Of a DNA stretch of 64,000 nt, positions 1-64,000 are shown piece by piece. Origin of the DNA: a bacterium (GTDB taxonomy: Bacteria > Bacteroidota > Ignavibacteria > Kapaibacteriales > UBA2268); contig JANJTB010000004.1 of assembly GCA_024711295.1 (NCBI GenBank), forward strand, positions 1 through 64,000, given 5' to 3'. The position numbers and the translations under genes were made by a program. How positions within the stretch are numbered: the first letter of the stretch is position 1; each line of letters begins with the position of its first letter. The notes beneath the pieces are model-generated. The model saw nothing but the letters and a program-made list of their open reading frames with translations, was not told the origin of the DNA and ran no database searches.

Positions 1-1
1 A

Positions 2-403
2 GGTTTATTCGAGGGTACGATAAGCACAACGGCAGTATATAACATTAATCTGGATAAAGGAACCAGTGGTGGTACTTACGAGATGGCAACAGATGATCCT
101 GATGTCACTACGGTAGGTATAGTTTGGCATACATCAACAAACCCTACACTGACAACAAAAACAGGATATACTTCACAAACACCCCCTGATGCAAGAAGTG
201 GTAGCTTTACCTCACAGATGAGCAGTCTTGTAAACGGCAACACATATTATGTGCGAGCATATATCATCAATACTGATGGCACATTTTACGGCGACGAGGT
301 ATCATTTGTATCCATACCTACACTGGGGGAATGGGGCTTAATTGCACTCACAGTATTACTCGCAGGATTCGGTGGCTGGTTTATATGGAGAAGGGTAGCA
401 TAG
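2..403 (+). CDS. C-terminal end of a surface protein with an IPTL-CTERM anchor (5' cut by window edge)
   Basis: The reading frame is open from base 2, so the gene begins left of the window; the first internal ATG is at 83 and is probably not the start. The visible 133 residues hold one fibronectin-like repeat of the Bacteroidota type, ending in a YYVRAYIINTDGTFYGDEV-like strand. The tail reads IPTLGEWGLIALTVLL, then a glycine turn, an aromatic stretch and RR. This is the layout of the IPTL-CTERM family: a short IPTLxEWG signal, one membrane helix and a basic end. Such tails are thought to be processed by an exosortase/rhombosortase-like system and are different from T9SS tails. A hairpin terminator follows 24 bases after the stop. 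The product is probably an exported, surface-anchored protein; its full function cannot be judged from the tail. Confidence 0.8.
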   Translation, partial: GLFEGTISTTAVYNINLDKGTSGGTYEMATDDPDVTTVGIVWHTSTNPTLTTKTGYTSQTPPDARSGSFTSQMSSLVNGNTYYVRAYIINTDGTFYGDEVSFVSIPTLGEWGLIALTVLLAGFGGWFIWRRVA

Positions 404-426
404 AACCTTGATATTTTGAATAATGA

Positions 427-463
427 AACTCCTCAGTTAAGCAGTAATTGAGGAGTTTTTTTT
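427..463 (+). terminator. Rho-independent terminator after the IPTL-CTERM gene
   Basis: A 9-bp perfect stem (AACTCCTCA paired with TGAGGAGTT) encloses a short loop in which TTA and TAA can also pair. It runs straight into an eight-T tract at 456-463. Confidence 0.85.
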
Positions 464-662
464 CTAAGTATGTACAAACTCAAAAGAAAAAACATTTTGA
501 AAATGTGCTTATTGATAGGATAATTTCTTTATCACTCTCACTTTTTTTTGTTAAATTTGAAAAAATCCATCGTTATGCCTGACCATTCAATATTTTCTGA
601 TCAATGATTATTGTCTCCTTCAAATCTAATATCCTTTCCGTTTCCTGTGGTTCCAATATAAT

Positions 663-2468
663 TTAATTCTTAATGAATTTCAATTTCTCCCGGAAATTGT
701 CGCTAAAAATAATTATTGTATAAGAACCACTTGGTAACAAATCAACATTGATTGAGTTTTTAAATTTCCCGCTCATAAGTATATTACCGTTCAGATCAAC
801 TATGAGGTATTCGTAATCATCTCTGTACATTGTAATATCTGTAAGGTTAAGAGCAGAAGTTACCGGATTAGGGTACACCAAAATATTGGTGAAGAAAGGT
901 AAATACTCTCGGGTGCTTTTTTTTACAAAACCAATTTTTGTGTATGTTTCATTTTCGCAGCTTGTATCTTTGTAAATCTTATCAAAATCACCAATACCAT
1001 AATAATTATTGTTGTGTGAGGTGTTGAACTTAGCGATATAGCTGTCCATAAATGAAGGTAAAAAGCTCTTGTTACTTATACTTATTCCATTATTAAAGTA
1101 CAAGGTATCTGAGTTGAACCAGCCGGTAACAAAATAATTATTTTGACTGTCAATGAAGACTCCGTTTGCCCAATCTTTTTGATTTCCGCCAAGTTTTTGT
1201 ACCCATTGAACTTTACCGTTATTGTTCATTATCCCGAAATAAGCTTTATAAATAGGACTTGTAGAGATATCTATCTGATTATTGAAAATTACTTTTGAGG
1301 AAGTTGTATAACCACTGAAAAGGATGTCATTATTTTTGTATAGCTGTAATCTAGTGATATTATTTTCACTTCCACCCATTTGAGAATGTCTTCCATAAAT
1401 TTTTTCTGCAAATACGAGGTCGCCATTGCTGCTGTACTTTGCATAGTAAATCTCACTAAAAGAATTCCCTTTAATATTTTTTCTAATTGAAACACTATTT
1501 GAAAAAACTAAAGTGTCAGAGTAGAAGTTTCCTGCAACAAATACATTTTCATTTTTATCTACTATAATGCTCTGAGCTGCATCATTACCCGTACCGGCAA
1601 TTTTTCTTGCCCAATAGCAATACCCGTTTAAGTCATACTTTACTACAAATACATCGGTCTGAAAATCCTGATATATGTTGCGTAAAATTACTTCGTTCCC
1701 AAAATTAATTGCATCAAGCTGAAAATCACCGGTTATGTATAAAAATCCATTTTCTGAAATTGTTATTGATTTAAGATTATCTCCTGAGTATCCAGCTCCG
1801 GTGAATACCTTCCACCATGATAGCTGACCATCAGAATTGTACTTTGCTAAATAAGCTAAATCTGCAGCAGTTTTTTTGAATGATGTGTTATGGTCAAAAA
1901 ATATTACTTCCGAAGTAGAATGTCCGCCAACGTAAATATTACCTGATTTATCGGTTTGAGTATTTGAAATGTAATCATGTTGATTACCCCAAATTCTTTT
2001 TGCCCATAAACAATCTCCATCAGGTGTATATTTGGCTATAAATGCATCATACCCTATACCCTTAACTTCGTCATTTGATAAAATAATGTCGTCATTAAAC
2101 CTCAGTATGTCACTTTCGTAGGAACCGGACAAAATGATATTTCCGGTTGAATCAATAGCTAAAAATGCCCCAATCTCTGCATCTTCACCACTTATTGTTC
2201 TTAGCCAAATAGCTTCGCCATCCTTATTATACTTAGCTAAAAAGATTGAAAATGGACCTATACTGTCAGCACTCAGATTATCAAAATAAACTTTTGGTGA
2301 AGAGGATTGCCCACATGCATAAAAGTTATCATCTTTGTCAAATACGATGTTCGATATAATATCTTGTCTGCCTCCATGAATACTCACAGCCCATTCACAA
2401 GTCTGAGAAATTGAGTTAACACAAACTAAAATAAATATAACCATCAGATATTTCATGACATTATCCAC
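663..2468 (-). CDS. Secreted SBBP/beta-propeller repeat protein with T9SS C-terminal sorting domain
   Basis: A 601-residue exported protein. The annotated start is GTG at 2468; the ATG at 2456 gives a cleaner signal peptide (MKYLMVIFILVCVNSISQ) and may be the real start. The body has about seven repeats of 60-70 residues, each with a core such as DKSGNIYVGG, DSTGNIILSG or DKNENVFVAG followed by an AKY or AKF strand. This is the SBBP (seven-bladed beta-propeller) pattern. The last 80 residues form a Por/T9SS type A sorting domain (VYPNPVTSALNL, then VDLNGNIL, LPSGSYTIII, and a basic end). It is likely exported by the Sec system, moved across the outer membrane by T9SS and attached to the surface. 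No enzymatic motif is visible. A well-matched Bacteroidota promoter lies just upstream. Confidence 0.85.
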   Translation of the reverse strand: MDNVMKYLMVIFILVCVNSISQTCEWAVSIHGGRQDIISNIVFDKDDNFYACGQSSSPKVYFDNLSADSIGPFSIFLAKYNKDGEAIWLRTISGEDAEIGAFLAIDSTGNIILSGSYESDILRFNDDIILSNDEVKGIGYDAFIAKYTPDGDCLWAKRIWGNQHDYISNTQTDKSGNIYVGGHSTSEVIFFDHNTSFKKTAADLAYLAKYNSDGQLSWWKVFTGAGYSGDNLKSITISENGFLYITGDFQLDAINFGNEVILRNIYQDFQTDVFVVKYDLNGYCYWARKIAGTGNDAAQSIIVDKNENVFVAGNFYSDTLVFSNSVSIRKNIKGNSFSEIYYAKYSSNGDLVFAEKIYGRHSQMGGSENNITRLQLYKNNDILFSGYTTSSKVIFNNQIDISTSPIYKAYFGIMNNNGKVQWVQKLGGNQKDWANGVFIDSQNNYFVTGWFNSDTLYFNNGISISNKSFLPSFMDSYIAKFNTSHNNNYYGIGDFDKIYKDTSCENETYTKIGFVKKSTREYLPFFTNILVYPNPVTSALNLTDITMYRDDYEYLIVDLNGNILMSGKFKNSINVDLLPSGSYTIIIFSDNFREKLKFIKN

Positions 2469-2493
2469 TTTATTATCGGAGGAAAAGGATTTT

Positions 2494-2523
2494 CAAAAAT
2501 AAGTAAAATTATGGATTTTTCAA
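2494..2523 (-). promoter_or_regulatory. Bacteroidota-type promoter for the SBBP repeat gene
   Basis: On the minus strand the site reads TTG (2521-2523), a 19-base spacer, then TATTTTTG (2494-2501). This fits the TTG-N(17-23)-TAnnTTTG consensus. The expected transcript start lies about 20-30 bases before the GTG or ATG start. Confidence 0.65.
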
Positions 2524-2594
2524 ATTTATGTAACATGATTAATTAGCATGCGTATTAATGATTGAAAAAATGATAAATTACTCTTGGAAAAATT

Positions 2595-3521
2595 ATGCAA
2601 ACTATATTAGGTGCAGGTGGGAATATTGGAGGTCAGTTAGCTCTTGAATTATCAAAATTTACAAGCGAAATCAGACTTGTCAGCAGAAATCCGTTGAAAG
2701 TAAACTTTAATGATCAAATATTTCAAGCTAACCTAACAGTTAAAGATGAATTATTCTCAGCAGTTAAGGGAAGCGAGATTGTATATGTTACAATTGCTTT
2801 TGAATATAAAGCTGATATATGGGAAAAACTCTGGGTACCTTTTGCCAGGAATGTTGTTGATGCTTGTAAAGAATATGGCTCAAAACTAGTCTTCTTTGAT
2901 AATATTTACATGTACGACAAAAATGAACTTTCAAATCTGACTGAATCGAGTAAAGAAAACCCCTGCAGTAGGAAAGGTAGAGTCCGTAAACAGGTCGCAG
3001 ATATTATAACTAGTGCATATTCTAGTGGAGAAATCAAAGGCTTGATTGCACGTGCTCCGGACTTTTTATCTCCCAAAAATTCTATTCTTATTGAAACAGT
3101 TTATAATAATTTTCTTAATGGCAAAAAAGCAATCTGGCTTGGCGACGCAAATAAATTGCATAGCTTTATTTATTATATTGATGCTGCAAAAGCAACTGCA
3201 ATTTTGGGCAATTCAGACTTTGCCTATAATCAAATTTGGCATTTACCAGCTAATCAAAGTAAAATGAAAGTTAGTGAATGGATTGAGTTGTTTGCAAACG
3301 AGATGGGAACAGAGAATAAATATACAACATTTGCACCATATTTATTCCCAATACTTGGGTTATTTATCCCACCTGTAAGAGAAATTAAAGAACTTTCTTA
3401 CCAGCTCGATAGGGATTATTACTTCAACTCAGAAAAATTCTGCAGGGCATTCAACTATCAACCGGTGCATCCAAGTATTGCAGTAAAAGAAATTGTAGAG
3501 TTGCTCAAAAAAGGGAATTAG
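2595..3521 (+). CDS. NAD(P)-dependent epimerase/dehydratase family (extended SDR) protein
   Basis: A 308-residue protein that opens with a Rossmann nucleotide-binding loop (ILGAGGNIGGQLALEL, a GxGGxxG form) at residues 4-19. A beta-alpha pattern follows, with KLVFFDNIYMYD and GLIARAPDFLSP strands typical of NAD-dependent epimerases. The classical YxxxK is not clear; FFDNIYMY near residue 111 occupies the usual active-site strand and K126/R130 follow, so the catalytic residues are uncertain. The substrate is unknown; sugar nucleotide or a small carbonyl compound is possible. The gene is monocistronic and ends tail to tail with the RSH gene, their stop codons overlapping by four bases. Confidence 0.75.
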   Translation: MQTILGAGGNIGGQLALELSKFTSEIRLVSRNPLKVNFNDQIFQANLTVKDELFSAVKGSEIVYVTIAFEYKADIWEKLWVPFARNVVDACKEYGSKLVFFDNIYMYDKNELSNLTESSKENPCSRKGRVRKQVADIITSAYSSGEIKGLIARAPDFLSPKNSILIETVYNNFLNGKKAIWLGDANKLHSFIYYIDAAKATAILGNSDFAYNQIWHLPANQSKMKVSEWIELFANEMGTENKYTTFAPYLFPILGLFIPPVREIKELSYQLDRDYYFNSEKFCRAFNYQPVHPSIAVKEIVELLKKGN

Positions 3522-5350
3522 CTTTCAATTATTCTTGAAACACCCTTTATACCTTTGATACTCATCAATTTAGCGATAATGGCATTGAGCTCGGTTTTTT
3601 TGCGCACTTTGATTGTCACAATACCTTCGAAAAAAGCATCTGAAGTATCAAGATTAATTCTTCTGATAATTGATTTACCGATAGCTTCAGTAATTTCGAA
3701 AAGCATACGTTCCCGGTCTTCTCCTCTTATACGTATTTTTGAGTCAAATTCATCGCTCTCGAGGTTGGTATTATCAATGACTGGTATGTTGTTTTTGAAG
3801 TAATTATAAAGTTTTGAAATAGCTTTATGAGATACTACCATATCCATCCACTCGGGTTTAGGAGTGAATTTTCTGGAATAAATTATTTCAACCTGTTCTC
3901 CTGATTTAAGCTTATAATTCAAATCACAAACAACTCCATTTACCTTTCCGGAGATACAGTGCAGTCCAATTTCTTCGGATAATGAGAAAGCAAAATCAAT
4001 TAAGTTCGAGCCTTCAGGTAGAGTTATTGTTCTACCATCTTTACTGAACACTTTGAGTTCGCTGTCGAAAAGATTGACTTTTATGGCTTCCCATATAATT
4101 TGAGTAGCTTTTTCACCTTTCTCTTCGATAATATTTTGCATCCAATTTCCCCAATCTTCGATTTCTTTATCGGTAAAATTAAGGGCTCTTATTCTGCCAC
4201 TTCGTAGTGAAAATTTCGAAGCAAATCCTTCCTCAGCAATTTTCTCCATTTCCTCGGTGCGAATTATGATTTCAACTCTCTTTCCATCAGGTCCAAAAAG
4301 TTCAGTAACAAGTGATTTGAACCAATCCATTTTTGGTTTTGCAATATAGTCAACAAAGCTGATTGTATTAAACGCTGTTGCAAGAACGCCATGAGCTCTG
4401 TATGGTTCGTGTATATCGTTTGTATTTAAAATTATAACAACAGAATAGAAGTTATCAATATCATTAATTGACTTACCTTCATTGATCATTTTGAAAATTT
4501 CATATTCATGTTTGTGAACAATAGAGAGTGTATGCTTCAGGTTATGATTATTCAAACTGCTTTGAATGGTATCTGCAAATACTCTTATATAATCTATGAA
4601 ATCACGTCTTTTTTCGTTCAGTGCGGTTCTGATTGCTTCGTATGCTGCTTTGTCCGAGTAGTAAAATGAGCGATTTTCTAACTCCATTTTAATTCTCATC
4701 AACCCTAGACGATGTGTGATAGGTATATAGAAATTTAGTGTTTCTAAAGCAATTTCTCGCTGTTTATCAGTCTTTAAATAATGTAGGGTTCTTAGATTAT
4801 GTAGTCTATCAGCTAACTTAATCAATATTACTCTGATATCTCTTACAAGAGCAAGGAATAATTTTCGGTGTGTACCTGCTTTAAGTTTCTGTTTCAGGTT
4901 GATTTTTTCGATATGGCTAAGTGCAGCCCAATCTATTGTATCTCCATCAGAATTGATATTATCATTTGATATTTTGGTAACTGCCTGTACCATTTCGGCC
5001 ACATCACTACCAAATAAATGGCTTATTTCGGATTCTTCAACACTTTCTACATCCTCAATTGTATCGTGTAATAATGCAGCCGCAAGCGAAGCTGTATCAT
5101 GAATTGTGAACTCACGTAGTAAAATTAAGGTAACATTAAGCGGGTGTGTATAGTAGGGATAACCTGACTTTCTTTTAGTTTCGTGATGCTTTTCGTAACA
5201 AAACTGGAATGCTTTTGTAATAAGTTCTTTATCTACAGTACTATCATACTTGTCTATTTCATTTAAAAGAAACTGTAAATCACTATCAGGGTCCATGCCA
5301 AAAGGACTATCTTCATCATATTCTAAATCAAACTCGAATAAAAGCTCCAT
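3518..5350 (-). CDS. Long RSH (RelA/SpoT homologue): intact ppGpp hydrolase, degenerate synthetase domain
   Basis: A 610-residue protein with the RSH domain order: HD hydrolase (about 40-200), synthetase (about 230-380), TGS (about 430-500) and ACT (about 535-610). Hydrolase residues are all visible: RKSGYPYYTHP (H69), HD at 95-96, ED at 99-100 and KLADRLHN (D181). The synthetase half is eroded. The GRxKHxYSI loop keeps only KH (280-281). The catalytic DLxAxR strand reads IDNFYSVV, with Asn300 where Asp is needed. The PKxNGYQSLHT loop is PKMDWFKSLVT. The glutamate of the EVQIRT motif remains (E360, EIIIRT). I infer a SpoT-like alarmone hydrolase with weak or no synthesis. The length is shorter than the usual 700-740 residues. 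The gene is transcribed alone, divergent from the LON-folP pair. Confidence 0.85.
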   Translation of the reverse strand: MELLFEFDLEYDEDSPFGMDPDSDLQFLLNEIDKYDSTVDKELITKAFQFCYEKHHETKRKSGYPYYTHPLNVTLILLREFTIHDTASLAAALLHDTIEDVESVEESEISHLFGSDVAEMVQAVTKISNDNINSDGDTIDWAALSHIEKINLKQKLKAGTHRKLFLALVRDIRVILIKLADRLHNLRTLHYLKTDKQREIALETLNFYIPITHRLGLMRIKMELENRSFYYSDKAAYEAIRTALNEKRRDFIDYIRVFADTIQSSLNNHNLKHTLSIVHKHEYEIFKMINEGKSINDIDNFYSVVIILNTNDIHEPYRAHGVLATAFNTISFVDYIAKPKMDWFKSLVTELFGPDGKRVEIIIRTEEMEKIAEEGFASKFSLRSGRIRALNFTDKEIEDWGNWMQNIIEEKGEKATQIIWEAIKVNLFDSELKVFSKDGRTITLPEGSNLIDFAFSLSEEIGLHCISGKVNGVVCDLNYKLKSGEQVEIIYSRKFTPKPEWMDMVVSHKAISKLYNYFKNNIPVIDNTNLESDEFDSKIRIRGEDRERMLFEITEAIGKSIIRRINLDTSDAFFEGIVTIKVRKKTELNAIIAKLMSIKGIKGVSRIIES

Positions 5351-5522
5351 GCTGCGTTTTCTCTGATTAAGTTTACTGTATTCTACCTACAGGATAAAAA
5401 ATATCTTCATAAATTGAGATAAAAAATATATTTTTTGAAAATTATTGATTTTACAGATACAATATAAAAATAATATATACTAATTCAAAATTAAAATATT
5501 GTTAAATCAATGAATGTTCATA

Positions 5523-5555
5523 TTTTGAGATAAAAAAATATGTAGCATCTCAAAA
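5523..5555. repeat. 9-bp inverted repeat in the RSH / LON-domain divergent promoter region
   Basis: TTTTGAGAT (5523-5531) and ATCTCAAAA (5547-5555) are perfect inverted arms around a 15-base AT-rich loop. A second copy of the left arm with its A-rich tail (TTGAGATAAAAAATAT) lies at 5414-5429. Both sit in the 284-bp region between divergent genes, so an operator or attenuator is possible. There is no T tract after the arm. Confidence 0.4.
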
Positions 5556-5590
5556 ATGGCACAATTTTTTTTATTACGAATAAATAATGT

Positions 5591-5598
5591 TACTTTTG
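5591..5598 (+). promoter_or_regulatory. Candidate -7 element (TACTTTTG) for the LON-domain/folP genes
   Basis: The octamer fits TAnnTTTG and lies 37 bases before the ATG at 5635. No TTG is present at the proper distance upstream, so only half of the promoter consensus is met. Confidence 0.4.
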
Positions 5599-5634
5599 TT
5601 TATAAATGATATTATTACGAAGAGCAAGTGATTT

Positions 5635-6267
5635 ATGATAAAGATAGGTATATTTCCGCTGAATGTGATACTGTTCCCTGAGTCTGTTTACCCCTTACAT
5701 ATATTTGAGGAGAGGTATAAGCAATTGATAAATGAATGTTATACTAATAACCTTGAATTTGGAATTAATTACATTTCACCTGCAGGAATTAGTGAAGTTG
5801 GATGCAGTGCAATGGTAAGTCAAGTCTTAAAAAAATATCCTGATGGGAAAATGGATATTATCGTGCAGGGTATATCAAGATACAGGCTAAATCGAATTTG
5901 GCAGGGACAGGAATTATATTACAGTGCTGATGTTGAACCATTTGCAGACGATGACTACGGTGTTGATTTTGGATTAATGGAGGAAGCTGTAAGATTGTAT
6001 AATAAAATAGCCGAAGGTATTACTTCACTTAAAATTGACAAAATTGACCCCAACAATATTGATGCTAAGTTTCCATCGTTTTTAATTGCCCAAAAAGCAG
6101 GGCTGACTCCTGAGCAAAAACAATCATTACTAGAGATTCGTAGCGAAAATCTAAGATTGGAAACCCTGTCAAAACATCTTAGAAAGGTACAGCCACTAAT
6201 AAAACGTGCAGAGGTAATATCAAATATAATAAAAAATGACGGATACCTTAAAAATGATATCATTTGA
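5635..6267 (+). CDS. Stand-alone LON N-terminal (substrate-binding) domain protein
   Basis: A 210-residue protein consisting of a LON N-domain (PF02190 type) and no ATPase or protease part. The family opening is clear: IGIFPLNVILFPESVYPLHIFEERYKQ. It is followed by the GxEFGI-like strand NNLEFGINYI and the conserved DIIVQGISRYRL strand. The C-terminal half is a helical bundle. Stand-alone LON-domain proteins are common in Bacteroidota and are thought to bind peptides or unfolded protein, but their role is not well defined. Its 3' end overlaps folP by 32 bases if folP starts at 6236, which suggests an operon with translational coupling. Confidence 0.85.
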   Translation: MIKIGIFPLNVILFPESVYPLHIFEERYKQLINECYTNNLEFGINYISPAGISEVGCSAMVSQVLKKYPDGKMDIIVQGISRYRLNRIWQGQELYYSADVEPFADDDYGVDFGLMEEAVRLYNKIAEGITSLKIDKIDPNNIDAKFPSFLIAQKAGLTPEQKQSLLEIRSENLRLETLSKHLRKVQPLIKRAEVISNIIKNDGYLKNDII

Positions 6268-7060
6268 AAATCGCTTCCCACTCATTATGGGTATTATAAA
6301 TCTAACACCGGACTCATTCTCTGATGGTGGACAATTCGAGAGTATAGATTCCGGTGTGGATTACGCTTTAAGGCTAGTTGATTCAGGAGCCGACATTATT
6401 GATATCGGTGGAGAAAGCACACGTCCTGGGTCTGACTTCGTTGATTTAAATACTGAAATTGAGAGAGTAATACCATTTATAAGAAAAATCAGACAAATCA
6501 ATCCTAACATTAAAATATCTCTTGATACAACAAAATTTGAGGTTGCGTTGAGGGCTTTAGAACTTGGTATTAATTACATTAATGATATATCAGGTCTTAG
6601 GTTTGAACCGAGTTTAGCCGAATTATCCGCAAAATATGAAGTACCTTTAATATTGATGCATTCAAGGGATAATCCAAAAAAAATGCAGCAATCTCCGCAT
6701 TATGATAATCTGTGGGATGAATTAATAACTGAACTTAATACTTCAATAAATAAGGCTAAGTCAATTGGTGCGAATAAATTAATCATTGACCCCGGTATTG
6801 GATTTGGAAAGAGGTATGAAGATAATTTGAATATCCTTCAAAATATTGACAAATTATATCATTTTAATTTACCAATTTTACTAGGTTTGTCGCGAAAATC
6901 TTTCTTAGGTACAATAATTAATGAAACTGACCCACAAAAAAGAGATTTTGCAACTGCAATTGTTCATTCTTTGTTATTAAAGTTTAATATTGACATAATA
7001 AGGGTTCATAATGTTGATCTAACAATTCAGTTAAAAAAGGTTTTCGAAATATTTAATTAA
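6236..7060 (+). CDS. folP: Dihydropteroate synthase
   Basis: A 274-residue enzyme of folate synthesis that joins p-aminobenzoate to dihydropterin pyrophosphate. Family signatures are in order: MGIINLTPDSFSDGG (residues 18-32), DIIDIGGESTRPGS, the KISLDTTKFEVA strand, YINDISG, and the late LIIDPGIGFGKRYEDN and LPILLGLSRKSFLG motifs, with a final IRVHNV. The length is normal. The upstream start (6236) overlaps the LON gene by 32 bases; the ATG at 6254 is an alternative that still leaves a 14-base overlap. Another folate/chorismate gene, the PabA/TrpG amidotransferase at 58422, lies far away in the window. Confidence 0.95.
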   Translation: MTDTLKMISFENRFPLIMGIINLTPDSFSDGGQFESIDSGVDYALRLVDSGADIIDIGGESTRPGSDFVDLNTEIERVIPFIRKIRQINPNIKISLDTTKFEVALRALELGINYINDISGLRFEPSLAELSAKYEVPLILMHSRDNPKKMQQSPHYDNLWDELITELNTSINKAKSIGANKLIIDPGIGFGKRYEDNLNILQNIDKLYHFNLPILLGLSRKSFLGTIINETDPQKRDFATAIVHSLLLKFNIDIIRVHNVDLTIQLKKVFEIFN

Positions 7061-7120
7061 TCCTTAATACAAATTTACAGCAAATTAACAAAATTAACGA
7101 ATAATTAACTTTATAATTCT

Positions 7121-7150
7121 TTGTAAATCAATAATTTATGACTATTTTTG
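7121..7150 (+). promoter_or_regulatory. Bacteroidota-type promoter for the OlsF-like acyltransferase
   Basis: TTG at 7121-7123, a 19-base spacer, then TATTTTTG at 7143-7150, an excellent match to TTG-N(17-23)-TAnnTTTG. The start codon is 38 bases further on. Confidence 0.7.
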
Positions 7151-7188
7151 CATTAGTATTTCAGTTATATTATAATTAAAAAGTTTGA

Positions 7189-8964
7189 ATGAAGAAGATA
7201 AATATTAGAAAAATTCTTGAAGAAAAAGCTCCGGCTTTGCTATTAAAATATCCTGAATTTGTAGTTAATTTATTTATCAATGTACTCACTGGTTTTTTGA
7301 AAGTCAACGAAATCAATAAATTTCTTGAACAAAATTTAGAGAAATTTAATTTTGATTTTATTGATGGATTATTTCAAGAGCTGGATTTTTCATATATTGT
7401 ATCTTCAAAGGACAGAATAAAGATACCATCTGAAGGAAGATTGATAATAGTATCAAACCACCCTTTAGGTGGATTGGATGGATTGGCTCTTCTAAAATCA
7501 GTAAGTGAGGTTAGAAATGATGTTGTTGTAGTTGCAAATGATATTTTAAAGAATATAGATAATTTGAATGACTTATTTTTGAGCATGGATGTTTACAGTA
7601 CTTCAAAACACAAGGAGCATATAAAAGACATTGAAAAAGCTCTTAATGATGAGAAAGCAGTTATTTTCTTTCCATCAGGGAAAGTGTCAAGACTTAGAAT
7701 GAATGGTATTAATGATGCAAAATGGCAAAATGGAGCAATTAAATTTAGTTCAAAATTAAATGTTCCCATATTACCGGCATTCATAAAGGGCAGAAATTCT
7801 TTACTTTTTTATCTTGCATCGCTTATAAACAGTAGAATCGGAATGTTCATGCTGCCGCAGGAACTTTTCAGACAAAAAGGAAGGTCAATAGAAATTAAAT
7901 TCGGAGATGTAATTCCCGCGGGTAGTTTTAAGAATAATAATTTAAAACCCAAAATTCAATCTAAGCTATTACAACAGCATTGCCAGAAAATTGGCAAAGA
8001 CAAACCCGGGATTTTTTATACGGAAAAAACTATAATCCATCCTATTAATAAAAAAATACTGAAGAGTGAATTAAATGTATCTATACTATTGGGTTATACA
8101 AATGATGGTATGAAAATTTATCTTGCAGAATATGAAACAGGTCCAAATATTATTAAAGAAATTGGTAGGCTAAGAGAGCTTACATTCAGAAAAGTGGGTG
8201 AAGGTACAGGAAAAACAATTGATATGGACATATATGACCTTTACTACAAACATATTGTATTGTGGGATGATAAAGAGTTGGAAATTGTTGGTTCTTACCG
8301 CTTAGGTATTGTCTCTGAAATTATTGAAAATTATGGTCCTAAAGGACTGTACAATTCTTCACAGTATAAATTATCAAGTACTTTTGTTGATAAAATTAAA
8401 AATTCTCTAGAAGTAGGTAGAAGTTTCATTCAGCAAAAATATTGGAAATCAAGTGCCCTGGATTATATCTGGCAGGGGATTGGGGCTTATCTTTCCAAAA
8501 ATGATAAAATTGAATATTTATGGGGTGCTGTATCAATTAGTGATACATACCCAGAAATTGCAAAGAATCTCATAATTTCTTATTATACAAAATGGTATAA
8601 AGGTGATTTTGAATTGGTTACACCTTGTTTGGCATTTAGCCAATCCTCAAAACTTCAGAACGAAGTAAAAGAAATATTGTGTGCTGATAACTACATAGAT
8701 GACTTTAAGAACCTGAAAAATGCTCTTAAAAATATGGGATTAAGTGTTCCTGTGCTTTACAGACGATATACGGAATTAGCAGAGTATGGTGGTGCTAAGT
8801 TTATTTCATGGTGCATTGATGTCAACTTTAATAACGCAATTGATGGTCTGATTGTCGTCGACCTTTCTATGCTTAAGGAAGAAGTGAAAGAAAGGTACTA
8901 TCGCCAGAAAAGTTTTGTTGGCAATCAACAAATACATAATAGAGAACAAGTTTCAATCAATTGA
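7189..8964 (+). CDS. Bifunctional acyltransferase: PlsC-type domain fused to OlsB-type GNAT domain (OlsF-like aminolipid synthase)
   Basis: A 591-residue fusion. The N-terminal half (about 60-270) is a PlsC/LPLAT acyltransferase with the catalytic SNHPLGGLDG motif (NHPxxxxD) near residue 91, the FFPSGKVSR block near 164 and a VPILPAFIKG strand. The C-terminal half (about 300-590) is an OlsB/hemolysin-like N-acyltransferase, with IGRLRELTFRKVGEGTGK, DLYYKHIVLWDD, IVGSYRLG and the ELGRSFI-like EVGRSFIQQKYW. This order matches OlsF, known from Serratia and Flavobacterium, which makes ornithine lipid in one polypeptide: the GNAT domain N-acylates ornithine and the PlsC domain adds the second acyl chain. 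I infer a membrane aminolipid synthase. Whether the head group is ornithine, glycine or another amino acid cannot be told from sequence. It is transcribed alone from its own promoter. Confidence 0.75.
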   Translation: MKKINIRKILEEKAPALLLKYPEFVVNLFINVLTGFLKVNEINKFLEQNLEKFNFDFIDGLFQELDFSYIVSSKDRIKIPSEGRLIIVSNHPLGGLDGLALLKSVSEVRNDVVVVANDILKNIDNLNDLFLSMDVYSTSKHKEHIKDIEKALNDEKAVIFFPSGKVSRLRMNGINDAKWQNGAIKFSSKLNVPILPAFIKGRNSLLFYLASLINSRIGMFMLPQELFRQKGRSIEIKFGDVIPAGSFKNNNLKPKIQSKLLQQHCQKIGKDKPGIFYTEKTIIHPINKKILKSELNVSILLGYTNDGMKIYLAEYETGPNIIKEIGRLRELTFRKVGEGTGKTIDMDIYDLYYKHIVLWDDKELEIVGSYRLGIVSEIIENYGPKGLYNSSQYKLSSTFVDKIKNSLEVGRSFIQQKYWKSSALDYIWQGIGAYLSKNDKIEYLWGAVSISDTYPEIAKNLIISYYTKWYKGDFELVTPCLAFSQSSKLQNEVKEILCADNYIDDFKNLKNALKNMGLSVPVLYRRYTELAEYGGAKFISWCIDVNFNNAIDGLIVVDLSMLKEEVKERYYRQKSFVGNQQIHNREQVSIN

Positions 8965-8967
8965 TTT

Positions 8968-10221
8968 TTATATAAAAAACAAAGTATATAAAAATATCAG
9001 ACTGAAAGCAGATAAAAACAATATTCCCGCCCATGATATTATCTTAAGCCATAATCCTGGTTTGTATTCAGCGGGAAAATTGTTGTCTGTTACAACTTTA
9101 TAGTTGATATATGCAAGTACCGGTGCTGCTAAAAAAGTTATTATAGTAGCTAAATCTATCATAACTTTAAGATTTTTACTCATAAAACTAACAATTACTA
9201 ATCCAATAATACTCATAGTTATCATAATGTAATTGTTTGTTTTAACTCGGTCGAATCTATTAATTTTTTCTGATAGGATATAAGAAGCATCGGCAATCGA
9301 ACGTGGGTAACCGTCAATAACCGTTATGAGCGAGCTTAACAAAGTGATAAAAGCAGCAGGAGCAATTATTACAGCACTCCATTTACCAAACAATGAAGTA
9401 TATAACTCAATTACTTGTTCGGCAAATAGTGTTCCATTGTTCGAAAAGCTAACTTTGGTCCCATACATAATCATTGCACCTAGAGTCAGAAAAAATAGAG
9501 CTAATATTGTAGTCACTACATATCCAATATAAAAATCTATCAGGGATTCCTTCAAGGTTGGCTTAAATTTGTTGTCTTTTATCTTATTTAATGTCCAAAG
9601 TGATGTCCAGGCACTTGCTTCGATAGGAGCCGGCATCCAACCCATAAGTGCTACGATAAACAAAATACCTGACCTTTGCCATACATCCGGAGATACGTAA
9701 TCCGGGCTTGCCTGAGATCCTGAATTTATAGCCATAAAAAAGGCAATTGTTGTACAGATTGATAAAACCAGTACCATTACCTTCATAACATTATCTAATA
9801 CTTTAAATTTCCCGACAACCAGCATCAAAATTGAAGAAATTACTAATATTATACTCATGAGTATGGGATTAATATTTACTCCCAAGATATATGTTAGAAG
9901 TCCACTGGAGCCAAGCGCAAGTGCTGCTAAATTGATTATTCCGGTAATTATTGAAATAAATGTAAAAATCCATAAAAAAGACTTACCCAAATCATAATAA
10001 CCTTCGAGTAAACTCTTTTCCTTGCCGATGGTGTAACGATAGCTGAATTCAAAAAATGGATATTTCAATAGATTTGCAAGAATGACAATTATCAGTAATT
10101 GAAAACCATAGTCAGCACCTGCTCTTGTTGATTGAATTAAATGAGAACCGCCAATTGCGGCTCCTGCAAATAAAATGCCGGGTCCGATTGTCTTAATTAT
10201 TCGTGAATAATTGTTTTTCAT
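8968..10221 (-). CDS. Nramp-family membrane transporter with non-canonical metal site
   Basis: A 417-residue polytopic protein with about eleven membrane helices and the Nramp fold. TM1 begins GPGILFAGAAI and continues RAGADYGFQLL, as in Nramp proteins. The metal-binding DPGN of TM1 is replaced by GGSH (24-27), and the MPH of TM6 reads MPAPIE (196-201), keeping only the methionine and proline. Classical Mn/Fe transport through the Asp-Asn-Met site is therefore doubtful. A different ion or organic substrate is possible, as seen in other divergent branches of the superfamily. It is downstream of the DUF2851 gene with a 22-base gap, probably cotranscribed, and converges on the OlsF-like gene with three bases between them. 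Confidence 0.8.
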   Translation of the reverse strand: MKNNYSRIIKTIGPGILFAGAAIGGSHLIQSTRAGADYGFQLLIIVILANLLKYPFFEFSYRYTIGKEKSLLEGYYDLGKSFLWIFTFISIITGIINLAALALGSSGLLTYILGVNINPILMSIILVISSILMLVVGKFKVLDNVMKVMVLVLSICTTIAFFMAINSGSQASPDYVSPDVWQRSGILFIVALMGWMPAPIEASAWTSLWTLNKIKDNKFKPTLKESLIDFYIGYVVTTILALFFLTLGAMIMYGTKVSFSNNGTLFAEQVIELYTSLFGKWSAVIIAPAAFITLLSSLITVIDGYPRSIADASYILSEKINRFDRVKTNNYIMITMSIIGLVIVSFMSKNLKVMIDLATIITFLAAPVLAYINYKVVTDNNFPAEYKPGLWLKIISWAGILFLSAFSLIFLYTLFFI

Positions 10222-10243
10222 AGTTATTGGTTATATTGTTTTT

Positions 10244-11260
10244 CTAAATATTCTCTAAGTCCAGATGAAATCTGCCCAATTTATAAAACGATAATACTTC
10301 GGCAAATCCATACTCCTTAGATAGTTCTGAAGCAAAACTTATTTTAGATCCATACTGTCTGATGTACTCAAGCATACCCTGCTGTTGCCATATGAAGTTT
10401 TGAGGTAAATCAGGGAACTTTCTGGTAAGGAGTCCATATTTATTAAGTGCCTGAGTTGACCAGTACCAAACGAAAAGATTGATTCTGGATGTATCGTCAG
10501 CCAATGCTAAAGCTATGGGTAATATTGAATTTACTATTAACTCCCTTCGTAGGTGTGATCCCTCATCAAGTATAGGTTTTCTGATGATTTGTATCATGGT
10601 ATCATCAATATTAATTTCTAACTGAGAGTCTAGGCTGTTCAGAAAGCTATATACATGAGAATTTGTCAAGCTTTCAATCAGGTTGCTTAATCTCTCAGGT
10701 GAATACTTGTGTCTATTCCTTTTACTTTCATATCTTGCAATATAATTTCCGGCAAATTCAGCTAAACCATTTTTTAGACCACTTAAAATCAATATTTTTT
10801 TTGCATCAGATGTCTTTCTCAATAATCTATGCAAAGCGTAATTTTGTAATTCTTCTAATGTAAATTTATCGGAATTTATTTTAAATTGCTCGGGTATATC
10901 ATAATTAACTACCTCTTCATAGTTAAGAACAAGTGTCTGAAATTTGTTATTGATAATTTTATCTTCTTCTAAAACAATGTGCAAAATCACACTACGATAA
11001 TTAACATCATCATTATGGTTATGCCTTAGCCAATCAGATGATTTTTTATGAAATTCAGCGTCTCCAATGATTAAATATCCGTCAAGCAGTATTGCAATAT
11101 CTTTAAAATCAGGACCTTCGAATTGATTTATAGTACCGGGCGAAATCACCTGAAGTCTTCGATTACTTGAAGTAGTATATAGCCGTGATGGATCTGAGAT
11201 AAACTTGTGGATTTCTCTTTGAATTAACGTTTCTTTTTTAGTAATGACTCTGTTTTCCAT
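10244..11260 (-). CDS. DUF2851 family protein
   Basis: A 338-residue cytosolic protein of the DUF2851 family (Bacteroidota/Chlorobiota, function unknown). Family blocks are visible: ETLIQREIHKF, VISPGTINQFEGPDFKDIAI, GDAEFHKKSSDWLRHNHNDD, and SVILHIVLEED. The pattern of acidic and histidine residues (EGPDF, GDAEFH, W..H.H..D) resembles a nuclease-like metal site, but this is only an impression. The frame is open upstream to 11389. I chose the ATG at 11260 because the extra 43 residues are not family-like, would form a spurious hydrophobic stretch and would overlap the divergent DUF2892 gene. It leads a two-gene unit with the Nramp-like transporter. Confidence 0.8.
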   Translation of the reverse strand: MENRVITKKETLIQREIHKFISDPSRLYTTSSNRRLQVISPGTINQFEGPDFKDIAILLDGYLIIGDAEFHKKSSDWLRHNHNDDVNYRSVILHIVLEEDKIINNKFQTLVLNYEEVVNYDIPEQFKINSDKFTLEELQNYALHRLLRKTSDAKKILILSGLKNGLAEFAGNYIARYESKRNRHKYSPERLSNLIESLTNSHVYSFLNSLDSQLEINIDDTMIQIIRKPILDEGSHLRRELIVNSILPIALALADDTSRINLFVWYWSTQALNKYGLLTRKFPDLPQNFIWQQQGMLEYIRQYGSKISFASELSKEYGFAEVLSFYKLGRFHLDLENI

Positions 11261-11340
11261 ATTTACAAAAATAACAAGAATCTTTAAACATATAAAAAAA
11301 ATAATTGATTTTAAGAAACGACACTTATTTAAAATATGTT

Positions 11341-11348
11341 TAACTTTG
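11341..11348 (+). promoter_or_regulatory. Candidate -7 element (TAACTTTG) for the DUF2892 gene
   Basis: TAACTTTG fits TAnnTTTG and ends 12 bases before the ATG at 11361, which would give a nearly leaderless transcript. No TTG lies at the expected spacing. Confidence 0.35.
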
Positions 11349-11360
11349 TTAACGAATTTT

Positions 11361-11549
11361 ATGAAAAAGAACGTTGGTACTATCGACATGGTTCTTCGAC
11401 TTGCTATCGGTGTTGCAATTGGTATTTGGGGTTTGATGGAATCAAACTGGTTTGGACTTATTGGAGTTATTCCAATAGGTACAGCTTTACTCGGTACCTG
11501 TCCTGCTTATACTCTTTTTGGTATTAGCTCTTGCAAAGTAAAGGAATAA
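11361..11549 (+). CDS. Small DUF2892 (YgaP-like) membrane protein
   Basis: A 62-residue protein, MKKNVGTIDMVLRLAIGVAI and onward, with two hydrophobic segments and a GTALLGTCPAYTLFGISSC turn. This is the DUF2892 membrane domain, found alone or fused to rhodanese modules as in YgaP. The cysteine in GTCPAY is conserved in the family, along with a second one near the end. The open frame extends upstream to 11244, but the extension is not family-like and would overlap the start of the DUF2851 gene, so 11361 is preferred. It is followed after 40 bases by recX. The role is unknown. Confidence 0.8.
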   Translation: MKKNVGTIDMVLRLAIGVAIGIWGLMESNWFGLIGVIPIGTALLGTCPAYTLFGISSCKVKE

Positions 11550-11589
11550 GTTCTTATTTTTTTTTGATAATAGCTGACTAAAGGGTTAA

Positions 11590-12225
11590 TTGTCAGATAA
11601 TATTTATATTGAAAAAATTATTAAAAGCAGAATTGAAGGAAGATGTGTTTTGATTCTGTCTGATAATAGTTCCATCTATTCATTGATTGAAACTATTCTT
11701 CGCTTGGGTTTAAATAAAGGAACAGTAATTAATCCTGAGCACCAGGAAATAATTACCGATGAATTGCAAATTCAAAAGTTAAAAAGTGCTGCTTTTAGAT
11801 TAAGTGAAGGTTTTGCAAGATCTGAATACCAAATAATCAGCAAACTAAAGCAAAAAGGTTTTGATTACCACAAAATCCTAGAAGTTATAAAGCATTTAAA
11901 AAATTTAAATTTAATTAATGATGAAAAATTTGCTTACAATTTTATCAATTTGTCATTAAAAAAGAAATTTGGTATTAACCGAATAAAAATTGAATTGAAT
12001 AGAAGAAAAGTAAAACCTAATGATTACTTACATTTGATTGAAGATTTTTTTGATGAAGAGACTGAAATGAACACCTGCCTTGAACAAGCCACAAAAAAAC
12101 TTAGATTGCTTAATAAAAAGAATCCAATCCAAAAAAAAGACTCCCTTTTTAGATTCCTGATTAATAAGGGTTTTGAAATTCAAACTATTAAAAGTGTAAT
12201 CGAACAGTTAAAGCCGTCTTTTTAG
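11590..12225 (+). CDS. recX: RecX family regulator of RecA
   Basis: A 211-residue protein with the RecX layout of tandem three-helix repeats: LKSAAFRLSEGFARSEYQIISKL, then KGFDYHKILEVIKHLKNLNLINDEKFAYNFI, then KKKFGINRIKIELNRRKV, and a last QKKDSLFRFLINKGFEIQTIKSVIEQL. RecX binds RecA filaments and dampens or tunes recombination. It is all helical, basic and cytosolic. The start is TTG at 11590, with AAAGGG about five bases upstream; no in-frame ATG occurs near the N-terminus, so the TTG start is well supported. recA is not in this window. The gene lies between DUF2892 and trpS on the same strand. Confidence 0.85.
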   Translation: MSDNIYIEKIIKSRIEGRCVLILSDNSSIYSLIETILRLGLNKGTVINPEHQEIITDELQIQKLKSAAFRLSEGFARSEYQIISKLKQKGFDYHKILEVIKHLKNLNLINDEKFAYNFINLSLKKKFGINRIKIELNRRKVKPNDYLHLIEDFFDEETEMNTCLEQATKKLRLLNKKNPIQKKDSLFRFLINKGFEIQTIKSVIEQLKPSF

Positions 12226-12305
12226 TTATTTTTTTGAATGTAAATACAAATCATAATAATTAATCGTTAATACCCTTTTTGAATTAAGGTGATAAATAAT
12301 AAAAA

Positions 12306-13313
12306 ATGGAATTACAAACAGACCAAAAGCCTGTAATACTTAGTGGTGTTACTCCGTCAGGCATTCTTACTATGGGACACTTAGCCGGAGCATTAAGCAA
12401 CTGGGTAAAATTGCAAGATAAATTTGAGTGCTATTTCATGATTGCAGATTTACATGCAATCACTGTCAGACAAAATCCTGCTGAGCTTAGAAAACGTACT
12501 TTAGAAACAGCTGCTATGTTTATAGCAGCAGGTATTGACCCCGATAAAAGTACACTATTCATTCAATCCCATGTAACTGAGCATGCACAATTGACATGGG
12601 TTCTGAACACTTTTACAGGAATGGGCGAATGCAGTAGAATGACTCAGTTTAAAGATAAATCTACACAACATTCAGAAAATGTTAATGTAGGTTTGTTTGA
12701 TTATCCTGTATTGATGGCAGCTGATATTTTACTTTATCAGGCTGATTTGGTACCTGTGGGTGAAGACCAAAAGCAGCATCTTGAACTTACAAGAAACCTT
12801 GCGCAAAGGTTTAATCATAATTATTCTGACACATTCAAAGTACCTGAGCCATATATTCCTGAAGTTGGTGCCAGGATTATGAGTCTACAAGATCCTGAAA
12901 AGAAAATGTCAAAATCTGATCCTAATCAGGGGTCAATTTTATTTCTTACTGATTCTGATGAAGTTATAAAAAATAAGATAAAACGATCTGTTACTGATTC
13001 AGGATCTGAAATCAAATTTGCTGACAACAAGGCTGGCATTTCAAACTTATTGACATTAATGCATTTAGCTACAAAAAGAAGCATTAAAGATATTGAAAGT
13101 GATTTTGCAGGAAAGGGATATGGTGATTTCAAAATGGCTGTAGCTGAGGCAATGGCAGATTACCTTAGACCTATAAGACAAAGATATGAGGAATTAATAA
13201 ATAACAAACAACAGCTTACCGAAATTCTGGTTCGTGGTGAAGAAAATGCCCGAAAAATTGCTGCAAAAACTCTAAGGAAAGTTTATAAGAAAGTTGGTTT
13301 TGTTCAGTTTTAA
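12306..13313 (+). CDS. trpS: Tryptophanyl-tRNA synthetase
   Basis: A 335-residue class I synthetase that charges tRNA-Trp. The N-terminus PVILSGVTPSGILTMGHLAGAL has the HIGH-like motif MGHL (23-26). Further signatures are FMIADLHAITV, the YPVLMAADILLYQADLVPVGEDQKQHLELTR block that binds tryptophan, and the KKMSKSDPN loop near residue 200. The length is normal for the bacterial enzyme. It stands 80 bases after recX and converges on rdgB. A weak hairpin overlaps the end of rdgB. Confidence 0.96.
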   Translation: MELQTDQKPVILSGVTPSGILTMGHLAGALSNWVKLQDKFECYFMIADLHAITVRQNPAELRKRTLETAAMFIAAGIDPDKSTLFIQSHVTEHAQLTWVLNTFTGMGECSRMTQFKDKSTQHSENVNVGLFDYPVLMAADILLYQADLVPVGEDQKQHLELTRNLAQRFNHNYSDTFKVPEPYIPEVGARIMSLQDPEKKMSKSDPNQGSILFLTDSDEVIKNKIKRSVTDSGSEIKFADNKAGISNLLTLMHLATKRSIKDIESDFAGKGYGDFKMAVAEAMADYLRPIRQRYEELINNKQQLTEILVRGEENARKIAAKTLRKVYKKVGFVQF

Positions 13314-13332
13314 ATTTTCAGTGGGTTAGTGA

Positions 13333-13944
13333 TTAAATTGCTAACCCTCTGTAATTATTCATAAAGTCCATTAATGCATTTCTTCTGTGACTGATGTTAT
13401 TTTTCAACTCAGAAGATATTTCTGCAAATGTTTTATCGTAGCCTTTTGGAACAAAAATTGAGTCATATCCAAACCCTTCACTCCCACGTTCCTCAAAAAT
13501 AATTTCTCCTTCTACACTTCCATCACCATATATGGATATATCACCATCGTAATAACAGATTACACATCTGAAACGAGCAGATCGCTTATCTGGTGGTACA
13601 TTGATTAGCTCTGATAATAACTTCTTTCTGTTCATTTCATCAGTTGCGTTGGGTCCTGAATATCTTGCAGAATAAATGCCGGGGCTTTTATCCAAGAAAT
13701 CAACTTCCAATCCGCTATCATCAGCAATTGCGGGCATCCCGGCAGCTAAATAAAACTCTTTGGCTTTTATGAAAGAATTTTCGTGGAAAGTTGTACCTGT
13801 TTCATCTACATCAAGTCCTGATAAGTAAACATCTGAGGGTAACATTAGTTGCAAATTAATGCTGTTACTTTCAAATATTTGTTTGAATTCCAATGCTTTA
13901 TGTCTGTTGTTCGATGCTAATACTACTTTCAACTCATTCTCCAA
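13333..13944 (-). CDS. rdgB: RdgB/HAM1 XTP/dITP pyrophosphatase
   Basis: A 203-residue house-cleaning nucleotidase that hydrolyses dITP, dXTP and ITP to monophosphates. Signatures: VVLASNNRHKALEFKQIF at the N-terminus (SNNxHK), the AIADDSGLEVDFL block with the catalytic Asp, the PGIYSARYSG loop, EGFGYDSIFVPKGYDKT, and the final SHRRNALMDF. The start overlaps the end of meaB by 11 bases, which indicates translational coupling in the UPF0173-meaB-rdgB unit. Confidence 0.94.
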   Translation of the reverse strand: MENELKVVLASNNRHKALEFKQIFESNSINLQLMLPSDVYLSGLDVDETGTTFHENSFIKAKEFYLAAGMPAIADDSGLEVDFLDKSPGIYSARYSGPNATDEMNRKKLLSELINVPPDKRSARFRCVICYYDGDISIYGDGSVEGEIIFEERGSEGFGYDSIFVPKGYDKTFAEISSELKNNISHRRNALMDFMNNYRGLAI

Positions 13945-15028
13945 AATATGTATTCAATAATTTCTTAACTGCATTAGTAGCAGTGATTCGCCCTACTAAA
14001 ACTTCACTCTCAAGATTTTTTTTCTGTTGTTGAATTGATTCATTTGAATAAAATTTCAAAAGAATGGACTCCTCAAGCATCGAATTAATCCAAAAGAGCA
14101 TTTGCTCACTACGTCTTTTCTGCAAAATATTGCTTTCTTTTACAAAAATCATAAATTCATTTATAGCAGACCATACTGCTTCTATTCCCTGATGGTTTAA
14201 TGCAGAGCATGTCAATGCTTTGGTGCTCCATCCTTCAGTCGCCGGTGCTAATAATCTCAGAGCACTATTGTATGATACCTGTGTTATTTTTGCTCTTTCC
14301 AAATAATTGGAATCTGCTTTGTTGACAACAATTAAATCTGCGAGTTCTACCACTCCCTTCTTAATTCCCTGTAGCTCATCACCGGAGCCAGGCAACAACA
14401 AAAGAAGAAAGAAATCAACCATCGAGCGAACTGTGACTTCACTCTGACCCACACCAATAGTTTCAATTAATATTACATCGTATCCTGCTGCTTCGCAAAC
14501 CATGATAGATTCTCTGGTTTTTTTGGCTACACCCCCCAGAGTTCCACCCGATGGCGATGGCCTGATAAATGCATTTTCTTCTCTCGAAAGCAATTCCATT
14601 CTGGTTTTATCACCGAGAATAGATCCTTTAGATACAGTTGAGCTTGGGTCAATTGCCAGTACCGCTACTTTTAGTCCATTTCTGCAAAGGAATAATCCAA
14701 GTGATTCAATAAATGTACTTTTACCTGCTCCAGGAGGTCCCGTTATTCCTATCCTAATGGAATTCCCTGTGTTTGGAATTATCTTTTGTAAAATTTCCTG
14801 AGCTAATGATATATGATTCGGATTATTGCTTTCAATCAATGTAATTGCTTTTGACAAAACAACATAATCACATGAAATTATTCCGTCAACATATTGTTGA
14901 AGAGATAATTCCTTACGTTTATGAATTTTCTTTGACATGTTCTGTGGTTTAGATACACCCTCCATAACTGTGCTTGTGAATTTGTCGTCTTGCTCTTCGG
15001 GTGCCCATTCCGGTTTATTCTTTTTCAT
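13934..15028 (-). CDS. meaB: MeaB/ArgK-type G3E GTPase (methylmalonyl-CoA mutase chaperone)
   Basis: A 364-residue P-loop GTPase. The Walker A is GPPGAGKS (97-104), followed by VAVLAIDPSSTVSKGSILGDKTRM, RPSPSGGTLGGVAKKTRES, the ETIGVGQSEV switch, LLPGSGDELQGIKKG and the NKAD guanine-specificity motif. MeaB proteins protect and reload B12-dependent methylmalonyl-CoA mutase. The mutase genes are not in the window, so this assignment rests on family similarity. About 45 N-terminal residues precede the family core. It follows the UPF0173 gene after 23 bases and overlaps rdgB by 11 bases. Confidence 0.88.
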   Translation of the reverse strand: MKKNKPEWAPEEQDDKFTSTVMEGVSKPQNMSKKIHKRKELSLQQYVDGIISCDYVVLSKAITLIESNNPNHISLAQEILQKIIPNTGNSIRIGITGPPGAGKSTFIESLGLFLCRNGLKVAVLAIDPSSTVSKGSILGDKTRMELLSREENAFIRPSPSGGTLGGVAKKTRESIMVCEAAGYDVILIETIGVGQSEVTVRSMVDFFLLLLLPGSGDELQGIKKGVVELADLIVVNKADSNYLERAKITQVSYNSALRLLAPATEGWSTKALTCSALNHQGIEAVWSAINEFMIFVKESNILQKRRSEQMLFWINSMLEESILLKFYSNESIQQQKKNLESEVLVGRITATNAVKKLLNTYFGE

Positions 15029-15051
15029 TTATGTCTTTTAATTGAATTAAA

Positions 15052-15729
15052 TTATAATACTTCAATAATTTCTCCAAAATCCATAACTTTACATTTAAAA
15101 TTATTTTTTTCAGCTTTTTCTTTAAATTTATACGGGTCAGCTTTAATGACAGGGAAAGTATTATAATGCATTGGAATGACCAATTTAGGTTTTACAAATT
15201 CTACGGCTCTGACTGCATCATCTATTCCCATTGTAAAGTTATCACCTATTGGTGGCATCATTACATCAATTTCATCAATTTCGCCGATTAATTTCATATC
15301 AAGAAAAAGCCCTGTATCACCGCAGTGGTAAATCTTTTTATTGCCAATTGTAATTACCACACCTGCCGGTTCGCCCATGTATTTCCCCTCATTATTTGAA
15401 GAGCCATGATGTGCAATAGTGAACTTAACTCGTCCAAATTCGAAAAAGTACGCTCCACCAATATGCATTCTATGTACAATTAAACCGAATTCCGAGAGAT
15501 ATAATCCTAATTCATTAACAGCTATGACTGTTGAATTACATCTGGAAGCAATGGAAATTGTATCACCAATATGATCCCCATGTCCATGAGTCAGAATAAT
15601 ATAATCTGTGTCAATACTATCAGCTGAACAAGGTGCATTCGGATTGCCAGTAATAAAGGGGTCTATAAGTATTACTTGCTTACCATCTGATAATAGGAAA
15701 CAAGAATGACCAAGGTATTGAATTGTCAT
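15052..15729 (-). CDS. UPF0173 metallo-beta-lactamase-fold hydrolase
   Basis: A 225-residue MBL-fold protein of the UPF0173/UlaG-like group. It starts MTIQYLGHSCFLL, has the binuclear metal motif THGHGDHIGD (H48, H50, D52, H53), a later TIAHHGS, the HCGDTGLF aspartate loop and the final VIPMHYNTFPVI histidine. The substrate is unknown; UlaG acts on a sugar lactone, but UPF0173 members are uncharacterised. It is the first gene of the minus-strand unit with meaB and rdgB. Confidence 0.88.
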   Translation of the reverse strand: MTIQYLGHSCFLLSDGKQVILIDPFITGNPNAPCSADSIDTDYIILTHGHGDHIGDTISIASRCNSTVIAVNELGLYLSEFGLIVHRMHIGGAYFFEFGRVKFTIAHHGSSNNEGKYMGEPAGVVITIGNKKIYHCGDTGLFLDMKLIGEIDEIDVMMPPIGDNFTMGIDDAVRAVEFVKPKLVIPMHYNTFPVIKADPYKFKEKAEKNNFKCKVMDFGEIIEVL

Positions 15730-15793
15730 AATAAATATTCCCTCTAAATATTACTAATTGAGAAATAATTAAACATAAAAATAAAAAAAAATA

Positions 15794-15824
15794 TTGATTT
15801 TGACTTTAATTTATTGTAAATTTG
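15794..15824 (+). promoter_or_regulatory. Bacteroidota-type promoter for the CPA2 antiporter gene
   Basis: TTG at 15794-15796, a 20-base spacer, then TAAATTTG at 15817-15824. The ATG follows 73 bases later. Confidence 0.6.
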
Positions 15825-15897
15825 ATAATATTGGATTAGCTATTTTCTCAACTCAATTTTTAATTTTGTAATTTTTTCATTCATTAACCAGAAACAC

Positions 15898-18066
15898 ATG
15901 ACTGAACTTCTACTATTAGGTAAACTTGATCTATCGCTTCCGTTAAAAAATCCGGTATTAATTTTTTCTTTACTATTATTTATTATACTATTTGCCCCAA
16001 TAATTCTTAATAAGTTCAGGATTCCACATCTGATTGGATTAATTATTGCCGGTGCTTTAATTGGTCCTTTTGGATTAAACCTGATGCATCGTGACAGCAG
16101 TATCATTTTGTTTGGTACAGTGGGTCTATTGTATATTATGTTTTTGGCAGGTCTCGAAGTTGACATGCTCGACTTTAAAAAAAATAGTGGTAAAAGTTTG
16201 GTTTTCGGTATGTTCACCTTTTCAATACCAATGCTAATTGGTACATTAGGACCTTTTTATATTTTTGGATATAGTTGGATTTCTTCTGTAATGATAGGAA
16301 TTATGTTTGCTTCGCACACATTAATTTCATATCCAATAATCAGTAAACTTGGGATTTCAAAAAATAGGTCTGTGAGCATTACAATAGGTGGTACAATTGT
16401 AACAAATGTGCTGGCCCTTTTATTATTAGCTGTAGTTCTGGAAATGTCAAGAGGTGAAATTCCTGATGGTTTTTGGACTAATATCTCAATATCAATATTA
16501 GCTTTTGTACTCGTAGTTTCATTTCTGTTTCCACTAATTGGCAGATGGTTTTTTAAAAATTACAATGATAATATATCCCAGTATATTTTTGTATTGGGCA
16601 TGGTGTTTTTAGCTTCATTTTTAGCAGAATTAGCAGGTATTGAAGCAATTATCGGTGCTTTCCTTGCGGGATTAGCTCTCAATAAGCTTATATCTAGAAC
16701 TTCAGCATTGATGAACAGGATTGAATTTGTCGGTAATGCACTGTTTATACCATTCTTCTTGATAGGCGTGGGAATGTTGATAAATTTCCGGGCTTTTATC
16801 AGCGATGTTGACACTATACTGGTAGCAATATTCATGTCAGTAGCTGCGACATTAGCAAAATACTTTGCAGCTGTAATAACACAGAAAACATTTAAATTAT
16901 CAAAAGATGAAATGAGAATAATGTTTGGCCTTAGTAATGGTCAGGCTGCTGCTACATTAGCTGTTGTACTTATTGGTTTCAACATAATTTTAGGAACTAA
17001 TACAAATGGAGAGCCAATTCGTTTATTAAATGAAGCCGTGTTGAATGGTACCATAATGATGATTCTTGTGACATGCACAATTGCTTCATTTGAAACTCAA
17101 AAAGGAGCAAAAAATATTGCTTTAGAGGAAACTGCTGAGTCCGGTGGAGAGTTTTATGATTGTGAGGAAAATATATTAATACCTGTCAATAACCTTGAAA
17201 CCACTGATGAATTGATAAATCTGAGTGTAACAGTTAAGTCAAAGCATAATAAAAATGGCTTATTTGCCCTTAATGTAATCAATGATAATTTACCTACAGA
17301 GCAATCTGACAAAAGAGCAACAAAGCTGTTGGAGAAAGCATCTATCGTGGCTGCGTCAACTGATAATTATCTACACAAATTACTCAGATATGAGCCGAAT
17401 ATTGCTTTTGGTATAATTGATGTTGTAAAAGAACACAATATTTCGGACATAATTTTTGGTATTCACCACAAGCAAAGTGTAAAGGATTCCTTCCTTGGCG
17501 ATATAACAGAACACGTAATATCTAAAAGCAATACCACAATAATGATATACCGTTCAACGCAACCTTTGGCAACAATTCACAGGCATATTATTGTTGTACC
17601 TGAGAATGCTGAAAAAGAGATTGGTTTTTCATTTTGGCTGATAAAAGTTTGGAATATTGCCCGAAATACTGGCGCTAAAATTGTATTTTACGCACATCAT
17701 AATTCTATAAAATTTATCGAAGAAATAAACAAAAAGCATCCTATCGAGGCTTCTTTTGTTCTTTTTGATGACTGGAATAAAATTCCAGATTTAAAAAATA
17801 CTGTAAAAAGTGATGATTGTATTACATTTATAATGAGCAGAAAAGAAAATGTTTCATATAATTCAATCATGAGAAAAATACCAAACTACCTTGATAATGA
17901 GTTTGCAAAAAATTGTTTTATCATGGTATATCCACTGCAAATGGGTGTAGCAGATGACAGCACTTATGATTATCTAAATCCTACAATGGTTGAACCTGTA
18001 AGAAGTAAACTGGAAAAAATTGATGAAATTGGTTCAACTATTGTGAAGATTTTTGCAAAAAAATAA
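15898..18066 (+). CDS. CPA2-family cation/proton antiporter with C-terminal cytosolic USP-like domain
   Basis: A 722-residue membrane protein. The first 410 residues hold 12 or so helices of the Na+/H+ exchanger (KefB/CPA2) type, with FRIPHLIGLIIAGALIGPFGL, GLLYIMFLAGLEVDM and the AGIEAIIGAFLAGLALN motif. The remaining 310 residues are cytosolic. They resemble one or two universal-stress-protein folds (a first strand ILIPVNNLETTDELINLSV near residue 425, then IIFGIHHKQS and TIMIYRSTQPLATIHRHIIVVPEN). This layout is common in Bacteroidota and may couple transport to nucleotide sensing. It probably exchanges Na+ or K+ for H+; the ion cannot be read from sequence. It has its own promoter and precedes the class V PLP gene by 77 bases. 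Confidence 0.87.
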   Translation: MTELLLLGKLDLSLPLKNPVLIFSLLLFIILFAPIILNKFRIPHLIGLIIAGALIGPFGLNLMHRDSSIILFGTVGLLYIMFLAGLEVDMLDFKKNSGKSLVFGMFTFSIPMLIGTLGPFYIFGYSWISSVMIGIMFASHTLISYPIISKLGISKNRSVSITIGGTIVTNVLALLLLAVVLEMSRGEIPDGFWTNISISILAFVLVVSFLFPLIGRWFFKNYNDNISQYIFVLGMVFLASFLAELAGIEAIIGAFLAGLALNKLISRTSALMNRIEFVGNALFIPFFLIGVGMLINFRAFISDVDTILVAIFMSVAATLAKYFAAVITQKTFKLSKDEMRIMFGLSNGQAAATLAVVLIGFNIILGTNTNGEPIRLLNEAVLNGTIMMILVTCTIASFETQKGAKNIALEETAESGGEFYDCEENILIPVNNLETTDELINLSVTVKSKHNKNGLFALNVINDNLPTEQSDKRATKLLEKASIVAASTDNYLHKLLRYEPNIAFGIIDVVKEHNISDIIFGIHHKQSVKDSFLGDITEHVISKSNTTIMIYRSTQPLATIHRHIIVVPENAEKEIGFSFWLIKVWNIARNTGAKIVFYAHHNSIKFIEEINKKHPIEASFVLFDDWNKIPDLKNTVKSDDCITFIMSRKENVSYNSIMRKIPNYLDNEFAKNCFIMVYPLQMGVADDSTYDYLNPTMVEPVRSKLEKIDEIGSTIVKIFAKK

Positions 18067-18085
18067 TAATTTTTGCTTACTTTTT

Positions 18086-18113
18086 TTGATTAAATGATTT
18101 TCAGTTATTTTTG
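18086..18113 (+). promoter_or_regulatory. Bacteroidota-type promoter for the class V PLP enzyme
   Basis: TTG at 18086-18088, a 17-base spacer, then TATTTTTG at 18106-18113. The ATG at 18144 lies 31 bases downstream. Confidence 0.6.
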
Positions 18114-18143
18114 AATTTATTATTTAAGTAAATTATATATTTG

Positions 18144-19616
18144 ATGAATTTAGAACAATATTTTGCAGAATTCAGATCTGAGATTATTGGAATTAACCAA
18201 ACTATCTCGACACCTTATCATGATTCAATTGAGCTACTATATGCCGATTGGACTGCAAGCGGCAGATGTTACTCGGGGATAGAAGCCATCTTGTCTCAGC
18301 AGGTAATGCCTTTTGTAGCTAACACCCATACTGATACAAATACCACAGGTGCAGGATTAACTTATGCATACCATAAAGCTCAAAAAATTATTAAGAAACA
18401 TGTGAATGCAGGTGCAGAGGATGTTTTGATAAATGCCGGATCAGGCATGACAGGTGTTGTAAACAAACTTCAAAGAATACTGGGTTTAAGAGTTCACGAA
18501 AAGTACAAAAATATGCTTCCCCATAACGAAGATAGACCTATTGTTTTTATTACTCACATGGAGCATCATTCAAATCAAACAAGCTGGTTAGAGACAATAG
18601 CTGATGTAGTAATCATCGAGCCAAATGAAGATGGTTTGGTAGATTTAAACAATTTTTCTATGTTACTTGAAAAATTCAAAAACAGAACTTTAAAGATTGC
18701 GGCTGTTACATCTTGCTCAAATGTTACAGGTATCATCACTCCATATTACGAAATTTCAAAGATGATTCATAGCTATGGTGGTTACTGCTTTGTAGATTTT
18801 GCTTGTTCTGCACCATATATTAATATAGATATGCATCCTGCTGATATAGAAGCAAAACTTGATGCAATCTATTTCTCACCTCATAAATTCTTGGGTGGTC
18901 CCGGATCTGCTGGTGTATTGGTATTTGATAAGTGCCTTTATAAAAATTCTGTACCGGATAATCCCGGTGGAGGTACTGTAGAATGGACTAATCCATGGAA
19001 ACAGCACAAATATATTGATGACATCGAAGCAAGAGAGGATGGTGGTACACCACCTTTCATGCAAACTATCAGGACAGCTTTATGTATAAAGCTTAAAGAA
19101 AAGATGGGAGTTGAAAATATAATTGCGAGGGAACACGAGATTCTGGAAATTATTTGGGGTAATTTATCAGAAATTGAAAACCTGCATATTTTATCATTTA
19201 ATAACAAAGAACGTTTAACTGTTTTATCCTTTTATATTGATGATTTACATTATAATTTAGCAGTAAAAATTCTAAACGACAGATTTGGAATACAAACCCG
19301 CGGTGGCTGTTCGTGTGCCGGCACTTACGGGCATTATCTCCTTAATGTTGACCAAAATCATTCTAATTCAATTACTTGCAAAATTAATGAAGGTGATTAC
19401 TCGGATAAACCGGGTTGGGTAAGAGCATCTTTTCATCCAACCATGACAAACGAGGAAATATTAAAATTTTGTGATTCAATTAAATTGCTGTGCGAAAATC
19501 ATCATGTGTGGTCAAAGGATTACATATTTGACAGGATAAAAGGTACAATAAGCCATATTAAATCAGATGACAGATTTATCTACAACCATATTGATCATGC
19601 ATTCAGTTTATTGTAA
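18144..19616 (+). CDS. Class V aminotransferase-fold PLP enzyme (cysteine desulfurase-like)
   Basis: A 490-residue fold-type I PLP enzyme of the SufS/CsdA-like class V group. Motifs in order: YADWTASGRCYSGIE at the N-terminus, THMEHHSNQTSW (the cofactor-stacking histidine region), VDFACSAPY, the PLP lysine in YFSPHKFLGGPGSAG, and a late RGGCSCAGTYGH loop. The cysteine-bearing loop sits where desulfurases place the catalytic Cys, but the sequence differs from SufS and the protein is longer (490 versus about 410). The substrate is unresolved; cysteine or selenocysteine lyase activity is possible. A TTG at 18141 directly precedes the ATG; I use the ATG. No Fe-S assembly genes are adjacent. Confidence 0.75.
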   Translation: MNLEQYFAEFRSEIIGINQTISTPYHDSIELLYADWTASGRCYSGIEAILSQQVMPFVANTHTDTNTTGAGLTYAYHKAQKIIKKHVNAGAEDVLINAGSGMTGVVNKLQRILGLRVHEKYKNMLPHNEDRPIVFITHMEHHSNQTSWLETIADVVIIEPNEDGLVDLNNFSMLLEKFKNRTLKIAAVTSCSNVTGIITPYYEISKMIHSYGGYCFVDFACSAPYINIDMHPADIEAKLDAIYFSPHKFLGGPGSAGVLVFDKCLYKNSVPDNPGGGTVEWTNPWKQHKYIDDIEAREDGGTPPFMQTIRTALCIKLKEKMGVENIIAREHEILEIIWGNLSEIENLHILSFNNKERLTVLSFYIDDLHYNLAVKILNDRFGIQTRGGCSCAGTYGHYLLNVDQNHSNSITCKINEGDYSDKPGWVRASFHPTMTNEEILKFCDSIKLLCENHHVWSKDYIFDRIKGTISHIKSDDRFIYNHIDHAFSLL

Positions 19617-19624
19617 CAAAATTA

Positions 19625-19651
19625 AAACCTCCTGAGTGACTCAGGAGGTTT
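19625..19651. terminator. Perfect 13-bp hairpin between the class V PLP gene and a T9SS gene remnant
   Basis: AAACCTCCTGAGT and ACTCAGGAGGTTT are perfect arms around one base, starting 9 bases after the class V stop codon. On the minus strand the hairpin runs into TTAATTTTG, so it best serves as the terminator of the decayed minus-strand gene. On the plus strand there is no T tract, so it may act in both directions only weakly. Confidence 0.65.
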
Positions 19652-19669
19652 CATCAACTAATAATAAAA

Positions 19670-19771
19670 CTAGATTTTGGCTATTTTCTTGACAAATCGG
19701 TCTGTTTGAGTTGTTACATTTAAGAAATAGACACCTTTACTAAGATCGGCAGTTAGATTTCTGTAGTTAAT
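19670..19771 (-). pseudogene. Remnant of a T9SS-sorted protein gene (last 33 codons of a C-terminal sorting domain)
   Basis: On the minus strand, codons between the in-frame stop at 19772-19774 and the stop at 19670-19672 translate to a typical end of a Por sorting domain: INYRNLTADLSKGVYFLNV, then TTQTDRFVKKIAKI and a stop. LSKGVYFLNV and the basic tail match the T9SS domains of the other cargo genes in the window. No open frame continues upstream, so the rest of the gene is gone. The break lies at a small inverted repeat (CTGTAG-TTAAT-CTACAG, 19761-19777). The old terminator (19625-19651) is still in place. Confidence 0.75.
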
Positions 19772-19871
19772 CTACAGTAATTTAAGATAATTTTACAAAA
19801 GTATTCTTTACTATTCGACATACAAGTAATCAATTTCAAAATCGTTATTATCTAATTATTCTGTAATAAAT

Positions 19872-19879
19872 TAAATTTG
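19872..19879 (+). promoter_or_regulatory. Candidate -7 element (TAAATTTG) for the metal ABC operon
   Basis: TAAATTTG matches TAnnTTTG but ends only 7 bases before the ATG at 19887, so the transcript would be leaderless. No TTG occurs at the expected distance. The true promoter may lie elsewhere in the gap. Confidence 0.3.
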
Positions 19880-19886
19880 GATTAAC

Positions 19887-20822
19887 ATGAAATTATTGAT
19901 TAAATTGTTCCTATTGTTTTTTTTAGTTACTCTTTTAAGTTGTAACAATAAGCAAGATAAAAACCAATCAACAGATGACTCAAAATTAAAAGTAACTTCA
20001 ACAACCGGTATGATAACTGATGCTTTGCAATTTATTGCAGGTGATAAAATTGAATTGGTTGCTACTATTTGTGGTCCTGGAATTGACCCACATTCATACA
20101 TACCTACAACCAGAGATATTGTCAATATCGAAAAATCTGATCTGATAATTTACAATGGATTAAACCTAGAAGCAAAAATGGGTGATATTTTTGCAAAGTT
20201 AGACAAGAAAAAAGCTTATGCCATTGGCGAAGCTATTCCGCAAGAACAATTGATAAATAATTCAGAAAAGTCAGATATTTTAGATTATGATCCTCATGTA
20301 TGGAACGATCCAATGTTATGGCTTTTTTCTTTGAATATGCTGATTAATGTTTTAGTCGAAAAAGATTCTGCTAATGCAGAACATTACAAGACTAAGGGAG
20401 CAGAATATATTGAACAGATAAAAGATGCTTACAACTATGCAAAATCGAAATTTGACATCATTCCTCCGAACCAAAGAGTACTCATTAGTGAACATGATGC
20501 ATTTCAATATTTTGCCAAAGCATACGGATTCCAAGTTCGTTCGATACTTGGTATGAACACAGATACAGAAGCCGGAGTAAAAACAATACAGGAATTGACA
20601 AACTACATCGTTGACAATAAAATAAAAGCAGTATTTGCTGAGACCATTATTAATCATAAAGGAATACAGGCATTGGTTAATTCGGCAAAGAACAGAAAGT
20701 GGGAACTCAAGATTGCAGATAAACCTCTATATTCTGATGCTTTGGGGCAAAAACCGCCGACCGATACATTTGTTGGGATAATAAAATATAATGCTGATGT
20801 TTTATATGATGTATTAAAGTAA
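19887..20822 (+). CDS. Metal ABC transporter substrate-binding lipoprotein (ZnuA/TroA/MntC family)
   Basis: A 311-residue cluster A-I solute-binding protein. The signal peptide ends in the lipobox VTLLSC, with the lipidated cysteine at residue 19. Metal ligands can be placed: PGIDPHSYIP (first His), the DYDPHVWNDP loop (second His), LISEHDAFQYFAKAYGF (third ligand, His or Glu) and KPLYSDALG (final Asp). The mobile histidine-rich loop of zinc-specific ZnuA is absent, which favours manganese or iron over zinc, but this is an inference. It is the first gene of the operon with the ATPase, two permeases, a decarboxylase and a membrane protein; the ATPase starts six bases after it. Confidence 0.9.
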   Translation: MKLLIKLFLLFFLVTLLSCNNKQDKNQSTDDSKLKVTSTTGMITDALQFIAGDKIELVATICGPGIDPHSYIPTTRDIVNIEKSDLIIYNGLNLEAKMGDIFAKLDKKKAYAIGEAIPQEQLINNSEKSDILDYDPHVWNDPMLWLFSLNMLINVLVEKDSANAEHYKTKGAEYIEQIKDAYNYAKSKFDIIPPNQRVLISEHDAFQYFAKAYGFQVRSILGMNTDTEAGVKTIQELTNYIVDNKIKAVFAETIINHKGIQALVNSAKNRKWELKIADKPLYSDALGQKPPTDTFVGIIKYNADVLYDVLK

Positions 20823-20828
20823 AATATT

Positions 20829-21569
20829 ATGAATGAACTAGCTCTTGAAATCAACGATTTAACGGTTGCATACAGAGAAAAACCAGTCCTTTGGGATATT
20901 GATCTTAACGTTCCAAAAGGAGTTATGATGGCTATAGTCGGACCAAATGGTGCCGGTAAAAGCACACTAATAAAATCTGCCCTTGGGCTTGTTAAACCTG
21001 TAGCGGGTGACGTTAAAATCTTTGGAACAGATTATATAACACAAAGAAAGAAAGTTGCTTACGTGCCTCAACGCACTTCAGTTGATTGGGATTTTCCTAC
21101 AACAGTTCTTGATGTTGTAATGATGGGAACTTATGGTAAACTTGGTTGGTTCAGAAGGCCCGGAATAAAAGAAAAGTCGGCAGCTTTAGATGCTTTGCAG
21201 CGGGTAGGAATGGATAGTTTTGCTGCCAGACAGATAAGTGAACTTAGTGGTGGACAACAACAAAGGACATTTTTGGCAAGAGCCTTGGTTCAGGATGCTG
21301 AAATATATTTTTTAGATGAACCTTTTGCCGGTGTTGATACTAAGACTGAAAAGCATATTGTAAATATTTTGAAAGAGTTGAAATCATCCGGAAAAACAAT
21401 AATAGCTGTTCACCACGAACTTATGACTGTAAAGGAGTATTTTGACTATATAGCTTTAATTAATGTTAAACTTGTAAATTCAGGGAAAGTTTCAGAAATA
21501 TTTAATGCTGAAAACATTAAATTAACTTATGGTGGACACTCGAATATTTGGGAAACTAACAAGTTTTAA
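20829..21569 (+). CDS. Metal ABC transporter ATP-binding protein (TroB/MntB/ZnuC type)
   Basis: A 246-residue ABC ATPase. Walker A is GPNGAGKST (38-46), the Q-loop lies in VAYVPQRTSVDWDFP, the signature is LSGGQQQR, Walker B with the D-loop is IYFLDEPFAGVD, and the switch histidine is AVHHE. The VDWDFPTTVLDVVMMG segment is typical for metal-type importers. It lies between the binding protein (six-base gap) and the first permease (five-base gap). Confidence 0.94.
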   Translation: MNELALEINDLTVAYREKPVLWDIDLNVPKGVMMAIVGPNGAGKSTLIKSALGLVKPVAGDVKIFGTDYITQRKKVAYVPQRTSVDWDFPTTVLDVVMMGTYGKLGWFRRPGIKEKSAALDALQRVGMDSFAARQISELSGGQQQRTFLARALVQDAEIYFLDEPFAGVDTKTEKHIVNILKELKSSGKTIIAVHHELMTVKEYFDYIALINVKLVNSGKVSEIFNAENIKLTYGGHSNIWETNKF

Positions 21570-21574
21570 TCATT

Positions 21575-22720
21575 ATGGAAGATATTATTAAACTCCTTTT
21601 AACTGATTATACTCTTAGGAATGTCGCTATTGGTGCCTCAATACTAGGATTAGTAAGCGGCAGCCTTGGTACATTTGCATTTTTAAGAAAAGAAAGTTTG
21701 ATGGGTGACGTTGTTGCTCACTCCTCATTACTTGGAATAACACTTATTTTCATTCTGACATATTTGTTAACCGGAATGGGACTGAAAAATGAGCCAATGC
21801 TAATGCTTGGTGCTGTAATAAGTGGGATTATAGCAATGATTTTTGTTTCAAAAATCACAAGTGACTCAAGAATAAAAAGTGACAGTGCAATGGGTATTAT
21901 TCTTGCCATTTTTTTTGGTGGCGGAATGTTCTTACTTACAATGATACAACAAAGTAATATTGAAAATAAGGCAGGCTTATCGTCATACCTGTTCGGATCT
22001 GCAGCAACTATTTCACATCAAAACGTTTGGATGATGAGTGTTCTTGGATTCATAGCTGTTTTATTAATGTTTATCTTTTGGAAGGAATTCAAAGTTCATA
22101 CTTTTGATCCGGATTTCGGTGAAACTATAGGTGTAAATAGAAAAAATACAAACTTATTAATAATTTCAGTTATTGTAATTGCAATAGTTATCGGACTTCA
22201 GGCAGTAGGAGTAATACTTATGGTTGCGCTAATTGTAGCACCACCTTCGGCTGCAAGGCAATGGACAAATAATTTAAAAATTATGACGATAATTTCAGCA
22301 ATTATCGGACTTGTATCCGGACTTATAGGTGCAATTGCATCCAGCTTAGTTTCAAATTTACCCACAGGACCTACCATAGTGTTAGTTGCGACTTTTATTT
22401 TCATTATTTCTGTGCTTTTTTCTCCTAAGCGTGGAATAATTTCAGAGTTGATAAGAAAATATAAAGATAAACGAAGAATTTTGATTTCTCTGGCACTATC
22501 AGATATGTATTACCTCGAAATGAATCATGATGATAGAATGAGTTTTGGTCATTCATCAAAAGTAATTGACAAGATGAATCCTATTAATTATAATATTCAA
22601 AAATCACTTACCATAATGAAAAGTGAAGGATTGGTAAACGAAGTTGCAAAAGACAATTGGAAATTGACAGATAAAGGGATTGACAGGGCAAAAATGATTC
22701 AACAGGAAAAGGGTAATTAA
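21575..22720 (+). CDS. Metal ABC transporter permease with C-terminal winged-helix (DtxR-like) domain, first copy
   Basis: A 381-residue membrane protein. Residues 1 to about 288 are the ABC-3 permease with eight or nine helices and family motifs (GSLGTFAFLRKESLMGDVVAHSSLLG, QAVGVILMVALIVAPPSAARQ). After FSPKRGIISELIRKYKDKRR comes an 80-residue soluble tail: RILISLALSDMYYLEMNHDD, then INYNIQKSLTIMKSEGLV and a WKLTDKGIDRAKM wing. This is a winged-helix layout like the N-terminal part of DtxR/MntR repressors. A comparable fusion is YtgCR of Chlamydia, where the tail is cut off and acts as a metal-responsive repressor. Whether that happens here is unknown. The second permease starts two bases after this gene. 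Confidence 0.85.
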   Translation: MEDIIKLLLTDYTLRNVAIGASILGLVSGSLGTFAFLRKESLMGDVVAHSSLLGITLIFILTYLLTGMGLKNEPMLMLGAVISGIIAMIFVSKITSDSRIKSDSAMGIILAIFFGGGMFLLTMIQQSNIENKAGLSSYLFGSAATISHQNVWMMSVLGFIAVLLMFIFWKEFKVHTFDPDFGETIGVNRKNTNLLIISVIVIAIVIGLQAVGVILMVALIVAPPSAARQWTNNLKIMTIISAIIGLVSGLIGAIASSLVSNLPTGPTIVLVATFIFIISVLFSPKRGIISELIRKYKDKRRILISLALSDMYYLEMNHDDRMSFGHSSKVIDKMNPINYNIQKSLTIMKSEGLVNEVAKDNWKLTDKGIDRAKMIQQEKGN

Positions 22721-22722
22721 AG

Positions 22723-23817
22723 ATGGTTGAGTTTAATATTATTCTGATTAGTTCTTTTACTGCTGTTTCTTGTGCTATCGCAGGAGTCTTTCTGATTCTC
22801 AGAAGAATGTCTTTGATGAGCGATGCTATAAGTCATGCCGTATTACCGGGAATAATTGTTGCATTTTTACTTGTCGAAGACCGTACTTCACCATTACTGA
22901 TTTTTGGAGCTGCACTTAGCGGACTTATTTTAGTGTATCTTACTGAATTAATCCACAAGACTAAACTTGTTAAAGAAGATGCTGCAGTAGGGCTCGTTTT
23001 CCCAGCAATGTTTTCTTTCGGTGTAATTTTGATAACTCAGTATTTATCGAGTGTTCACTTTCACGAACATTCAGTCCTGGTCGGAGATATTAACTTATCT
23101 GCCATTAATTTGATTGATATATTTGGTTTTTCACTTCCAAAAGCAATTCCCATTTTGAGTGTTGTTTTATTGCTAAATATAATCTTTATTTCAATTTTTT
23201 TCAAAGAATTGAAATTGACTACCTTCGACGCTGGATTAGCTGCTGCATTTGGTTTTAGTCCTGTGTTATTGCATTATTTATTTATGAGTTTAATTTCAAT
23301 CACCGCAGTTGCATCATTCGATACAGCCGGTTCGATTCTGGTCATTGCGCTTATGATTGCTCCTGCAGCGTCTGCTTATTTATTGACCAATAATCTGACA
23401 TTGATGTTTTTAATTTCTGGCATAATTGGAATAGTATCTTCAGTTTTGGGTTTTTATTTCTCATTTTGGTTAAATTCTACACCCTCCGGTGGTATAGCGG
23501 TAATAACCGGTTTAATATTTCTATTAACATATTTATTTTCACCTAAGTATGGATTGATAATTAAATCATTAAAACAAAAACGACAAAGAGAAGAATTTTA
23601 TATTAAAGTTCTTATCATGCATATTCTTAACCACCAAAATACAGAAATAGCTGAAATTGAAAATCAAAAGTCAGGTATTTATCACCATTTGAAATGGTCG
23701 GGTGAACGTGCTGAAAAAGTTATTGATTACTGCTTAAAGAATAATTACATATTTGAAAATCATGGAATTTTGAGTGTAAGTGAATCAGGTAAACAGTTTT
23801 TAAATAATAGGGATTAA
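22723..23817 (+). CDS. Metal ABC transporter permease with C-terminal winged-helix domain, second copy
   Basis: A 364-residue ABC-3 permease, TroD-like, with about eight helices in residues 1-285 (FLILRRMSLMSDAISHAVLPG, DTAGSILVIALMIAPAASAYLL, FSPKYGLIIKSLKQKRQRE). The 75-residue tail again looks like a winged helix: YIKVLIMHILNHQ, IYHHLKWSGERAEKVIDYCLKNN, and ILSVSESGKQFL. The two tails are related in layout rather than in close sequence. Both permeases would form the membrane heterodimer of a metal importer. The start is ATG at 22723, two bases after the preceding stop. Confidence 0.85.
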   Translation: MVEFNIILISSFTAVSCAIAGVFLILRRMSLMSDAISHAVLPGIIVAFLLVEDRTSPLLIFGAALSGLILVYLTELIHKTKLVKEDAAVGLVFPAMFSFGVILITQYLSSVHFHEHSVLVGDINLSAINLIDIFGFSLPKAIPILSVVLLLNIIFISIFFKELKLTTFDAGLAAAFGFSPVLLHYLFMSLISITAVASFDTAGSILVIALMIAPAASAYLLTNNLTLMFLISGIIGIVSSVLGFYFSFWLNSTPSGGIAVITGLIFLLTYLFSPKYGLIIKSLKQKRQREEFYIKVLIMHILNHQNTEIAEIENQKSGIYHHLKWSGERAEKVIDYCLKNNYIFENHGILSVSESGKQFLNNRD

Positions 23818-23824
23818 CATAATT

Positions 23825-25243
23825 GTGAATAGTGAAGAATTCAGAAAGTATGGCAAAGAGTTGATTGACTTTGTTGCTGAATATATGGAAACTAATGAAA
23901 AATATAGTGTTAAATCAACTGTAGTTCCCGGTGATATTTTTTCTCAGTTACCTTCCGTCCCACCTGATAATCCTGAAAGTTTTGAAACAATCATCAAAGA
24001 TTTTCATGATTTAATTATTCCTGGTATTACTCATTGGCAAAGTCCGAATTTTTATGCTTATTTCAGTTCTAATAACAGCTACGAATCAATATTAGGTGAA
24101 TTGCTTAGCTCTGCATTGGGAGTACATGCTTTTTCGTGGGAAACATCACCTGCTGCTACAGAACTAGAAGAGATGATGATGATTTGGTTACGTGATATGA
24201 TTTCTTTACCTAATCAGTTTGTTGGGGTTATTCAGGATACAGCATCGACTTCAACCTTGTGTTCATTACTTACAGCTCGAGAGCAAAAATTCAAAAAAAA
24301 TCCGCTCTTAAAAAGAAGTGAAATCAGTAATTTCAGGGTTTATTGTTCTACTGAAGCTCATTCATCAATTGAAAGAGCTGTTCATATTACAGGTATTGGT
24401 AAGCAAAATTTAGTAAAAATTGCTACAAATAGCGATTTTTCAATGAACATTGATTTATTGGAAAATTATTTAAATAATGATTTAAGAAACGGTTTTATTC
24501 CATTATGTGTTGTATCGGCTATTGGAACAACAGGTTCATTAGCTGTTGACCCGGTTGATAAGATCTCAGAAATTGCAAAAAAATATGATTTATGGCATCA
24601 TGTAGATGCTGCATACTCCGGCAATGCTATGATCTTGGATGAATACAAGTATCTTAGCAATTTAGTTAAAGATTGCGATACTTTTGTTTTTAATCCCCAC
24701 AAATGGCTTTTTATTAATTTTGATTTTTCTGCATATTTCGTTAGAGATAAAGAAGCACTCATCTCAACATTTGAAATATTACCAGAGTACCTTAAGACTT
24801 CGCAGGGTAATTCAGTAAATAATTACAGAGATTGGGGGATTCAGCTGGGTAGAAGATTCAGAGCACTAAAAGCATGGTTCGTTATTAGATCTTATGGAGT
24901 ATCAGGTCTTAAAGAGAAATTAAGATATCACAATTACCTTGCTGAATTAATATACAATAAGGTTGTTGAAAGTAATGACTTTGAATTAATGGCTCCTTTT
25001 TTTATGAATTTAGTTTGTTTCAGATTCAAACCTGATGATTTGTTAAATGAAGATGAAATAAATAGAATAAACGAAGATTTATTGCAAAAAATCAACAGTA
25101 CAGGGAAATTGTTTCTCACTAAAACTAAGCTTAACAATAAAACTACATTAAGAATGGTTACAGGTACTACGAGAGCTAATGAAAAGTATGTTTTGGATGC
25201 CTGGCATCATATTGAAAGATTAGCTCAACAATACAAAAACTGA
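23825..25243 (+). CDS. Group II PLP-dependent amino-acid decarboxylase (aromatic-L-amino-acid decarboxylase family)
   Basis: A 472-residue fold-type I decarboxylase. Key residues: TEAHSSIERA (His179 stacks on PLP), IGTTGSLAVDPVDKI, HHVDAAYSG (Asp261 holds the pyridine nitrogen) and NPHKWLF (Lys293 binds PLP). The N-terminus (FRKYGKELIDFVAEYM, and PGITHWQSPNFYAYF) is the DDC family opening. The substrate is likely tyrosine, DOPA, tryptophan or 5-hydroxytryptophan, giving an amine, but it cannot be fixed from sequence. It uses a GTG start, seven bases after the second permease, so it is cotranscribed with the metal transporter. A link between metal uptake and amine formation is not established. 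Confidence 0.88.
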   Translation: MNSEEFRKYGKELIDFVAEYMETNEKYSVKSTVVPGDIFSQLPSVPPDNPESFETIIKDFHDLIIPGITHWQSPNFYAYFSSNNSYESILGELLSSALGVHAFSWETSPAATELEEMMMIWLRDMISLPNQFVGVIQDTASTSTLCSLLTAREQKFKKNPLLKRSEISNFRVYCSTEAHSSIERAVHITGIGKQNLVKIATNSDFSMNIDLLENYLNNDLRNGFIPLCVVSAIGTTGSLAVDPVDKISEIAKKYDLWHHVDAAYSGNAMILDEYKYLSNLVKDCDTFVFNPHKWLFINFDFSAYFVRDKEALISTFEILPEYLKTSQGNSVNNYRDWGIQLGRRFRALKAWFVIRSYGVSGLKEKLRYHNYLAELIYNKVVESNDFELMAPFFMNLVCFRFKPDDLLNEDEINRINEDLLQKINSTGKLFLTKTKLNNKTTLRMVTGTTRANEKYVLDAWHHIERLAQQYKN

Positions 25244-25244
25244 C

Positions 25245-26837
25245 ATGAATAATTTGTTTCTAAGTAGATTTATCGTTGTAATAATATTTTTAATTCTCAC
25301 TTACCTTAGTGCTTCAATCATTATTTCTAACTGTGAGTCAAATTATATTTATCCACTTGATGATACATACATTCATTTATCCATTTCAAAAAACCTGGCA
25401 GAGAAAGGTATATGGGGAGTAACCGGGCATGAATTTACTTCGAGTTCCAGTTCGATACTTTATACGTTAATATTATCACTATTTACTTTTATAGGAGGTA
25501 GTAATGATATACTGCCTTTAATTATCAATATTTTTATTTCTTATTTCATAATACTTTTTCTTTATAGTTTTTTTAAACCGGTAATATTCATAAGTGGAAA
25601 AGAAAAAACTAATCAAATTGCTTCTTTATTGATATTATCTTTGATTGTGCTCACCTTAATAATTGAATTCCCTTTAGTAGCTCTAACAATGAGTGGAATG
25701 GAGCATAGTCTTCAGATATTGATAAATTTAACTTTTATTAATTTGTTTATTCGTTACATATCTGAAAACGAAAGTAAAGCACTGACTAAATTATACTTAA
25801 TTTCCATTTTAGTTCCTTTAGTGAGATACGAAGGTATTTTTATAATTGCGTTGGCTTTGTTTTTTTTGATATTGAAAAAAGAGTATAAGAATTTTTGGAA
25901 ACTAATGATTTTTTCATCTTCTGCTATAATTTTTTATGGTATTATTTCAATTTATAACGGTTGGTATTTTCTGCCAAATTCTATACTTTTAAAAAGCAAC
26001 AAACCTACCAGTTTCGATATTATTAGCATAATAAATTATATTCTATCATGGGTTATCAAGCTTATAAGTGAAAAACATTTACTTACGATAGTAATATCTT
26101 CAAGTGCAATATTGTGGTTCAATCTAAAGCTAAGATTACCTGTTTATTCCAACAGAAACCTCTGGTTGGTTTTTACATTGGTTTTAATACCTCTTCATTT
26201 AGCTTTTGCAAAAACAGGATGGGTTTATAGATATGAAGCTTATTTAGTAGCAATTGGTCTGATATCAATTATGTATAACTCAATAGAAATATTTAAATAT
26301 GCTGACTTAAAACTGAGAAACCTGATTGTGGTAATGATGTTGCTAACACTCTTTGCCAATGGTCTCAGAGCTTATGATTCTTTAGTTGATGTACCAACTA
26401 TGTCAAAAAATATCTATCATCAGCAATATCAAATGGCTAAGTTTATTAGTAAATATAACAATAAGTCCACTGTAGTTTTGGGTGATATCGGCGCTTGTTG
26501 TTATTATACCGACATCAAACTTATTGATTTAGTAGCTTTAGGCAGTCTGGAAACACTTAAACTCAAGATTGACAAAAAATTCACTAAGAAAGAGATTTTT
26601 AAATTAGCAGAATCAAAGAATGCAGAAATTGCCATTTTGTATAAAGATGCTTTTAGTGAATTTATCCCTGAGCAATGGATAGAACTTGAAAGTTGGAAAA
26701 TCTCTGATAATAAAGGATGTTTCAAAGATATTGTCACTTTTTATTCAATAAAAACTGAAAAGTTTATAGAACAAAAACTCAATTTAGAAGAATTTTCAAA
26801 AGATTTACCCATCGAAGTTCAAAGATTAAACAATTAA
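25245..26837 (+). CDS. Polytopic GT-C-like membrane protein (glycosyltransferase 39/83-like)
   Basis: A 530-residue protein with about ten membrane helices and a soluble C-terminal tail. The first external loop has YPLDDTYIHLSISKNLAEKG, with an acidic pair (DD) where GT-C transferases such as ArnT and dolichyl-mannosyltransferases bind the donor phosphate and metal. Other regions are not closely similar to known members. It probably transfers a sugar from a lipid carrier on the outer face of the inner membrane, but the acceptor is unknown. The tail (about 380-530) is soluble. It starts one base after the decarboxylase stop (TGA-C-ATG) and converges on the ArnT-like gene, so two GT-C genes lie end to end. 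Confidence 0.65.
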   Translation: MNNLFLSRFIVVIIFLILTYLSASIIISNCESNYIYPLDDTYIHLSISKNLAEKGIWGVTGHEFTSSSSSILYTLILSLFTFIGGSNDILPLIINIFISYFIILFLYSFFKPVIFISGKEKTNQIASLLILSLIVLTLIIEFPLVALTMSGMEHSLQILINLTFINLFIRYISENESKALTKLYLISILVPLVRYEGIFIIALALFFLILKKEYKNFWKLMIFSSSAIIFYGIISIYNGWYFLPNSILLKSNKPTSFDIISIINYILSWVIKLISEKHLLTIVISSSAILWFNLKLRLPVYSNRNLWLVFTLVLIPLHLAFAKTGWVYRYEAYLVAIGLISIMYNSIEIFKYADLKLRNLIVVMMLLTLFANGLRAYDSLVDVPTMSKNIYHQQYQMAKFISKYNNKSTVVLGDIGACCYYTDIKLIDLVALGSLETLKLKIDKKFTKKEIFKLAESKNAEIAILYKDAFSEFIPEQWIELESWKISDNKGCFKDIVTFYSIKTEKFIEQKLNLEEFSKDLPIEVQRLNN

Positions 26838-26838
26838 A

Positions 26839-28500
26839 CTATCTATTCATTCTAGCAAAGAAAATGTATCCATTTTTGCGATATAATTCCTTTAGCTCGG
26901 GTTGTTTTTTTATATAATCTTCGTAATTATTTATTTTAGCTGCAAAATAGGCGGGTTTATCAATATTTCCAAACATTAGATATTCTTCATATTCAGCACC
27001 AGACATTTTAAGATAATATCTTGAATTGACCAATTCTTTTCTTTGATAAAAATACGGTGCATAGCTTTTGTATCCCAATGTATGCACATACACATCTTTA
27101 CCAATTAAGTTTTTGAAAAAATCTACCGGGGCTCTCTGAGTGTAAGTCTCAATTTTTGGTGCCATCATAGGTAAAAACAAAAATAGTGCGATAGCTATAC
27201 TACCAAAAAGCGAGTAATTAGCATGTTGGTGTAATCTTTTTCTCTCTAGTATAAAGAAAGCAATAATTCCTAACATGATTACAAATCCTACAGATATTTC
27301 AAGACCGGTCCAGTTTACTTCAGCTCTGAGTAGAGCATTAGTAAGCTTGTCTGTAATATCCGGAAGGAATTTATGGATATTCATCAAAACTAAAGGAAAA
27401 GCTATGAACGCTGATGATATTATCACCCCGATAATTCCCAATACAATTTTTGAAACCATATTAATCTTTATTTGCTTTAATTGCACTTTGTATAAAGTAT
27501 AGGCTGCCAAAAAAGTGACGGGAAAATAAGCCAGCGATGAATAATGTACAATTTTTGTTTTTACTAATGAAAATATTACAAGAACTACAGCAAGAAGAAT
27601 AAGGTTAAATTGTTTAAAAGACTTTTGAGATGGGGTGTCATCGTAATTTTTGAATGCTTGAAAAATGAATACTGATGCAGGGAAACAACCTAAGAATACT
27701 ACCAAAAAATGATAGTAGAAGGGACCTTCATGTCCAGCATCACCTGTGGTGAGAAGTCTGATTTGGTACATAATAAATTCACCTATCATACCACTACCAT
27801 TATTGAAATATATAGCTGTGTACCATATTAATGCAGGTAAAAATGATATAAAAGTAAATAGAAATACTTGCCTATAAGGCAACTTGAATGTTTTATTATT
27901 AAGCAACCAATACATAGCCCATGTGAGAAAAACAAGTAGGAAACCAACAGGTCCTTTTGTTAAAAATGCAAATGAAGTAAACAAACCTGCATATAAAATG
28001 AATATATTGTCTGTTTTTCTATCAATCTTGTTTTGTGAAAATCTGAATAAATAGTATATACCACCATACATAAAAAAGTTGAATACAGGATCAATTATGC
28101 TTGATTTAAAGTAAAAGTGGGGTAAAAGTGATCCAAAATACACAAGTGCCCACAATAATCCAAAATTATCATCAAAAATAATTTTACCAATTTGAATTAG
28201 CATTATCATGGTCAGGACACCAAATATGGCATTTGGTAATCGGGCTGCAAATTCATTGATGCCGAAAACGTGCATCGAAACAGCTTGAAACCAAATAAAC
28301 AATGGTGGTTTTTCGTGAAATGGTTGGTAATCAATTCTTACATTTAAATAATCTCCTGTAACTATCATTTCTCTTGCAGCTTCGGCAAAGTTGATTTCAT
28401 CCCAGTCAAATAAGTTTACATTCCCATTAAACATTAAAAAAAACAGTCCTGAAATTAGAATAAAGTACAACCCATTTTTATTTAATTTAAACAATTTCAT
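26839..28500 (-). CDS. ArnT-like GT83/PMT family membrane glycosyltransferase
   Basis: A 553-residue GT-C enzyme. After the first helix it has LFDWDEINFAEAAREMIVTGD and DYQPFHEKPPLFIWFQAVSMHVFG, the opening loop of the ArnT/PMT_2 family with the catalytic DE. About eleven helices follow, then a soluble tail from about residue 450. The family moves sugars (for example aminoarabinose) from undecaprenyl phosphate to lipid A or other acceptors at the outer face of the inner membrane; the substrate here is unknown. It is the last gene of the HIT-rsmA-PAP2-umuC operon, 22 bases after umuC. The neighbouring PAP2 phosphatase could recycle the lipid carrier. Confidence 0.82.
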   Translation of the reverse strand: MKLFKLNKNGLYFILISGLFFLMFNGNVNLFDWDEINFAEAAREMIVTGDYLNVRIDYQPFHEKPPLFIWFQAVSMHVFGINEFAARLPNAIFGVLTMIMLIQIGKIIFDDNFGLLWALVYFGSLLPHFYFKSSIIDPVFNFFMYGGIYYLFRFSQNKIDRKTDNIFILYAGLFTSFAFLTKGPVGFLLVFLTWAMYWLLNNKTFKLPYRQVFLFTFISFLPALIWYTAIYFNNGSGMIGEFIMYQIRLLTTGDAGHEGPFYYHFLVVFLGCFPASVFIFQAFKNYDDTPSQKSFKQFNLILLAVVLVIFSLVKTKIVHYSSLAYFPVTFLAAYTLYKVQLKQIKINMVSKIVLGIIGVIISSAFIAFPLVLMNIHKFLPDITDKLTNALLRAEVNWTGLEISVGFVIMLGIIAFFILERKRLHQHANYSLFGSIAIALFLFLPMMAPKIETYTQRAPVDFFKNLIGKDVYVHTLGYKSYAPYFYQRKELVNSRYYLKMSGAEYEEYLMFGNIDKPAYFAAKINNYEDYIKKQPELKELYRKNGYIFFARMNR

Positions 28501-28522
28501 TTGAAATCCTTAAATGATTTTT

Positions 28523-29794
28523 TTATAAAACTATTGGTATTTCATCCCATCGAGTAGAGTATTGGGGTGATTTAAGTTCTCGTTTCATTGACCAAGATTT
28601 ACGAACACCTGATGATGCATAAAAAATGGAGCCGGCACCATAATCAAGATTGATTTTGTCTAAAGCATTAGTTGCTTTTTGCAATTGTTCTCTATTTTTA
28701 CTATCAAAAAGAGAGTCTTGAATTGCACTTTTTGGAATTATTCCGGATAGCATAATTCCTGCCTTTTGATAAAGATAACCCGGTTTGTATATTTGTTCGA
28801 GTCCTCTGATGGCATGCTCAATCAGTTCACTTGTAAAATCAGATGCAACCTGCATAACAATTTGGCATCCATTATGGTATTGAGGAGTATCCTTAAACGG
28901 ATTTGTTCGGAGAAATACTGTTATAACCCGCGCTGCAGATTTCTGTAATCTTAATTTTTCGGCAGCACGCGTTGTATAAGTTGAGATGGCTTCAGCTAAT
29001 TCACTTTTTTCAGTTACATACTGTCCGAATGATCTTGACGATATTATCCCTTTCTTATCAGGAGGTGTATAATCGGGCTCGATACATGGAATGCCGTTTA
29101 GTTCCATGACTGTTCTCAAACCTTGGATAGTCATACGCTTTTTTATCCACGAATGATTTGCTTTCGACAAATCATAGGCAGTATAAACTCTATGACAATT
29201 AAGTAATTTAGTGTATTGCCTACCAACTCCCCATACATCTTCAACTTTAACACTCTTTAAATGCTCTTCAACGTCAGGATTATTAATCAGATTCAGAACG
29301 CCTTCGTAAGCAGGATTTTTTTTTGCCCTTCTATTTGCAAGTTTTGCAAGTGTTTTTGTTTCGGCAATTCCTACTGAAACAGGTATTCCAATCCACTTTT
29401 TAATTGTTCTTTTAATTTCTCTCGCATAATCTTCAAGATTATTTGTATGTATGCCATCCAGATAAATAAATGCCTCATCAATAGAATAAATTTCTACATC
29501 AGGGGAAAATTTCTCAAGAGTAGTCATTATTCTGTGAGAAATATCACCATACAAAGTATAATTTGATGAAAAAACAGCAACATCATTTTTTTCAATTATA
29601 TCACGTACTTTAAAAAGTGGTGAGAATCCTTTGATACCAAGAGCTTTTGCTTCGTTGGATAATGCTACTATCACGCCATCATTATTAGACAAAACAACTA
29701 TAGGTTTACCTGTAAGCTTTGGAATAAAAATTCTCTCACATGATGCATAGAAATTGTTGCAGTCAACCAATGCTATGGGTAATTTTTTTCGCAA
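28523..29794 (-). CDS. umuC: UmuC-type Y-family DNA polymerase
   Basis: A 423-residue error-prone polymerase. Catalytic carboxylates are in place: D11 in [14 protein letters not shown], and D106/E107 in [14 protein letters not shown]. The thumb-side [13 protein letters not shown] helix-hairpin-helix and the little-finger domain with a typical [13 protein letters not shown] region follow. The length matches UmuC of DNA polymerase V. The start codon is TTG, placed three bases after the upstream PAP2 stop (TGA-AAA-TTG), which suggests re-initiation. No umuD or LexA-like gene is adjacent, which is unusual, as UmuC normally needs UmuD-prime. Confidence 0.92.
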
Positions 29795-29797
29795 TTT

Positions 29798-30736
29798 TCA
29801 ACAACTCTTGAATTTAAATTTATTTTTAAATAATGATGACACAAAAGGTTCAGACCAAACTGCTAGAAATGCAAATATGATTCCTGCCATAATATCGACA
29901 ACATAATGATAACGCAAATAAACTGTAGCGAAAATCAAGCTCATGGCAAAAATAAAAATCGGAATTCTGAAATATGACTTATTCTTAAATACCAAATATA
30001 CGTTAACTAAAGTAATCATAGTATGTCCGCTCGGCATACAATCTCTGTTTACAACGTCAGCAGGATTGACCGCACCAATTGGGATACCACCACCATTATT
30101 AACGACTCCTCTAAAAAACTCGGTTAGCCATAAGCCGGGTAATTCTAAACTCAAATTTGAAAATTCATGGATAGAAAATCTGGGTCCTATAGCTGGCATG
30201 AAAAAGTATAACAAATACGATATGTAAAATGCGTATAGTATGTTCTTAGCAAAATTGTCAAGTTCAATGTCTTTTTTTCGGAAATGAAGTTCTATTCCAT
30301 GAGCCAATGGCATAAAAAAATAAAGCATATAACTAAACTGCAAATATTCAGTTAAATATGGGTTAGCAATCCTGTAAATCCATTCTGTAGGATTTGTTCC
30401 AAAAAATGCTCTATCCCATTCTATAAGGACCCTGTCATACAAATCAGGGTTTACTAATGGTATATAATTATGTATTTGTGAGTATATTATAAATATAATC
30501 GGAGCGATATATACTCTACGAAAAAGCATAAAGTGTTTATTTGATTCAAATTTAGGAGTAATAATAGCTAATACGTAAACTAAAGCAATTAAAAATAAAT
30601 TAAGAGAAATCAGTGCTATTGCATTATCAAGATGATTAAAAAAAATAACCGATAGCACTGTGTACAGTATCAACATCAATAGAGTATATATATCAGACAT
30701 TCTTAGATTTTCTTTCGAAGCGGCTATAAAATTCAA
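29798..30736 (-). CDS. PAP2-superfamily membrane phosphatase/phosphotransferase
   Basis: A 312-residue protein with about six helices. The PAP2 active site is visible: NRDCMPSGHTMITLVN (the GHT histidine) and TVYLRYHYVVDIMAG (the second histidine and an acidic residue); the first KXXXXXXRP-like motif is less clear. The AIGPRF turn and the WIYRIANPYLTEYLQFSYMLYFFMP block resemble the AUR1/inositolphosphorylceramide-synthase-like branch. It could dephosphorylate undecaprenyl pyrophosphate or transfer a phospho-head group. It sits 16 bases after rsmA and three bases before the umuC TTG start. Confidence 0.8.
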   Translation of the reverse strand: MNFIAASKENLRMSDIYTLLMLILYTVLSVIFFNHLDNAIALISLNLFLIALVYVLAIITPKFESNKHFMLFRRVYIAPIIFIIYSQIHNYIPLVNPDLYDRVLIEWDRAFFGTNPTEWIYRIANPYLTEYLQFSYMLYFFMPLAHGIELHFRKKDIELDNFAKNILYAFYISYLLYFFMPAIGPRFSIHEFSNLSLELPGLWLTEFFRGVVNNGGGIPIGAVNPADVVNRDCMPSGHTMITLVNVYLVFKNKSYFRIPIFIFAMSLIFATVYLRYHYVVDIMAGIIFAFLAVWSEPFVSSLFKNKFKFKSC

Positions 30737-30752
30737 AGAGTAAATCCTTATA

Positions 30753-31595
30753 TTATTTTTGTTTACTATTACTTATTAGTTTATGCAAAAATACAAAATC
30801 TTCAACTAATAATCTTTCAGGTCGTTGTGTTATGAGAGCATTTAATCTGTTTCTATCATCAATTGAAAGTTCATCCGAAATAATATAGCTAATCTCGGAT
30901 TTGAGCGAATTGGAAATCATTTTTCTTCTTTGATTAAATGAAACTCTGACAAGCTTCATTAATTTTGAGTAATGTTCCTGTCTGTTTTCGAAAAAAGTAA
31001 TATTAATAACAGATGACATAACGTTAGGTGGTGGATAAAAGCAGGGGGGAGGCACATCAAATTCAATTTTACATTGTGCATTCATATTGAGAGCAACTGT
31101 AAGTATGCCGTAATCTTTAGATGCGGGCTTAGCAACTAATCTTTGAGCAAGCTCCTTTTGAATAGTCATTACAGCTCTGTTAATTTTCAGATTTGATTCA
31201 AAAAGTGAAAATAAAATTTCGGATGATAAATAATAGGGGATGTTGCCAATTACTTTAAGTGTTCTATTATCAACTTCAAAATCCAAAATATTTTTGATGT
31301 CTTCAAAATGGAAATTTCTAAAATCTTTGTGAAGTAAGAAAAAACCTTTGTAAACAGATTTAGGATACTTTTGTGTAAGGTCTTCAATTGCTCTATGATC
31401 AATCTCTACAGCAATCAAGGGATTACTATACCGTTCTAAAATTAAAGAAGTTAATGCCCCTGTGCCCGGACCAATTTCTACTATTATGTCATTTTCTTTG
31501 ATATCGAGTAAAGAAATAGTCTTTTGAGCAATATTCTTGTCAATCAGGAAGTTCTGGCCTAAAGACTTTTTTGGTTTTATAGACTTTAAACTCAT
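30753..31595 (-). CDS. rsmA: 16S rRNA dimethyladenosine methyltransferase
   Basis: A 280-residue enzyme (KsgA) that dimethylates A1518 and A1519 in the 16S rRNA 3' hairpin and acts late in small-subunit assembly. Signatures: the KKSLGQNFLID opening, the SAM-binding VEIGPGTGALTS (39-50), the NIPYY catalytic motif (118-122), and the PPPCFYPPPNVMSSVI and FNQRRKMISNSLK blocks. Length is normal. Its ATG abuts the stop codon of the HIT gene, and PAP2 follows. Confidence 0.96.
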   Translation of the reverse strand: MSLKSIKPKKSLGQNFLIDKNIAQKTISLLDIKENDIIVEIGPGTGALTSLILERYSNPLIAVEIDHRAIEDLTQKYPKSVYKGFFLLHKDFRNFHFEDIKNILDFEVDNRTLKVIGNIPYYLSSEILFSLFESNLKINRAVMTIQKELAQRLVAKPASKDYGILTVALNMNAQCKIEFDVPPPCFYPPPNVMSSVINITFFENRQEHYSKLMKLVRVSFNQRRKMISNSLKSEISYIISDELSIDDRNRLNALITQRPERLLVEDFVFLHKLISNSKQK

Positions 31596-32099
31596 TTAAA
31601 AAAGTTTCCTAAATTGCTCAGAAATTTTATCAAATGAATCTTCCAATGTCTCTGACAAAACTTTTGTTTCGGAAATAATAGGTAGAAAATTGGTATCTCC
31701 ATTCCATCTCGGTAATACATGATAATGCAAATGACCCGGTACACCAGCCCCTGCAGCTCTACCAAGGTTAGCTCCGATATTGAACCCATGTGGTTTGTAA
31801 ATCTCTGATAATACTAATGTTGACTTTACCTGTAAATCCATTATTTCTTTGAGTGTTTCGGAGTCAAGTTGATGCAGATCACAATGATGGCTGGTTGGAG
31901 CAATCAATAGATGGCCGTTATTGTAGGGGAACTTATTCATTATTACAAATGCATTGTTACTGATATACACAACCAAATTCTTTTTACTTACTTCAAGATT
32001 TGATATTGCTTCACAAAAGAAACAAGCTTCAATATCGCTCTTCTCGTCTTTGAATGAATTTATGTACTGATGCCGCCAAGGAGACCATAATCGCTTCAT
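31596..32099 (-). CDS. HIT-family nucleotide phosphorylase/hydrolase (AP4A phosphorylase-like)
   Basis: A 167-residue histidine-triad protein. The triad is HLHYHVLPRWNGD (123 onward). A zinc-like site is formed by C26 and C29 (CFFC) with SHHCDLH. The motif HLHxHVLPRWxGDxNFLP is like the actinobacterial AP4A phosphorylases and differs from the HINT group. It likely acts on dinucleoside polyphosphates or nucleotide adducts. It leads the minus-strand operon HIT-rsmA-PAP2-umuC-ArnT; the 164-bp gap to the PEBP gene would hold its promoter, but I find no clear TTG/TAnnTTTG pair on this strand. Confidence 0.88.
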   Translation of the reverse strand: MKRLWSPWRHQYINSFKDEKSDIEACFFCEAISNLEVSKKNLVVYISNNAFVIMNKFPYNNGHLLIAPTSHHCDLHQLDSETLKEIMDLQVKSTLVLSEIYKPHGFNIGANLGRAAGAGVPGHLHYHVLPRWNGDTNFLPIISETKVLSETLEDSFDKISEQFRKLF

Positions 32100-32251
32100 A
32101 TTTAAACCTGATACATTGATTTCTAATCAAATATTTTCTAAAATAAATAATGTTTTAAAAAATAATTATTGAATAATATATTATATTTGGAAATATTAAT
32201 TTAACATTGAACGAAAATAATTAAATTTGCTTATAATTAAATAATAAAATC

Positions 32252-32256
32252 AGGAG
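32252..32256 (+). promoter_or_regulatory. Shine-Dalgarno site for the PEBP gene
   Basis: AGGAG lies seven bases before the ATG at 32264. Such sites are uncommon in this window, and this one fixes the start codon. Two possible -7 elements lie further upstream (TATATTTG at 32182 and TAAATTTG at 32222), each without a matching TTG. Confidence 0.6.
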
Positions 32257-32263
32257 AAAAAAT

Positions 32264-32887
32264 ATGAAAGTAGAAGTTTTATCATTCAGAAATGGTGAGA
32301 GAGTAAATGACAAAAATTGTTTTTGCATTCCTGCTACAACTGACCATATAGATATGGGAGAGAACATTAATCCTACTATTAGATGGTACGATTATCCAGC
32401 TGAAACAAAGTCTTTTGCTCTCCTTTGTGTTGATCCTGATGTACCATCTGTTGGTGATGATGTAAATCAAGAAGACCGTTTTGTCCCAACTAATTTGCCA
32501 AGAGTTGATTTTTACCATTGGGTATTAGCGGATATTCCACTTGATATAAATGAAATCAAAGAGGGAGATGATTCAAATTCTATAACCCTACATGGCAAAA
32601 TACCAGGTAAAAAGCCCTACGGTATTACAGGCATCAATGACTATACAGGCTGGTTTGCAGGAGATACAACTATGGAAGGATATTATGGTGGTTATGACGG
32701 GCCTTGTCCTCCATGGAACGATGAAAGGATACATCATTATCACTTCCTGGTGTATGCTCTCGATATAGAGTCAACAAATCTTAGCGGAAATTTTACAGGA
32801 AAAGATTTGTTGAAAGCAATAGATGGCCATATTCTAGACCATGCTGAACATATTGGCACATATACCCTAAACAGAAATCTAATCTAA
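32264..32887 (+). CDS. PEBP/YbhB-like (Raf kinase inhibitor-like) protein
   Basis: A 207-residue phosphatidylethanolamine-binding-fold protein. The signature parts are FALLCVDPDVPS, DFYHWVLADIPLDI, the GITGINDYTGWF loop, YYGGYDGPCPPWNDERIHHYHFLVYALD (the conserved DG-PP-HHY ligand site), and a final HAEHIGTYTLNR. Bacterial members bind phosphate-bearing small ligands, but their role is largely unknown. It has no signal peptide and is transcribed alone, divergent from the HIT gene. Confidence 0.9.
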   Translation: MKVEVLSFRNGERVNDKNCFCIPATTDHIDMGENINPTIRWYDYPAETKSFALLCVDPDVPSVGDDVNQEDRFVPTNLPRVDFYHWVLADIPLDINEIKEGDDSNSITLHGKIPGKKPYGITGINDYTGWFAGDTTMEGYYGGYDGPCPPWNDERIHHYHFLVYALDIESTNLSGNFTGKDLLKAIDGHILDHAEHIGTYTLNRNLI

Positions 32888-32938
32888 AAATCTAAAAAAG
32901 ATTCAATTAATTTGTATTTTTAAATAAAATATTTCATT

Positions 32939-33013
32939 AGTCATTCTAAGAAAATCGAAGAATATATTTAATATTAAAAAGAAAATATGTTTGTCAAAAT
33001 CCTTAGAATGACT
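32939..33013. repeat. 75-bp segment bounded by 12-bp perfect inverted repeats
   Basis: AGTCATTCTAAG (32939-32950) and CTTAGAATGACT (33002-33013) are perfect inverted arms separated by 51 AT-rich bases. It lies between the convergent PEBP and subtilisin genes. It could be a very small transposon-like (MITE) remnant or a long-loop terminator; ATTAG occurs on both outer sides but not at matching distances. Confidence 0.5.
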
Positions 33014-33036
33014 TTATTAGACTAACACAAAGATGT

Positions 33037-35919
33037 TTACCTGACGATATTTAATATTTTAGAGGTGTTACCTTTGTCAGATTCCAGACTGATAACATAC
33101 TGTCCCTGAGAAAAGGGATTAAGGTCAATTAGTAATCTGTTAACACCGGGGTAAATCTTATGAATTGATGAGCTGTCATATTCGTAAAGTTCCTTGATTT
33201 TTTTACCGTTCAAGTCCCATAATGTTAGTTTCAAATAATTTATTTCAGGAACTATCATCTCAACAGTCAGTATATCATCGGCCGGATTTGGAAAAACCAA
33301 AGTCATGTATGCAAACTCTGTCTGTGAAGAGAAGTTCCCGTTAGGATTTATTTTCCCCGTAATATTTTTCTTAAGGTCAATAGCTGTTTTTTCTAATTTC
33401 GTACTATCGTATTCAGCAAAAATTGCAAATGATACCCTGACCGTATCGTTGGGCCTCATGCTTACAGGTCCGGCACCAAATACCATTGATGCATCAGTAA
33501 TACCTGAAATTTGTCTGCCTATTCCACTAGTCATCATCTTCCATTTTTCCTCTTTGGTGAAGCCATCATAAACACCAGGATTTTCTTCGGAGTCTCCATC
33601 ATTATCTATCGCAAAGAAATTAATAGCCTGATTAGATAGAAGTTTAATTCCGACTTTTGGGTATTCCTCAGACTTGGCATTAACAAACTTGGCGAACTGA
33701 TTTTTACTATCCCACGAAGCCTGATTATTACTTCCCCCGGGACCAATGTCCCAGTCAAAATATAATGCTGTAAATACTGAATCTTGAAATTCTCCACTTT
33801 CATTAATTAAGTCGTAGTTAACAATCACGACATCATCTAATTCTTCTTCAACAAATTGATAAGCATTGTGAACTATTTTGACTTTAGCTATTGATGTATC
33901 TTCTTTTGAGTTAAATGCTGAATATGTTTGCTCAGCAGCAATTTGCCCTGGAATTTCTTGAATGATTGGTTCCAAAATAGCAAAATCTCTGTTTGCAGCA
34001 GAACCACTTGAACCACGAGCAACATTTGAGATCCTGTTATATGAAAAGCCGGTCATCAATGCACCTTCGAACAAAATATTTGAAGAACTAAGGTATTTAA
34101 AGCCTGATCCCCTATTATTTGAAGGGAAATCATCATATCCAATATTGCCTTGGCTATTAAAAGTAACTTGTATATTGTTACTCTTCATAGTTCGCCATGT
34201 TGGATTAACAAATATTGAGATTGAAAAAATAAAACGATTCTGTTCATTATCAATAATATTAAGTCTTATAGGGAGATTGAAATTTAAGGGCATATTATCC
34301 TGAAGAATAAATTCAAATCTTCCGTTCACTTGTTTTAACTCTAATGTATTAATATCGCCTGCATACAAACTGTCAACTACAAATTCCGGTGCAAATTGTG
34401 TTAATGATTCAGCATAAATATTTACTTTATCGGCATTTTTCAGAGCATTAAAAATCTCAATTTCAAGGTAAACCTTGTCGCCTGATCTGATAACATCATC
34501 ATCAGTTTCTTTACTAATCTTATAATTACTTAATAATAATGATACGGGTTCTTTAACAGTGGTAGCTGCATTTGCGTTCACTTTACCACTACCAATCATG
34601 CCTGAAAAGTTTGGATTTCGTATTGCGATATTGTCTGATGTTGCCTTTAGATGTTCATTTACCTGAATGCTGATGTACTCAGGGTGGTTGAGCTTAACCA
34701 TTCCGGCAACTGCTGCAACAACAGGAGAAGCCATTGAAGTACCGCTCCATGAGTCATAATTATTGGCGGGTGTACTTGACATTATATTTACACCCGGGGC
34801 AGATATCCCGACGGTGCTGTGATAATTTGAAAATCCTGCTTTGAAGTCCATGCTGTCAATTGCGGCAACAGATAGTACACCTTTGTATGAAGCTGGGAAA
34901 AATGCTTCATTAGAATAATTGTTTCCTGCTGCAGCCACTACAACAGAACCTAATTCCAATGCTGTATTAATTATGTCTTGTTCTGACTGTGAAAAACCTC
35001 CACCACCCCATGAGCAGTTTATTATATCAGAACCTGCTATCGCTGCATAAAGCAACCCCTCATACGACTTTATAAGACCTCTTGAATTTGGATCATCCTG
35101 ACCAATTTTTACTGGAAGTATCTTTGTATTAAGACCAATACCTGCTATTCCGATTTCATTGTTAGCAGTGGCACCGATGATTCCTGCAACATGAGTACCA
35201 TGACCATTTCCAGGGTACGGGTCATTATCCATTCCCGTTTCAAATGATGAAGAGCCAAAATCCCATCCTCTCCAATCATCAACAAATCCATTATCGTCGT
35301 CATCTATACCATTCTGACTTCTGTCGTTGCCCTGGTTGTCTAAGCCCATTTCACCTGGATTATGGTAAATATTATCTTTTAAATCTTCATGCAGGTAATC
35401 TACTCCGGTATCAACAATACCTATTACGACTTTTCTATTAGTGGTGTCAACATTTTTCCAACTTTCGAGAATACTGGCTGATTTAAACACATATTGTGTA
35501 AAGAAAAGCGAGTCATTAGGAATTATCAAGTCAGAAATTTCTCTTTTATATAATGGCTCAGCGTACTCAATAAAACTAAATGTTTGCAGTTTTCTTGAAA
35601 TAAAAACAGGGTTATAATTCTTATCAATATCAATCAGGAATATTCTTTCTAGGCCATAGTTTTTAATACTTAGGAGTTTTTCATTATTATTCGATTTATT
35701 GTTCAAACCCTTAATGATTTGTTCAGAAAGCAACTTAGATATTTTATGATTTCTTAATATCAGATTTAATTCTTGTATATAATTATTATTTGCTTCTTGA
35801 ATTTTGTCGGTAAATTCTCTTTTAATCTTAAAAATAATTTTTCCATCGTGGTAGCTTTGAGTGTTTGCAGTTAAGCTCAGCAGAAAAAACAAAAATAATA
35901 AAGTAAAAAACTTATTCAT
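33037..35919 (-). CDS. T9SS-exported subtilisin-like (S8) serine protease
   Basis: A 960-residue secreted protease. The signal peptide is MNKFFTLLFLFFLLSLTANTQ. Residues 25-140 look like a propeptide. The catalytic triad is clear: Asp about 171 (VIGIVDTGVDYLHEDL), His about 241 (GHGTHVAGIIGA) and Ser about 392 (GTSMASPVVAAVAG), with the oxyanion Asn in VVAAAGNN. The middle part, about 470-860, has beta-rich domains. The last 85 residues are a T9SS sorting domain (VFPNPADDILTV, LWDLNGKKIKEL, FSQGQYVISL, ILNIV). It likely acts as a surface or released protease. Transcribed alone, facing the PEBP gene tail to tail. Confidence 0.93.
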   Translation of the reverse strand: MNKFFTLLFLFFLLSLTANTQSYHDGKIIFKIKREFTDKIQEANNNYIQELNLILRNHKISKLLSEQIIKGLNNKSNNNEKLLSIKNYGLERIFLIDIDKNYNPVFISRKLQTFSFIEYAEPLYKREISDLIIPNDSLFFTQYVFKSASILESWKNVDTTNRKVVIGIVDTGVDYLHEDLKDNIYHNPGEMGLDNQGNDRSQNGIDDDDNGFVDDWRGWDFGSSSFETGMDNDPYPGNGHGTHVAGIIGATANNEIGIAGIGLNTKILPVKIGQDDPNSRGLIKSYEGLLYAAIAGSDIINCSWGGGGFSQSEQDIINTALELGSVVVAAAGNNYSNEAFFPASYKGVLSVAAIDSMDFKAGFSNYHSTVGISAPGVNIMSSTPANNYDSWSGTSMASPVVAAVAGMVKLNHPEYISIQVNEHLKATSDNIAIRNPNFSGMIGSGKVNANAATTVKEPVSLLLSNYKISKETDDDVIRSGDKVYLEIEIFNALKNADKVNIYAESLTQFAPEFVVDSLYAGDINTLELKQVNGRFEFILQDNMPLNFNLPIRLNIIDNEQNRFIFSISIFVNPTWRTMKSNNIQVTFNSQGNIGYDDFPSNNRGSGFKYLSSSNILFEGALMTGFSYNRISNVARGSSGSAANRDFAILEPIIQEIPGQIAAEQTYSAFNSKEDTSIAKVKIVHNAYQFVEEELDDVVIVNYDLINESGEFQDSVFTALYFDWDIGPGGSNNQASWDSKNQFAKFVNAKSEEYPKVGIKLLSNQAINFFAIDNDGDSEENPGVYDGFTKEEKWKMMTSGIGRQISGITDASMVFGAGPVSMRPNDTVRVSFAIFAEYDSTKLEKTAIDLKKNITGKINPNGNFSSQTEFAYMTLVFPNPADDILTVEMIVPEINYLKLTLWDLNGKKIKELYEYDSSSIHKIYPGVNRLLIDLNPFSQGQYVISLESDKGNTSKILNIVR

Positions 35920-35990
35920 AAATATTGATAACTTGTGATAGTAAAAGAATAAGAGTTAAAACGAAAATAAAAGCCATTTAATTGACTAAA

Positions 35991-36771
35991 TCAGTAATAT
36001 TTCAATGTTATTTTTGAAATCTTTGAAAAAATTAAACTCGCATTGCCACCATTTATTCCAATTTCGAGGTAACCTGAGCTACCGATATAAGCAAATAAAT
36101 CTCCCTTAGGTACATCACAATAAGTTTTCATGATTTCATTAAGCTCAAACTCTGCAGAAATTATCTTTAGGTCTCTTTTTTTTTTGACCATCATCAGAAG
36201 GTTTAATATTTGTTATCAAATTGCCAAAGTTATCATAATGAATTACCTGCCCAATGGCTTCGCTATCACTATAGTGGGCAGAATAATCAAACTTTACAAG
36301 TTCGTTAATGGAAATTGGTTGCCCAATTTCAATCAATTCCTTTTTTTGTGATATCAAAGCTGCAACAGGGGCGAAAATGTCCCTTCCATGAAAAGTATTG
36401 GAAATATTTGAATTTAGATAATTTGATTTATCTAATTTTACTGAAGAAGTAACTTGTTCGTAATTTAATATATAACTAAGTAAACCGTTATCGGGTGCAA
36501 CAAAGAATTTTCCTGCAGCTTCAATTGCAACTGGTAACCTTTCCGAACCTACTCCTGGGTCAACTACACATAGGAAAATAGAATTAGAAGGAAAATACCT
36601 GAAAGAAGATTCCAATTGGTATGCAGCCGAAACAATATTTCCAGGTTCAATGCCATGATTAATGTCAATAATATCAGCAAATGGACTTATCGAACGAATT
36701 ACTCCCTTCATAATTCCAACATAGTTATCAACATAACCAAAATCAGTTAATAATGCTATAGTTCGTGCCAT
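35991..36771 (-). CDS. DUF62 family SAM hydrolase/halogenase-like protein, split by a frameshift at a 10-A run
   Basis: One gene in two frames. Frame one (36771 down to 36145) has the N-terminal domain of SAM hydroxide adenosyltransferases (DUF62): ARTIALLTDFGYVDNYVGIMKG, the D/R pair in VVDPGVGSERLP, and HGRDIFAPVAA with the active-site His. It ends soon after a run of ten A bases (36176-36185 on the plus strand as T). The C-terminal domain continues in the other frame (36194 to 35991, GDLFAYIGSSGYLEIGINGGNA). One A fewer would restore a single 259-residue protein of normal length. The cause may be a sequencing or assembly error, a real inactivation, or slippage. The gene starts three bases after the DUF4175 stop and is the last of that unit. 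Confidence 0.8.
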
Positions 36772-36773
36772 AG

Positions 36774-39700
36774 TTATTTTCTTTGAATATTTTGCAAAGA
36801 CTCAAAATAGGTCTTAATAAGATTTTCGTAATCCTTCGAGTAACCTCTCTGATTAGATTTGATTAAATCCTTGATAACTTTATCTCTTCCCTCCTGATTT
36901 AACAAATCAAGATCTCCGGGGCTATTCTTGAATAAATTATCGGCTTGATTTCCTTCTCTTTGTTCTTCGTAATCACGATCGTAAACGGATCTTGAGATAT
37001 CGAGTAGTTTCGATAGGATTCTTTCTTGTTTACGCATTTGCTCCGGTCTTACTCCATTCTGTTTCATATCAGTCATTACTTCTTGCATTTCCTTTGCTAA
37101 TTTCTCGAGTTCACCAAGTTTCTTTGAGTCATTTCCAAATTCTTTTTGTTCTTTAAGTAACTCATCAAGAGATTTTTTAGCACCGCCTTGTTTGTCAGCG
37201 AGCCTGCCCATCTCTGCTTGTTGTTCCATAGACATCTGTCCGCCAGAGCCTTTACCACCCTGCATCATTTGTTGTAATGCCTGATTTATTGCTTGTTGTT
37301 GAGCTGCAATTTCTTGCATCTTTTGCGACATACTCATACCGGGCGTCATTCCCGAGCCTGATCCACCACCCATACCACCGGGGTTATCGCATGAACCACT
37401 TTGTTGTGCTTTCATAGCAGCAGCCATATCCTGCATTTGTGATGCTGCCCGGTTCAGAGCCCCCATTGCTGCTGATTGCGATTGAGCCGCTTTTTGATTA
37501 TTTCTGTCTGCCATATTCTCAACAGATTTACGCATTTCCTTTAAAGCATTTGATATTTCATTTGCCATTTCTGGGGTTACTGCAAAGCTCTTTTCTGACA
37601 AAGCCGACATAGCTTGGGCAACATTCATGAGTGATTCAAACATCTCTGCCTGGTCTTGAGCAAATTGTGGCAGCTTCGTTGAATTGTAATCAGCTTTTGC
37701 TGTGTTGTTTTTTACATTTTCTTGTTTCTTAGATAAATCCAGTACGTCAGAAGCAAATTTTTCCATTTTCTCGATAGCTTCTTGTGTATTTTGTTGTTGC
37801 ATGTTCTGTTTCATTTGCTGCATTTTCGAAGCAAAATCTTTGAGATTCTTTGAAGCTTTTTTCTGGTTTTGTGAAGATTTCTCCATCTGACCAGACTGCA
37901 TATTTTGCTGTGAATTCTCCATTTCTTTGTTCGTTTCATCAGGCTTAAGATTTTCCATTGCATCTTTTAAGTTGTCCATTGGCATTTCATTCTCACCAAT
38001 TTCCTGCATTAGTTTTTCTAAATCTTTCAGCTCTTTTTCAATATTATTCAACTCTTTTTGAATTTTCTCTTGCCTTTTTGCAAGTTCATTTTGTTTTTCC
38101 TTGTTAGCAGCACTTGTCTTCTGAGTTTCTTCAGCAAGTTCGTCCTGCTGTTTGGCAAGTTCTTCAGCTCTTTTTCTGAGGGCATCAGTTTTTTGCTCGG
38201 CTTGTAACCTTTTCAAAATTTTCATTGAACGTTCAATGCTTTTTCTAAATTGTTCATCGTTAAACTTGAATTGTTCCATAGCCTTTTGAAGTTGCTCCTG
38301 GTTCATATTTTTCAGGGCATCCTGCATTTTTTGTTGCATTTGCCTTAATTCAGGCGAATCAACCTGTTTCATCAAATTTTGAAGTTCCTGATATTTCTGC
38401 AATGTCTCCGGAGAAATCATTTGATTTTCTTGAAGCTTTTCTGTTGCCTGTTCAAGAGTTTTAGCCATATCAGTCATTTTTTCTTTTAAATCTTCTTGCC
38501 TGTTCAAGATTTCTTCAGCTTTTTTCTTCTGCTTCCAATCAGGTTCATTGAACTTATTCTTTTCTTTTTGTAGTTCTCTCCCTAACTCTTCAATATCTTT
38601 CTTGACTTCGGTTGCTTCTTTTATTAATTTCTCAAGATCTTTTTCAATTTTATTTTGCACCTGGTCACTTTCTTTCTGTACTTCACTCAATGAAGGAAGT
38701 CTAACAGACAATGTTTGAGTTTTGGATTTCTTAGGTCCATTAACAACGTCATTGTCCGAAACTTCTAAATAGAATTCAAATACATCGTCAGGCATGATAC
38801 CAAGCTTGTTAAGATCCCAAAGATAGGATAATTCAAATGAACTTTCATTAGTTGAAAATTTAATTTCTGAAGCAGAAAATTTCTCATCAGGTACAGCATA
38901 AGGGCTTTTAGCAAGTCGGTAAAATAGATTAATCTTTGAAATGCCAAAGTCATCATAAACACTTATTTTTATTGGTAGCATGGCATTTGTATTAATTTCA
39001 ACATCGTTAGCAGGACTGATAAGTTTTATGGTTGGGTAAGCATCTTGAACAGCAATCACTGAATACAATATTGGGTTCTCACTTTTTTCGCCGTCCAAAT
39101 CTGTAAGTTCAAAGTAATAATTGCCTGATCTAGCAATTCTAAATGAGCCGTCTGCCTGCTTGCCACTTATGTTTAAGTTAAATGTTGATGTATCATTTTT
39201 GAGATTTATTTCTTCTGTTTTATCCGTCATATCTTTCTTAACAAAAATTATCTTTGCAGACATTAACTCTTTGTTAGAGCTTACTCTGAATATAGCATTA
39301 GAGCCGACAAGTGCTGTAAAATCAGAATTTTGTTCGTTGAAATATGAGGTTTCCTGTTTAGTATATGTTGGGAAGACTAATTTGCCCGAAATATTTTTTA
39401 TGATTGGTTTATCAATAACATATACTTTGCAAATGCTGGTTTTAATTTTCTCTCCAAACCATTCTGTTTCAGCATAATATGTGATAGAATTCTTGAGTGA
39501 TTGGATTTCGTATATATAACTGTTGCCTTCAATAAGTTTTAACTGTATCTTATCAAATAATTCCTGCTTATCCTCTTTTATATATAAACTTACTTCCTGA
39601 GGTGCCACTCCGGATGCAGTAATTGTTATGATGACAGCTTCACCTCTCAGGATAGTCTGTTCGTATGGTTCTATGCTTAATGAATAAGGTACTGTTGGAA

Positions 39701-40295
39701 GATATGACCTGTTGTAGTTGACAATTCTTTCAAGTGAATATCCAAAAGAGTTTGGAAAGATGACAAAGTTGAAAATTGACAAAAATATCAATGTGGTCAA
39801 AAAATAAATTAGCGACTTCTTAAGTTGATTATAATCAAGGATGGCATCAAAATTTTTGGTGTTGACTTTCGATGCAATTTCTGAAAATGCAGATAATGCA
39901 AGTTCGGATGAAGTCCCATTCGGATTTTTGGAAAGCTGAACTAACTGTAATGCATTGCATAGGTTGTCCTTAACATCATCGAATAAGTTACCTATTCGAA
40001 TCGCCATATAATTGTCATCATAACTATCTAATAATCCCAATAGCTTTAGGAATTTCGGAATCACCAAAAGCCCTAAAGCTGTAGCAAAAATAATTAATAC
40101 AGAAACAGCAAGAATAGTTCTGAAGGTAATGTCACCGTTAAAAATCATCTCAAGTGCACCTACGGAGATCAGAGTCCAAATAAAAATAGTTAAACTATTA
40201 AGCAATGAGCTTGATAATCCTATTAGGTTCTCCTTTCTACGAGTAGAACTAATCCTGGAAATCAGTACTTTATATATATTTTCGTAATTATTCAT
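36774..40295 (-). CDS. DUF4175-family membrane protein with a long coiled-coil region
   Basis: A large protein, 1173 residues from the ATG at 40295 (MNNYENIYKVLISRI); an upstream ATG at 40325 would overlap the DUF4159 gene by 19 bases. The N-terminal 200 residues hold about three membrane helices. Then comes a beta-rich, Ig-like part (about 200-540), next a very long Gln/Lys/Glu-rich coiled coil (about 550-1000, many EELGRELQKEK- or NQEQLQKAMEQ-like heptads), a Gly/Ser/Met-rich linker (GGMGGGSGSGMTPGMSMSQ) and a short C-terminal helical part. DUF4175 proteins occur in Bacteroidota next to DUF4159 genes and are thought to be envelope proteins of unknown function. It lies between DUF4159 and the split DUF62 gene. 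Confidence 0.8.
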   Translation of the reverse strand: MNNYENIYKVLISRISSTRRKENLIGLSSSLLNSLTIFIWTLISVGALEMIFNGDITFRTILAVSVLIIFATALGLLVIPKFLKLLGLLDSYDDNYMAIRIGNLFDDVKDNLCNALQLVQLSKNPNGTSSELALSAFSEIASKVNTKNFDAILDYNQLKKSLIYFLTTLIFLSIFNFVIFPNSFGYSLERIVNYNRSYLPTVPYSLSIEPYEQTILRGEAVIITITASGVAPQEVSLYIKEDKQELFDKIQLKLIEGNSYIYEIQSLKNSITYYAETEWFGEKIKTSICKVYVIDKPIIKNISGKLVFPTYTKQETSYFNEQNSDFTALVGSNAIFRVSSNKELMSAKIIFVKKDMTDKTEEINLKNDTSTFNLNISGKQADGSFRIARSGNYYFELTDLDGEKSENPILYSVIAVQDAYPTIKLISPANDVEINTNAMLPIKISVYDDFGISKINLFYRLAKSPYAVPDEKFSASEIKFSTNESSFELSYLWDLNKLGIMPDDVFEFYLEVSDNDVVNGPKKSKTQTLSVRLPSLSEVQKESDQVQNKIEKDLEKLIKEATEVKKDIEELGRELQKEKNKFNEPDWKQKKKAEEILNRQEDLKEKMTDMAKTLEQATEKLQENQMISPETLQKYQELQNLMKQVDSPELRQMQQKMQDALKNMNQEQLQKAMEQFKFNDEQFRKSIERSMKILKRLQAEQKTDALRKRAEELAKQQDELAEETQKTSAANKEKQNELAKRQEKIQKELNNIEKELKDLEKLMQEIGENEMPMDNLKDAMENLKPDETNKEMENSQQNMQSGQMEKSSQNQKKASKNLKDFASKMQQMKQNMQQQNTQEAIEKMEKFASDVLDLSKKQENVKNNTAKADYNSTKLPQFAQDQAEMFESLMNVAQAMSALSEKSFAVTPEMANEISNALKEMRKSVENMADRNNQKAAQSQSAAMGALNRAASQMQDMAAAMKAQQSGSCDNPGGMGGGSGSGMTPGMSMSQKMQEIAAQQQAINQALQQMMQGGKGSGGQMSMEQQAEMGRLADKQGGAKKSLDELLKEQKEFGNDSKKLGELEKLAKEMQEVMTDMKQNGVRPEQMRKQERILSKLLDISRSVYDRDYEEQREGNQADNLFKNSPGDLDLLNQEGRDKVIKDLIKSNQRGYSKDYENLIKTYFESLQNIQRK

Positions 40296-40306
40296 AGATT
40301 TCTGAT

Positions 40307-40975
40307 TTAGTTTGTTAATGCCCATACAATAATATTAGTTCCGAACTTAAGAGCAGAAAGCCTTTTTTCGGGAGTTAATTTATGAATATCTGCCTCAGGC
40401 CAGCCATCGCTGGGATTTGATTCGTATGTGTAAACAACACAAAGCCTACCATCATTAAAAAGGCCAAAAGTTTGGGGCGGCTTGTTATCATGCTCGTGGA
40501 TTTTAGGTGCACCATTTGGGAATTCAAATGGATTCCTGAAAATTTCGTGAGAGTAAGGTAGTTCCACAAAATCTTGCTCAGGAAATATTTTTTTCATCTC
40601 CCTTCTGATAAATTTATCGAGTCCATAGTCATCATCAACATAAAGAAATCCACCTGATTGAAGGTATGATCTTAGTCTTCTAACTTCACTATCTGTGAAA
40701 TTAATATTGCCATGGCCTGTAAGAAATATAAAAGGATAATAAAAAACATTGTCACTTGCTAAATCAACAAATTCATAAACTGGTTCAACATTGATGTTTG
40801 TATTCTTTTTGATAAAAGTCAATAGCTGTGATTCTGATGAAGGGTCATTGTACCAGTCGCCACCACCGGAATACTTCAATCTGCCAATTTTGAAGGCACC
40901 GGTATTGCTTTGACATAATGTATCTAAAGAAATTAAAAATAATATTAAACAAACAATTATAATTTTATAATTCAT
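40307..40975 (-). CDS. DUF4159-domain exported protein
   Basis: A 222-residue protein with an N-terminal signal peptide (MNYKIIIVCLILFLISLDTLCQ). The DUF4159 blocks are visible: FKIGRLKYSGGGDWYNDPSS, FIFLTGHGNINF, SGGFLYVDDDYGL, and SHEIFRNPFEFPNGAPKIHEH with CVVYTYESNPSDGW. The fold resembles glutamine-amidotransferase-like domains. The family usually neighbours MoxR/VWA/DUF58 or DUF4175 genes in Bacteroidota, as here with DUF4175. The function is unknown. It heads the minus-strand unit with DUF4175 and DUF62. Confidence 0.85.
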   Translation of the reverse strand: MNYKIIIVCLILFLISLDTLCQSNTGAFKIGRLKYSGGGDWYNDPSSESQLLTFIKKNTNINVEPVYEFVDLASDNVFYYPFIFLTGHGNINFTDSEVRRLRSYLQSGGFLYVDDDYGLDKFIRREMKKIFPEQDFVELPYSHEIFRNPFEFPNGAPKIHEHDNKPPQTFGLFNDGRLCVVYTYESNPSDGWPEADIHKLTPEKRLSALKFGTNIIVWALTN

Positions 40976-41093
40976 AATCTAATCACATGATATACACTTA
41001 AAATTTGACGAATAATTACATTATAAATTACAAATATTTGAATTCTATTAATATAAAGACTTTAGAAGAATATTATTTCATTCAAAAAAATGT

Positions 41094-41101
41094 TATATTT
41101 G
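41094..41101 (+). promoter_or_regulatory. Candidate -7 element (TATATTTG) for the lipoprotein gene
   Basis: The octamer fits TAnnTTTG and lies 74 bases before the start codon. No TTG is found 17-23 bases upstream, so only one half of the consensus is present. Confidence 0.35.
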
Positions 41102-41160
41102 TAAATAATAATGATAACTTAAAACAAAATTAGATTTGATTTTTTAATTAACTATTATTT

Positions 41161-41167
41161 AGGAGAG
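41161..41167 (+). promoter_or_regulatory. Shine-Dalgarno site for the lipoprotein gene
   Basis: AGGAGAG precedes the ATG at 41176 by eight bases and supports that start over the GTG at 41173. Confidence 0.6.
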
Positions 41168-41175
41168 AAGTTGTG

Positions 41176-42210
41176 ATGAAATTTACAAAGTTGTTGATGC
41201 TTATGGCAATCACTTCTATTTTATTCATATCTTGCGGTAAAAGCGGTCCTGATCCTGTTGCAATTGAATCATTGGACACTTACACAGATAATGTAACAGG
41301 TTTTTCAATCAAATTTCCAAAAAATTGGATTAAGAGCAGCGTACCGGGTGGAAGATTTGTTGTATTTTCACATGAGTCAGCCAAAAAAAGATTTAGCAAA
41401 TATGATCCTGAAGGATTTCCAAGTGCAAAAATTGATGTGATGGTTGCAGATTTAACTACAGGGGTAACAATTGATTCGTTAGTTGCGAAAGCAAAAATGT
41501 TTGATGCTTCCATGTATGAAGTAGCTGATACTCAAATTGATGGTGTACAGGGTAAAAAACTTGTTTATTCTTTCCCTTTAGGATTTGAGGATAATATTTT
41601 TAATGGCATGATTTTCATTGCAGCTAAGGATACAGCGAAAGCTACAATAATAACAATCGAAGCTTTCGACAACAGCTTCGAAACTTACAAAGCATCTTTT
41701 GACGAAATCATTGCTTCCATTAAGCTTGCAAAGGCTCCTGAAGTTAAAGCTCCTGAAGTAATCACTATCACTGAAGAGGCACCTCCACCTTCTCAAACTC
41801 TTGATATGAGAACCGGTGATGGATTTATTATTGGAGTACCCGATAACTTTAAAGCAGAAAACATCGGCAAAGCATCAAATGCTTTACGTGCATGGAGCTT
41901 TTTGGGTGCTAGACGTGGCGACAGTTTTATTAAAATTGAGACTTTCGATGCCTCTAAACAAAAAGACTTAAAGAAAATTGTTGATGAAAATAGAGCCAGT
42001 TTCCAAAATGCAAGCCCCAGACAAACAACTCTTGGCGGACAGTCAGCTTATGTTCTTGATTATAAACCAGCGGCATCTGTAAAGGGTAGAGTATGGTTTG
42101 CTATGAAAGGAGATAAAATGTTTAGAATTACTCTTAATTGGTTTACCGGCGAAGAGAAAGACTTTTTGCCTGTGTTCGAAAAATCAGTTGCTTCATTTAA
42201 ATTCCAATAG
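41176..42210 (+). CDS. Lipoprotein with two PsbP/DcrB-like repeats
   Basis: A 344-residue protein from the ATG at 41176, which has a Shine-Dalgarno AGGAG upstream. The signal peptide (MKFTKLLMLMAITSILFISC) ends in an ISC lipobox. Two similar halves follow: residues about 36-175, starting TGFSIKFPKNW, and about 205-344, starting DGFIIGVPDNF. Each has a sequence of strands ending in an IIASIKL- or SVASFKF-like helix, with IDGVQGKKLVYSF and LGGQSAYVLDY in the middle. This resembles the PsbP/DcrB/LpqN fold. Function is unknown; the product probably sits at the periplasmic face. A strong terminator follows. Confidence 0.75.
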   Translation: MKFTKLLMLMAITSILFISCGKSGPDPVAIESLDTYTDNVTGFSIKFPKNWIKSSVPGGRFVVFSHESAKKRFSKYDPEGFPSAKIDVMVADLTTGVTIDSLVAKAKMFDASMYEVADTQIDGVQGKKLVYSFPLGFEDNIFNGMIFIAAKDTAKATIITIEAFDNSFETYKASFDEIIASIKLAKAPEVKAPEVITITEEAPPPSQTLDMRTGDGFIIGVPDNFKAENIGKASNALRAWSFLGARRGDSFIKIETFDASKQKDLKKIVDENRASFQNASPRQTTLGGQSAYVLDYKPAASVKGRVWFAMKGDKMFRITLNWFTGEEKDFLPVFEKSVASFKFQ

Positions 42211-42227
42211 TAAGATTTGAATTTTAT

Positions 42228-42259
42228 AAAAAAGCCCGAACAATAAATCGGGCTTTTTT
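42228..42259. terminator. Bidirectional Rho-independent terminator after the lipoprotein gene
   Basis: An A-rich arm AAAAAAGCCCGA (42228-42239) pairs with TCGGGCTTTTTT (42248-42259) around an eight-base loop. The A and T tracts on both sides let it serve both the lipoprotein gene and the convergent CNNM-like gene that ends six bases on. Confidence 0.9.
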
Positions 42260-42264
42260 CATTT

Positions 42265-43296
42265 TCAACTATTTAGTCTTTGCCGTAGATATCTGTTTCT
42301 TGCAAGCAATTGCATATCTGAGTCAACATCGTGTTCGTCAATTATCTCCTGGCCAATCAATGTTTCAATGATATCTTCCATAGTTATAATGCCGGCTGTT
42401 CCTCCAAACTCATCAATTACTAAAGATATTTGCTCTTTCTGTTCGAGCATTTTATCAAATAATGAGTTTATTTCAGAATCCTCATGAGTAACGAGAAGAT
42501 TCCTTTTGCAATTCTTTAACAACTCACTATGTTGATTTTCTCTTAATTTTTTGAGAATGTCATTTTTATGGACATAACCTGTGATGTCGTCTAATGATGC
42601 GTCAAATACCGGTACTCTGGTAAATGAATTCACGTTATTGTAATTTAGGAACTCATCTATCGTAATATTTTGAGATGCTGAAAAAATTACATTTCTGGGT
42701 GTCATTACCTTTTTTACACTTACTTTACTGAAATTCAATATATTTTTGATAATTAAGTATTCTCTTTCGGTAATTACATTGTCTGATTTTGCTATTTCAG
42801 AAAAAGCTAGTATCTCATTTCTGTTGATTTTATTTTTATTATCCTTCGACACAAATAATCTTGTAATGAATTCAGACAGATAAACAAACGGGTAAGTGAG
42901 ATAAATAAATGCCCTTATAGAATACATTGCTAAAGGTATTAAATTTTTCCAATAATATGCACCTATAGATTTCGGAATAATTTCTGTTAAAATCAATATC
43001 AGTATAGTCAATACTGCTGATACAATCGCTAAATATGCATCTCCCCAAATCTTTACAGCTTCGGCACCGACACCTGCAGCGCCTATTGTATGAGCAATTG
43101 TGTTAAGTGTCAGTATTGCTGATAGCGGTTTCTCAACATTGGTCTTCAATTTGTATAATATTTTGCCATATCCGCTTTTTTTATTGATCGTTTCTACGTA
43201 TGATGGTGGAATACTTAGCAATATGGATTCAAAAAGCGAACACAAAAAGGATACTACCAATGCTAAAATTAAGTAGAATAAAAGCATTCCTATCAT
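42265..43296 (-). CDS. CNNM/hemolysin family protein (DUF21 plus CBS pair)
   Basis: A 343-residue protein. Residues 1-190 are the DUF21 (CNNM) membrane domain, with ESILLSIPPSYVE, TLNTIAHTIGAAGVGAEA and LTEIIPKSIGAYYWKN. Residues about 195-325 hold a CBS pair (VKKVMTPRNVIF, FTRVPVFDASLDDITGYVHKNDIL, LVIDEFGGTAGIITMEDIIETLIGQEI). The C-terminal CorC_HlyC domain of full-length family members is missing. CNNM/CorC proteins are linked to Mg2+ (or Co2+) export; direction and ion here are unproved. It is the last gene of the unit with the C25-like protein and the prolyl oligopeptidase, 39 bases after the latter. Confidence 0.85.
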   Translation of the reverse strand: MIGMLLFYLILALVVSFLCSLFESILLSIPPSYVETINKKSGYGKILYKLKTNVEKPLSAILTLNTIAHTIGAAGVGAEAVKIWGDAYLAIVSAVLTILILILTEIIPKSIGAYYWKNLIPLAMYSIRAFIYLTYPFVYLSEFITRLFVSKDNKNKINRNEILAFSEIAKSDNVITEREYLIIKNILNFSKVSVKKVMTPRNVIFSASQNITIDEFLNYNNVNSFTRVPVFDASLDDITGYVHKNDILKKLRENQHSELLKNCKRNLLVTHEDSEINSLFDKMLEQKEQISLVIDEFGGTAGIITMEDIIETLIGQEIIDEHDVDSDMQLLARNRYLRQRLNS

Positions 43297-43335
43297 GACT
43301 TACCGCTCTTTTTGATTAATTTGATTCATCTAAAA

Positions 43336-45438
43336 TTATAATCCTAAGTTTTTCATAATAAATTTCCATTCCAATTCAGAATCATCAATTTGATGTTTTG
43401 TTGATTTACCTGAGCCATGTCCGGAATCAAAGTCAACATATAAGAAAATTGGATTTTTTTGTGAAGGTAAATTTTGTAAGGCAGCAGCAAATTTCTTCGC
43501 ATGTAATGGGTCAACTCTAGTATCATTTTCACCTGCTTTAATAAGCATAGTAGGGTAGTTGAAGCCAGTTCTAATATTATGCAGCGGAGAGTATTTAATA
43601 ATATTATTGAAATCATTTATATCATCAGGATTGCCATATTCGGGTATCCAGTATCTAGCTATCAAAAATTTATGATACCTGGCCATATCCAATAATGGAA
43701 CAGCACAAACTGCTGCTTTGAATAAATCAGGTCGCTGGGTTACGACAGCACCTATCAACAAGCCTCCATTACTACCTCCTCTGATAGCTAATTTTTCGGA
43801 GTTTGTATATTTTGAATTAATTAGATACTCAGCTGCTGCTATAAAATCATCAAATGTGTTTTGCTTTTTGAATAACATACCGTCCTGATGCCATTTTTCA
43901 CCATATTCAGCACCACCCCTCAGACAAGCTATTGCATATACACCACCCCGATTAATAAAAGAAGCTGTATTTCCAATAAATGATGGTTCCATGCTAATAT
44001 TGAACCCTCCATACCCGTACAGCAAGGTTGGATTATTCCCATCTAACTTGATGTCTTTTCGATAAATCAGAAATAATGGAATTTTAGTACCATCTTTTGA
44101 TTCAAAAAAATCTAATTTTGAAGTCATATTATCAGTATTAACTTTTTGAATATCCTGATACACAAATTCCCACTTCAATGATTTGCCGTCTAATTTATAC
44201 AATTTAGAAGTTGAGGTAAAAGTTGACAAAGAAACATATACACTGTTAGTCTCTTTATGATAACTTAGTCCAGAAATATTACCCAATTCAGGAAGCAAAA
44301 TTTCTTTTTTGTTATTGCCCTCTAAATCATAGGCACTAAGTCTCGAAAGTACATTTTCTTTGTCTTGGACAAGAATGTAACTATCCGTGACTACATAGTT
44401 AGATATTACAGCTTCTGATTCAGGAATAACATCTTTCCAATTGCTAAAATCTGGCTTGTCAGTAGTGGTCAGCATTATTCTGTAATTAGGGGCATTATGA
44501 TTTGTAAAGATATACATTCTATTATTATTGACCATGGGAGTAGCTTTAAAGCTACTTCTTTTATAAATTTCAACAGGTTTTTCAAATGTACCCGGTTTTC
44601 TTATTTTTAGACTATTTGACCAAAAATCACCTTCTGATATAAATGTAAATGTTCCGCAATCAGTATCCCAAATATTTGCAAAGTTCTTTGCATCATCCGG
44701 AGATAAAACAAATATATCTTCGTTTCTACTGCTACCTATTTTATGTAAATAAGTTTTGATAGGCTCTTGCTTCTCAATCATATCCTTTGTTCTTACAGTG
44801 ATATAAGCAAAATTTTCGTCGTAAGCCCAGCTGAAAGAGTTAAGATTAGAAATTGGGTTGCCGGATATTTTACCGTTTTTTGTGTCAACAATATAATAGG
44901 TTGAGATTTCATTCCCTTTGAACTGTATCCCAATTGCTGCTTTATTACCATCTCTGGTCATTGCAATGCCTGTAATTGCTGAATTCCCGGTATTGTCAAA
45001 TACTAAAGGATCAAATATCAGTATTTCTTTGCCATTTATTTTTGTAAAAAGCTTTGATTGTGAATCACCCTTTTTTTTGATATAAAAAAACTCTCTGTTT
45101 GCTTTGTAAAATGGAGCTGAACGATAGTCTTTATCAATATTTGATTCCAATTCTTCTCTAAGACCTTGAATTGAAGGATATTTGTTCCTTAAAAAATCAA
45201 CTGTATATTCGTGCTGCTTTTTAGACCACTCAATTGTTTCCGGTAAAGTCTTATCTTCGAGCCATCTGTAATAATCAGTAATAATAAATCCATGATAATT
45301 CTCAGTTACCGGTATCATTTTTGCTTTGGGTTGCACCATTTCCTGAGAGTTTATTTCATTATTAAACATAAAAAGACCTAAAAAAACAAATGCATACAAA
45401 AGTGAAATTTGTTTTAATTCACTGTAATAAGAAAACAT
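43336..45438 (-). CDS. Prolyl oligopeptidase (S9A family)
   Basis: A 700-residue serine peptidase. The N-terminus has a hydrophobic segment (LLYAFVFLGLFMFNN) that looks like a signal or anchor, so the enzyme is probably periplasmic. The prolyl-endopeptidase start (ENYHGFIITDYYRWLED) and a beta-propeller (about 90-430) follow, then the alpha/beta-hydrolase domain. The catalytic Ser lies in GGSNGG (about residue 553), Asp in ENDTRVDP (about 640) and His in DSGHGSG (about 675). Prolyl oligopeptidases cut after proline in short peptides, which fits with the protease-rich surface export of this organism. It is cotranscribed with the C25-like T9SS protein upstream (18-base gap). Confidence 0.93.
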   Translation of the reverse strand: MFSYYSELKQISLLYAFVFLGLFMFNNEINSQEMVQPKAKMIPVTENYHGFIITDYYRWLEDKTLPETIEWSKKQHEYTVDFLRNKYPSIQGLREELESNIDKDYRSAPFYKANREFFYIKKKGDSQSKLFTKINGKEILIFDPLVFDNTGNSAITGIAMTRDGNKAAIGIQFKGNEISTYYIVDTKNGKISGNPISNLNSFSWAYDENFAYITVRTKDMIEKQEPIKTYLHKIGSSRNEDIFVLSPDDAKNFANIWDTDCGTFTFISEGDFWSNSLKIRKPGTFEKPVEIYKRSSFKATPMVNNNRMYIFTNHNAPNYRIMLTTTDKPDFSNWKDVIPESEAVISNYVVTDSYILVQDKENVLSRLSAYDLEGNNKKEILLPELGNISGLSYHKETNSVYVSLSTFTSTSKLYKLDGKSLKWEFVYQDIQKVNTDNMTSKLDFFESKDGTKIPLFLIYRKDIKLDGNNPTLLYGYGGFNISMEPSFIGNTASFINRGGVYAIACLRGGAEYGEKWHQDGMLFKKQNTFDDFIAAAEYLINSKYTNSEKLAIRGGSNGGLLIGAVVTQRPDLFKAAVCAVPLLDMARYHKFLIARYWIPEYGNPDDINDFNNIIKYSPLHNIRTGFNYPTMLIKAGENDTRVDPLHAKKFAAALQNLPSQKNPIFLYVDFDSGHGSGKSTKHQIDDSELEWKFIMKNLGL

Positions 45439-45456
45439 TCTAAAATTCCTAAATAA

Positions 45457-47589
45457 TTATTCAATGACTGTAATTTTTTCAACAGTGTTATGATACTCCG
45501 ATCTGAAGTTAACCATATAAACACCTTGTGCTAAACCAATATTTTTGAGGTTAAAATTTATGTTGTGATTACCCGAATCCAAAAGGCCTTTGAATATCTG
45601 TGCTATAATTCTTCCATTAAGATCAACAAGTTCAATTGTTGTTCTAGAAGCTTTATTGCCCGAAATATTTAAGCTCAAGTTTGCTCTGACAGGATTTGGT
45701 GTAATCTTTAGAGAAAATGGTATTAATTCTGTATTTTTTGTAGAAGATACAATTGCACTTGCAACTTCCCCTCTGCTAATGTTGTAGAAATTCAGAGCAT
45801 TATTGTTTTCTTCCATTACTGTTCGAACCATATAATAAACGTTTCCGTCGAATCGGTAAAATTCATCACCTGTCAATTCATCAGAAAATTCAAAATACTT
45901 AATAGGTTCTGCGTTTACTTTTTTGTACATGCCAAATTCAGATGTTGACCTATAAACGTTGAAATGATGCGCTTTTTCTGTTACAGGTCTTTTCCATCTA
46001 ATCATTGCTGAAACTTTATTATCACTTCCGGTTGTCGTAGAAACGCTTACATCTGAAGGCGAAGGAACAGCTGTTGGATTAAGTTTTAAAGTAGGGTCTC
46101 CCATCAAAGCAGTATGCATATATTTCATCCCTATAGCGTAAATTACACCATTCGGATACTGTGAAGTATAAACGATGTTCGGCTTGTAATGGTCAATGTT
46201 ATTATGAGACAATCTTGCTGAATAGCCAACTGGATAACCCAGTGCCAAATGGTGCAAGTACCAATGTGGTCTGGCAGCCCAAAAACTAATTAGCGCATAA
46301 GGATCGGATGCTAATGGTGCCCTCAAGAAATTATTATCTATATCCCAGTCACCAAAATAGGACCCAAAAAGAATAGTAAAAACTGACTTAACTTGTTTTG
46401 TGGCAAAATCATTTGTGTTGCCTATTCCACCTGCACTTGTATATGAACCTCCACCACAACCATAAGAAAACAGATTCCCTTCTGTAGCTAAAGTAGTGAA
46501 CCAATCAGCTTTACGAACATTATTCGGATTTGTCAAGACTCCAAAATTTCTCCAACCTGACGACGCAAATCCCTCAATATAACTTGAAGCAGAAAAATTG
46601 TCATCAATTATTCCTGAATTATTATACTCGAATTCACCGTTACGATAAGCATGGTTTTTGTTTAAATATTTTTTTAATAAGTCTGTTTCTGGGTCATCCA
46701 GCCCATTGTGAAACTGTTTCATTCCATACAAATCAACTCTACCAACATATAGTTTTACGTCGTGACCACTAATGCTGTTCTGGTCAAATTTGCCGTCTCC
46801 AGGAATATTTTTGTTAACAGCACGAGTGGCAACCGAGGAATTTACGGAAATATCTGTCCAATAGAAATCTGGAGCGGTATATCCGTAATACATATCAGCG
46901 GGCCATGCTCCCTGGTGGTCCGGGTGTCCGTCAGGATTCATATTACCTGAATAAGGAACAGCAACTCTACCAAGAATAAATACAGCTTTAAGATTGGTCT
47001 GATCTTTGGTGAATTCATCCATAATTACTTTTTTGATTTGAGCAACTGCATCTTTATTAAATTGTTCATTTCTCTCAACATAATATTCTATTATTCCCCA
47101 TCCTTCTGATCGTAGGTCGTTTTTCAATCTCAAGATTTCTGAAGATAGTTTTTCTTTCTGAGTAGAGTCAATCAGCAAAAGAACTTTGCCTGGATTATCA
47201 TATTCAGGTATCTGAATTCCGGTTGCAATATAACCAAATCCCCAAAAGTTAAATGGATTGTTGTTGGAACTTCCATAACTGTAAGCTTGTACTTCGTATT
47301 CATAAACAACTCCAACTTCGATATTAGAATCAGTAAACTCAAAAGTATTACTGTCCAGTGTTGCAAGTGCTCCACCAGCCCATACTTTATCATCAATTTT
47401 CTTTTTAAAAATTCTATACTGGGTAGCGAGCTCATTCTTTTGCCATTTTAACTTAATCTGAGCAGGTGATTTTGAAATTTCTGCACTTAACAAAACAGCA
47501 TAATCCCTTGAATCAATGTTTCGAGGTTGAGCATTTAAACTCAATGCAAATAAAAATATTATCAATGATGAAGTAATCTTGGTAATCAT
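45457..47589 (-). CDS. T9SS-sorted C25 (gingipain)-like protein with Fn3 domain, catalytic residues apparently lost
   Basis: A 710-residue secreted protein. The signal peptide is MITKITSSLIIFLFALSLNAQ. A fibronectin-like domain (25-115) is followed by a part (130-510) with C25-like landmarks: AVFILGRVAVPYSGN, AWPADMYYGYTAPDFYW and VKLYVGRVDLYGM. In C25 peptidases a Y..GHG motif follows; here it reads LFSYGCGGGS, with Cys in place of His. The later active Cys region is VFTILFGSYFGDWD. I therefore infer a non-catalytic homologue. A second Fn3 (520-625) and a T9SS sorting domain (KITPNPVRANLSL, ELVDLNGRIIAQI, LAQGVYMVNF) complete it. It has its own well-matched promoter and leads a unit with the prolyl oligopeptidase and CNNM genes. 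Confidence 0.75.
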   Translation of the reverse strand: MITKITSSLIIFLFALSLNAQPRNIDSRDYAVLLSAEISKSPAQIKLKWQKNELATQYRIFKKKIDDKVWAGGALATLDSNTFEFTDSNIEVGVVYEYEVQAYSYGSSNNNPFNFWGFGYIATGIQIPEYDNPGKVLLLIDSTQKEKLSSEILRLKNDLRSEGWGIIEYYVERNEQFNKDAVAQIKKVIMDEFTKDQTNLKAVFILGRVAVPYSGNMNPDGHPDHQGAWPADMYYGYTAPDFYWTDISVNSSVATRAVNKNIPGDGKFDQNSISGHDVKLYVGRVDLYGMKQFHNGLDDPETDLLKKYLNKNHAYRNGEFEYNNSGIIDDNFSASSYIEGFASSGWRNFGVLTNPNNVRKADWFTTLATEGNLFSYGCGGGSYTSAGGIGNTNDFATKQVKSVFTILFGSYFGDWDIDNNFLRAPLASDPYALISFWAARPHWYLHHLALGYPVGYSARLSHNNIDHYKPNIVYTSQYPNGVIYAIGMKYMHTALMGDPTLKLNPTAVPSPSDVSVSTTTGSDNKVSAMIRWKRPVTEKAHHFNVYRSTSEFGMYKKVNAEPIKYFEFSDELTGDEFYRFDGNVYYMVRTVMEENNNALNFYNISRGEVASAIVSSTKNTELIPFSLKITPNPVRANLSLNISGNKASRTTIELVDLNGRIIAQIFKGLLDSGNHNINFNLKNIGLAQGVYMVNFRSEYHNTVEKITVIE

Positions 47590-47627
47590 GTTGATACCTA
47601 ATTTGAAAATTAATAATCTATAAAAGA

Positions 47628-47657
47628 CAAAATTACAAAAAAAAATACTAGTCGCAA
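47628..47657 (-). promoter_or_regulatory. Bacteroidota-type promoter for the C25-like/POP/CNNM operon
   Basis: On the minus strand: TTG (47655-47657), a 19-base spacer, then TAATTTTG (47628-47635). The start codon lies about 38 bases downstream. Confidence 0.65.
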
Positions 47658-47678
47658 AAAAAAGAAATGTAATTACTA

Positions 47679-49742
47679 TTATATCATTTCCAAGTCTTGA
47701 TAAAATTTAATAAAATTTAGTGAACGAGATAAATTTCGTGCAGCTCTTAAATACTCTGCTGATTTACCGGGCGATGAATCTTTTGTTATAAAACCGATAT
47801 TTGCAAGTGTTAATAATCTTAATTCATTTGGCATTCTGGTTGCAATTTCTACTGCTTTATCCAGGAATGAATATGCTAAAGTGAGATTCCCTTCATTAAA
47901 ATGATAAAACGAAATAGAGTTGTATATTAAACATTTGTGTTGTTCATCTACATCACTAATAAGATTGTCCTTCATCTCTAAGTATAATTCATTGGCAGAC
48001 TTTATATCTCCAATATTAGAGAAAATATTGAGCTGAAGTGTTTTTATCTGACTTATCTCATTAGGGGTAAGGTGGAAATCACCGTCGTTCATAACTGATT
48101 CAATTGCATTCAGGGCAGCATCAAAATTACCTTTGATAATTTCGTTCTGAATAAATTTTCTATAATTCAAAAATTCTTTTATTTGAAGTATATGTGAGTC
48201 GCTGGTTGCACTTACATCAGAATTTTCTAACATTTTTGATGTATTTGCATAATTTAATAATTCTACAAATTCAGGACTTTCCTTCTCAACTAAAACTGAT
48301 GTATTATGAGTGGTTAGAGATTTGAATTTGTCGTAAACATTTTGAATTACATCATTATTTCCGTATTTGCTGGCATATTGTGCAGTTTGTAAAAGCATAT
48401 CCCTTGCAGTTTCATCATCTCCGGATTCAGCGCTGTGTGCTGCCAAATAAGGTGCAAGTTCTAAACGGGCATTTTCGCTTTCAGCTTGTTCGTACTTCTC
48501 TTTGAGCAAATTTGCAATTTGCGCATGCAGAGCTGTATATTCTTCGAATTCTAAAGAGTTTTCAAAAAATGCATGATAAAATTGCTGAGTAAATTTATAA
48601 ACAGTCGTTTTGATACCATACCTGTTCATAGCTCCCATACTTTTGATGATTCCTGTTTTAGACTGAAGTTGCTTTAACTTTTTGATACAAGTCAAAATGT
48701 CGGTATTCATTAATTGTGAGATGATAACTGCCGTGAACTCTCTGCCTTCGGCGCTACAAATTGATAAGATATTTTTTTCTTCATCATTTAGTATATCAAG
48801 ATGTTGTGCGAATACAGATTGAACACTTGATGGAAGAAAGTCATTACCTTTGAAATTTGTCAATAATTGTCCGTCTGGACCAAATGGTGAGAACTTCTCG
48901 AAATAACTCAAAAATTCTACAGCAACACCGGGTACACCGAGTGATTTTTCAAAAATCCAATCCTCGAATTCAACATTTTTTTTGTAATTATCAAAAAACA
49001 TTCTTGCAAGCTCTGAAATTTGCTCATGAGTGAATGTTTCGAGCTCTATATGCTTTACATTATTTGATTGTGTGTGTTTGAATAAGAAGGTACTTAAAGG
49101 AAGTGATTGTGATTCTGTTAAGCTCTTTTTGTAACATGCAATTATCAATAATGGAATATCATTAATTGATTCAGCCAAATAAGTCAGCAATTCAATAGAC
49201 TGGGAATCAGCCCAATGCATATCATCCATCAGAAGAACGATTGGTGTTTTTGAAGCAAATGACTGCAGTGTAGAGAAATAATCAAGAGTAATACTGTTAG
49301 TTGTTTTACTCTTTTCAATATTCTTTTCTTTTTTGAATTCACGCCAGTCCTTACCTATTTCCTTCACGGCATAGAAAACAGAATCTATAAGTGGTATTGA
49401 AGCTAATACCGTGAGTCCGATATTCTTGGCAAAGCGCTTTTCTGGGCTTACTTCATCATCATTAAGCATACTCTCAATAGCTTTAGAAAAAGGGAATAGA
49501 GGCTGTAAATTCCCGAGATTAAACTTTCCAATCGGCGATTGAGCTTCACTGTAAACAGCCCTACGATTATTGCTTGAATTAAATTTCGTAAAATAGTAAT
49601 TCAGAGCATAACTTTTGCCGAATCCTGATTCGCCGCTAACAAGTACTATACTACCTTTTGACTGACTAAGAAGCTTATTGGATTCTTCAATTACTGTATC
49701 AAGATGCTTACTTGTAATATAATTTTTAGATGCATTGGCCAT
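47679..49742 (-). CDS. STAND/AAA_16-type ATPase with helical repeats, no recognised effector domain
   Basis: A 687-residue protein. The P-loop is SGESGFGKS (36-44), with Walker B VLLMDDMHWAD near 170-180, the pattern of AAA_16 and STAND ATPases such as those of MalT/AfsR-type regulators. A winged-helix-like part (about 310-400) and TPR-like helices (about 420-687) follow. In this family a DNA-binding or cyclase domain often precedes or follows, but none is visible, so the signal output is unknown. Its ATG overlaps the lpxH stop by one base (TAATG), implying tight coupling to that gene. There is no signal peptide. Confidence 0.72.
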   Translation of the reverse strand: MANASKNYITSKHLDTVIEESNKLLSQSKGSIVLVSGESGFGKSYALNYYFTKFNSSNNRRAVYSEAQSPIGKFNLGNLQPLFPFSKAIESMLNDDEVSPEKRFAKNIGLTVLASIPLIDSVFYAVKEIGKDWREFKKEKNIEKSKTTNSITLDYFSTLQSFASKTPIVLLMDDMHWADSQSIELLTYLAESINDIPLLIIACYKKSLTESQSLPLSTFLFKHTQSNNVKHIELETFTHEQISELARMFFDNYKKNVEFEDWIFEKSLGVPGVAVEFLSYFEKFSPFGPDGQLLTNFKGNDFLPSSVQSVFAQHLDILNDEEKNILSICSAEGREFTAVIISQLMNTDILTCIKKLKQLQSKTGIIKSMGAMNRYGIKTTVYKFTQQFYHAFFENSLEFEEYTALHAQIANLLKEKYEQAESENARLELAPYLAAHSAESGDDETARDMLLQTAQYASKYGNNDVIQNVYDKFKSLTTHNTSVLVEKESPEFVELLNYANTSKMLENSDVSATSDSHILQIKEFLNYRKFIQNEIIKGNFDAALNAIESVMNDGDFHLTPNEISQIKTLQLNIFSNIGDIKSANELYLEMKDNLISDVDEQHKCLIYNSISFYHFNEGNLTLAYSFLDKAVEIATRMPNELRLLTLANIGFITKDSSPGKSAEYLRAARNLSRSLNFIKFYQDLEMI

Positions 49743-50482
49743 TAATATGCTCCATTTTTCAAATACTCGTCAACGTAAATGTGATACAAATTATTATTAT
49801 CATAACAGGCTATTGTGGGACTATTTATCCAATCACCGATGTTTAGATAAACTCCGTTATTATAAGTTTGTATACCAACTTTATGACGATGCCCCATAAT
49901 TACATAATCATAACCTTCGTCGATTTTCATTTTTGCAAAATCAAACATTGCATCCCCTTCTGCAAAATGCTTTTTATCAGTGTATTTTCTACTTTTCTTT
50001 GAGCTGCCTGATGCTATGCCTATTCCAAAATTGGGATGAAATTTTAAATAAAGCCATAGAGAAAATCTATTTCTCAATACTTTTTTTAAAGCTAAATATC
50101 CGATGTCCCTTTTGTCTTTGCCATCACCATGAGTAATATAAAATTTTCGGTTATTATGATCTCTGACTATGTCCTCGCAAAACACTTTGATTTTTATTTC
50201 ATTTTCAAAAAATCCATTATGCCCAAAATCATGATTTCCCATTAGATACTCAATATCACAAATATTTGACTTAATATGTTGCAATTTTGCCAAAGTACGG
50301 TAAAAATATTTGGGTATAACTTGTTTGTAGTCAAACCAATAATCAAATATATCTCCAACCAGGTAAATCTTCTCTGCATCAAGAGAAATTTTGTCCAGCA
50401 ATAGAAGAAGTTTGTTTTCTCTAGTAATATCTTTATCTCGCTCAAATATTCCAAGATGAACATCGGAAATAAAATAAATCAT
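49742..50482 (-). CDS. lpxH: UDP-2,3-diacylglucosamine pyrophosphatase (LpxH-like)
   Basis: A 246-residue calcineurin-like phosphoesterase that cuts UDP-2,3-diacylglucosamine to lipid X in lipid A synthesis at the inner membrane. Metal ligands: SDVHLG (D7, H9), GDIFDYWFDY, MGNHD, the YITHGDG motif, and GHRHK. The length and the GSSKKSRKYTDKK insertion (lid) fit LpxH. Start at ATG 50482. It overlaps by one base with the STAND ATPase that follows. Confidence 0.85.
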   Translation of the reverse strand: MIYFISDVHLGIFERDKDITRENKLLLLLDKISLDAEKIYLVGDIFDYWFDYKQVIPKYFYRTLAKLQHIKSNICDIEYLMGNHDFGHNGFFENEIKIKVFCEDIVRDHNNRKFYITHGDGKDKRDIGYLALKKVLRNRFSLWLYLKFHPNFGIGIASGSSKKSRKYTDKKHFAEGDAMFDFAKMKIDEGYDYVIMGHRHKVGIQTYNNGVYLNIGDWINSPTIACYDNNNLYHIYVDEYLKNGAY

Positions 50483-50573
50483 TAAGCAAAACCGATAATT
50501 AAAAATATTATTTTTCTAAATTGAAAATTTTCCAATTTTAAATATATTCAAATTAAGTAAATATAAGTAAAAA

Positions 50574-51215
50574 ATGTTAAAATTTATTGATTTTCTTAAA
50601 AAAAGAACAAAGTCTGAATTGCCCGGATTGAATTCTCATCTCAAAATGGCTCCCAAGAGATTCCAGAGAAGTTTTAGGAATCTGGCACCATCAGATAATG
50701 CAAAAGAAAGCGCAGTGTTGATATTGCTTTGTGAAGTTGATAATATGATTCATGTTGTTTTGACTTTGAGAAGCGAAACACTTAACAAACATGGTGGACA
50801 AATTAGTTTCCCAGGTGGAAGAATTGAAGTAGACGAAAGCCCCGTTGATGCAGCATTAAGAGAGACAAACGAAGAAATTGGAATAGATGTTAATGATATT
50901 GAGATAATTTGTAAAATCAGCGACTTGTACGTTCCACCGTCAAATAGCCTGATTCATCCATTTGTGGGCAAGCTAAAATGTATGCCGAAATTCGATATTA
51001 ATGCAGATGAGGTTGAAGAGTGCTTTGTATTTCCGATCGATTATTTTGTTGATGAATCAAATTTAAGGGCGAAGAGCGAAATCTTAGAGGGGTATGAAGT
51101 AGAACTTCCTTATTGGGATGTTAAGAGCAAAAATGTGCTTTGGGGCGCTACCTCAATGATTTTAGCTGAACTCCTTGATTTATATAGAGAATATTTAAAT
51201 GAGTCAGGAAATTAA
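50574..51215 (+). CDS. Nudix hydrolase of the CoA pyrophosphatase type (NudL/YeaB-like)
   Basis: A 213-residue Nudix protein. The Nudix box [22 protein letters not shown] (82-103) matches GX5EX7REUXEEXGU. Just before it is the UPF0035 signature typical of CoA-specific Nudix enzymes: [20 protein letters not shown]. The family cleaves CoA, acyl-CoA or oxidised CoA to phosphopantetheine and 3',5'-ADP. It converges on ruvB with a four-base overlap of the stop regions, and is divergent from lpxH. Confidence 0.9.
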
Positions 51216-52228
51216 AATAGAGCATCAGCTTTGTTCCGGGAGATGTTGAAATGCCGGTACGAATTTTCTGTGGCAATTCGTCCTCGAGCTGTTCTTTGAA
51301 TAAATCCCTGCTGCAACAAGAAAGGTTCGTAAACTTCTTCGATTGTACCGGAATCTTCTCCCATAGATGCTGCTATTGTAGATAATCCTACGGGCCCTCC
51401 ATCGAATTTTTCAATAATTGTAAGCAGAATCCTTTTATCCATATCATCGAGACCAAACTCATCTACTTCTAATGATTCTAGTGCATAATTCGCTATTTCA
51501 CGGTCAATTATACCATTGCCCTTAACTTGCGCAAAATCTCTTGTTCGCCTGAGTAGTCTGTTTGCAATCCTTGGTGTACCACGCGAACGAGAAGCAATAA
51601 TATAAGCTGCATCTTCTTCAATGCTTACATTTAGTATTCCTGCTGAACGTAAAACTACAAGTAACAAGTCTTCCGAATTATAATAATCTAATCTAGAAAT
51701 CACCCCAAATCGGCTAAGTAAAGGTGCTGTTATCAATCCAGCCCTTGTAGTTGCTCCCACAAGAGTAAATTTTGGTATAGTGATCTGTATCGAACGGGCG
51801 GAGGGACCGGAATCTATCATTATATCGAGAGTAAAATCCTCCATTGCTGAATAAAGGTACTCTTCGACTACGTTGTTTAGTCTGTGAATTTCATCAATAA
51901 ATAATACATCACCTTCCTGTAGATTAGTAAGTAAACCGGCTAAATCTCCGGGCTTTTCGAGTACAGGACCTGAAGTGATTTTCAAGTTGGCTCCCATTTC
52001 TCTTGAAATTATGTGGCTTAGAGTGGTTTTGCCCAAACCCGGCGGACCAGTAAGAAGTACATGGTCTAATGGTTCACCTCTTTTTACTGCTGCTTGTATA
52101 AATATTTTCAAATTATCAACAATTTTTCTTTGACCGACAAATTCTTCGAAAACCAATGGTCTGAGCGAAATTTCCAATTCATCGGATTTATTAACAGTTG
52201 ATTCAGTTATTTCAGATTTTCTTGACAT
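51212..52228 (-). CDS. ruvB: Holliday junction DNA helicase RuvB
   Basis: A 338-residue AAA+ motor that drives branch migration with RuvA. Walker A is GPPGLGKT (61-68), Walker [10 protein letters not shown], sensor 1 GATTRAGL, arginine finger region LLSRFGV, and C-terminal [14 protein letters not shown] and [10 protein letters not shown]. The N-terminus has the [12 protein letters not shown] opening. The length is normal. ruvA and ruvC are not in the window. A tandem 12-base repeat lies just upstream. Confidence 0.97.
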
Positions 52229-52254
52229 TAAATCTTTATTATGTGTGAAAATTT

Positions 52255-52285
52255 ACACAATGTACAATTAATGACACAAAGTACA
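52255..52285. repeat. Tandem 12-base repeat upstream of ruvB
   Basis: ACACAATGTACA (52255-52266) and ACACAAAGTACA (52274-52285) match at 11 of 12 bases with a 19-base period, roughly two helical turns. They lie 27-57 bases before the ruvB start. They could be a double operator; the binding protein is not known. Confidence 0.45.
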
Positions 52286-52503
52286 TGAAGTAAATATAAA
52301 AACATGTTTATTATTGTTGCATAGTTGTAAAAATAGTAAATTTATTTTTTATTAGTGATATTTAATTACTATATTTAAATTTGATAAAGTATAGGTTTGT
52401 TAATTTAATTCACTTAAAAGGAAAAAATTCAACAAGTTGGTACAATTTAAATATTTTTTTGAACAAAAATATTGATTTGGTAAGTTAAACGCAATAATTT
52501 ATC

Positions 52504-52543
52504 AACAATATTGTTATTTTGTTGGTAAAATTTATTAATTTTG
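52504..52543 (+). promoter_or_regulatory. Candidate promoter with overlapping palindrome for the 1868-residue T9SS protein
   Basis: TTG at 52511-52513, a 22-base spacer, then TAATTTTG at 52536-52543. The -33 TTG is part of a perfect 12-bp palindrome, AACAATATTGTT (52504-52515), so a repressor or activator could act there. The leader to the GTG start would be about 190 bases. It lies in the 509-bp intergenic region 52229-52737; I see no other gene or RNA there. Confidence 0.45.
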
Positions 52544-52726
52544 TAAGATTAGAATGATACTATTTTGGAATAATTTTTGATTACTCCTTTTAGATAGTTC
52601 TAAGTGTTTGTTTTAATTGAAATTGTATCAATTGCAATTTTACAAAATGAAAACTCCGGAACCAATTTTATTTGCTTTCGGATTATGAAAAAGAAATTTA
52701 TATTAAATAATTAGTTTTATTAAATT

Positions 52727-52732
52727 GGAGGT
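52727..52732 (+). promoter_or_regulatory. Shine-Dalgarno site for the large T9SS surface protein
   Basis: GGAGGT, five bases before the GTG at 52738. It is the strongest ribosome-binding site in the window and supports the GTG as the true start. Confidence 0.75.
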
Positions 52733-52737
52733 TTGTA

Positions 52738-55700
52738 GTGAGAACAAACAGATTACTAAAGAGTTTACTTATTCTGGGAGTAGTTCTGCTATCGTTTACA
52801 GGCATGTATGCTCAATCGATTGTCAGTTCTATCATCAGAGAAGATGCTGAATTCTGGACACCGTTGGTAAATCCTACTGCATCGCAATCCGGAAATGACT
52901 TCCGTCTTGCAATTCCCATGCAGTTCTCGTTTACTTATGACAATCAGAATGTATCAAATATTTATGCTTACGAAAATGGATTTATATCTATCAACAGTGA
53001 TAGAAATCCTGCTGCTGAGTTTATACCCGGATTCCCTAATACTACCAATATTATTTCTTGGTACAGAAGAGACTTATTTACTACGGGTAGTCTCTCGTAT
53101 AAATTCGAAGGTACAGCACCATTCCGCGTACTTACAGTTCAGCACTTAGGTGCCAGACTATTAAATGACTTTAGCGGGAATACTTTCGATGCACAGATAA
53201 AGTTCTATGAAACTACTAATGAAATAAAGATTATTTACAATACTGTAAATGGTTTTGGTTTCTCAGAGCTTGATGGTTATTTATATTTCATAGGTTCGTC
53301 AACTACAAGCTATATTAATATTAAGCCAAATGCTCCTACTGTAGCATCTACTTTCTATTATGGAAATACAAATCCAAATGCTCAACCTACTCTAACTGAA
53401 AATGTTAAAAAGTATTTCTATAGAGGACGTTCATTTACTCTTACATCAACTCCTAAGTTATCAGGCTTAAATCCACCAAATAATGCTGTTTTGTCATCAG
53501 GCCAGGTTTATTCCGGTGACAATCGCCCATTCGTAAGAGTAAGCCGCGCTCCGGGTAATAAAGATATCGTTATTAGATACACAATAACCGGACCGCTAAA
53601 TACTTCACAAAGCAGTGTAATCTATACTGCAATTGATGCTCCTGACTTAGGTGCAACTGATAGAGTAAATCCTTCTCCACAACCTCAGGGAACAGGTATC
53701 AGAGTATTGATGCCTCATGCTAAAGGTGTGGCAGGAAGATTGGCTGATGGCGCTCTCGATCTTACTAATGCTTTAAGTGGTGAGTATAGAGTAGATGCTT
53801 ATTTAGAATATTTGGACGGTACTCCGTATTCTCATTATGCTACTTCTAGATTTACTGTTGCATTCCCTGCTGACCTTGCAATTCTTGATATCCAGGAGCC
53901 AATTTATAATCCCGGTTCTATTTATCAATTCTCTGGACCTGGTGTGCCAATTAAGTTTTTGGTAAAAAATCAAGGTGCAGATCAGGTTACTCATGTTATT
54001 GCCAAGGCAAAAGTTTATAAAGAAAACGGTACTTTCGAAGGTGAATTAAACAGAGAATTTGATTTGACTGATTCACCTATGTTATTTAATGAAACAAGAG
54101 AATTAACTTTCCCTGATCTATTCAAAACTTCTTCTGTTGGTATTTTTTATGTTGAAGTTGAAGTAAGCTTGAGAAATCTATTAGCTGATAAATTAGTCAT
54201 TAATAACAAGTTCCCGAGAGAAGGAGACCCCAAGAAGTTTTTTGAAGTTGCATATCAAGTAGAAGCGCAAGCTTTGGGATTATCTTCTGCAGGTCCTTAT
54301 TACAACAATCGGCCTGTGAGATTATCAGCTAGATTCAGAAACAATGGTGTTTCGGACATCTCTAATACATTTGCTAGAATGCAAATCTTCTATCAGGGTA
54401 ATCTAGTTTATAATGAAATGCAAGCGTTGAAAGACCTACCTGCAGGTTTGGTTCGTGAAGTAGATTTAGTATGGACTATTCCTTTCATTCCAAGGGGTAC
54501 AAGTGGTTACCAGGTTACTATCGAAGTTTTTGCTGATAATGATGAAGTACCAGCAAATAATAAAGTAACAACTAACCTTAATGTATCACCAGGTATGAGT
54601 GGTACTTATTCTATTTCGAAAGTTGCCGGTGCCTTTACCACAATCGGTGATGCAGTAACTGCATTATACGAAAGAGGGGTAGAAGCTCCTGTAACATTCT
54701 TACTCAAAGATGAAATTTACGTTGAAGGTAGCCCTACATTAGGTTCTCCTGCTTTGGATTTCAGTTCATCAATTATCGGACTTGACAATCCAAACAATAC
54801 AGTAACATTTACTATAGATCCACAGTTTGCAACAAGAAATACAGTTCAGATTTATCTTTACAGTATGACTGGTATTGGTGTTCATTTCGGACAGTCAAGC
54901 TTCCCTTCAAATAATAAAGCTCCTGTTTTGAATGTTACATCCGATTTAGTCAAAAATTATGCAAATGCTCCTAAGAACATCATATTTGATGGTGGTCCTA
55001 AAAAATCACTTAAATTTACTATCGGTACATCTAACCCGTTCCGTGCCGTATTTTATTTAGGCAATGGTGCATCAAACATTCAAATCAAAAACTTGCTTAT
55101 TGAAGATGGTATTTTGCAGGCAGTTTCTAATAACTGCAGATTACCTCTTGTAACTTTCAATGCAACATTGAATAGATTTGAATATGACAACGACAACAAC
55201 TTTGAAGGAACTTATTCAGCAGGTGTGGTTGTACGCAATCGTCCTCCTGTTAATCCTAACTTAGGTGTAAATAACTTTAATCTAGATACTTTAGTTAATG
55301 CCAATAACATCATCTCTGGCAATGAAATTCAAAAATTTAACTATGGTATCGTTACTTTGGGTATTGGTCAGTTATTAAAATTTGGTCCTCAAATTTATAC
55401 TAAATATTATAACACTAATAACCATTACAACGACAACTTGCTTTACAACTTAGCAAACTCAGGTATTTTCCTTGGTTACGAAAAGAATTCTGAAGTATTC
55501 AGAAACAGAATTTATAATATCCAAGGTGGTTGCGGATTCTATATCGCTGGTATTGCAGCCGGTGGTGAAGCAAGAGGAAGTAAGTTCGCTTACAATAACA
55601 TTGGACTGAAAATATCATCTAACGAAATTTCAAATGTTAAAGGTAATGCTGATTTGTTTGGTATCAGTATCGAACAAGGAAGAAACGATTACTTCAATCT

Positions 55701-58344
55701 TGAAGATGCTTTCTCATTCCCTGACGAGCCGGAAGGTATGAAAATCATTAACAACATTATCTGGGGATTCGAAAATACTAATCCTGCTAATAATGTTACA
55801 GCAATTATGCTTGCTACAGAAAGATTGAACAAAGTGTATGACTATGCAAACATGCTGTTCCCTCCTAAGTTTACAAATTATTTCTCAAGAAATGATCTTG
55901 TAACCAATAATACTATTATTTTAGGAGATGATGGTGCTAATAATACTGGTGCAGTAATTGGTATTTCATTATTCAATACTATGGGTGCAAGAGTTTATAA
56001 CAACGCAATTGACATCAAAGACCCTCAAATCAGTGTAAACAGTCCTGTGGTTACTTCAGTGATGTATTATGGTTTACATCCAAACAAAGGTGCTTTGGAA
56101 TCAAACAGAAATGCTTATTACCTTGAAATACCTAACTCATCAATTTTCAGATTTATCGAAACTGACTCACAAGGTAGAATTCTTGAATTTGGTCATAAAA
56201 CTGAATTTGCTACTTTAAGACAATGGCAGAACTGGACCGGTCAGGACTGGAATTCTGTTTATGGTGACTTCTATCAGGATCATGCATTCTTTGGTTTCCC
56301 TCCATTTACACTCAGAATCAAGAATAGCCCATATCCTTTAGGATCTATCCTAAATAACCGTGGTGCTAAATTAGAAGATAATGATGTTGATATTGACGGT
56401 AAAATGCGTGGGGAAGCAGGTGAGAAATTTGATATTGGTGCAATTGAATTCAGAGGTAGAACCAATGGACGTGATGGCGAAGCTGTAGCTTTCTTAACTC
56501 CTGGAGCTTACAAAGCAACTCCGCCTTTGGCATTTAGTGAATCAGAATACATTATGACAACTGCTCCTGTAGCTGTAAAAACTATCGTTCGCAACAATGG
56601 ACAGCTTCCGATAGCTAACCAAAGTGCAACTCTTAGAATTTATCGTCAGCAACCAAATGGCTCATTTGTTCAGGAAGGTGCTTCAATCGTTGTGCCAATG
56701 GATGATATCTTCTACAGCGAGGATTACACTGTTGACTTTATGACTGCTGATGGTATCAACAGCCCTCCAAATAACTATGAATTCTTCCCAAGAACTTATG
56801 GTGAATTGAGAAATCAGGGTTATGTTATACCTGATCAATTCAAAACTATGGAAGCAAATGTTACTCCTTTATACAGATTGGAAGTATCATTACCTGCTGA
56901 TGAAAAGAATGCAAATAATACAATTACTAAAGACATCAGATTCTACATTCGTAAGAGTCCTGTAAGATTACTTGTATCAGCTGAAAATATCAAAACTTCT
57001 GCTATCGAAAGTACAGATGCTCTTGATATTATCGCCGGAAACCTAAACTTAGACAGTTTGAAAGCATCATTCTACAGATTGGGTTGGTATATTAATCTTG
57101 ATTTGGAGGATCCACGTATCGACATCGACATTTTCGACAGACGTAAATGGGAGCCAAGATCTATTAATTATCCTATGTACCGTTCTCTTCTTTGGGTTGA
57201 TGGTCATGATGTAGATGCATTAAACAATCCTAAGAGACTTACAAGATATGATAGAGATCAAATCACTAATTTCTTAGAGTCAGGTACCTTTGCAAACAAG
57301 AAAAACTTATTCGTATCGAGTCAGGAAATTGTTCGTAATGAATCAGTTAACTTTGCTGACTGGATAAAGGATAATTTATCGGCGAAACTTGGAACTCCTA
57401 ACAACCCTATGGGTGTTGATGGTAACTATAATGGTAATTTCTTAACAGGTGTAATCATTGGACGTGATAATGAATTTATGGTACGTTCTACTGATTTCTT
57501 CGGTGATGATGTTCCACGTGTTGGTTTAAATTTCATTGACAACCCAGGTAAAGGTATTACAAGAATCGGCATGCTATACAAATCACATATCAATGATATT
57601 CCTGATGGCTACAAAGTTCCAGATGCTCAAAGAATTGGTGTACTTGCTACTACATACACTAGATACAATACAATTCTTGCAGGTGTTGACTGGAGACATT
57701 TAGCTAATCTTGACAATTTCTTACGTGCTAATATGGACTTCTTAGAGTATAACGAGGGTAATATAGTCCCTGTTGAATTACTTAACTTTGACGCTAAGCA
57801 AGTTGGTAGCAGAGTTGATATCAACTGGACAACTGCTAGTGAAATCAATACATCTAAGTTCGTTGTAGAAAGAAGCTTGAACAATGAAACCGGAAAGAAT
57901 TTTGTTGCAATTGAAGAATTACCTGCAGCCGGTAATAGTAATATTACTAATTACTATGGTCCTGTAGTTGACAACAAGGTTCAGTTTGGTAACTCATACA
58001 TCTATCGTCTCAAAATGATCGATAGAAATGGTGATTTCGAATACAGCGATGAGAAAATTGTTACTCTAAGCGGAATTAATGGTAATGTCAATCTTGAAGA
58101 TGCTATGCCAAATCCAGCAAACGACATAACAGTTGTTGAGTTTACTTTAGACACTGATATGGATGTAAATGTTGCTATATTCGACATTAATGGTAAGAAT
58201 ATTCATAACATAACTAAAGGTAAATTAAACAAAGGTACACACAGATTTAATGTAAATCTTAATACTATACCTTCAGGCTCATATTCTGTTATTCTTAATT
58301 CCGGTGAAATTATTCAATCTACAAAATTAAATGTAGTAAAATAA
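52738..58344 (+). CDS. Very large T9SS-exported multidomain surface protein
   Basis: An 1868-residue protein. The GTG start has a perfect Shine-Dalgarno and gives the signal peptide MRTNRLLKSLLILGVVLLSF ending in GMYAQ. In order: an N-terminal beta-rich domain (30-235); CARDB-like domains (375-500 and 510-615); a long right-handed beta-helix-like part with many N-I-x-G-N turns (about 620-1230); another CARDB-like domain (about 1290-1400); a LLWVDGHDVDALNNP-bearing alpha/beta domain (about 1410-1650); an Fn3-like domain; and a T9SS sorting domain (AMPNPANDITVV, IFDINGKNIHNI, IPSGSYSVIL). Codon choice looks strongly biased to few synonyms, which suggests high expression. Its role may be adhesion or structure; no catalytic site can be named. 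Confidence 0.85.
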   Translation: MRTNRLLKSLLILGVVLLSFTGMYAQSIVSSIIREDAEFWTPLVNPTASQSGNDFRLAIPMQFSFTYDNQNVSNIYAYENGFISINSDRNPAAEFIPGFPNTTNIISWYRRDLFTTGSLSYKFEGTAPFRVLTVQHLGARLLNDFSGNTFDAQIKFYETTNEIKIIYNTVNGFGFSELDGYLYFIGSSTTSYINIKPNAPTVASTFYYGNTNPNAQPTLTENVKKYFYRGRSFTLTSTPKLSGLNPPNNAVLSSGQVYSGDNRPFVRVSRAPGNKDIVIRYTITGPLNTSQSSVIYTAIDAPDLGATDRVNPSPQPQGTGIRVLMPHAKGVAGRLADGALDLTNALSGEYRVDAYLEYLDGTPYSHYATSRFTVAFPADLAILDIQEPIYNPGSIYQFSGPGVPIKFLVKNQGADQVTHVIAKAKVYKENGTFEGELNREFDLTDSPMLFNETRELTFPDLFKTSSVGIFYVEVEVSLRNLLADKLVINNKFPREGDPKKFFEVAYQVEAQALGLSSAGPYYNNRPVRLSARFRNNGVSDISNTFARMQIFYQGNLVYNEMQALKDLPAGLVREVDLVWTIPFIPRGTSGYQVTIEVFADNDEVPANNKVTTNLNVSPGMSGTYSISKVAGAFTTIGDAVTALYERGVEAPVTFLLKDEIYVEGSPTLGSPALDFSSSIIGLDNPNNTVTFTIDPQFATRNTVQIYLYSMTGIGVHFGQSSFPSNNKAPVLNVTSDLVKNYANAPKNIIFDGGPKKSLKFTIGTSNPFRAVFYLGNGASNIQIKNLLIEDGILQAVSNNCRLPLVTFNATLNRFEYDNDNNFEGTYSAGVVVRNRPPVNPNLGVNNFNLDTLVNANNIISGNEIQKFNYGIVTLGIGQLLKFGPQIYTKYYNTNNHYNDNLLYNLANSGIFLGYEKNSEVFRNRIYNIQGGCGFYIAGIAAGGEARGSKFAYNNIGLKISSNEISNVKGNADLFGISIEQGRNDYFNLEDAFSFPDEPEGMKIINNIIWGFENTNPANNVTAIMLATERLNKVYDYANMLFPPKFTNYFSRNDLVTNNTIILGDDGANNTGAVIGISLFNTMGARVYNNAIDIKDPQISVNSPVVTSVMYYGLHPNKGALESNRNAYYLEIPNSSIFRFIETDSQGRILEFGHKTEFATLRQWQNWTGQDWNSVYGDFYQDHAFFGFPPFTLRIKNSPYPLGSILNNRGAKLEDNDVDIDGKMRGEAGEKFDIGAIEFRGRTNGRDGEAVAFLTPGAYKATPPLAFSESEYIMTTAPVAVKTIVRNNGQLPIANQSATLRIYRQQPNGSFVQEGASIVVPMDDIFYSEDYTVDFMTADGINSPPNNYEFFPRTYGELRNQGYVIPDQFKTMEANVTPLYRLEVSLPADEKNANNTITKDIRFYIRKSPVRLLVSAENIKTSAIESTDALDIIAGNLNLDSLKASFYRLGWYINLDLEDPRIDIDIFDRRKWEPRSINYPMYRSLLWVDGHDVDALNNPKRLTRYDRDQITNFLESGTFANKKNLFVSSQEIVRNESVNFADWIKDNLSAKLGTPNNPMGVDGNYNGNFLTGVIIGRDNEFMVRSTDFFGDDVPRVGLNFIDNPGKGITRIGMLYKSHINDIPDGYKVPDAQRIGVLATTYTRYNTILAGVDWRHLANLDNFLRANMDFLEYNEGNIVPVELLNFDAKQVGSRVDINWTTASEINTSKFVVERSLNNETGKNFVAIEELPAAGNSNITNYYGPVVDNKVQFGNSYIYRLKMIDRNGDFEYSDEKIVTLSGINGNVNLEDAMPNPANDITVVEFTLDTDMDVNVAIFDINGKNIHNITKGKLNKGTHRFNVNLNTIPSGSYSVILNSGEIIQSTKLNVVK

Positions 58345-58363
58345 TTTCGGATTTAATTACTCT

Positions 58364-58401
58364 AAAGGGTTGCTCATTTATTTGGGCAACCCTTTTTTTT
58401 T
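58364..58401 (+). terminator. Strong Rho-independent terminator after the large T9SS gene
   Basis: AAAGGGTTGC and GCAACCCTTT are a 10-bp perfect stem (58364-58373, 58386-58395) around a 12-base loop, ending in a run of nine T bases (58393-58401). Confidence 0.92.
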
Positions 58402-58421
58402 AATAAGGTAAAAAGCATCTG

Positions 58422-58991
58422 ATGTTACTTATTATTGACAATAATGATTCATTTACTTACAATCTTGTTCAAATGTTTGAAGAGATAGGTGTAAAATATG
58501 AGGTGGTATCTACAGATTTATTAAGTGTAGAAAGTGTTTCTGATTATTCTGCAATAGTTATTTCTCCTGGACCTGACTTACCAAAGCAATATACTAATAC
58601 AATAGAAACTATTAGGGTTTACCATGATAAAATGCCAATTCTAGGAGTTTGCCTTGGTCACCAGGCGATTGCAGAATTCTTTGGTGGAGAATTATATAGA
58701 ATTTCGCAGGTTCGCCATGGTATATCGAGCTTATTGTATGAAGTAGATTCAGAATCTTTACTTTACAAAGATATGAAATCACCAATATACGTAGGAAGGT
58801 ATCATTCATGGGCTGTAAAAGAATTACCTGAATGTTTGAAAGTAACATCAATAACTGATGAAAGAACCATCATGTCATTTGAGCATAAGAATCTCAGGAT
58901 TGCAGGCGTGCAATATCATCCTGAGTCAATTATTACAAATAAAGGATATGAGATTCTTCGGAACTGGTCAATTGCCGCGGGCCTTATCTAA
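58422..58991 (+). CDS. Class I glutamine amidotransferase, PabA/TrpG family
   Basis: A 189-residue amidotransferase that makes ammonia for aminodeoxychorismate or anthranilate synthase. The triad is Cys77 (LGVCLGHQAI), His166 and Glu168 (VQYHPESI). The NNDSFTYNLVQ and ISPGPDLP motifs are present. PabA and TrpG cannot be told apart here. No partner subunit (PabB/TrpE) lies nearby, though folP is in the window, which would suit the folate branch. It converges on the flippase gene and overlaps it by 24 bases at the 3' end. Confidence 0.92.
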   Translation: MLLIIDNNDSFTYNLVQMFEEIGVKYEVVSTDLLSVESVSDYSAIVISPGPDLPKQYTNTIETIRVYHDKMPILGVCLGHQAIAEFFGGELYRISQVRHGISSLLYEVDSESLLYKDMKSPIYVGRYHSWAVKELPECLKVTSITDERTIMSFEHKNLRIAGVQYHPESIITNKGYEILRNWSIAAGLI

Positions 58992-60290
58992 GAATCGCAT
59001 TGAAATAAATTTCATACTATCATTTACTGCTCTAAACAAATCAGCAAATTTTAAATCAATGATATCAGTTTTTTTAACGTAGTAAAATGACATTACAGCA
59101 AAAGCAAGATAGAAGGAAACGTATCCCAATGGCATCAATTTACTTATTCCACTTATACCGATAACTACGAATGAGATAATAAAGAAAATGAAAGATTTAA
59201 TTACAATCTTCAAAAGATCTGCATACTTCTCCGAGGCTGTGATAACAAAATATAACAAATTAAATGGTAAGAATAAACCTGCCAATAAGATTAAATTAAA
59301 ATAGCCTACTGCATCTAAAAAATTTGATTTCATTAACCTGGATATCAATAACTCACCAAAGCCTGAAACAAGTACAATAGAAACAAACATAAATCCCAAT
59401 AGGGTAAATGATAAAGCTTTTGATACCATAGAGTAGAGGGCTTCCTTATCCTTGTTGAAAACAGCTCTTACAGCGGCAGGATATAATAATCCATTTACTC
59501 CATGCATACCTTCTTCAAAAAACTTAAAAAGACTTTTTGCCGCTGCATAGAGCCCTATTTGCTCAAGAGGAAAAAATATTTTAAGTATTACTATATCAAG
59601 ATACTTTGGAATTGTATTTATTGCGTTAGTCATTGTAAATGGCATACTGAAACTATTTATTTTCCTAAATGAAATATCACCCTTAAGTGAAAATTTCAAT
59701 TGCTTCAATGATAAAAATATTGCGGACAATGAGCTTGCAGCTGCACCCTGAAGGTAAATATTCACCGCATACTCTAATGTCATATCAAGCCCAGAAAGCT
59801 TTGCTTCCAGAATTCGAAATGACATCACACCTAAAAAGAAGAAGTCCATAATAAAAATCTTTCTCATTGAATGATCCCTAAGCATCAATTTAGAGGTATA
59901 TGTTCTTGGAACCATCAATAATGACAATATCGGTAAGAAATCAATTATTCCTTCTAATCTGGGTTCATTTAAGAGTATAGCTGTAAAATCAGAAAACGAA
60001 TAAATTAAAAATGACAATCCTCCTACAATTGATATATGTAAAATTAGTGAATAAAGATTTACTCTTTCCCTGTTATTTATATCAAATCCAAATTGAATTA
60101 TTGACTGTAGTGCGTACGAATCGCTAATTACGAATATCCATGTATTCATAGCAATCAGCATGTTAAAAAGAGCCAGGTCAGACACCTTTAACATGGAAAT
60201 TTGTATTAGAAAAACAAAACCATATACAACAAAAATTAACTTGTCTGCTACAGTCCAGGATATCTTTGATAAATGATATTGAATTTTCAT
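58968..60290 (-). CDS. MOP/Wzx-like lipid-linked oligosaccharide flippase
   Basis: A 440-residue polytopic protein with about twelve membrane helices, lacking soluble domains. Its start (ISWTVADKLIFVVYGFVFLIQ), the central MPFTMTNAINTIPKYLDIVILKIFFPLEQIGLYAAAKSLFKFFEEG and the LYPAAVRAV repeat fit the MOP superfamily oligosaccharide flippases (Wzx type). The substrate is unknown. It is the third gene of the uvrA-UMF1-flippase unit with three bases after the transporter, and its 3' end overlaps pabA/trpG in the opposite direction. Confidence 0.78.
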   Translation of the reverse strand: MKIQYHLSKISWTVADKLIFVVYGFVFLIQISMLKVSDLALFNMLIAMNTWIFVISDSYALQSIIQFGFDINNRERVNLYSLILHISIVGGLSFLIYSFSDFTAILLNEPRLEGIIDFLPILSLLMVPRTYTSKLMLRDHSMRKIFIMDFFFLGVMSFRILEAKLSGLDMTLEYAVNIYLQGAAASSLSAIFLSLKQLKFSLKGDISFRKINSFSMPFTMTNAINTIPKYLDIVILKIFFPLEQIGLYAAAKSLFKFFEEGMHGVNGLLYPAAVRAVFNKDKEALYSMVSKALSFTLLGFMFVSIVLVSGFGELLISRLMKSNFLDAVGYFNLILLAGLFLPFNLLYFVITASEKYADLLKIVIKSFIFFIISFVVIGISGISKLMPLGYVSFYLAFAVMSFYYVKKTDIIDLKFADLFRAVNDSMKFISMRFLDKARGN

Positions 60291-60293
60291 AAT

Positions 60294-61619
60294 TTATTCT
60301 GAAGATTTGACTACATCAATTGCTTTATCGATATCTACTTTCCACAATAGTAATAACCCAATTATAAAGAAAATACCTAATGAGGCTATTGCAATTCTAT
60401 AGGAAGAGGTAAACTGTAAAGAAAGTCCGAAAATTAATGGACCAATCCAACTTGTTCCTCTCTCACTAATTTCATAAAGACTAAAATATTCTGATTCTTT
60501 ACCAATAGGAATCATTTGTGAATATAATGAACGGCTTAATGCTTGCGTGCCTCCAAGAACCAATCCTATTACAGCACCAAGTATATAAAAACCTGTTATA
60601 TCTTTAAGAAACATGTAAGCATAAAATACAACCAAAAGCCAAATGAACAGACTTATCATAAGGGATTTTTTTGTTGTTGTTTTAATCGCAATATAGTTAA
60701 AAAGTTTTGCTCCGAAAAATGCAACAAATTGAACCATCAAAATTACTGTTGTTAGAGTACCGATATCTAATTTTATTTCCTCTTGTCCAAACTGTGCAGC
60801 AAGTACAATAATGGACTGTACGCCATCATTATAAAACAAATATGCCAGAAGGAAAGCTATGGTAAGTGGGTATTTTTTTGATTCTTTTATTGTACTTACA
60901 ATTTGTCTAAATCCAAATGTCAGAATATTAGTATTATTGGGCAGCTTATTTGTGCTTTTACTTTTTCGAAGGTAAATCAATGGAAACAACGAAAAAATTG
61001 CCCACCACAAACCCGCAGATGCCAAAGATATTCTAACTGCATGACCTGTGCTTAGTTTAAATGTTTCGGCTTTCATTACTAAAATAAGATTTAATAGTAA
61101 TAAAATTCCACCACCCAGATAACCTATAGCAAAACCATTAGAAGATACATTGTCCCTTTCTTCAGGTGTAGATATTTCGCTTAAAAATGCATTATAAAAT
61201 ACCATTGAACTTCCGAATGAAATATTGGCAAGCAAAAGCAGAATACCACCCAGAAGATAATTATTACCTTCCAAAAAGTATAAACACATGGTTGATAGAG
61301 CACCGGCATAAGCAAAAAATCCCATCATGAATTTTTTATGTTTTGTATAATCTGCCAATGCACCAAAATAGGGCAGAAGTACAACTTGCAAAATAACTGA
61401 CAAAGATACGCAATAAGAGAAGAATGAACCACTAAAAACATTTATTCCAAAAATATTTAAGTAGCCATCAACTGCAGCATTCTCCGCAATAGCTGTCAAA
61501 TATGGTCCCAGAAATACCGTTGTTACTGTTGTCGTGAATGCAGAAACAGCCCAATCATAAATATACCATGCAATCTGCTCTCTTTTACTTGACATAGCTT
61601 TATTCCATATAATTGTCAA
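60294..61619 (-). CDS. UMF1/Atg22-type MFS transporter
   Basis: A 441-residue MFS protein with about twelve helices. The UMF1 landmarks are present: REQIAWYIYDWAVSAFTTTVTTVFLGPYLT, PYFGALADYTKHKK, FYNAFLSEISTPEERDNVSSNGFAIGYLGGG, and GTQALSRSLYSQMIP. UMF1/Atg22 members may export amino acids or other solutes; the substrate here is unknown. The annotated start at 61619 overlaps uvrA by 20 bases. The ATG at 61595 (MSSKREQIAWY) is an equally good start and avoids the overlap. Confidence 0.87.
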   Translation of the reverse strand: MTIIWNKAMSSKREQIAWYIYDWAVSAFTTTVTTVFLGPYLTAIAENAAVDGYLNIFGINVFSGSFFSYCVSLSVILQVVLLPYFGALADYTKHKKFMMGFFAYAGALSTMCLYFLEGNNYLLGGILLLLANISFGSSMVFYNAFLSEISTPEERDNVSSNGFAIGYLGGGILLLLNLILVMKAETFKLSTGHAVRISLASAGLWWAIFSLFPLIYLRKSKSTNKLPNNTNILTFGFRQIVSTIKESKKYPLTIAFLLAYLFYNDGVQSIIVLAAQFGQEEIKLDIGTLTTVILMVQFVAFFGAKLFNYIAIKTTTKKSLMISLFIWLLVVFYAYMFLKDITGFYILGAVIGLVLGGTQALSRSLYSQMIPIGKESEYFSLYEISERGTSWIGPLIFGLSLQFTSSYRIAIASLGIFFIIGLLLLWKVDIDKAIDVVKSSE

Positions 61620-64000
61620 AATATTCTTTAAGTGCTTTTCCGGTATAAGATATACTCGATTTAATTATTTTTGATGGTGGTCCCTTAGCAATAACCATCC
61701 CGCCTTTTTCTCCTGCTTCAGGACCTAAGTCGATGATGTAGTCAGCGGCTGCAATCACATGAATATTGTGTTCTATAATAATTACCGAATGGCCTTTTTC
61801 AACTAGTTGATAGAAACATTTAATTAGCTTCGAAATATCGTCAAGATGTAATCCTGTGGTAGGCTCATCAAAAATATATAGGACAGGCTCGTTGAATGAA
61901 GAATCCAAGGATGCAGCAAGTTTAATCCTCTGTGACTCACCACCGCTGAGCATGTTTGATGGCTGACCGAGTTGTAAATAACCTAAACCAACATCATTTA
62001 GAGTTATTAAACGATTTTTTACTTTTGGAACATCATCAAAAAATTCTAATGCCTGAACTACTGTCATATTTAGAATATCAACTACTGATTTTCCTTTGTA
62101 TAAAATTTCTCTTGCTTCCTTTTTGTATCTGGTACCTTTGCATGCTTCACATTCTAAAGTAATATCAGGTAAAAACTGCATTTCTACAGTAACACTACCT
62201 TCACCTTGACATTCTTCGCACCTTCCTCCAGGCACATTAAAAGAAAAATGACCGGCTCGCCATCCTAATTGTTTTGCTTGAATGGTCGTAGCATAGATAT
62301 CTCTAATAGTATCAAAGGCTTTAGTATAAGTTGCAGGGGTTGACCTGCTTGATTTTCCTATTGGTGATTGGTCTACAAGCTCTACAAAACTGAATTTTTC
62401 ATAACCTGAAATATTATCGATTTTTCCGGATACCACAGAATAAGCGCCAATATTCCTTTTCATACCATTATAGATTACATCTTTTACTAAAGTGCTTTTA
62501 CCCGAACCGGAAACACCTGTAACTACAACCATGCAATCTATAGGGATATCTAAATTATCAATTTTTAAGTTATTTTCTCTAGCCTTATTGATATGGATAC
62601 ATCTTTTATCATTGTACTTTGAATTAGAGGAAGTATGAACTTTTAAACTTCCATTAAGGTACTGACCTGTAATTGATTCTTTAGATTCAATCAATTCTTT
62701 GAACGTACCTGCGAAAACGAGATTACCACCTTTATATCCTGCTCCCGGTCCGATATCTGCTATAAAGTCAGCATATTTAATTATATCAGGATCATGCTCA
62801 ACCACAATAACTGTGTTACCCAGGTTTCGGATTTTATATAAAATTTTCAATAACCTACCGGTATCTCTTGGGTGGAGTCCAATACTTGGCTCATCTAATA
62901 CATACAATGTGCCTACAAGGGACGAGCCTAAAGCCGTTGATAGTGCAATTCTTTGGGATTCACCACCTGATAGAGTATGAGATAATCTGGATAGTGTGAT
63001 ATACTCCAATCCGATTTCTACCAATAAATTAGTTCGCCATTTAAGCTCATTTAGGATTTGTTCAGCTATTGCAAATTGATTTTCACTTAATACTAACTCG
63101 TTGAAAAATTTTGATAATTCCTCTAAAGGCATATTAATAAGTTCCGGGATGTTTTTGTCTCCAATGAAAACCTGTCTTCCTGAGGTACGTATTCTCGAAC
63201 CATTACAAGCTTTACATTTAGTATATCCGCGGTATCTGCTCATTAATATTCTGTAATGAGTTTTATGTGAACTATCTTCAAGCATATCAAAGAAGCCATT
63301 TATACCAATATAAGTGTCTTGATAACCTTTCCAAACAATTTCTTTATGCTCAGTTGGTAAGTCTATATACGGTACTTCAGCGTTAATACCCAAGTGCTCG
63401 CAAAGTCTAAGAAGGTCTCTTAAGTATTTCGACATACTATCACCTCTAAATGGATGTATTGCTCCGTTTCTTAAACTTTTAGTCAGGTCTGGTATTACCA
63501 AGTTCTCGTCAATTCCTATGGTTTTACCGAAACCCTGACACTTTGGGCAAGCCCCATGTGGATTATTAAATGAGAAAATCTTGGGATCTGGTTCCTCGTA
63601 AATAATACTGCAATAAGTGCATTCATAAGTACTTGAATACTTGTAAAATAAATTCTCAGTTGAATCAATAATTATACATTTACCCTGCGAGATCTTGAAA
63701 GCTGCTTCGATTGAGTCAGTAATTCTTGTTTCAATCTCATTATCACTTTTTAGAACTAATCTATCAACCAAAACCAACAAATTCTCGGGATTAACATTTA
63801 AATCTTTTAAGTTGTCGTTTGTGTCAATGATTTCTAAAGTTTCTGTATTCAAAAGTCTGTAATAACCAGCTTCTCGATACAAATCGACAATTGAGCTAAT
63901 GTCTCTAATTGAATCCGGGAAAGGAAAAGTAATGAATATTCTACTTCCTTCCTTTAATTTAATTGTTTCTTTAACAGCAATTTGAGGTGAATCCTTAGTT
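61600..64000 (-). CDS. uvrA: UvrA excinuclease ABC subunit A (5' end cut by the right edge)
   Basis: The frame is open to base 64000; about 800 codons of the normal 940 are present, so the start and the first Walker A lie outside the window. Seen are: the first zinc site (CTYC ... CPKCQGFGKTIG), the ABC signature LSGGESQRIALSTALGSS with LDEPSIGLHPRD, the second Walker A GVSGSGKST, the second zinc module (CEECQGEGS ... CEACKGTRY), and the final LSGGESQRIKLAASL with FDEPTTGLHLDDI. UvrA recognises bulky lesions for nucleotide-excision repair with UvrB and UvrC. The TTG at 63882 is internal, not a start. It is followed by UMF1 and flippase genes. Confidence 0.96.
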   Translation of the reverse strand, partial: TKDSPQIAVKETIKLKEGSRIFITFPFPDSIRDISSIVDLYREAGYYRLLNTETLEIIDTNDNLKDLNVNPENLLVLVDRLVLKSDNEIETRITDSIEAAFKISQGKCIIIDSTENLFYKYSSTYECTYCSIIYEEPDPKIFSFNNPHGACPKCQGFGKTIGIDENLVIPDLTKSLRNGAIHPFRGDSMSKYLRDLLRLCEHLGINAEVPYIDLPTEHKEIVWKGYQDTYIGINGFFDMLEDSSHKTHYRILMSRYRGYTKCKACNGSRIRTSGRQVFIGDKNIPELINMPLEELSKFFNELVLSENQFAIAEQILNELKWRTNLLVEIGLEYITLSRLSHTLSGGESQRIALSTALGSSLVGTLYVLDEPSIGLHPRDTGRLLKILYKIRNLGNTVIVVEHDPDIIKYADFIADIGPGAGYKGGNLVFAGTFKELIESKESITGQYLNGSLKVHTSSNSKYNDKRCIHINKARENNLKIDNLDIPIDCMVVVTGVSGSGKSTLVKDVIYNGMKRNIGAYSVVSGKIDNISGYEKFSFVELVDQSPIGKSSRSTPATYTKAFDTIRDIYATTIQAKQLGWRAGHFSFNVPGGRCEECQGEGSVTVEMQFLPDITLECEACKGTRYKKEAREILYKGKSVVDILNMTVVQALEFFDDVPKVKNRLITLNDVGLGYLQLGQPSNMLSGGESQRIKLAASLDSSFNEPVLYIFDEPTTGLHLDDISKLIKCFYQLVEKGHSVIIIEHNIHVIAAADYIIDLGPEAGEKGGMVIAKGPPSKIIKSSISYTGKALKEYFDNYME

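Follow-up and report, generated by a model that had tools for sequence, protein, structure and literature searches.

How do bacteria stop the import of manganese, iron, or zinc at the level of the protein? For transporters in general, such a stop is less well known than gene repression (PMC10710835), and the locus described here raises the question in a particular form—both permeases of one metal importer end in an extra domain reminiscent of a metal-dependent repressor. In Chlamydia trachomatis, according to published reports, YtgR keeps the metal-coordinating residues of DtxR, is cleaved from YtgC, and binds its own promoter with Fe2+ as a repressor; orthologous permease-repressor fusions are reported there in 11 phyla (PMC5599777, PMC7755916). 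The original prediction took the two tails for a possible self-regulated repressor of this kind.

In the 64,000-nucleotide stretch of DNA that was analyzed (the window), open reading frames and Pfam matches outline a metal ABC importer operon at 19887-23817 on the forward strand, with genes for a binding protein, an ATPase, permease 1 (P1), and permease 2 (P2) (Table 1). One PF01297 match, one PF00005 match, and two PF00950 matches, the set expected of an ABC-3 importer, thus fall within a single operon. The P1 frame (21575-22720) encodes 381 residues and the P2 frame (22723-23817) encodes 364, which leaves about 100 residues beyond the membrane part in P1 and about 90 in P2. P1 has eight hydrophobic segments followed by a linker rich in lysine and arginine (net +6), and the P2 linker is likewise K/R-rich (net +4); these linkers suggest that both tails lie on the cytoplasmic side.

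Table 1. Features of the importer operon, with positions in the window.
Feature	Position	Strand	Basis
ZnuA/TroA-family substrate-binding protein gene	19887..20822	+	PF01297, E=3.8e-62
Importer ATPase gene	20829..21569	+	PF00005, E=1.6e-29
P1 membrane part, residues 1-283	21575..22423	+	PF00950 (ABC-3), residues 12-282, E=9.1e-65
P1 winged-helix tail, residues 284-381	22424..22717	+	Predicted model, profiles, fold comparison
P2 membrane part, residues 1-272	22723..23538	+	PF00950, residues 5-271, E=1.2e-48
P2 winged-helix tail, residues 273-364	23539..23814	+	Predicted model, fold comparison, profiles
Tail-1 candidate metal site: H318, D320, H326	22526..22552	+	Conservation
Tail-2 candidate metal site: H300, H304, E313, H322	23620..23688	+	Conservation

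The two top NCBIfam models for the ATPase describe Mn/Fe importer ATPases, each scoring under its cut-off. Elsewhere in the same genome there is a second importer operon (L116:2490-4945, outside the window), whose binding protein is rich in His and whose permease has no tail; it probably serves zinc, and on that assumption, the operon studied here is more likely to import manganese or iron. No Fur gene was found in the window's genome. Directly 3' of the operon, at 23825-25243, stands a pyridoxal-phosphate decarboxylase gene (PF00282), whose position is kept in a genome of the same genus (G001); the two genomes share the order of all five genes.

Structure prediction, one of the checks proposed with the original prediction, bore out the claim that both permeases end in a winged helix. 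AlphaFold2, run with alignments of relatives, gave this fold for tail 1 (mean pLDDT 88.8, pTM 0.75) and for tail 2 (mean pLDDT 90.0, pTM 0.80), and the ABC-3 domain covers the membrane part only. Two sets of relatives, A3 and A4, hold 40 of 55 and 38 of 45 candidates, each together with the window sequence. Both modeled tails run in the order long helix, helix, recognition-type helix, two strands, and helix, with an extra short helix in tail 2; helix 1 (model residues 3-34 in tail 1 and 2-32 in tail 2) passes from the permease end into the domain. Foldseek returned DtxR and IdeR as the top matches of tail 2 (E 0.0045-0.0083) and winged helices of several families for tail 1 (best E 0.0067), with no match for either tail at E 0.001. 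When the Foldseek matches were re-scored with VIA-align, the E. coli DtxR-like structure 2h09 aligned with tail 1 over 87 residues (Z 11.0, rmsd 2.6) and with tail 2 over 82 (Z 10.8, rmsd 3.0); MarR, PadR, and CggR folds score equally well, so the fold identifies a winged helix and does not by itself single out DtxR.

Kinship is clearer in profile comparisons, by which the tails are related to the DNA-binding half of DtxR/MntR and to each other, with a weaker DtxR link for tail 2 than for tail 1. The tail-1 profile first matches ScaR (E=0.0013) and SloR (0.01); the tail-2 profile matches a MarR protein (0.013) and MntR (0.037). HHalign, applied to the tail cores with the permease-derived linker removed, gave probabilities against standalone DtxR of 94.9% for tail 1 and 76.2% for tail 2, against DtxR-fused permeases of 96.3% and 77.0%, respectively, and between the two tails of 92.9%. 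Twenty column-shuffled controls for each of four comparisons (tail 1 with the fused permeases being left out) reached 2.0% at most; for the comparisons of each tail with standalone DtxR and of the tails with each other, the highest control was 1.4%. The predicted resemblance of the first tail to the N-terminal region of DtxR/MntR repressors thus holds at the profile level, although the likeness of the single sequence is weak. PF01325 has no match in either window tail; among 41 tail-1 rows two match at E<=1 (best 0.15), short of the curated cut-off, and the family is not among the 25 Pfam families listed for 39 tail-2 rows. Single tails give weak matches to the winged-helix Pfam families HTH_45, HemN_C, WH_AprA, and AAA_assoc_C. 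Searches of Pfam, NCBIfam, and the PDB with the single tail-1 sequence also returned Mrr_N and a phospholipase; we regard these as chance-like and superseded by the profiles.

What the tails lack is the other half of the repressor: PF02742, the DtxR dimerisation and metal-binding domain, is absent from both window permeases and from P1 and P2 of another two-tailed locus (L031). Like YtgCR, the importer joins an ABC metal permease to a C-terminal DtxR-related domain; however, its tails are without the DtxR metal/dimerisation domain and its ligands, both permeases are tailed, and the genome holds a standalone DtxR gene. Order- and phylum-level relatives (L006-L011, L123-L140) carry a complete DtxR part on P1 in the same type of operon. 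In L006 this P1 matches PF02742 (E=2e-23), and the other complete fusions were assigned by length and alignment; the complete part of L006-L011 has, with variations, the stretch HRLWE...H..AE..EH...DPH..PIP. These relatives resemble the window in operon type, in a homologous permease, and in a homologous winged helix, but differ in the presence of the DtxR metal domain, in the lack of histidine at positions 318 and 326, and in a short P2, which ends no more than 40 residues past the membrane part in all 17 readable cases. In contrast, P2 extends 91-108 residues past the membrane part beside a short-tailed P1 in 12 of 12 loci (L141-L152). Standalone regulators of the DtxR/MntR/IdeR/SloR/ScaR type share with the window tails the N-terminal winged helix; they differ in being soluble, in carrying PF02742, in their more positive charge, and, in the two tested (L111, L033), in having FeoA.

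Permease fusions were also sought in related genomes, as had been suggested, and both architectures turned up in a survey of 296 genomes drawn from the phylum. At a threshold of E 5e-21, a P2 tail was found in 28 genomes, and the same 28 have a short-tailed P1 among the matches listed (in one, G267, a contig end truncates the P1 match); in 22 others, P1 bears a complete DtxR tail and P2-tail matches at this threshold are lacking, again among the matches listed, which for P1 extend to about E=3e-20. Beyond the 28, another 19 genomes give weaker matches to the P2 tail (E 2e-7 to 9e-4): four of them belong to the 22, where the match falls within the complete-fusion P1, and the only one inspected of the other 15, in G088, lies in a membrane-anchored DtxR gene rather than in a permease. 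Outside the 296-genome draw, one close relative (G026, locus L003) combines a short-tailed P1 with an untailed P2, so the tail pair is not indispensable. Some P2 tails lie in long open frames of up to 762 residues; we do not accept these as fusions, the one inspected (L118) being a P2 gene with upstream read-through.

Several neighboring arrangements deserve mention in their own right. An order-level relative (G055) combines within one operon (L115:2540-3253 and 4793-6193) a DtxR gene that stands alone and a complete-fusion permease, both recognized by eye. Two class-level relatives, G088 (L153:1144-2172) and G184 (L154:991-2019), encode a 342-residue protein that combines a single hydrophobic segment at its N terminus with a linker, a complete DtxR part, and FeoA, the Pfam check having been made on L153. 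Its linker (HPRKGLL or YPAKGII) resembles permease ends, and its gene stands after a standalone DtxR gene, followed in G088 by FeoB-like genes (by eye). The protein resembles a DtxR anchored in the membrane, which may be a relic of a permease fusion or a parallel to one. P2 tails of Flavobacteriaceae (e.g., L109:6943-7275) have a further conserved C-terminal stretch, about 25 residues long and with FFLFRG at its end, which is absent from the window.

A wider search yielded at least 554 candidate loci, of which the best 80 (L031-L110) span nine named NCBI phyla; most are from Bacteroidota (54), followed by Chloroflexota (11), and two loci lack a phylum. P2 tails are present in 77 of the 77 uncut pairs (L046, L051, and L089, cut by contig ends, being excluded); since the query alignment included the tail and the loci were picked for likeness to it, this is not a frequency, and 28 versus 22 genomes is the fairer count. 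In a tree of 114 permease domains covering eight of the nine phyla (Krumholzibacteriota, L046, being left out), all 37 short-tailed P1 form one clade (SH-aLRT 100), and 35 short-tailed P2 together with the untailed P2 of L003 form another (SH-aLRT 100), which amounts to one tail loss among the P2 partners. The tree was made by a quick method without bootstrap, with long branches flagged and the branching order of the complete fusions unsettled. On the simplest history, a complete DtxR tail on one permease would have given way once, long ago, to a short tail on each of the two; here we infer the direction of change.

Both short tails bear conserved histidines, which, together with a glutamate in P2, we read as candidate metal ligands. 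Among 82 pairs, with rows mostly from Bacteroidota, P1 has His318 in 81, His326 in 82, and His323 in 70, and Asp or Asn is common at 320; in 81 tailed P2 rows, His300 is found in 79, His304 in 78, Glu313 in 81, His318 in 74, and His322 in 77. The window itself departs from most relatives at one histidine per tail (Ser at P1 position 323, Gly at P2 position 318) and retains three of the four common positions in P1 and four of the five in P2. After reduction at 70% identity, histidine remains at 318 in 26 and at 326 in 27 of 27 short P1 tails, versus none of 24 complete-fusion rows at the same alignment columns (23 genes, one appearing twice as L008 and L139 at the same place in G040); histidine lies within three columns of 318 and 326 in two and three of these 24 rows, respectively. 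The P2 set has no complete-fusion counterpart for such a comparison. Two histidines in P1, and four histidines plus the glutamate in P2, rank among the 12 tail columns of highest conservation (27 P1 and 24 tailed P2 sequences at 70% identity), although histidine accounts for just 5.7% and 6.9% of residues. In the models, the P1 positions fall between helices 1 and 2; P2 positions 300 and 304 lie at the end of helix 1, and 318 and 322 on helix 2. Two Dadabacteria rows (L039, L043) keep the P2 tail with three of its four histidines lost, so that two of the five positions remain. Between the window and G001, tail identity is 49% and 48%, and synonymous changes are saturated, leaving no dN/dS estimate.

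Transcription of the operon need not depend on the tails. The original prediction was right that no regulator gene adjoins the operon; however, the absence of any separate regulator is ruled out genome-wide by a DtxR gene elsewhere in the genome (L111:2333-3031), complete in three Pfam domains. A gene with PF02742 occurs in 27 of the 28 two-tailed genomes, the window's included (G187 is the exception), with best-match open frames of 217-352 residues. Near the operon, a DtxR gene or piece was seen in at least 49 of the 80 two-tailed loci (the best of at least 554), on the opposite strand in 16, and within 100 bp on the same strand in at least 17 of the 80; these are lower bounds, since each locus was covered only as far as its 5 kb flanks or the end of its contig. 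With DtxR genes present both elsewhere in the genomes and near the operon, the operon would seem to have no need of the tails as its repressor.

The missing sensing half and the conserved histidines together suggest that the tails may serve as a metal brake rather than as a gene switch. We tentatively favor, at a little under an even chance, the proposal that the tails are a built-in brake on the importer—a case of trans-inhibition—with transcription left to a separate DtxR/MntR protein. One tail per permease would hang into the cytoplasm, the two would meet beneath the transporter, and each would bind imported metal through its own histidine cluster. When cytoplasmic metal is high, the metal-bound tails would lock the importer; such coupling is plausible because each tail continues the permease end as one helix. 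Some points go against a brake: each window tail is without one common histidine, L039 and L043 have lost three, and L003 is without tail 2. A parallel exists in MetNI and ModABC, where fused cytoplasmic domains mediate trans-inhibition (PMC10710835). In those importers, for which sensing has been shown, a fused domain pair binds the imported substrate and stops the cycle, as may hold for the one described here; however, their extra domains are on the ATPase and the window's tails are on the permeases, and the likeness is drawn from function rather than from sequence or fold.

Closest to the original prediction is the possibility that the tails form a DNA-binding pair, membrane-anchored or cleaved off, that represses the operon when metal is plentiful, with the permease pair supplying dimerisation in place of the missing DtxR domain. 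The two tails do differ and do come as a pair, as predicted, and the permease pair could bring two distinct halves together. The winged helix itself, its relation to the N-terminal domains of DtxR proteins, the lack of an adjoining regulator gene, and the precedent of YtgR (PMC5599777, PMC7755916) all speak for DNA binding, as does the recognition-type helix, which is intact; however, its mean net charge is +0.7 and +0.8 in the tails versus +1.6 in standalone DtxR, and its DNA-facing positions 342 and 343 are variable. The whole tail-1 winged helix has a mean net charge of -0.3 in 27 short rows, whereas 24 rows of complete fusions give +3.0 (Mann-Whitney p 0.0004, rows treated without correction for kinship); for standalone DtxR, the N-terminal domain (78 residues, 45 rows) has a mean of +4.0. 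A further point in favor of DNA binding is the strongest palindrome upstream of the operon (CTGTAG-N5-CTACAG, 19761-19777), which is more frequent in the window than expected by chance, with two matches at up to one mismatch versus 0.02 expected in shuffles; genome-wide it has a single perfect copy and eight sites with up to one mismatch, versus four for a reversed control. It is absent from the same-genus locus (G001) with up to two mismatches allowed, no operator common to the two loci was found, and it overlaps the edge of a remnant, so we do not accept it as an operator, though it may yet be one; this counts, weakly, against self-repression of the operon. The remnant lies in the gap before the operon (19670-19765, reverse strand), reads YRNLTADLSKGVYFLNVTTQTDRFVKKIAKI, and resembles the terminal part of a sorting domain for type IX secretion. 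With no DtxR metal domain, a tail-1 charge near zero, and a separate DtxR gene in 27 of 28 genomes, a self-regulated repressor like YtgCR is not upheld, and we consider a DNA-binding pair of any form unlikely.

Other roles would keep the tails away from DNA. They may bind metal without gating, passing it to cytoplasmic acceptors such as DtxR/MntR or buffering it; the conserved His/Glu positions and the co-occurrence with DtxR genes fit such a role, which we rate as improbable but worth entertaining, because in the models the unbroken helix from the permease end suggests coupling rather than delivery. Rather less probable is a role of the tails in the assembly or stability of the permease pair, in which the histidines and glutamate would serve the fold or an interface with no part in sensing metal. 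Their pairing within a single clade is in line with this, as are Trp362, Trp325, and other core positions that are equally conserved, and the tolerance of one lost histidine per tail in the window and its genus and of three in P2 of the two Dadabacteria rows; yet a near-invariant histidine in a helix-to-helix loop (P1) and i/i+4 pairs (P2) would, in our judgement, be unusual for core packing, and complete fusions have the same fold without the P1 pair. That the tails are functionless, decaying remnants of a DtxR fusion is very hard to credit. The DtxR metal domain is indeed gone, and the tails are less similar to those of G001 than the permease parts are (72% and 82% identity), but the near-invariant residues, the single origin on the tree, and the P2 tail in all 77 uncut pairs (from the best 80 of at least 554 loci, selected for likeness to a tailed query) speak against decay.

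Fusions of permease and repressor are known; on tailed or paired permeases of the present kind we found nothing in the openly licensed literature beyond the work on YtgCR. It is possible, if on balance somewhat doubtful, that an ancient importer lineage turned a fused repressor into paired metal-sensing brakes, with the DNA-binding fold retained on each permease, the metal domain of the repressor dispensed with, a histidine site gained on each, and a separate DtxR governing transcription. The family is widespread and occurs in cultivated Flavobacteriaceae, and is therefore open to testing. If the proposal is true, the DtxR fold would have been put to a new use—a domain that once bound DNA would now act allosterically as the metal brake of an ABC importer—and the family would offer a testable case of a regulator shifted from the control of genes to the control of transport.
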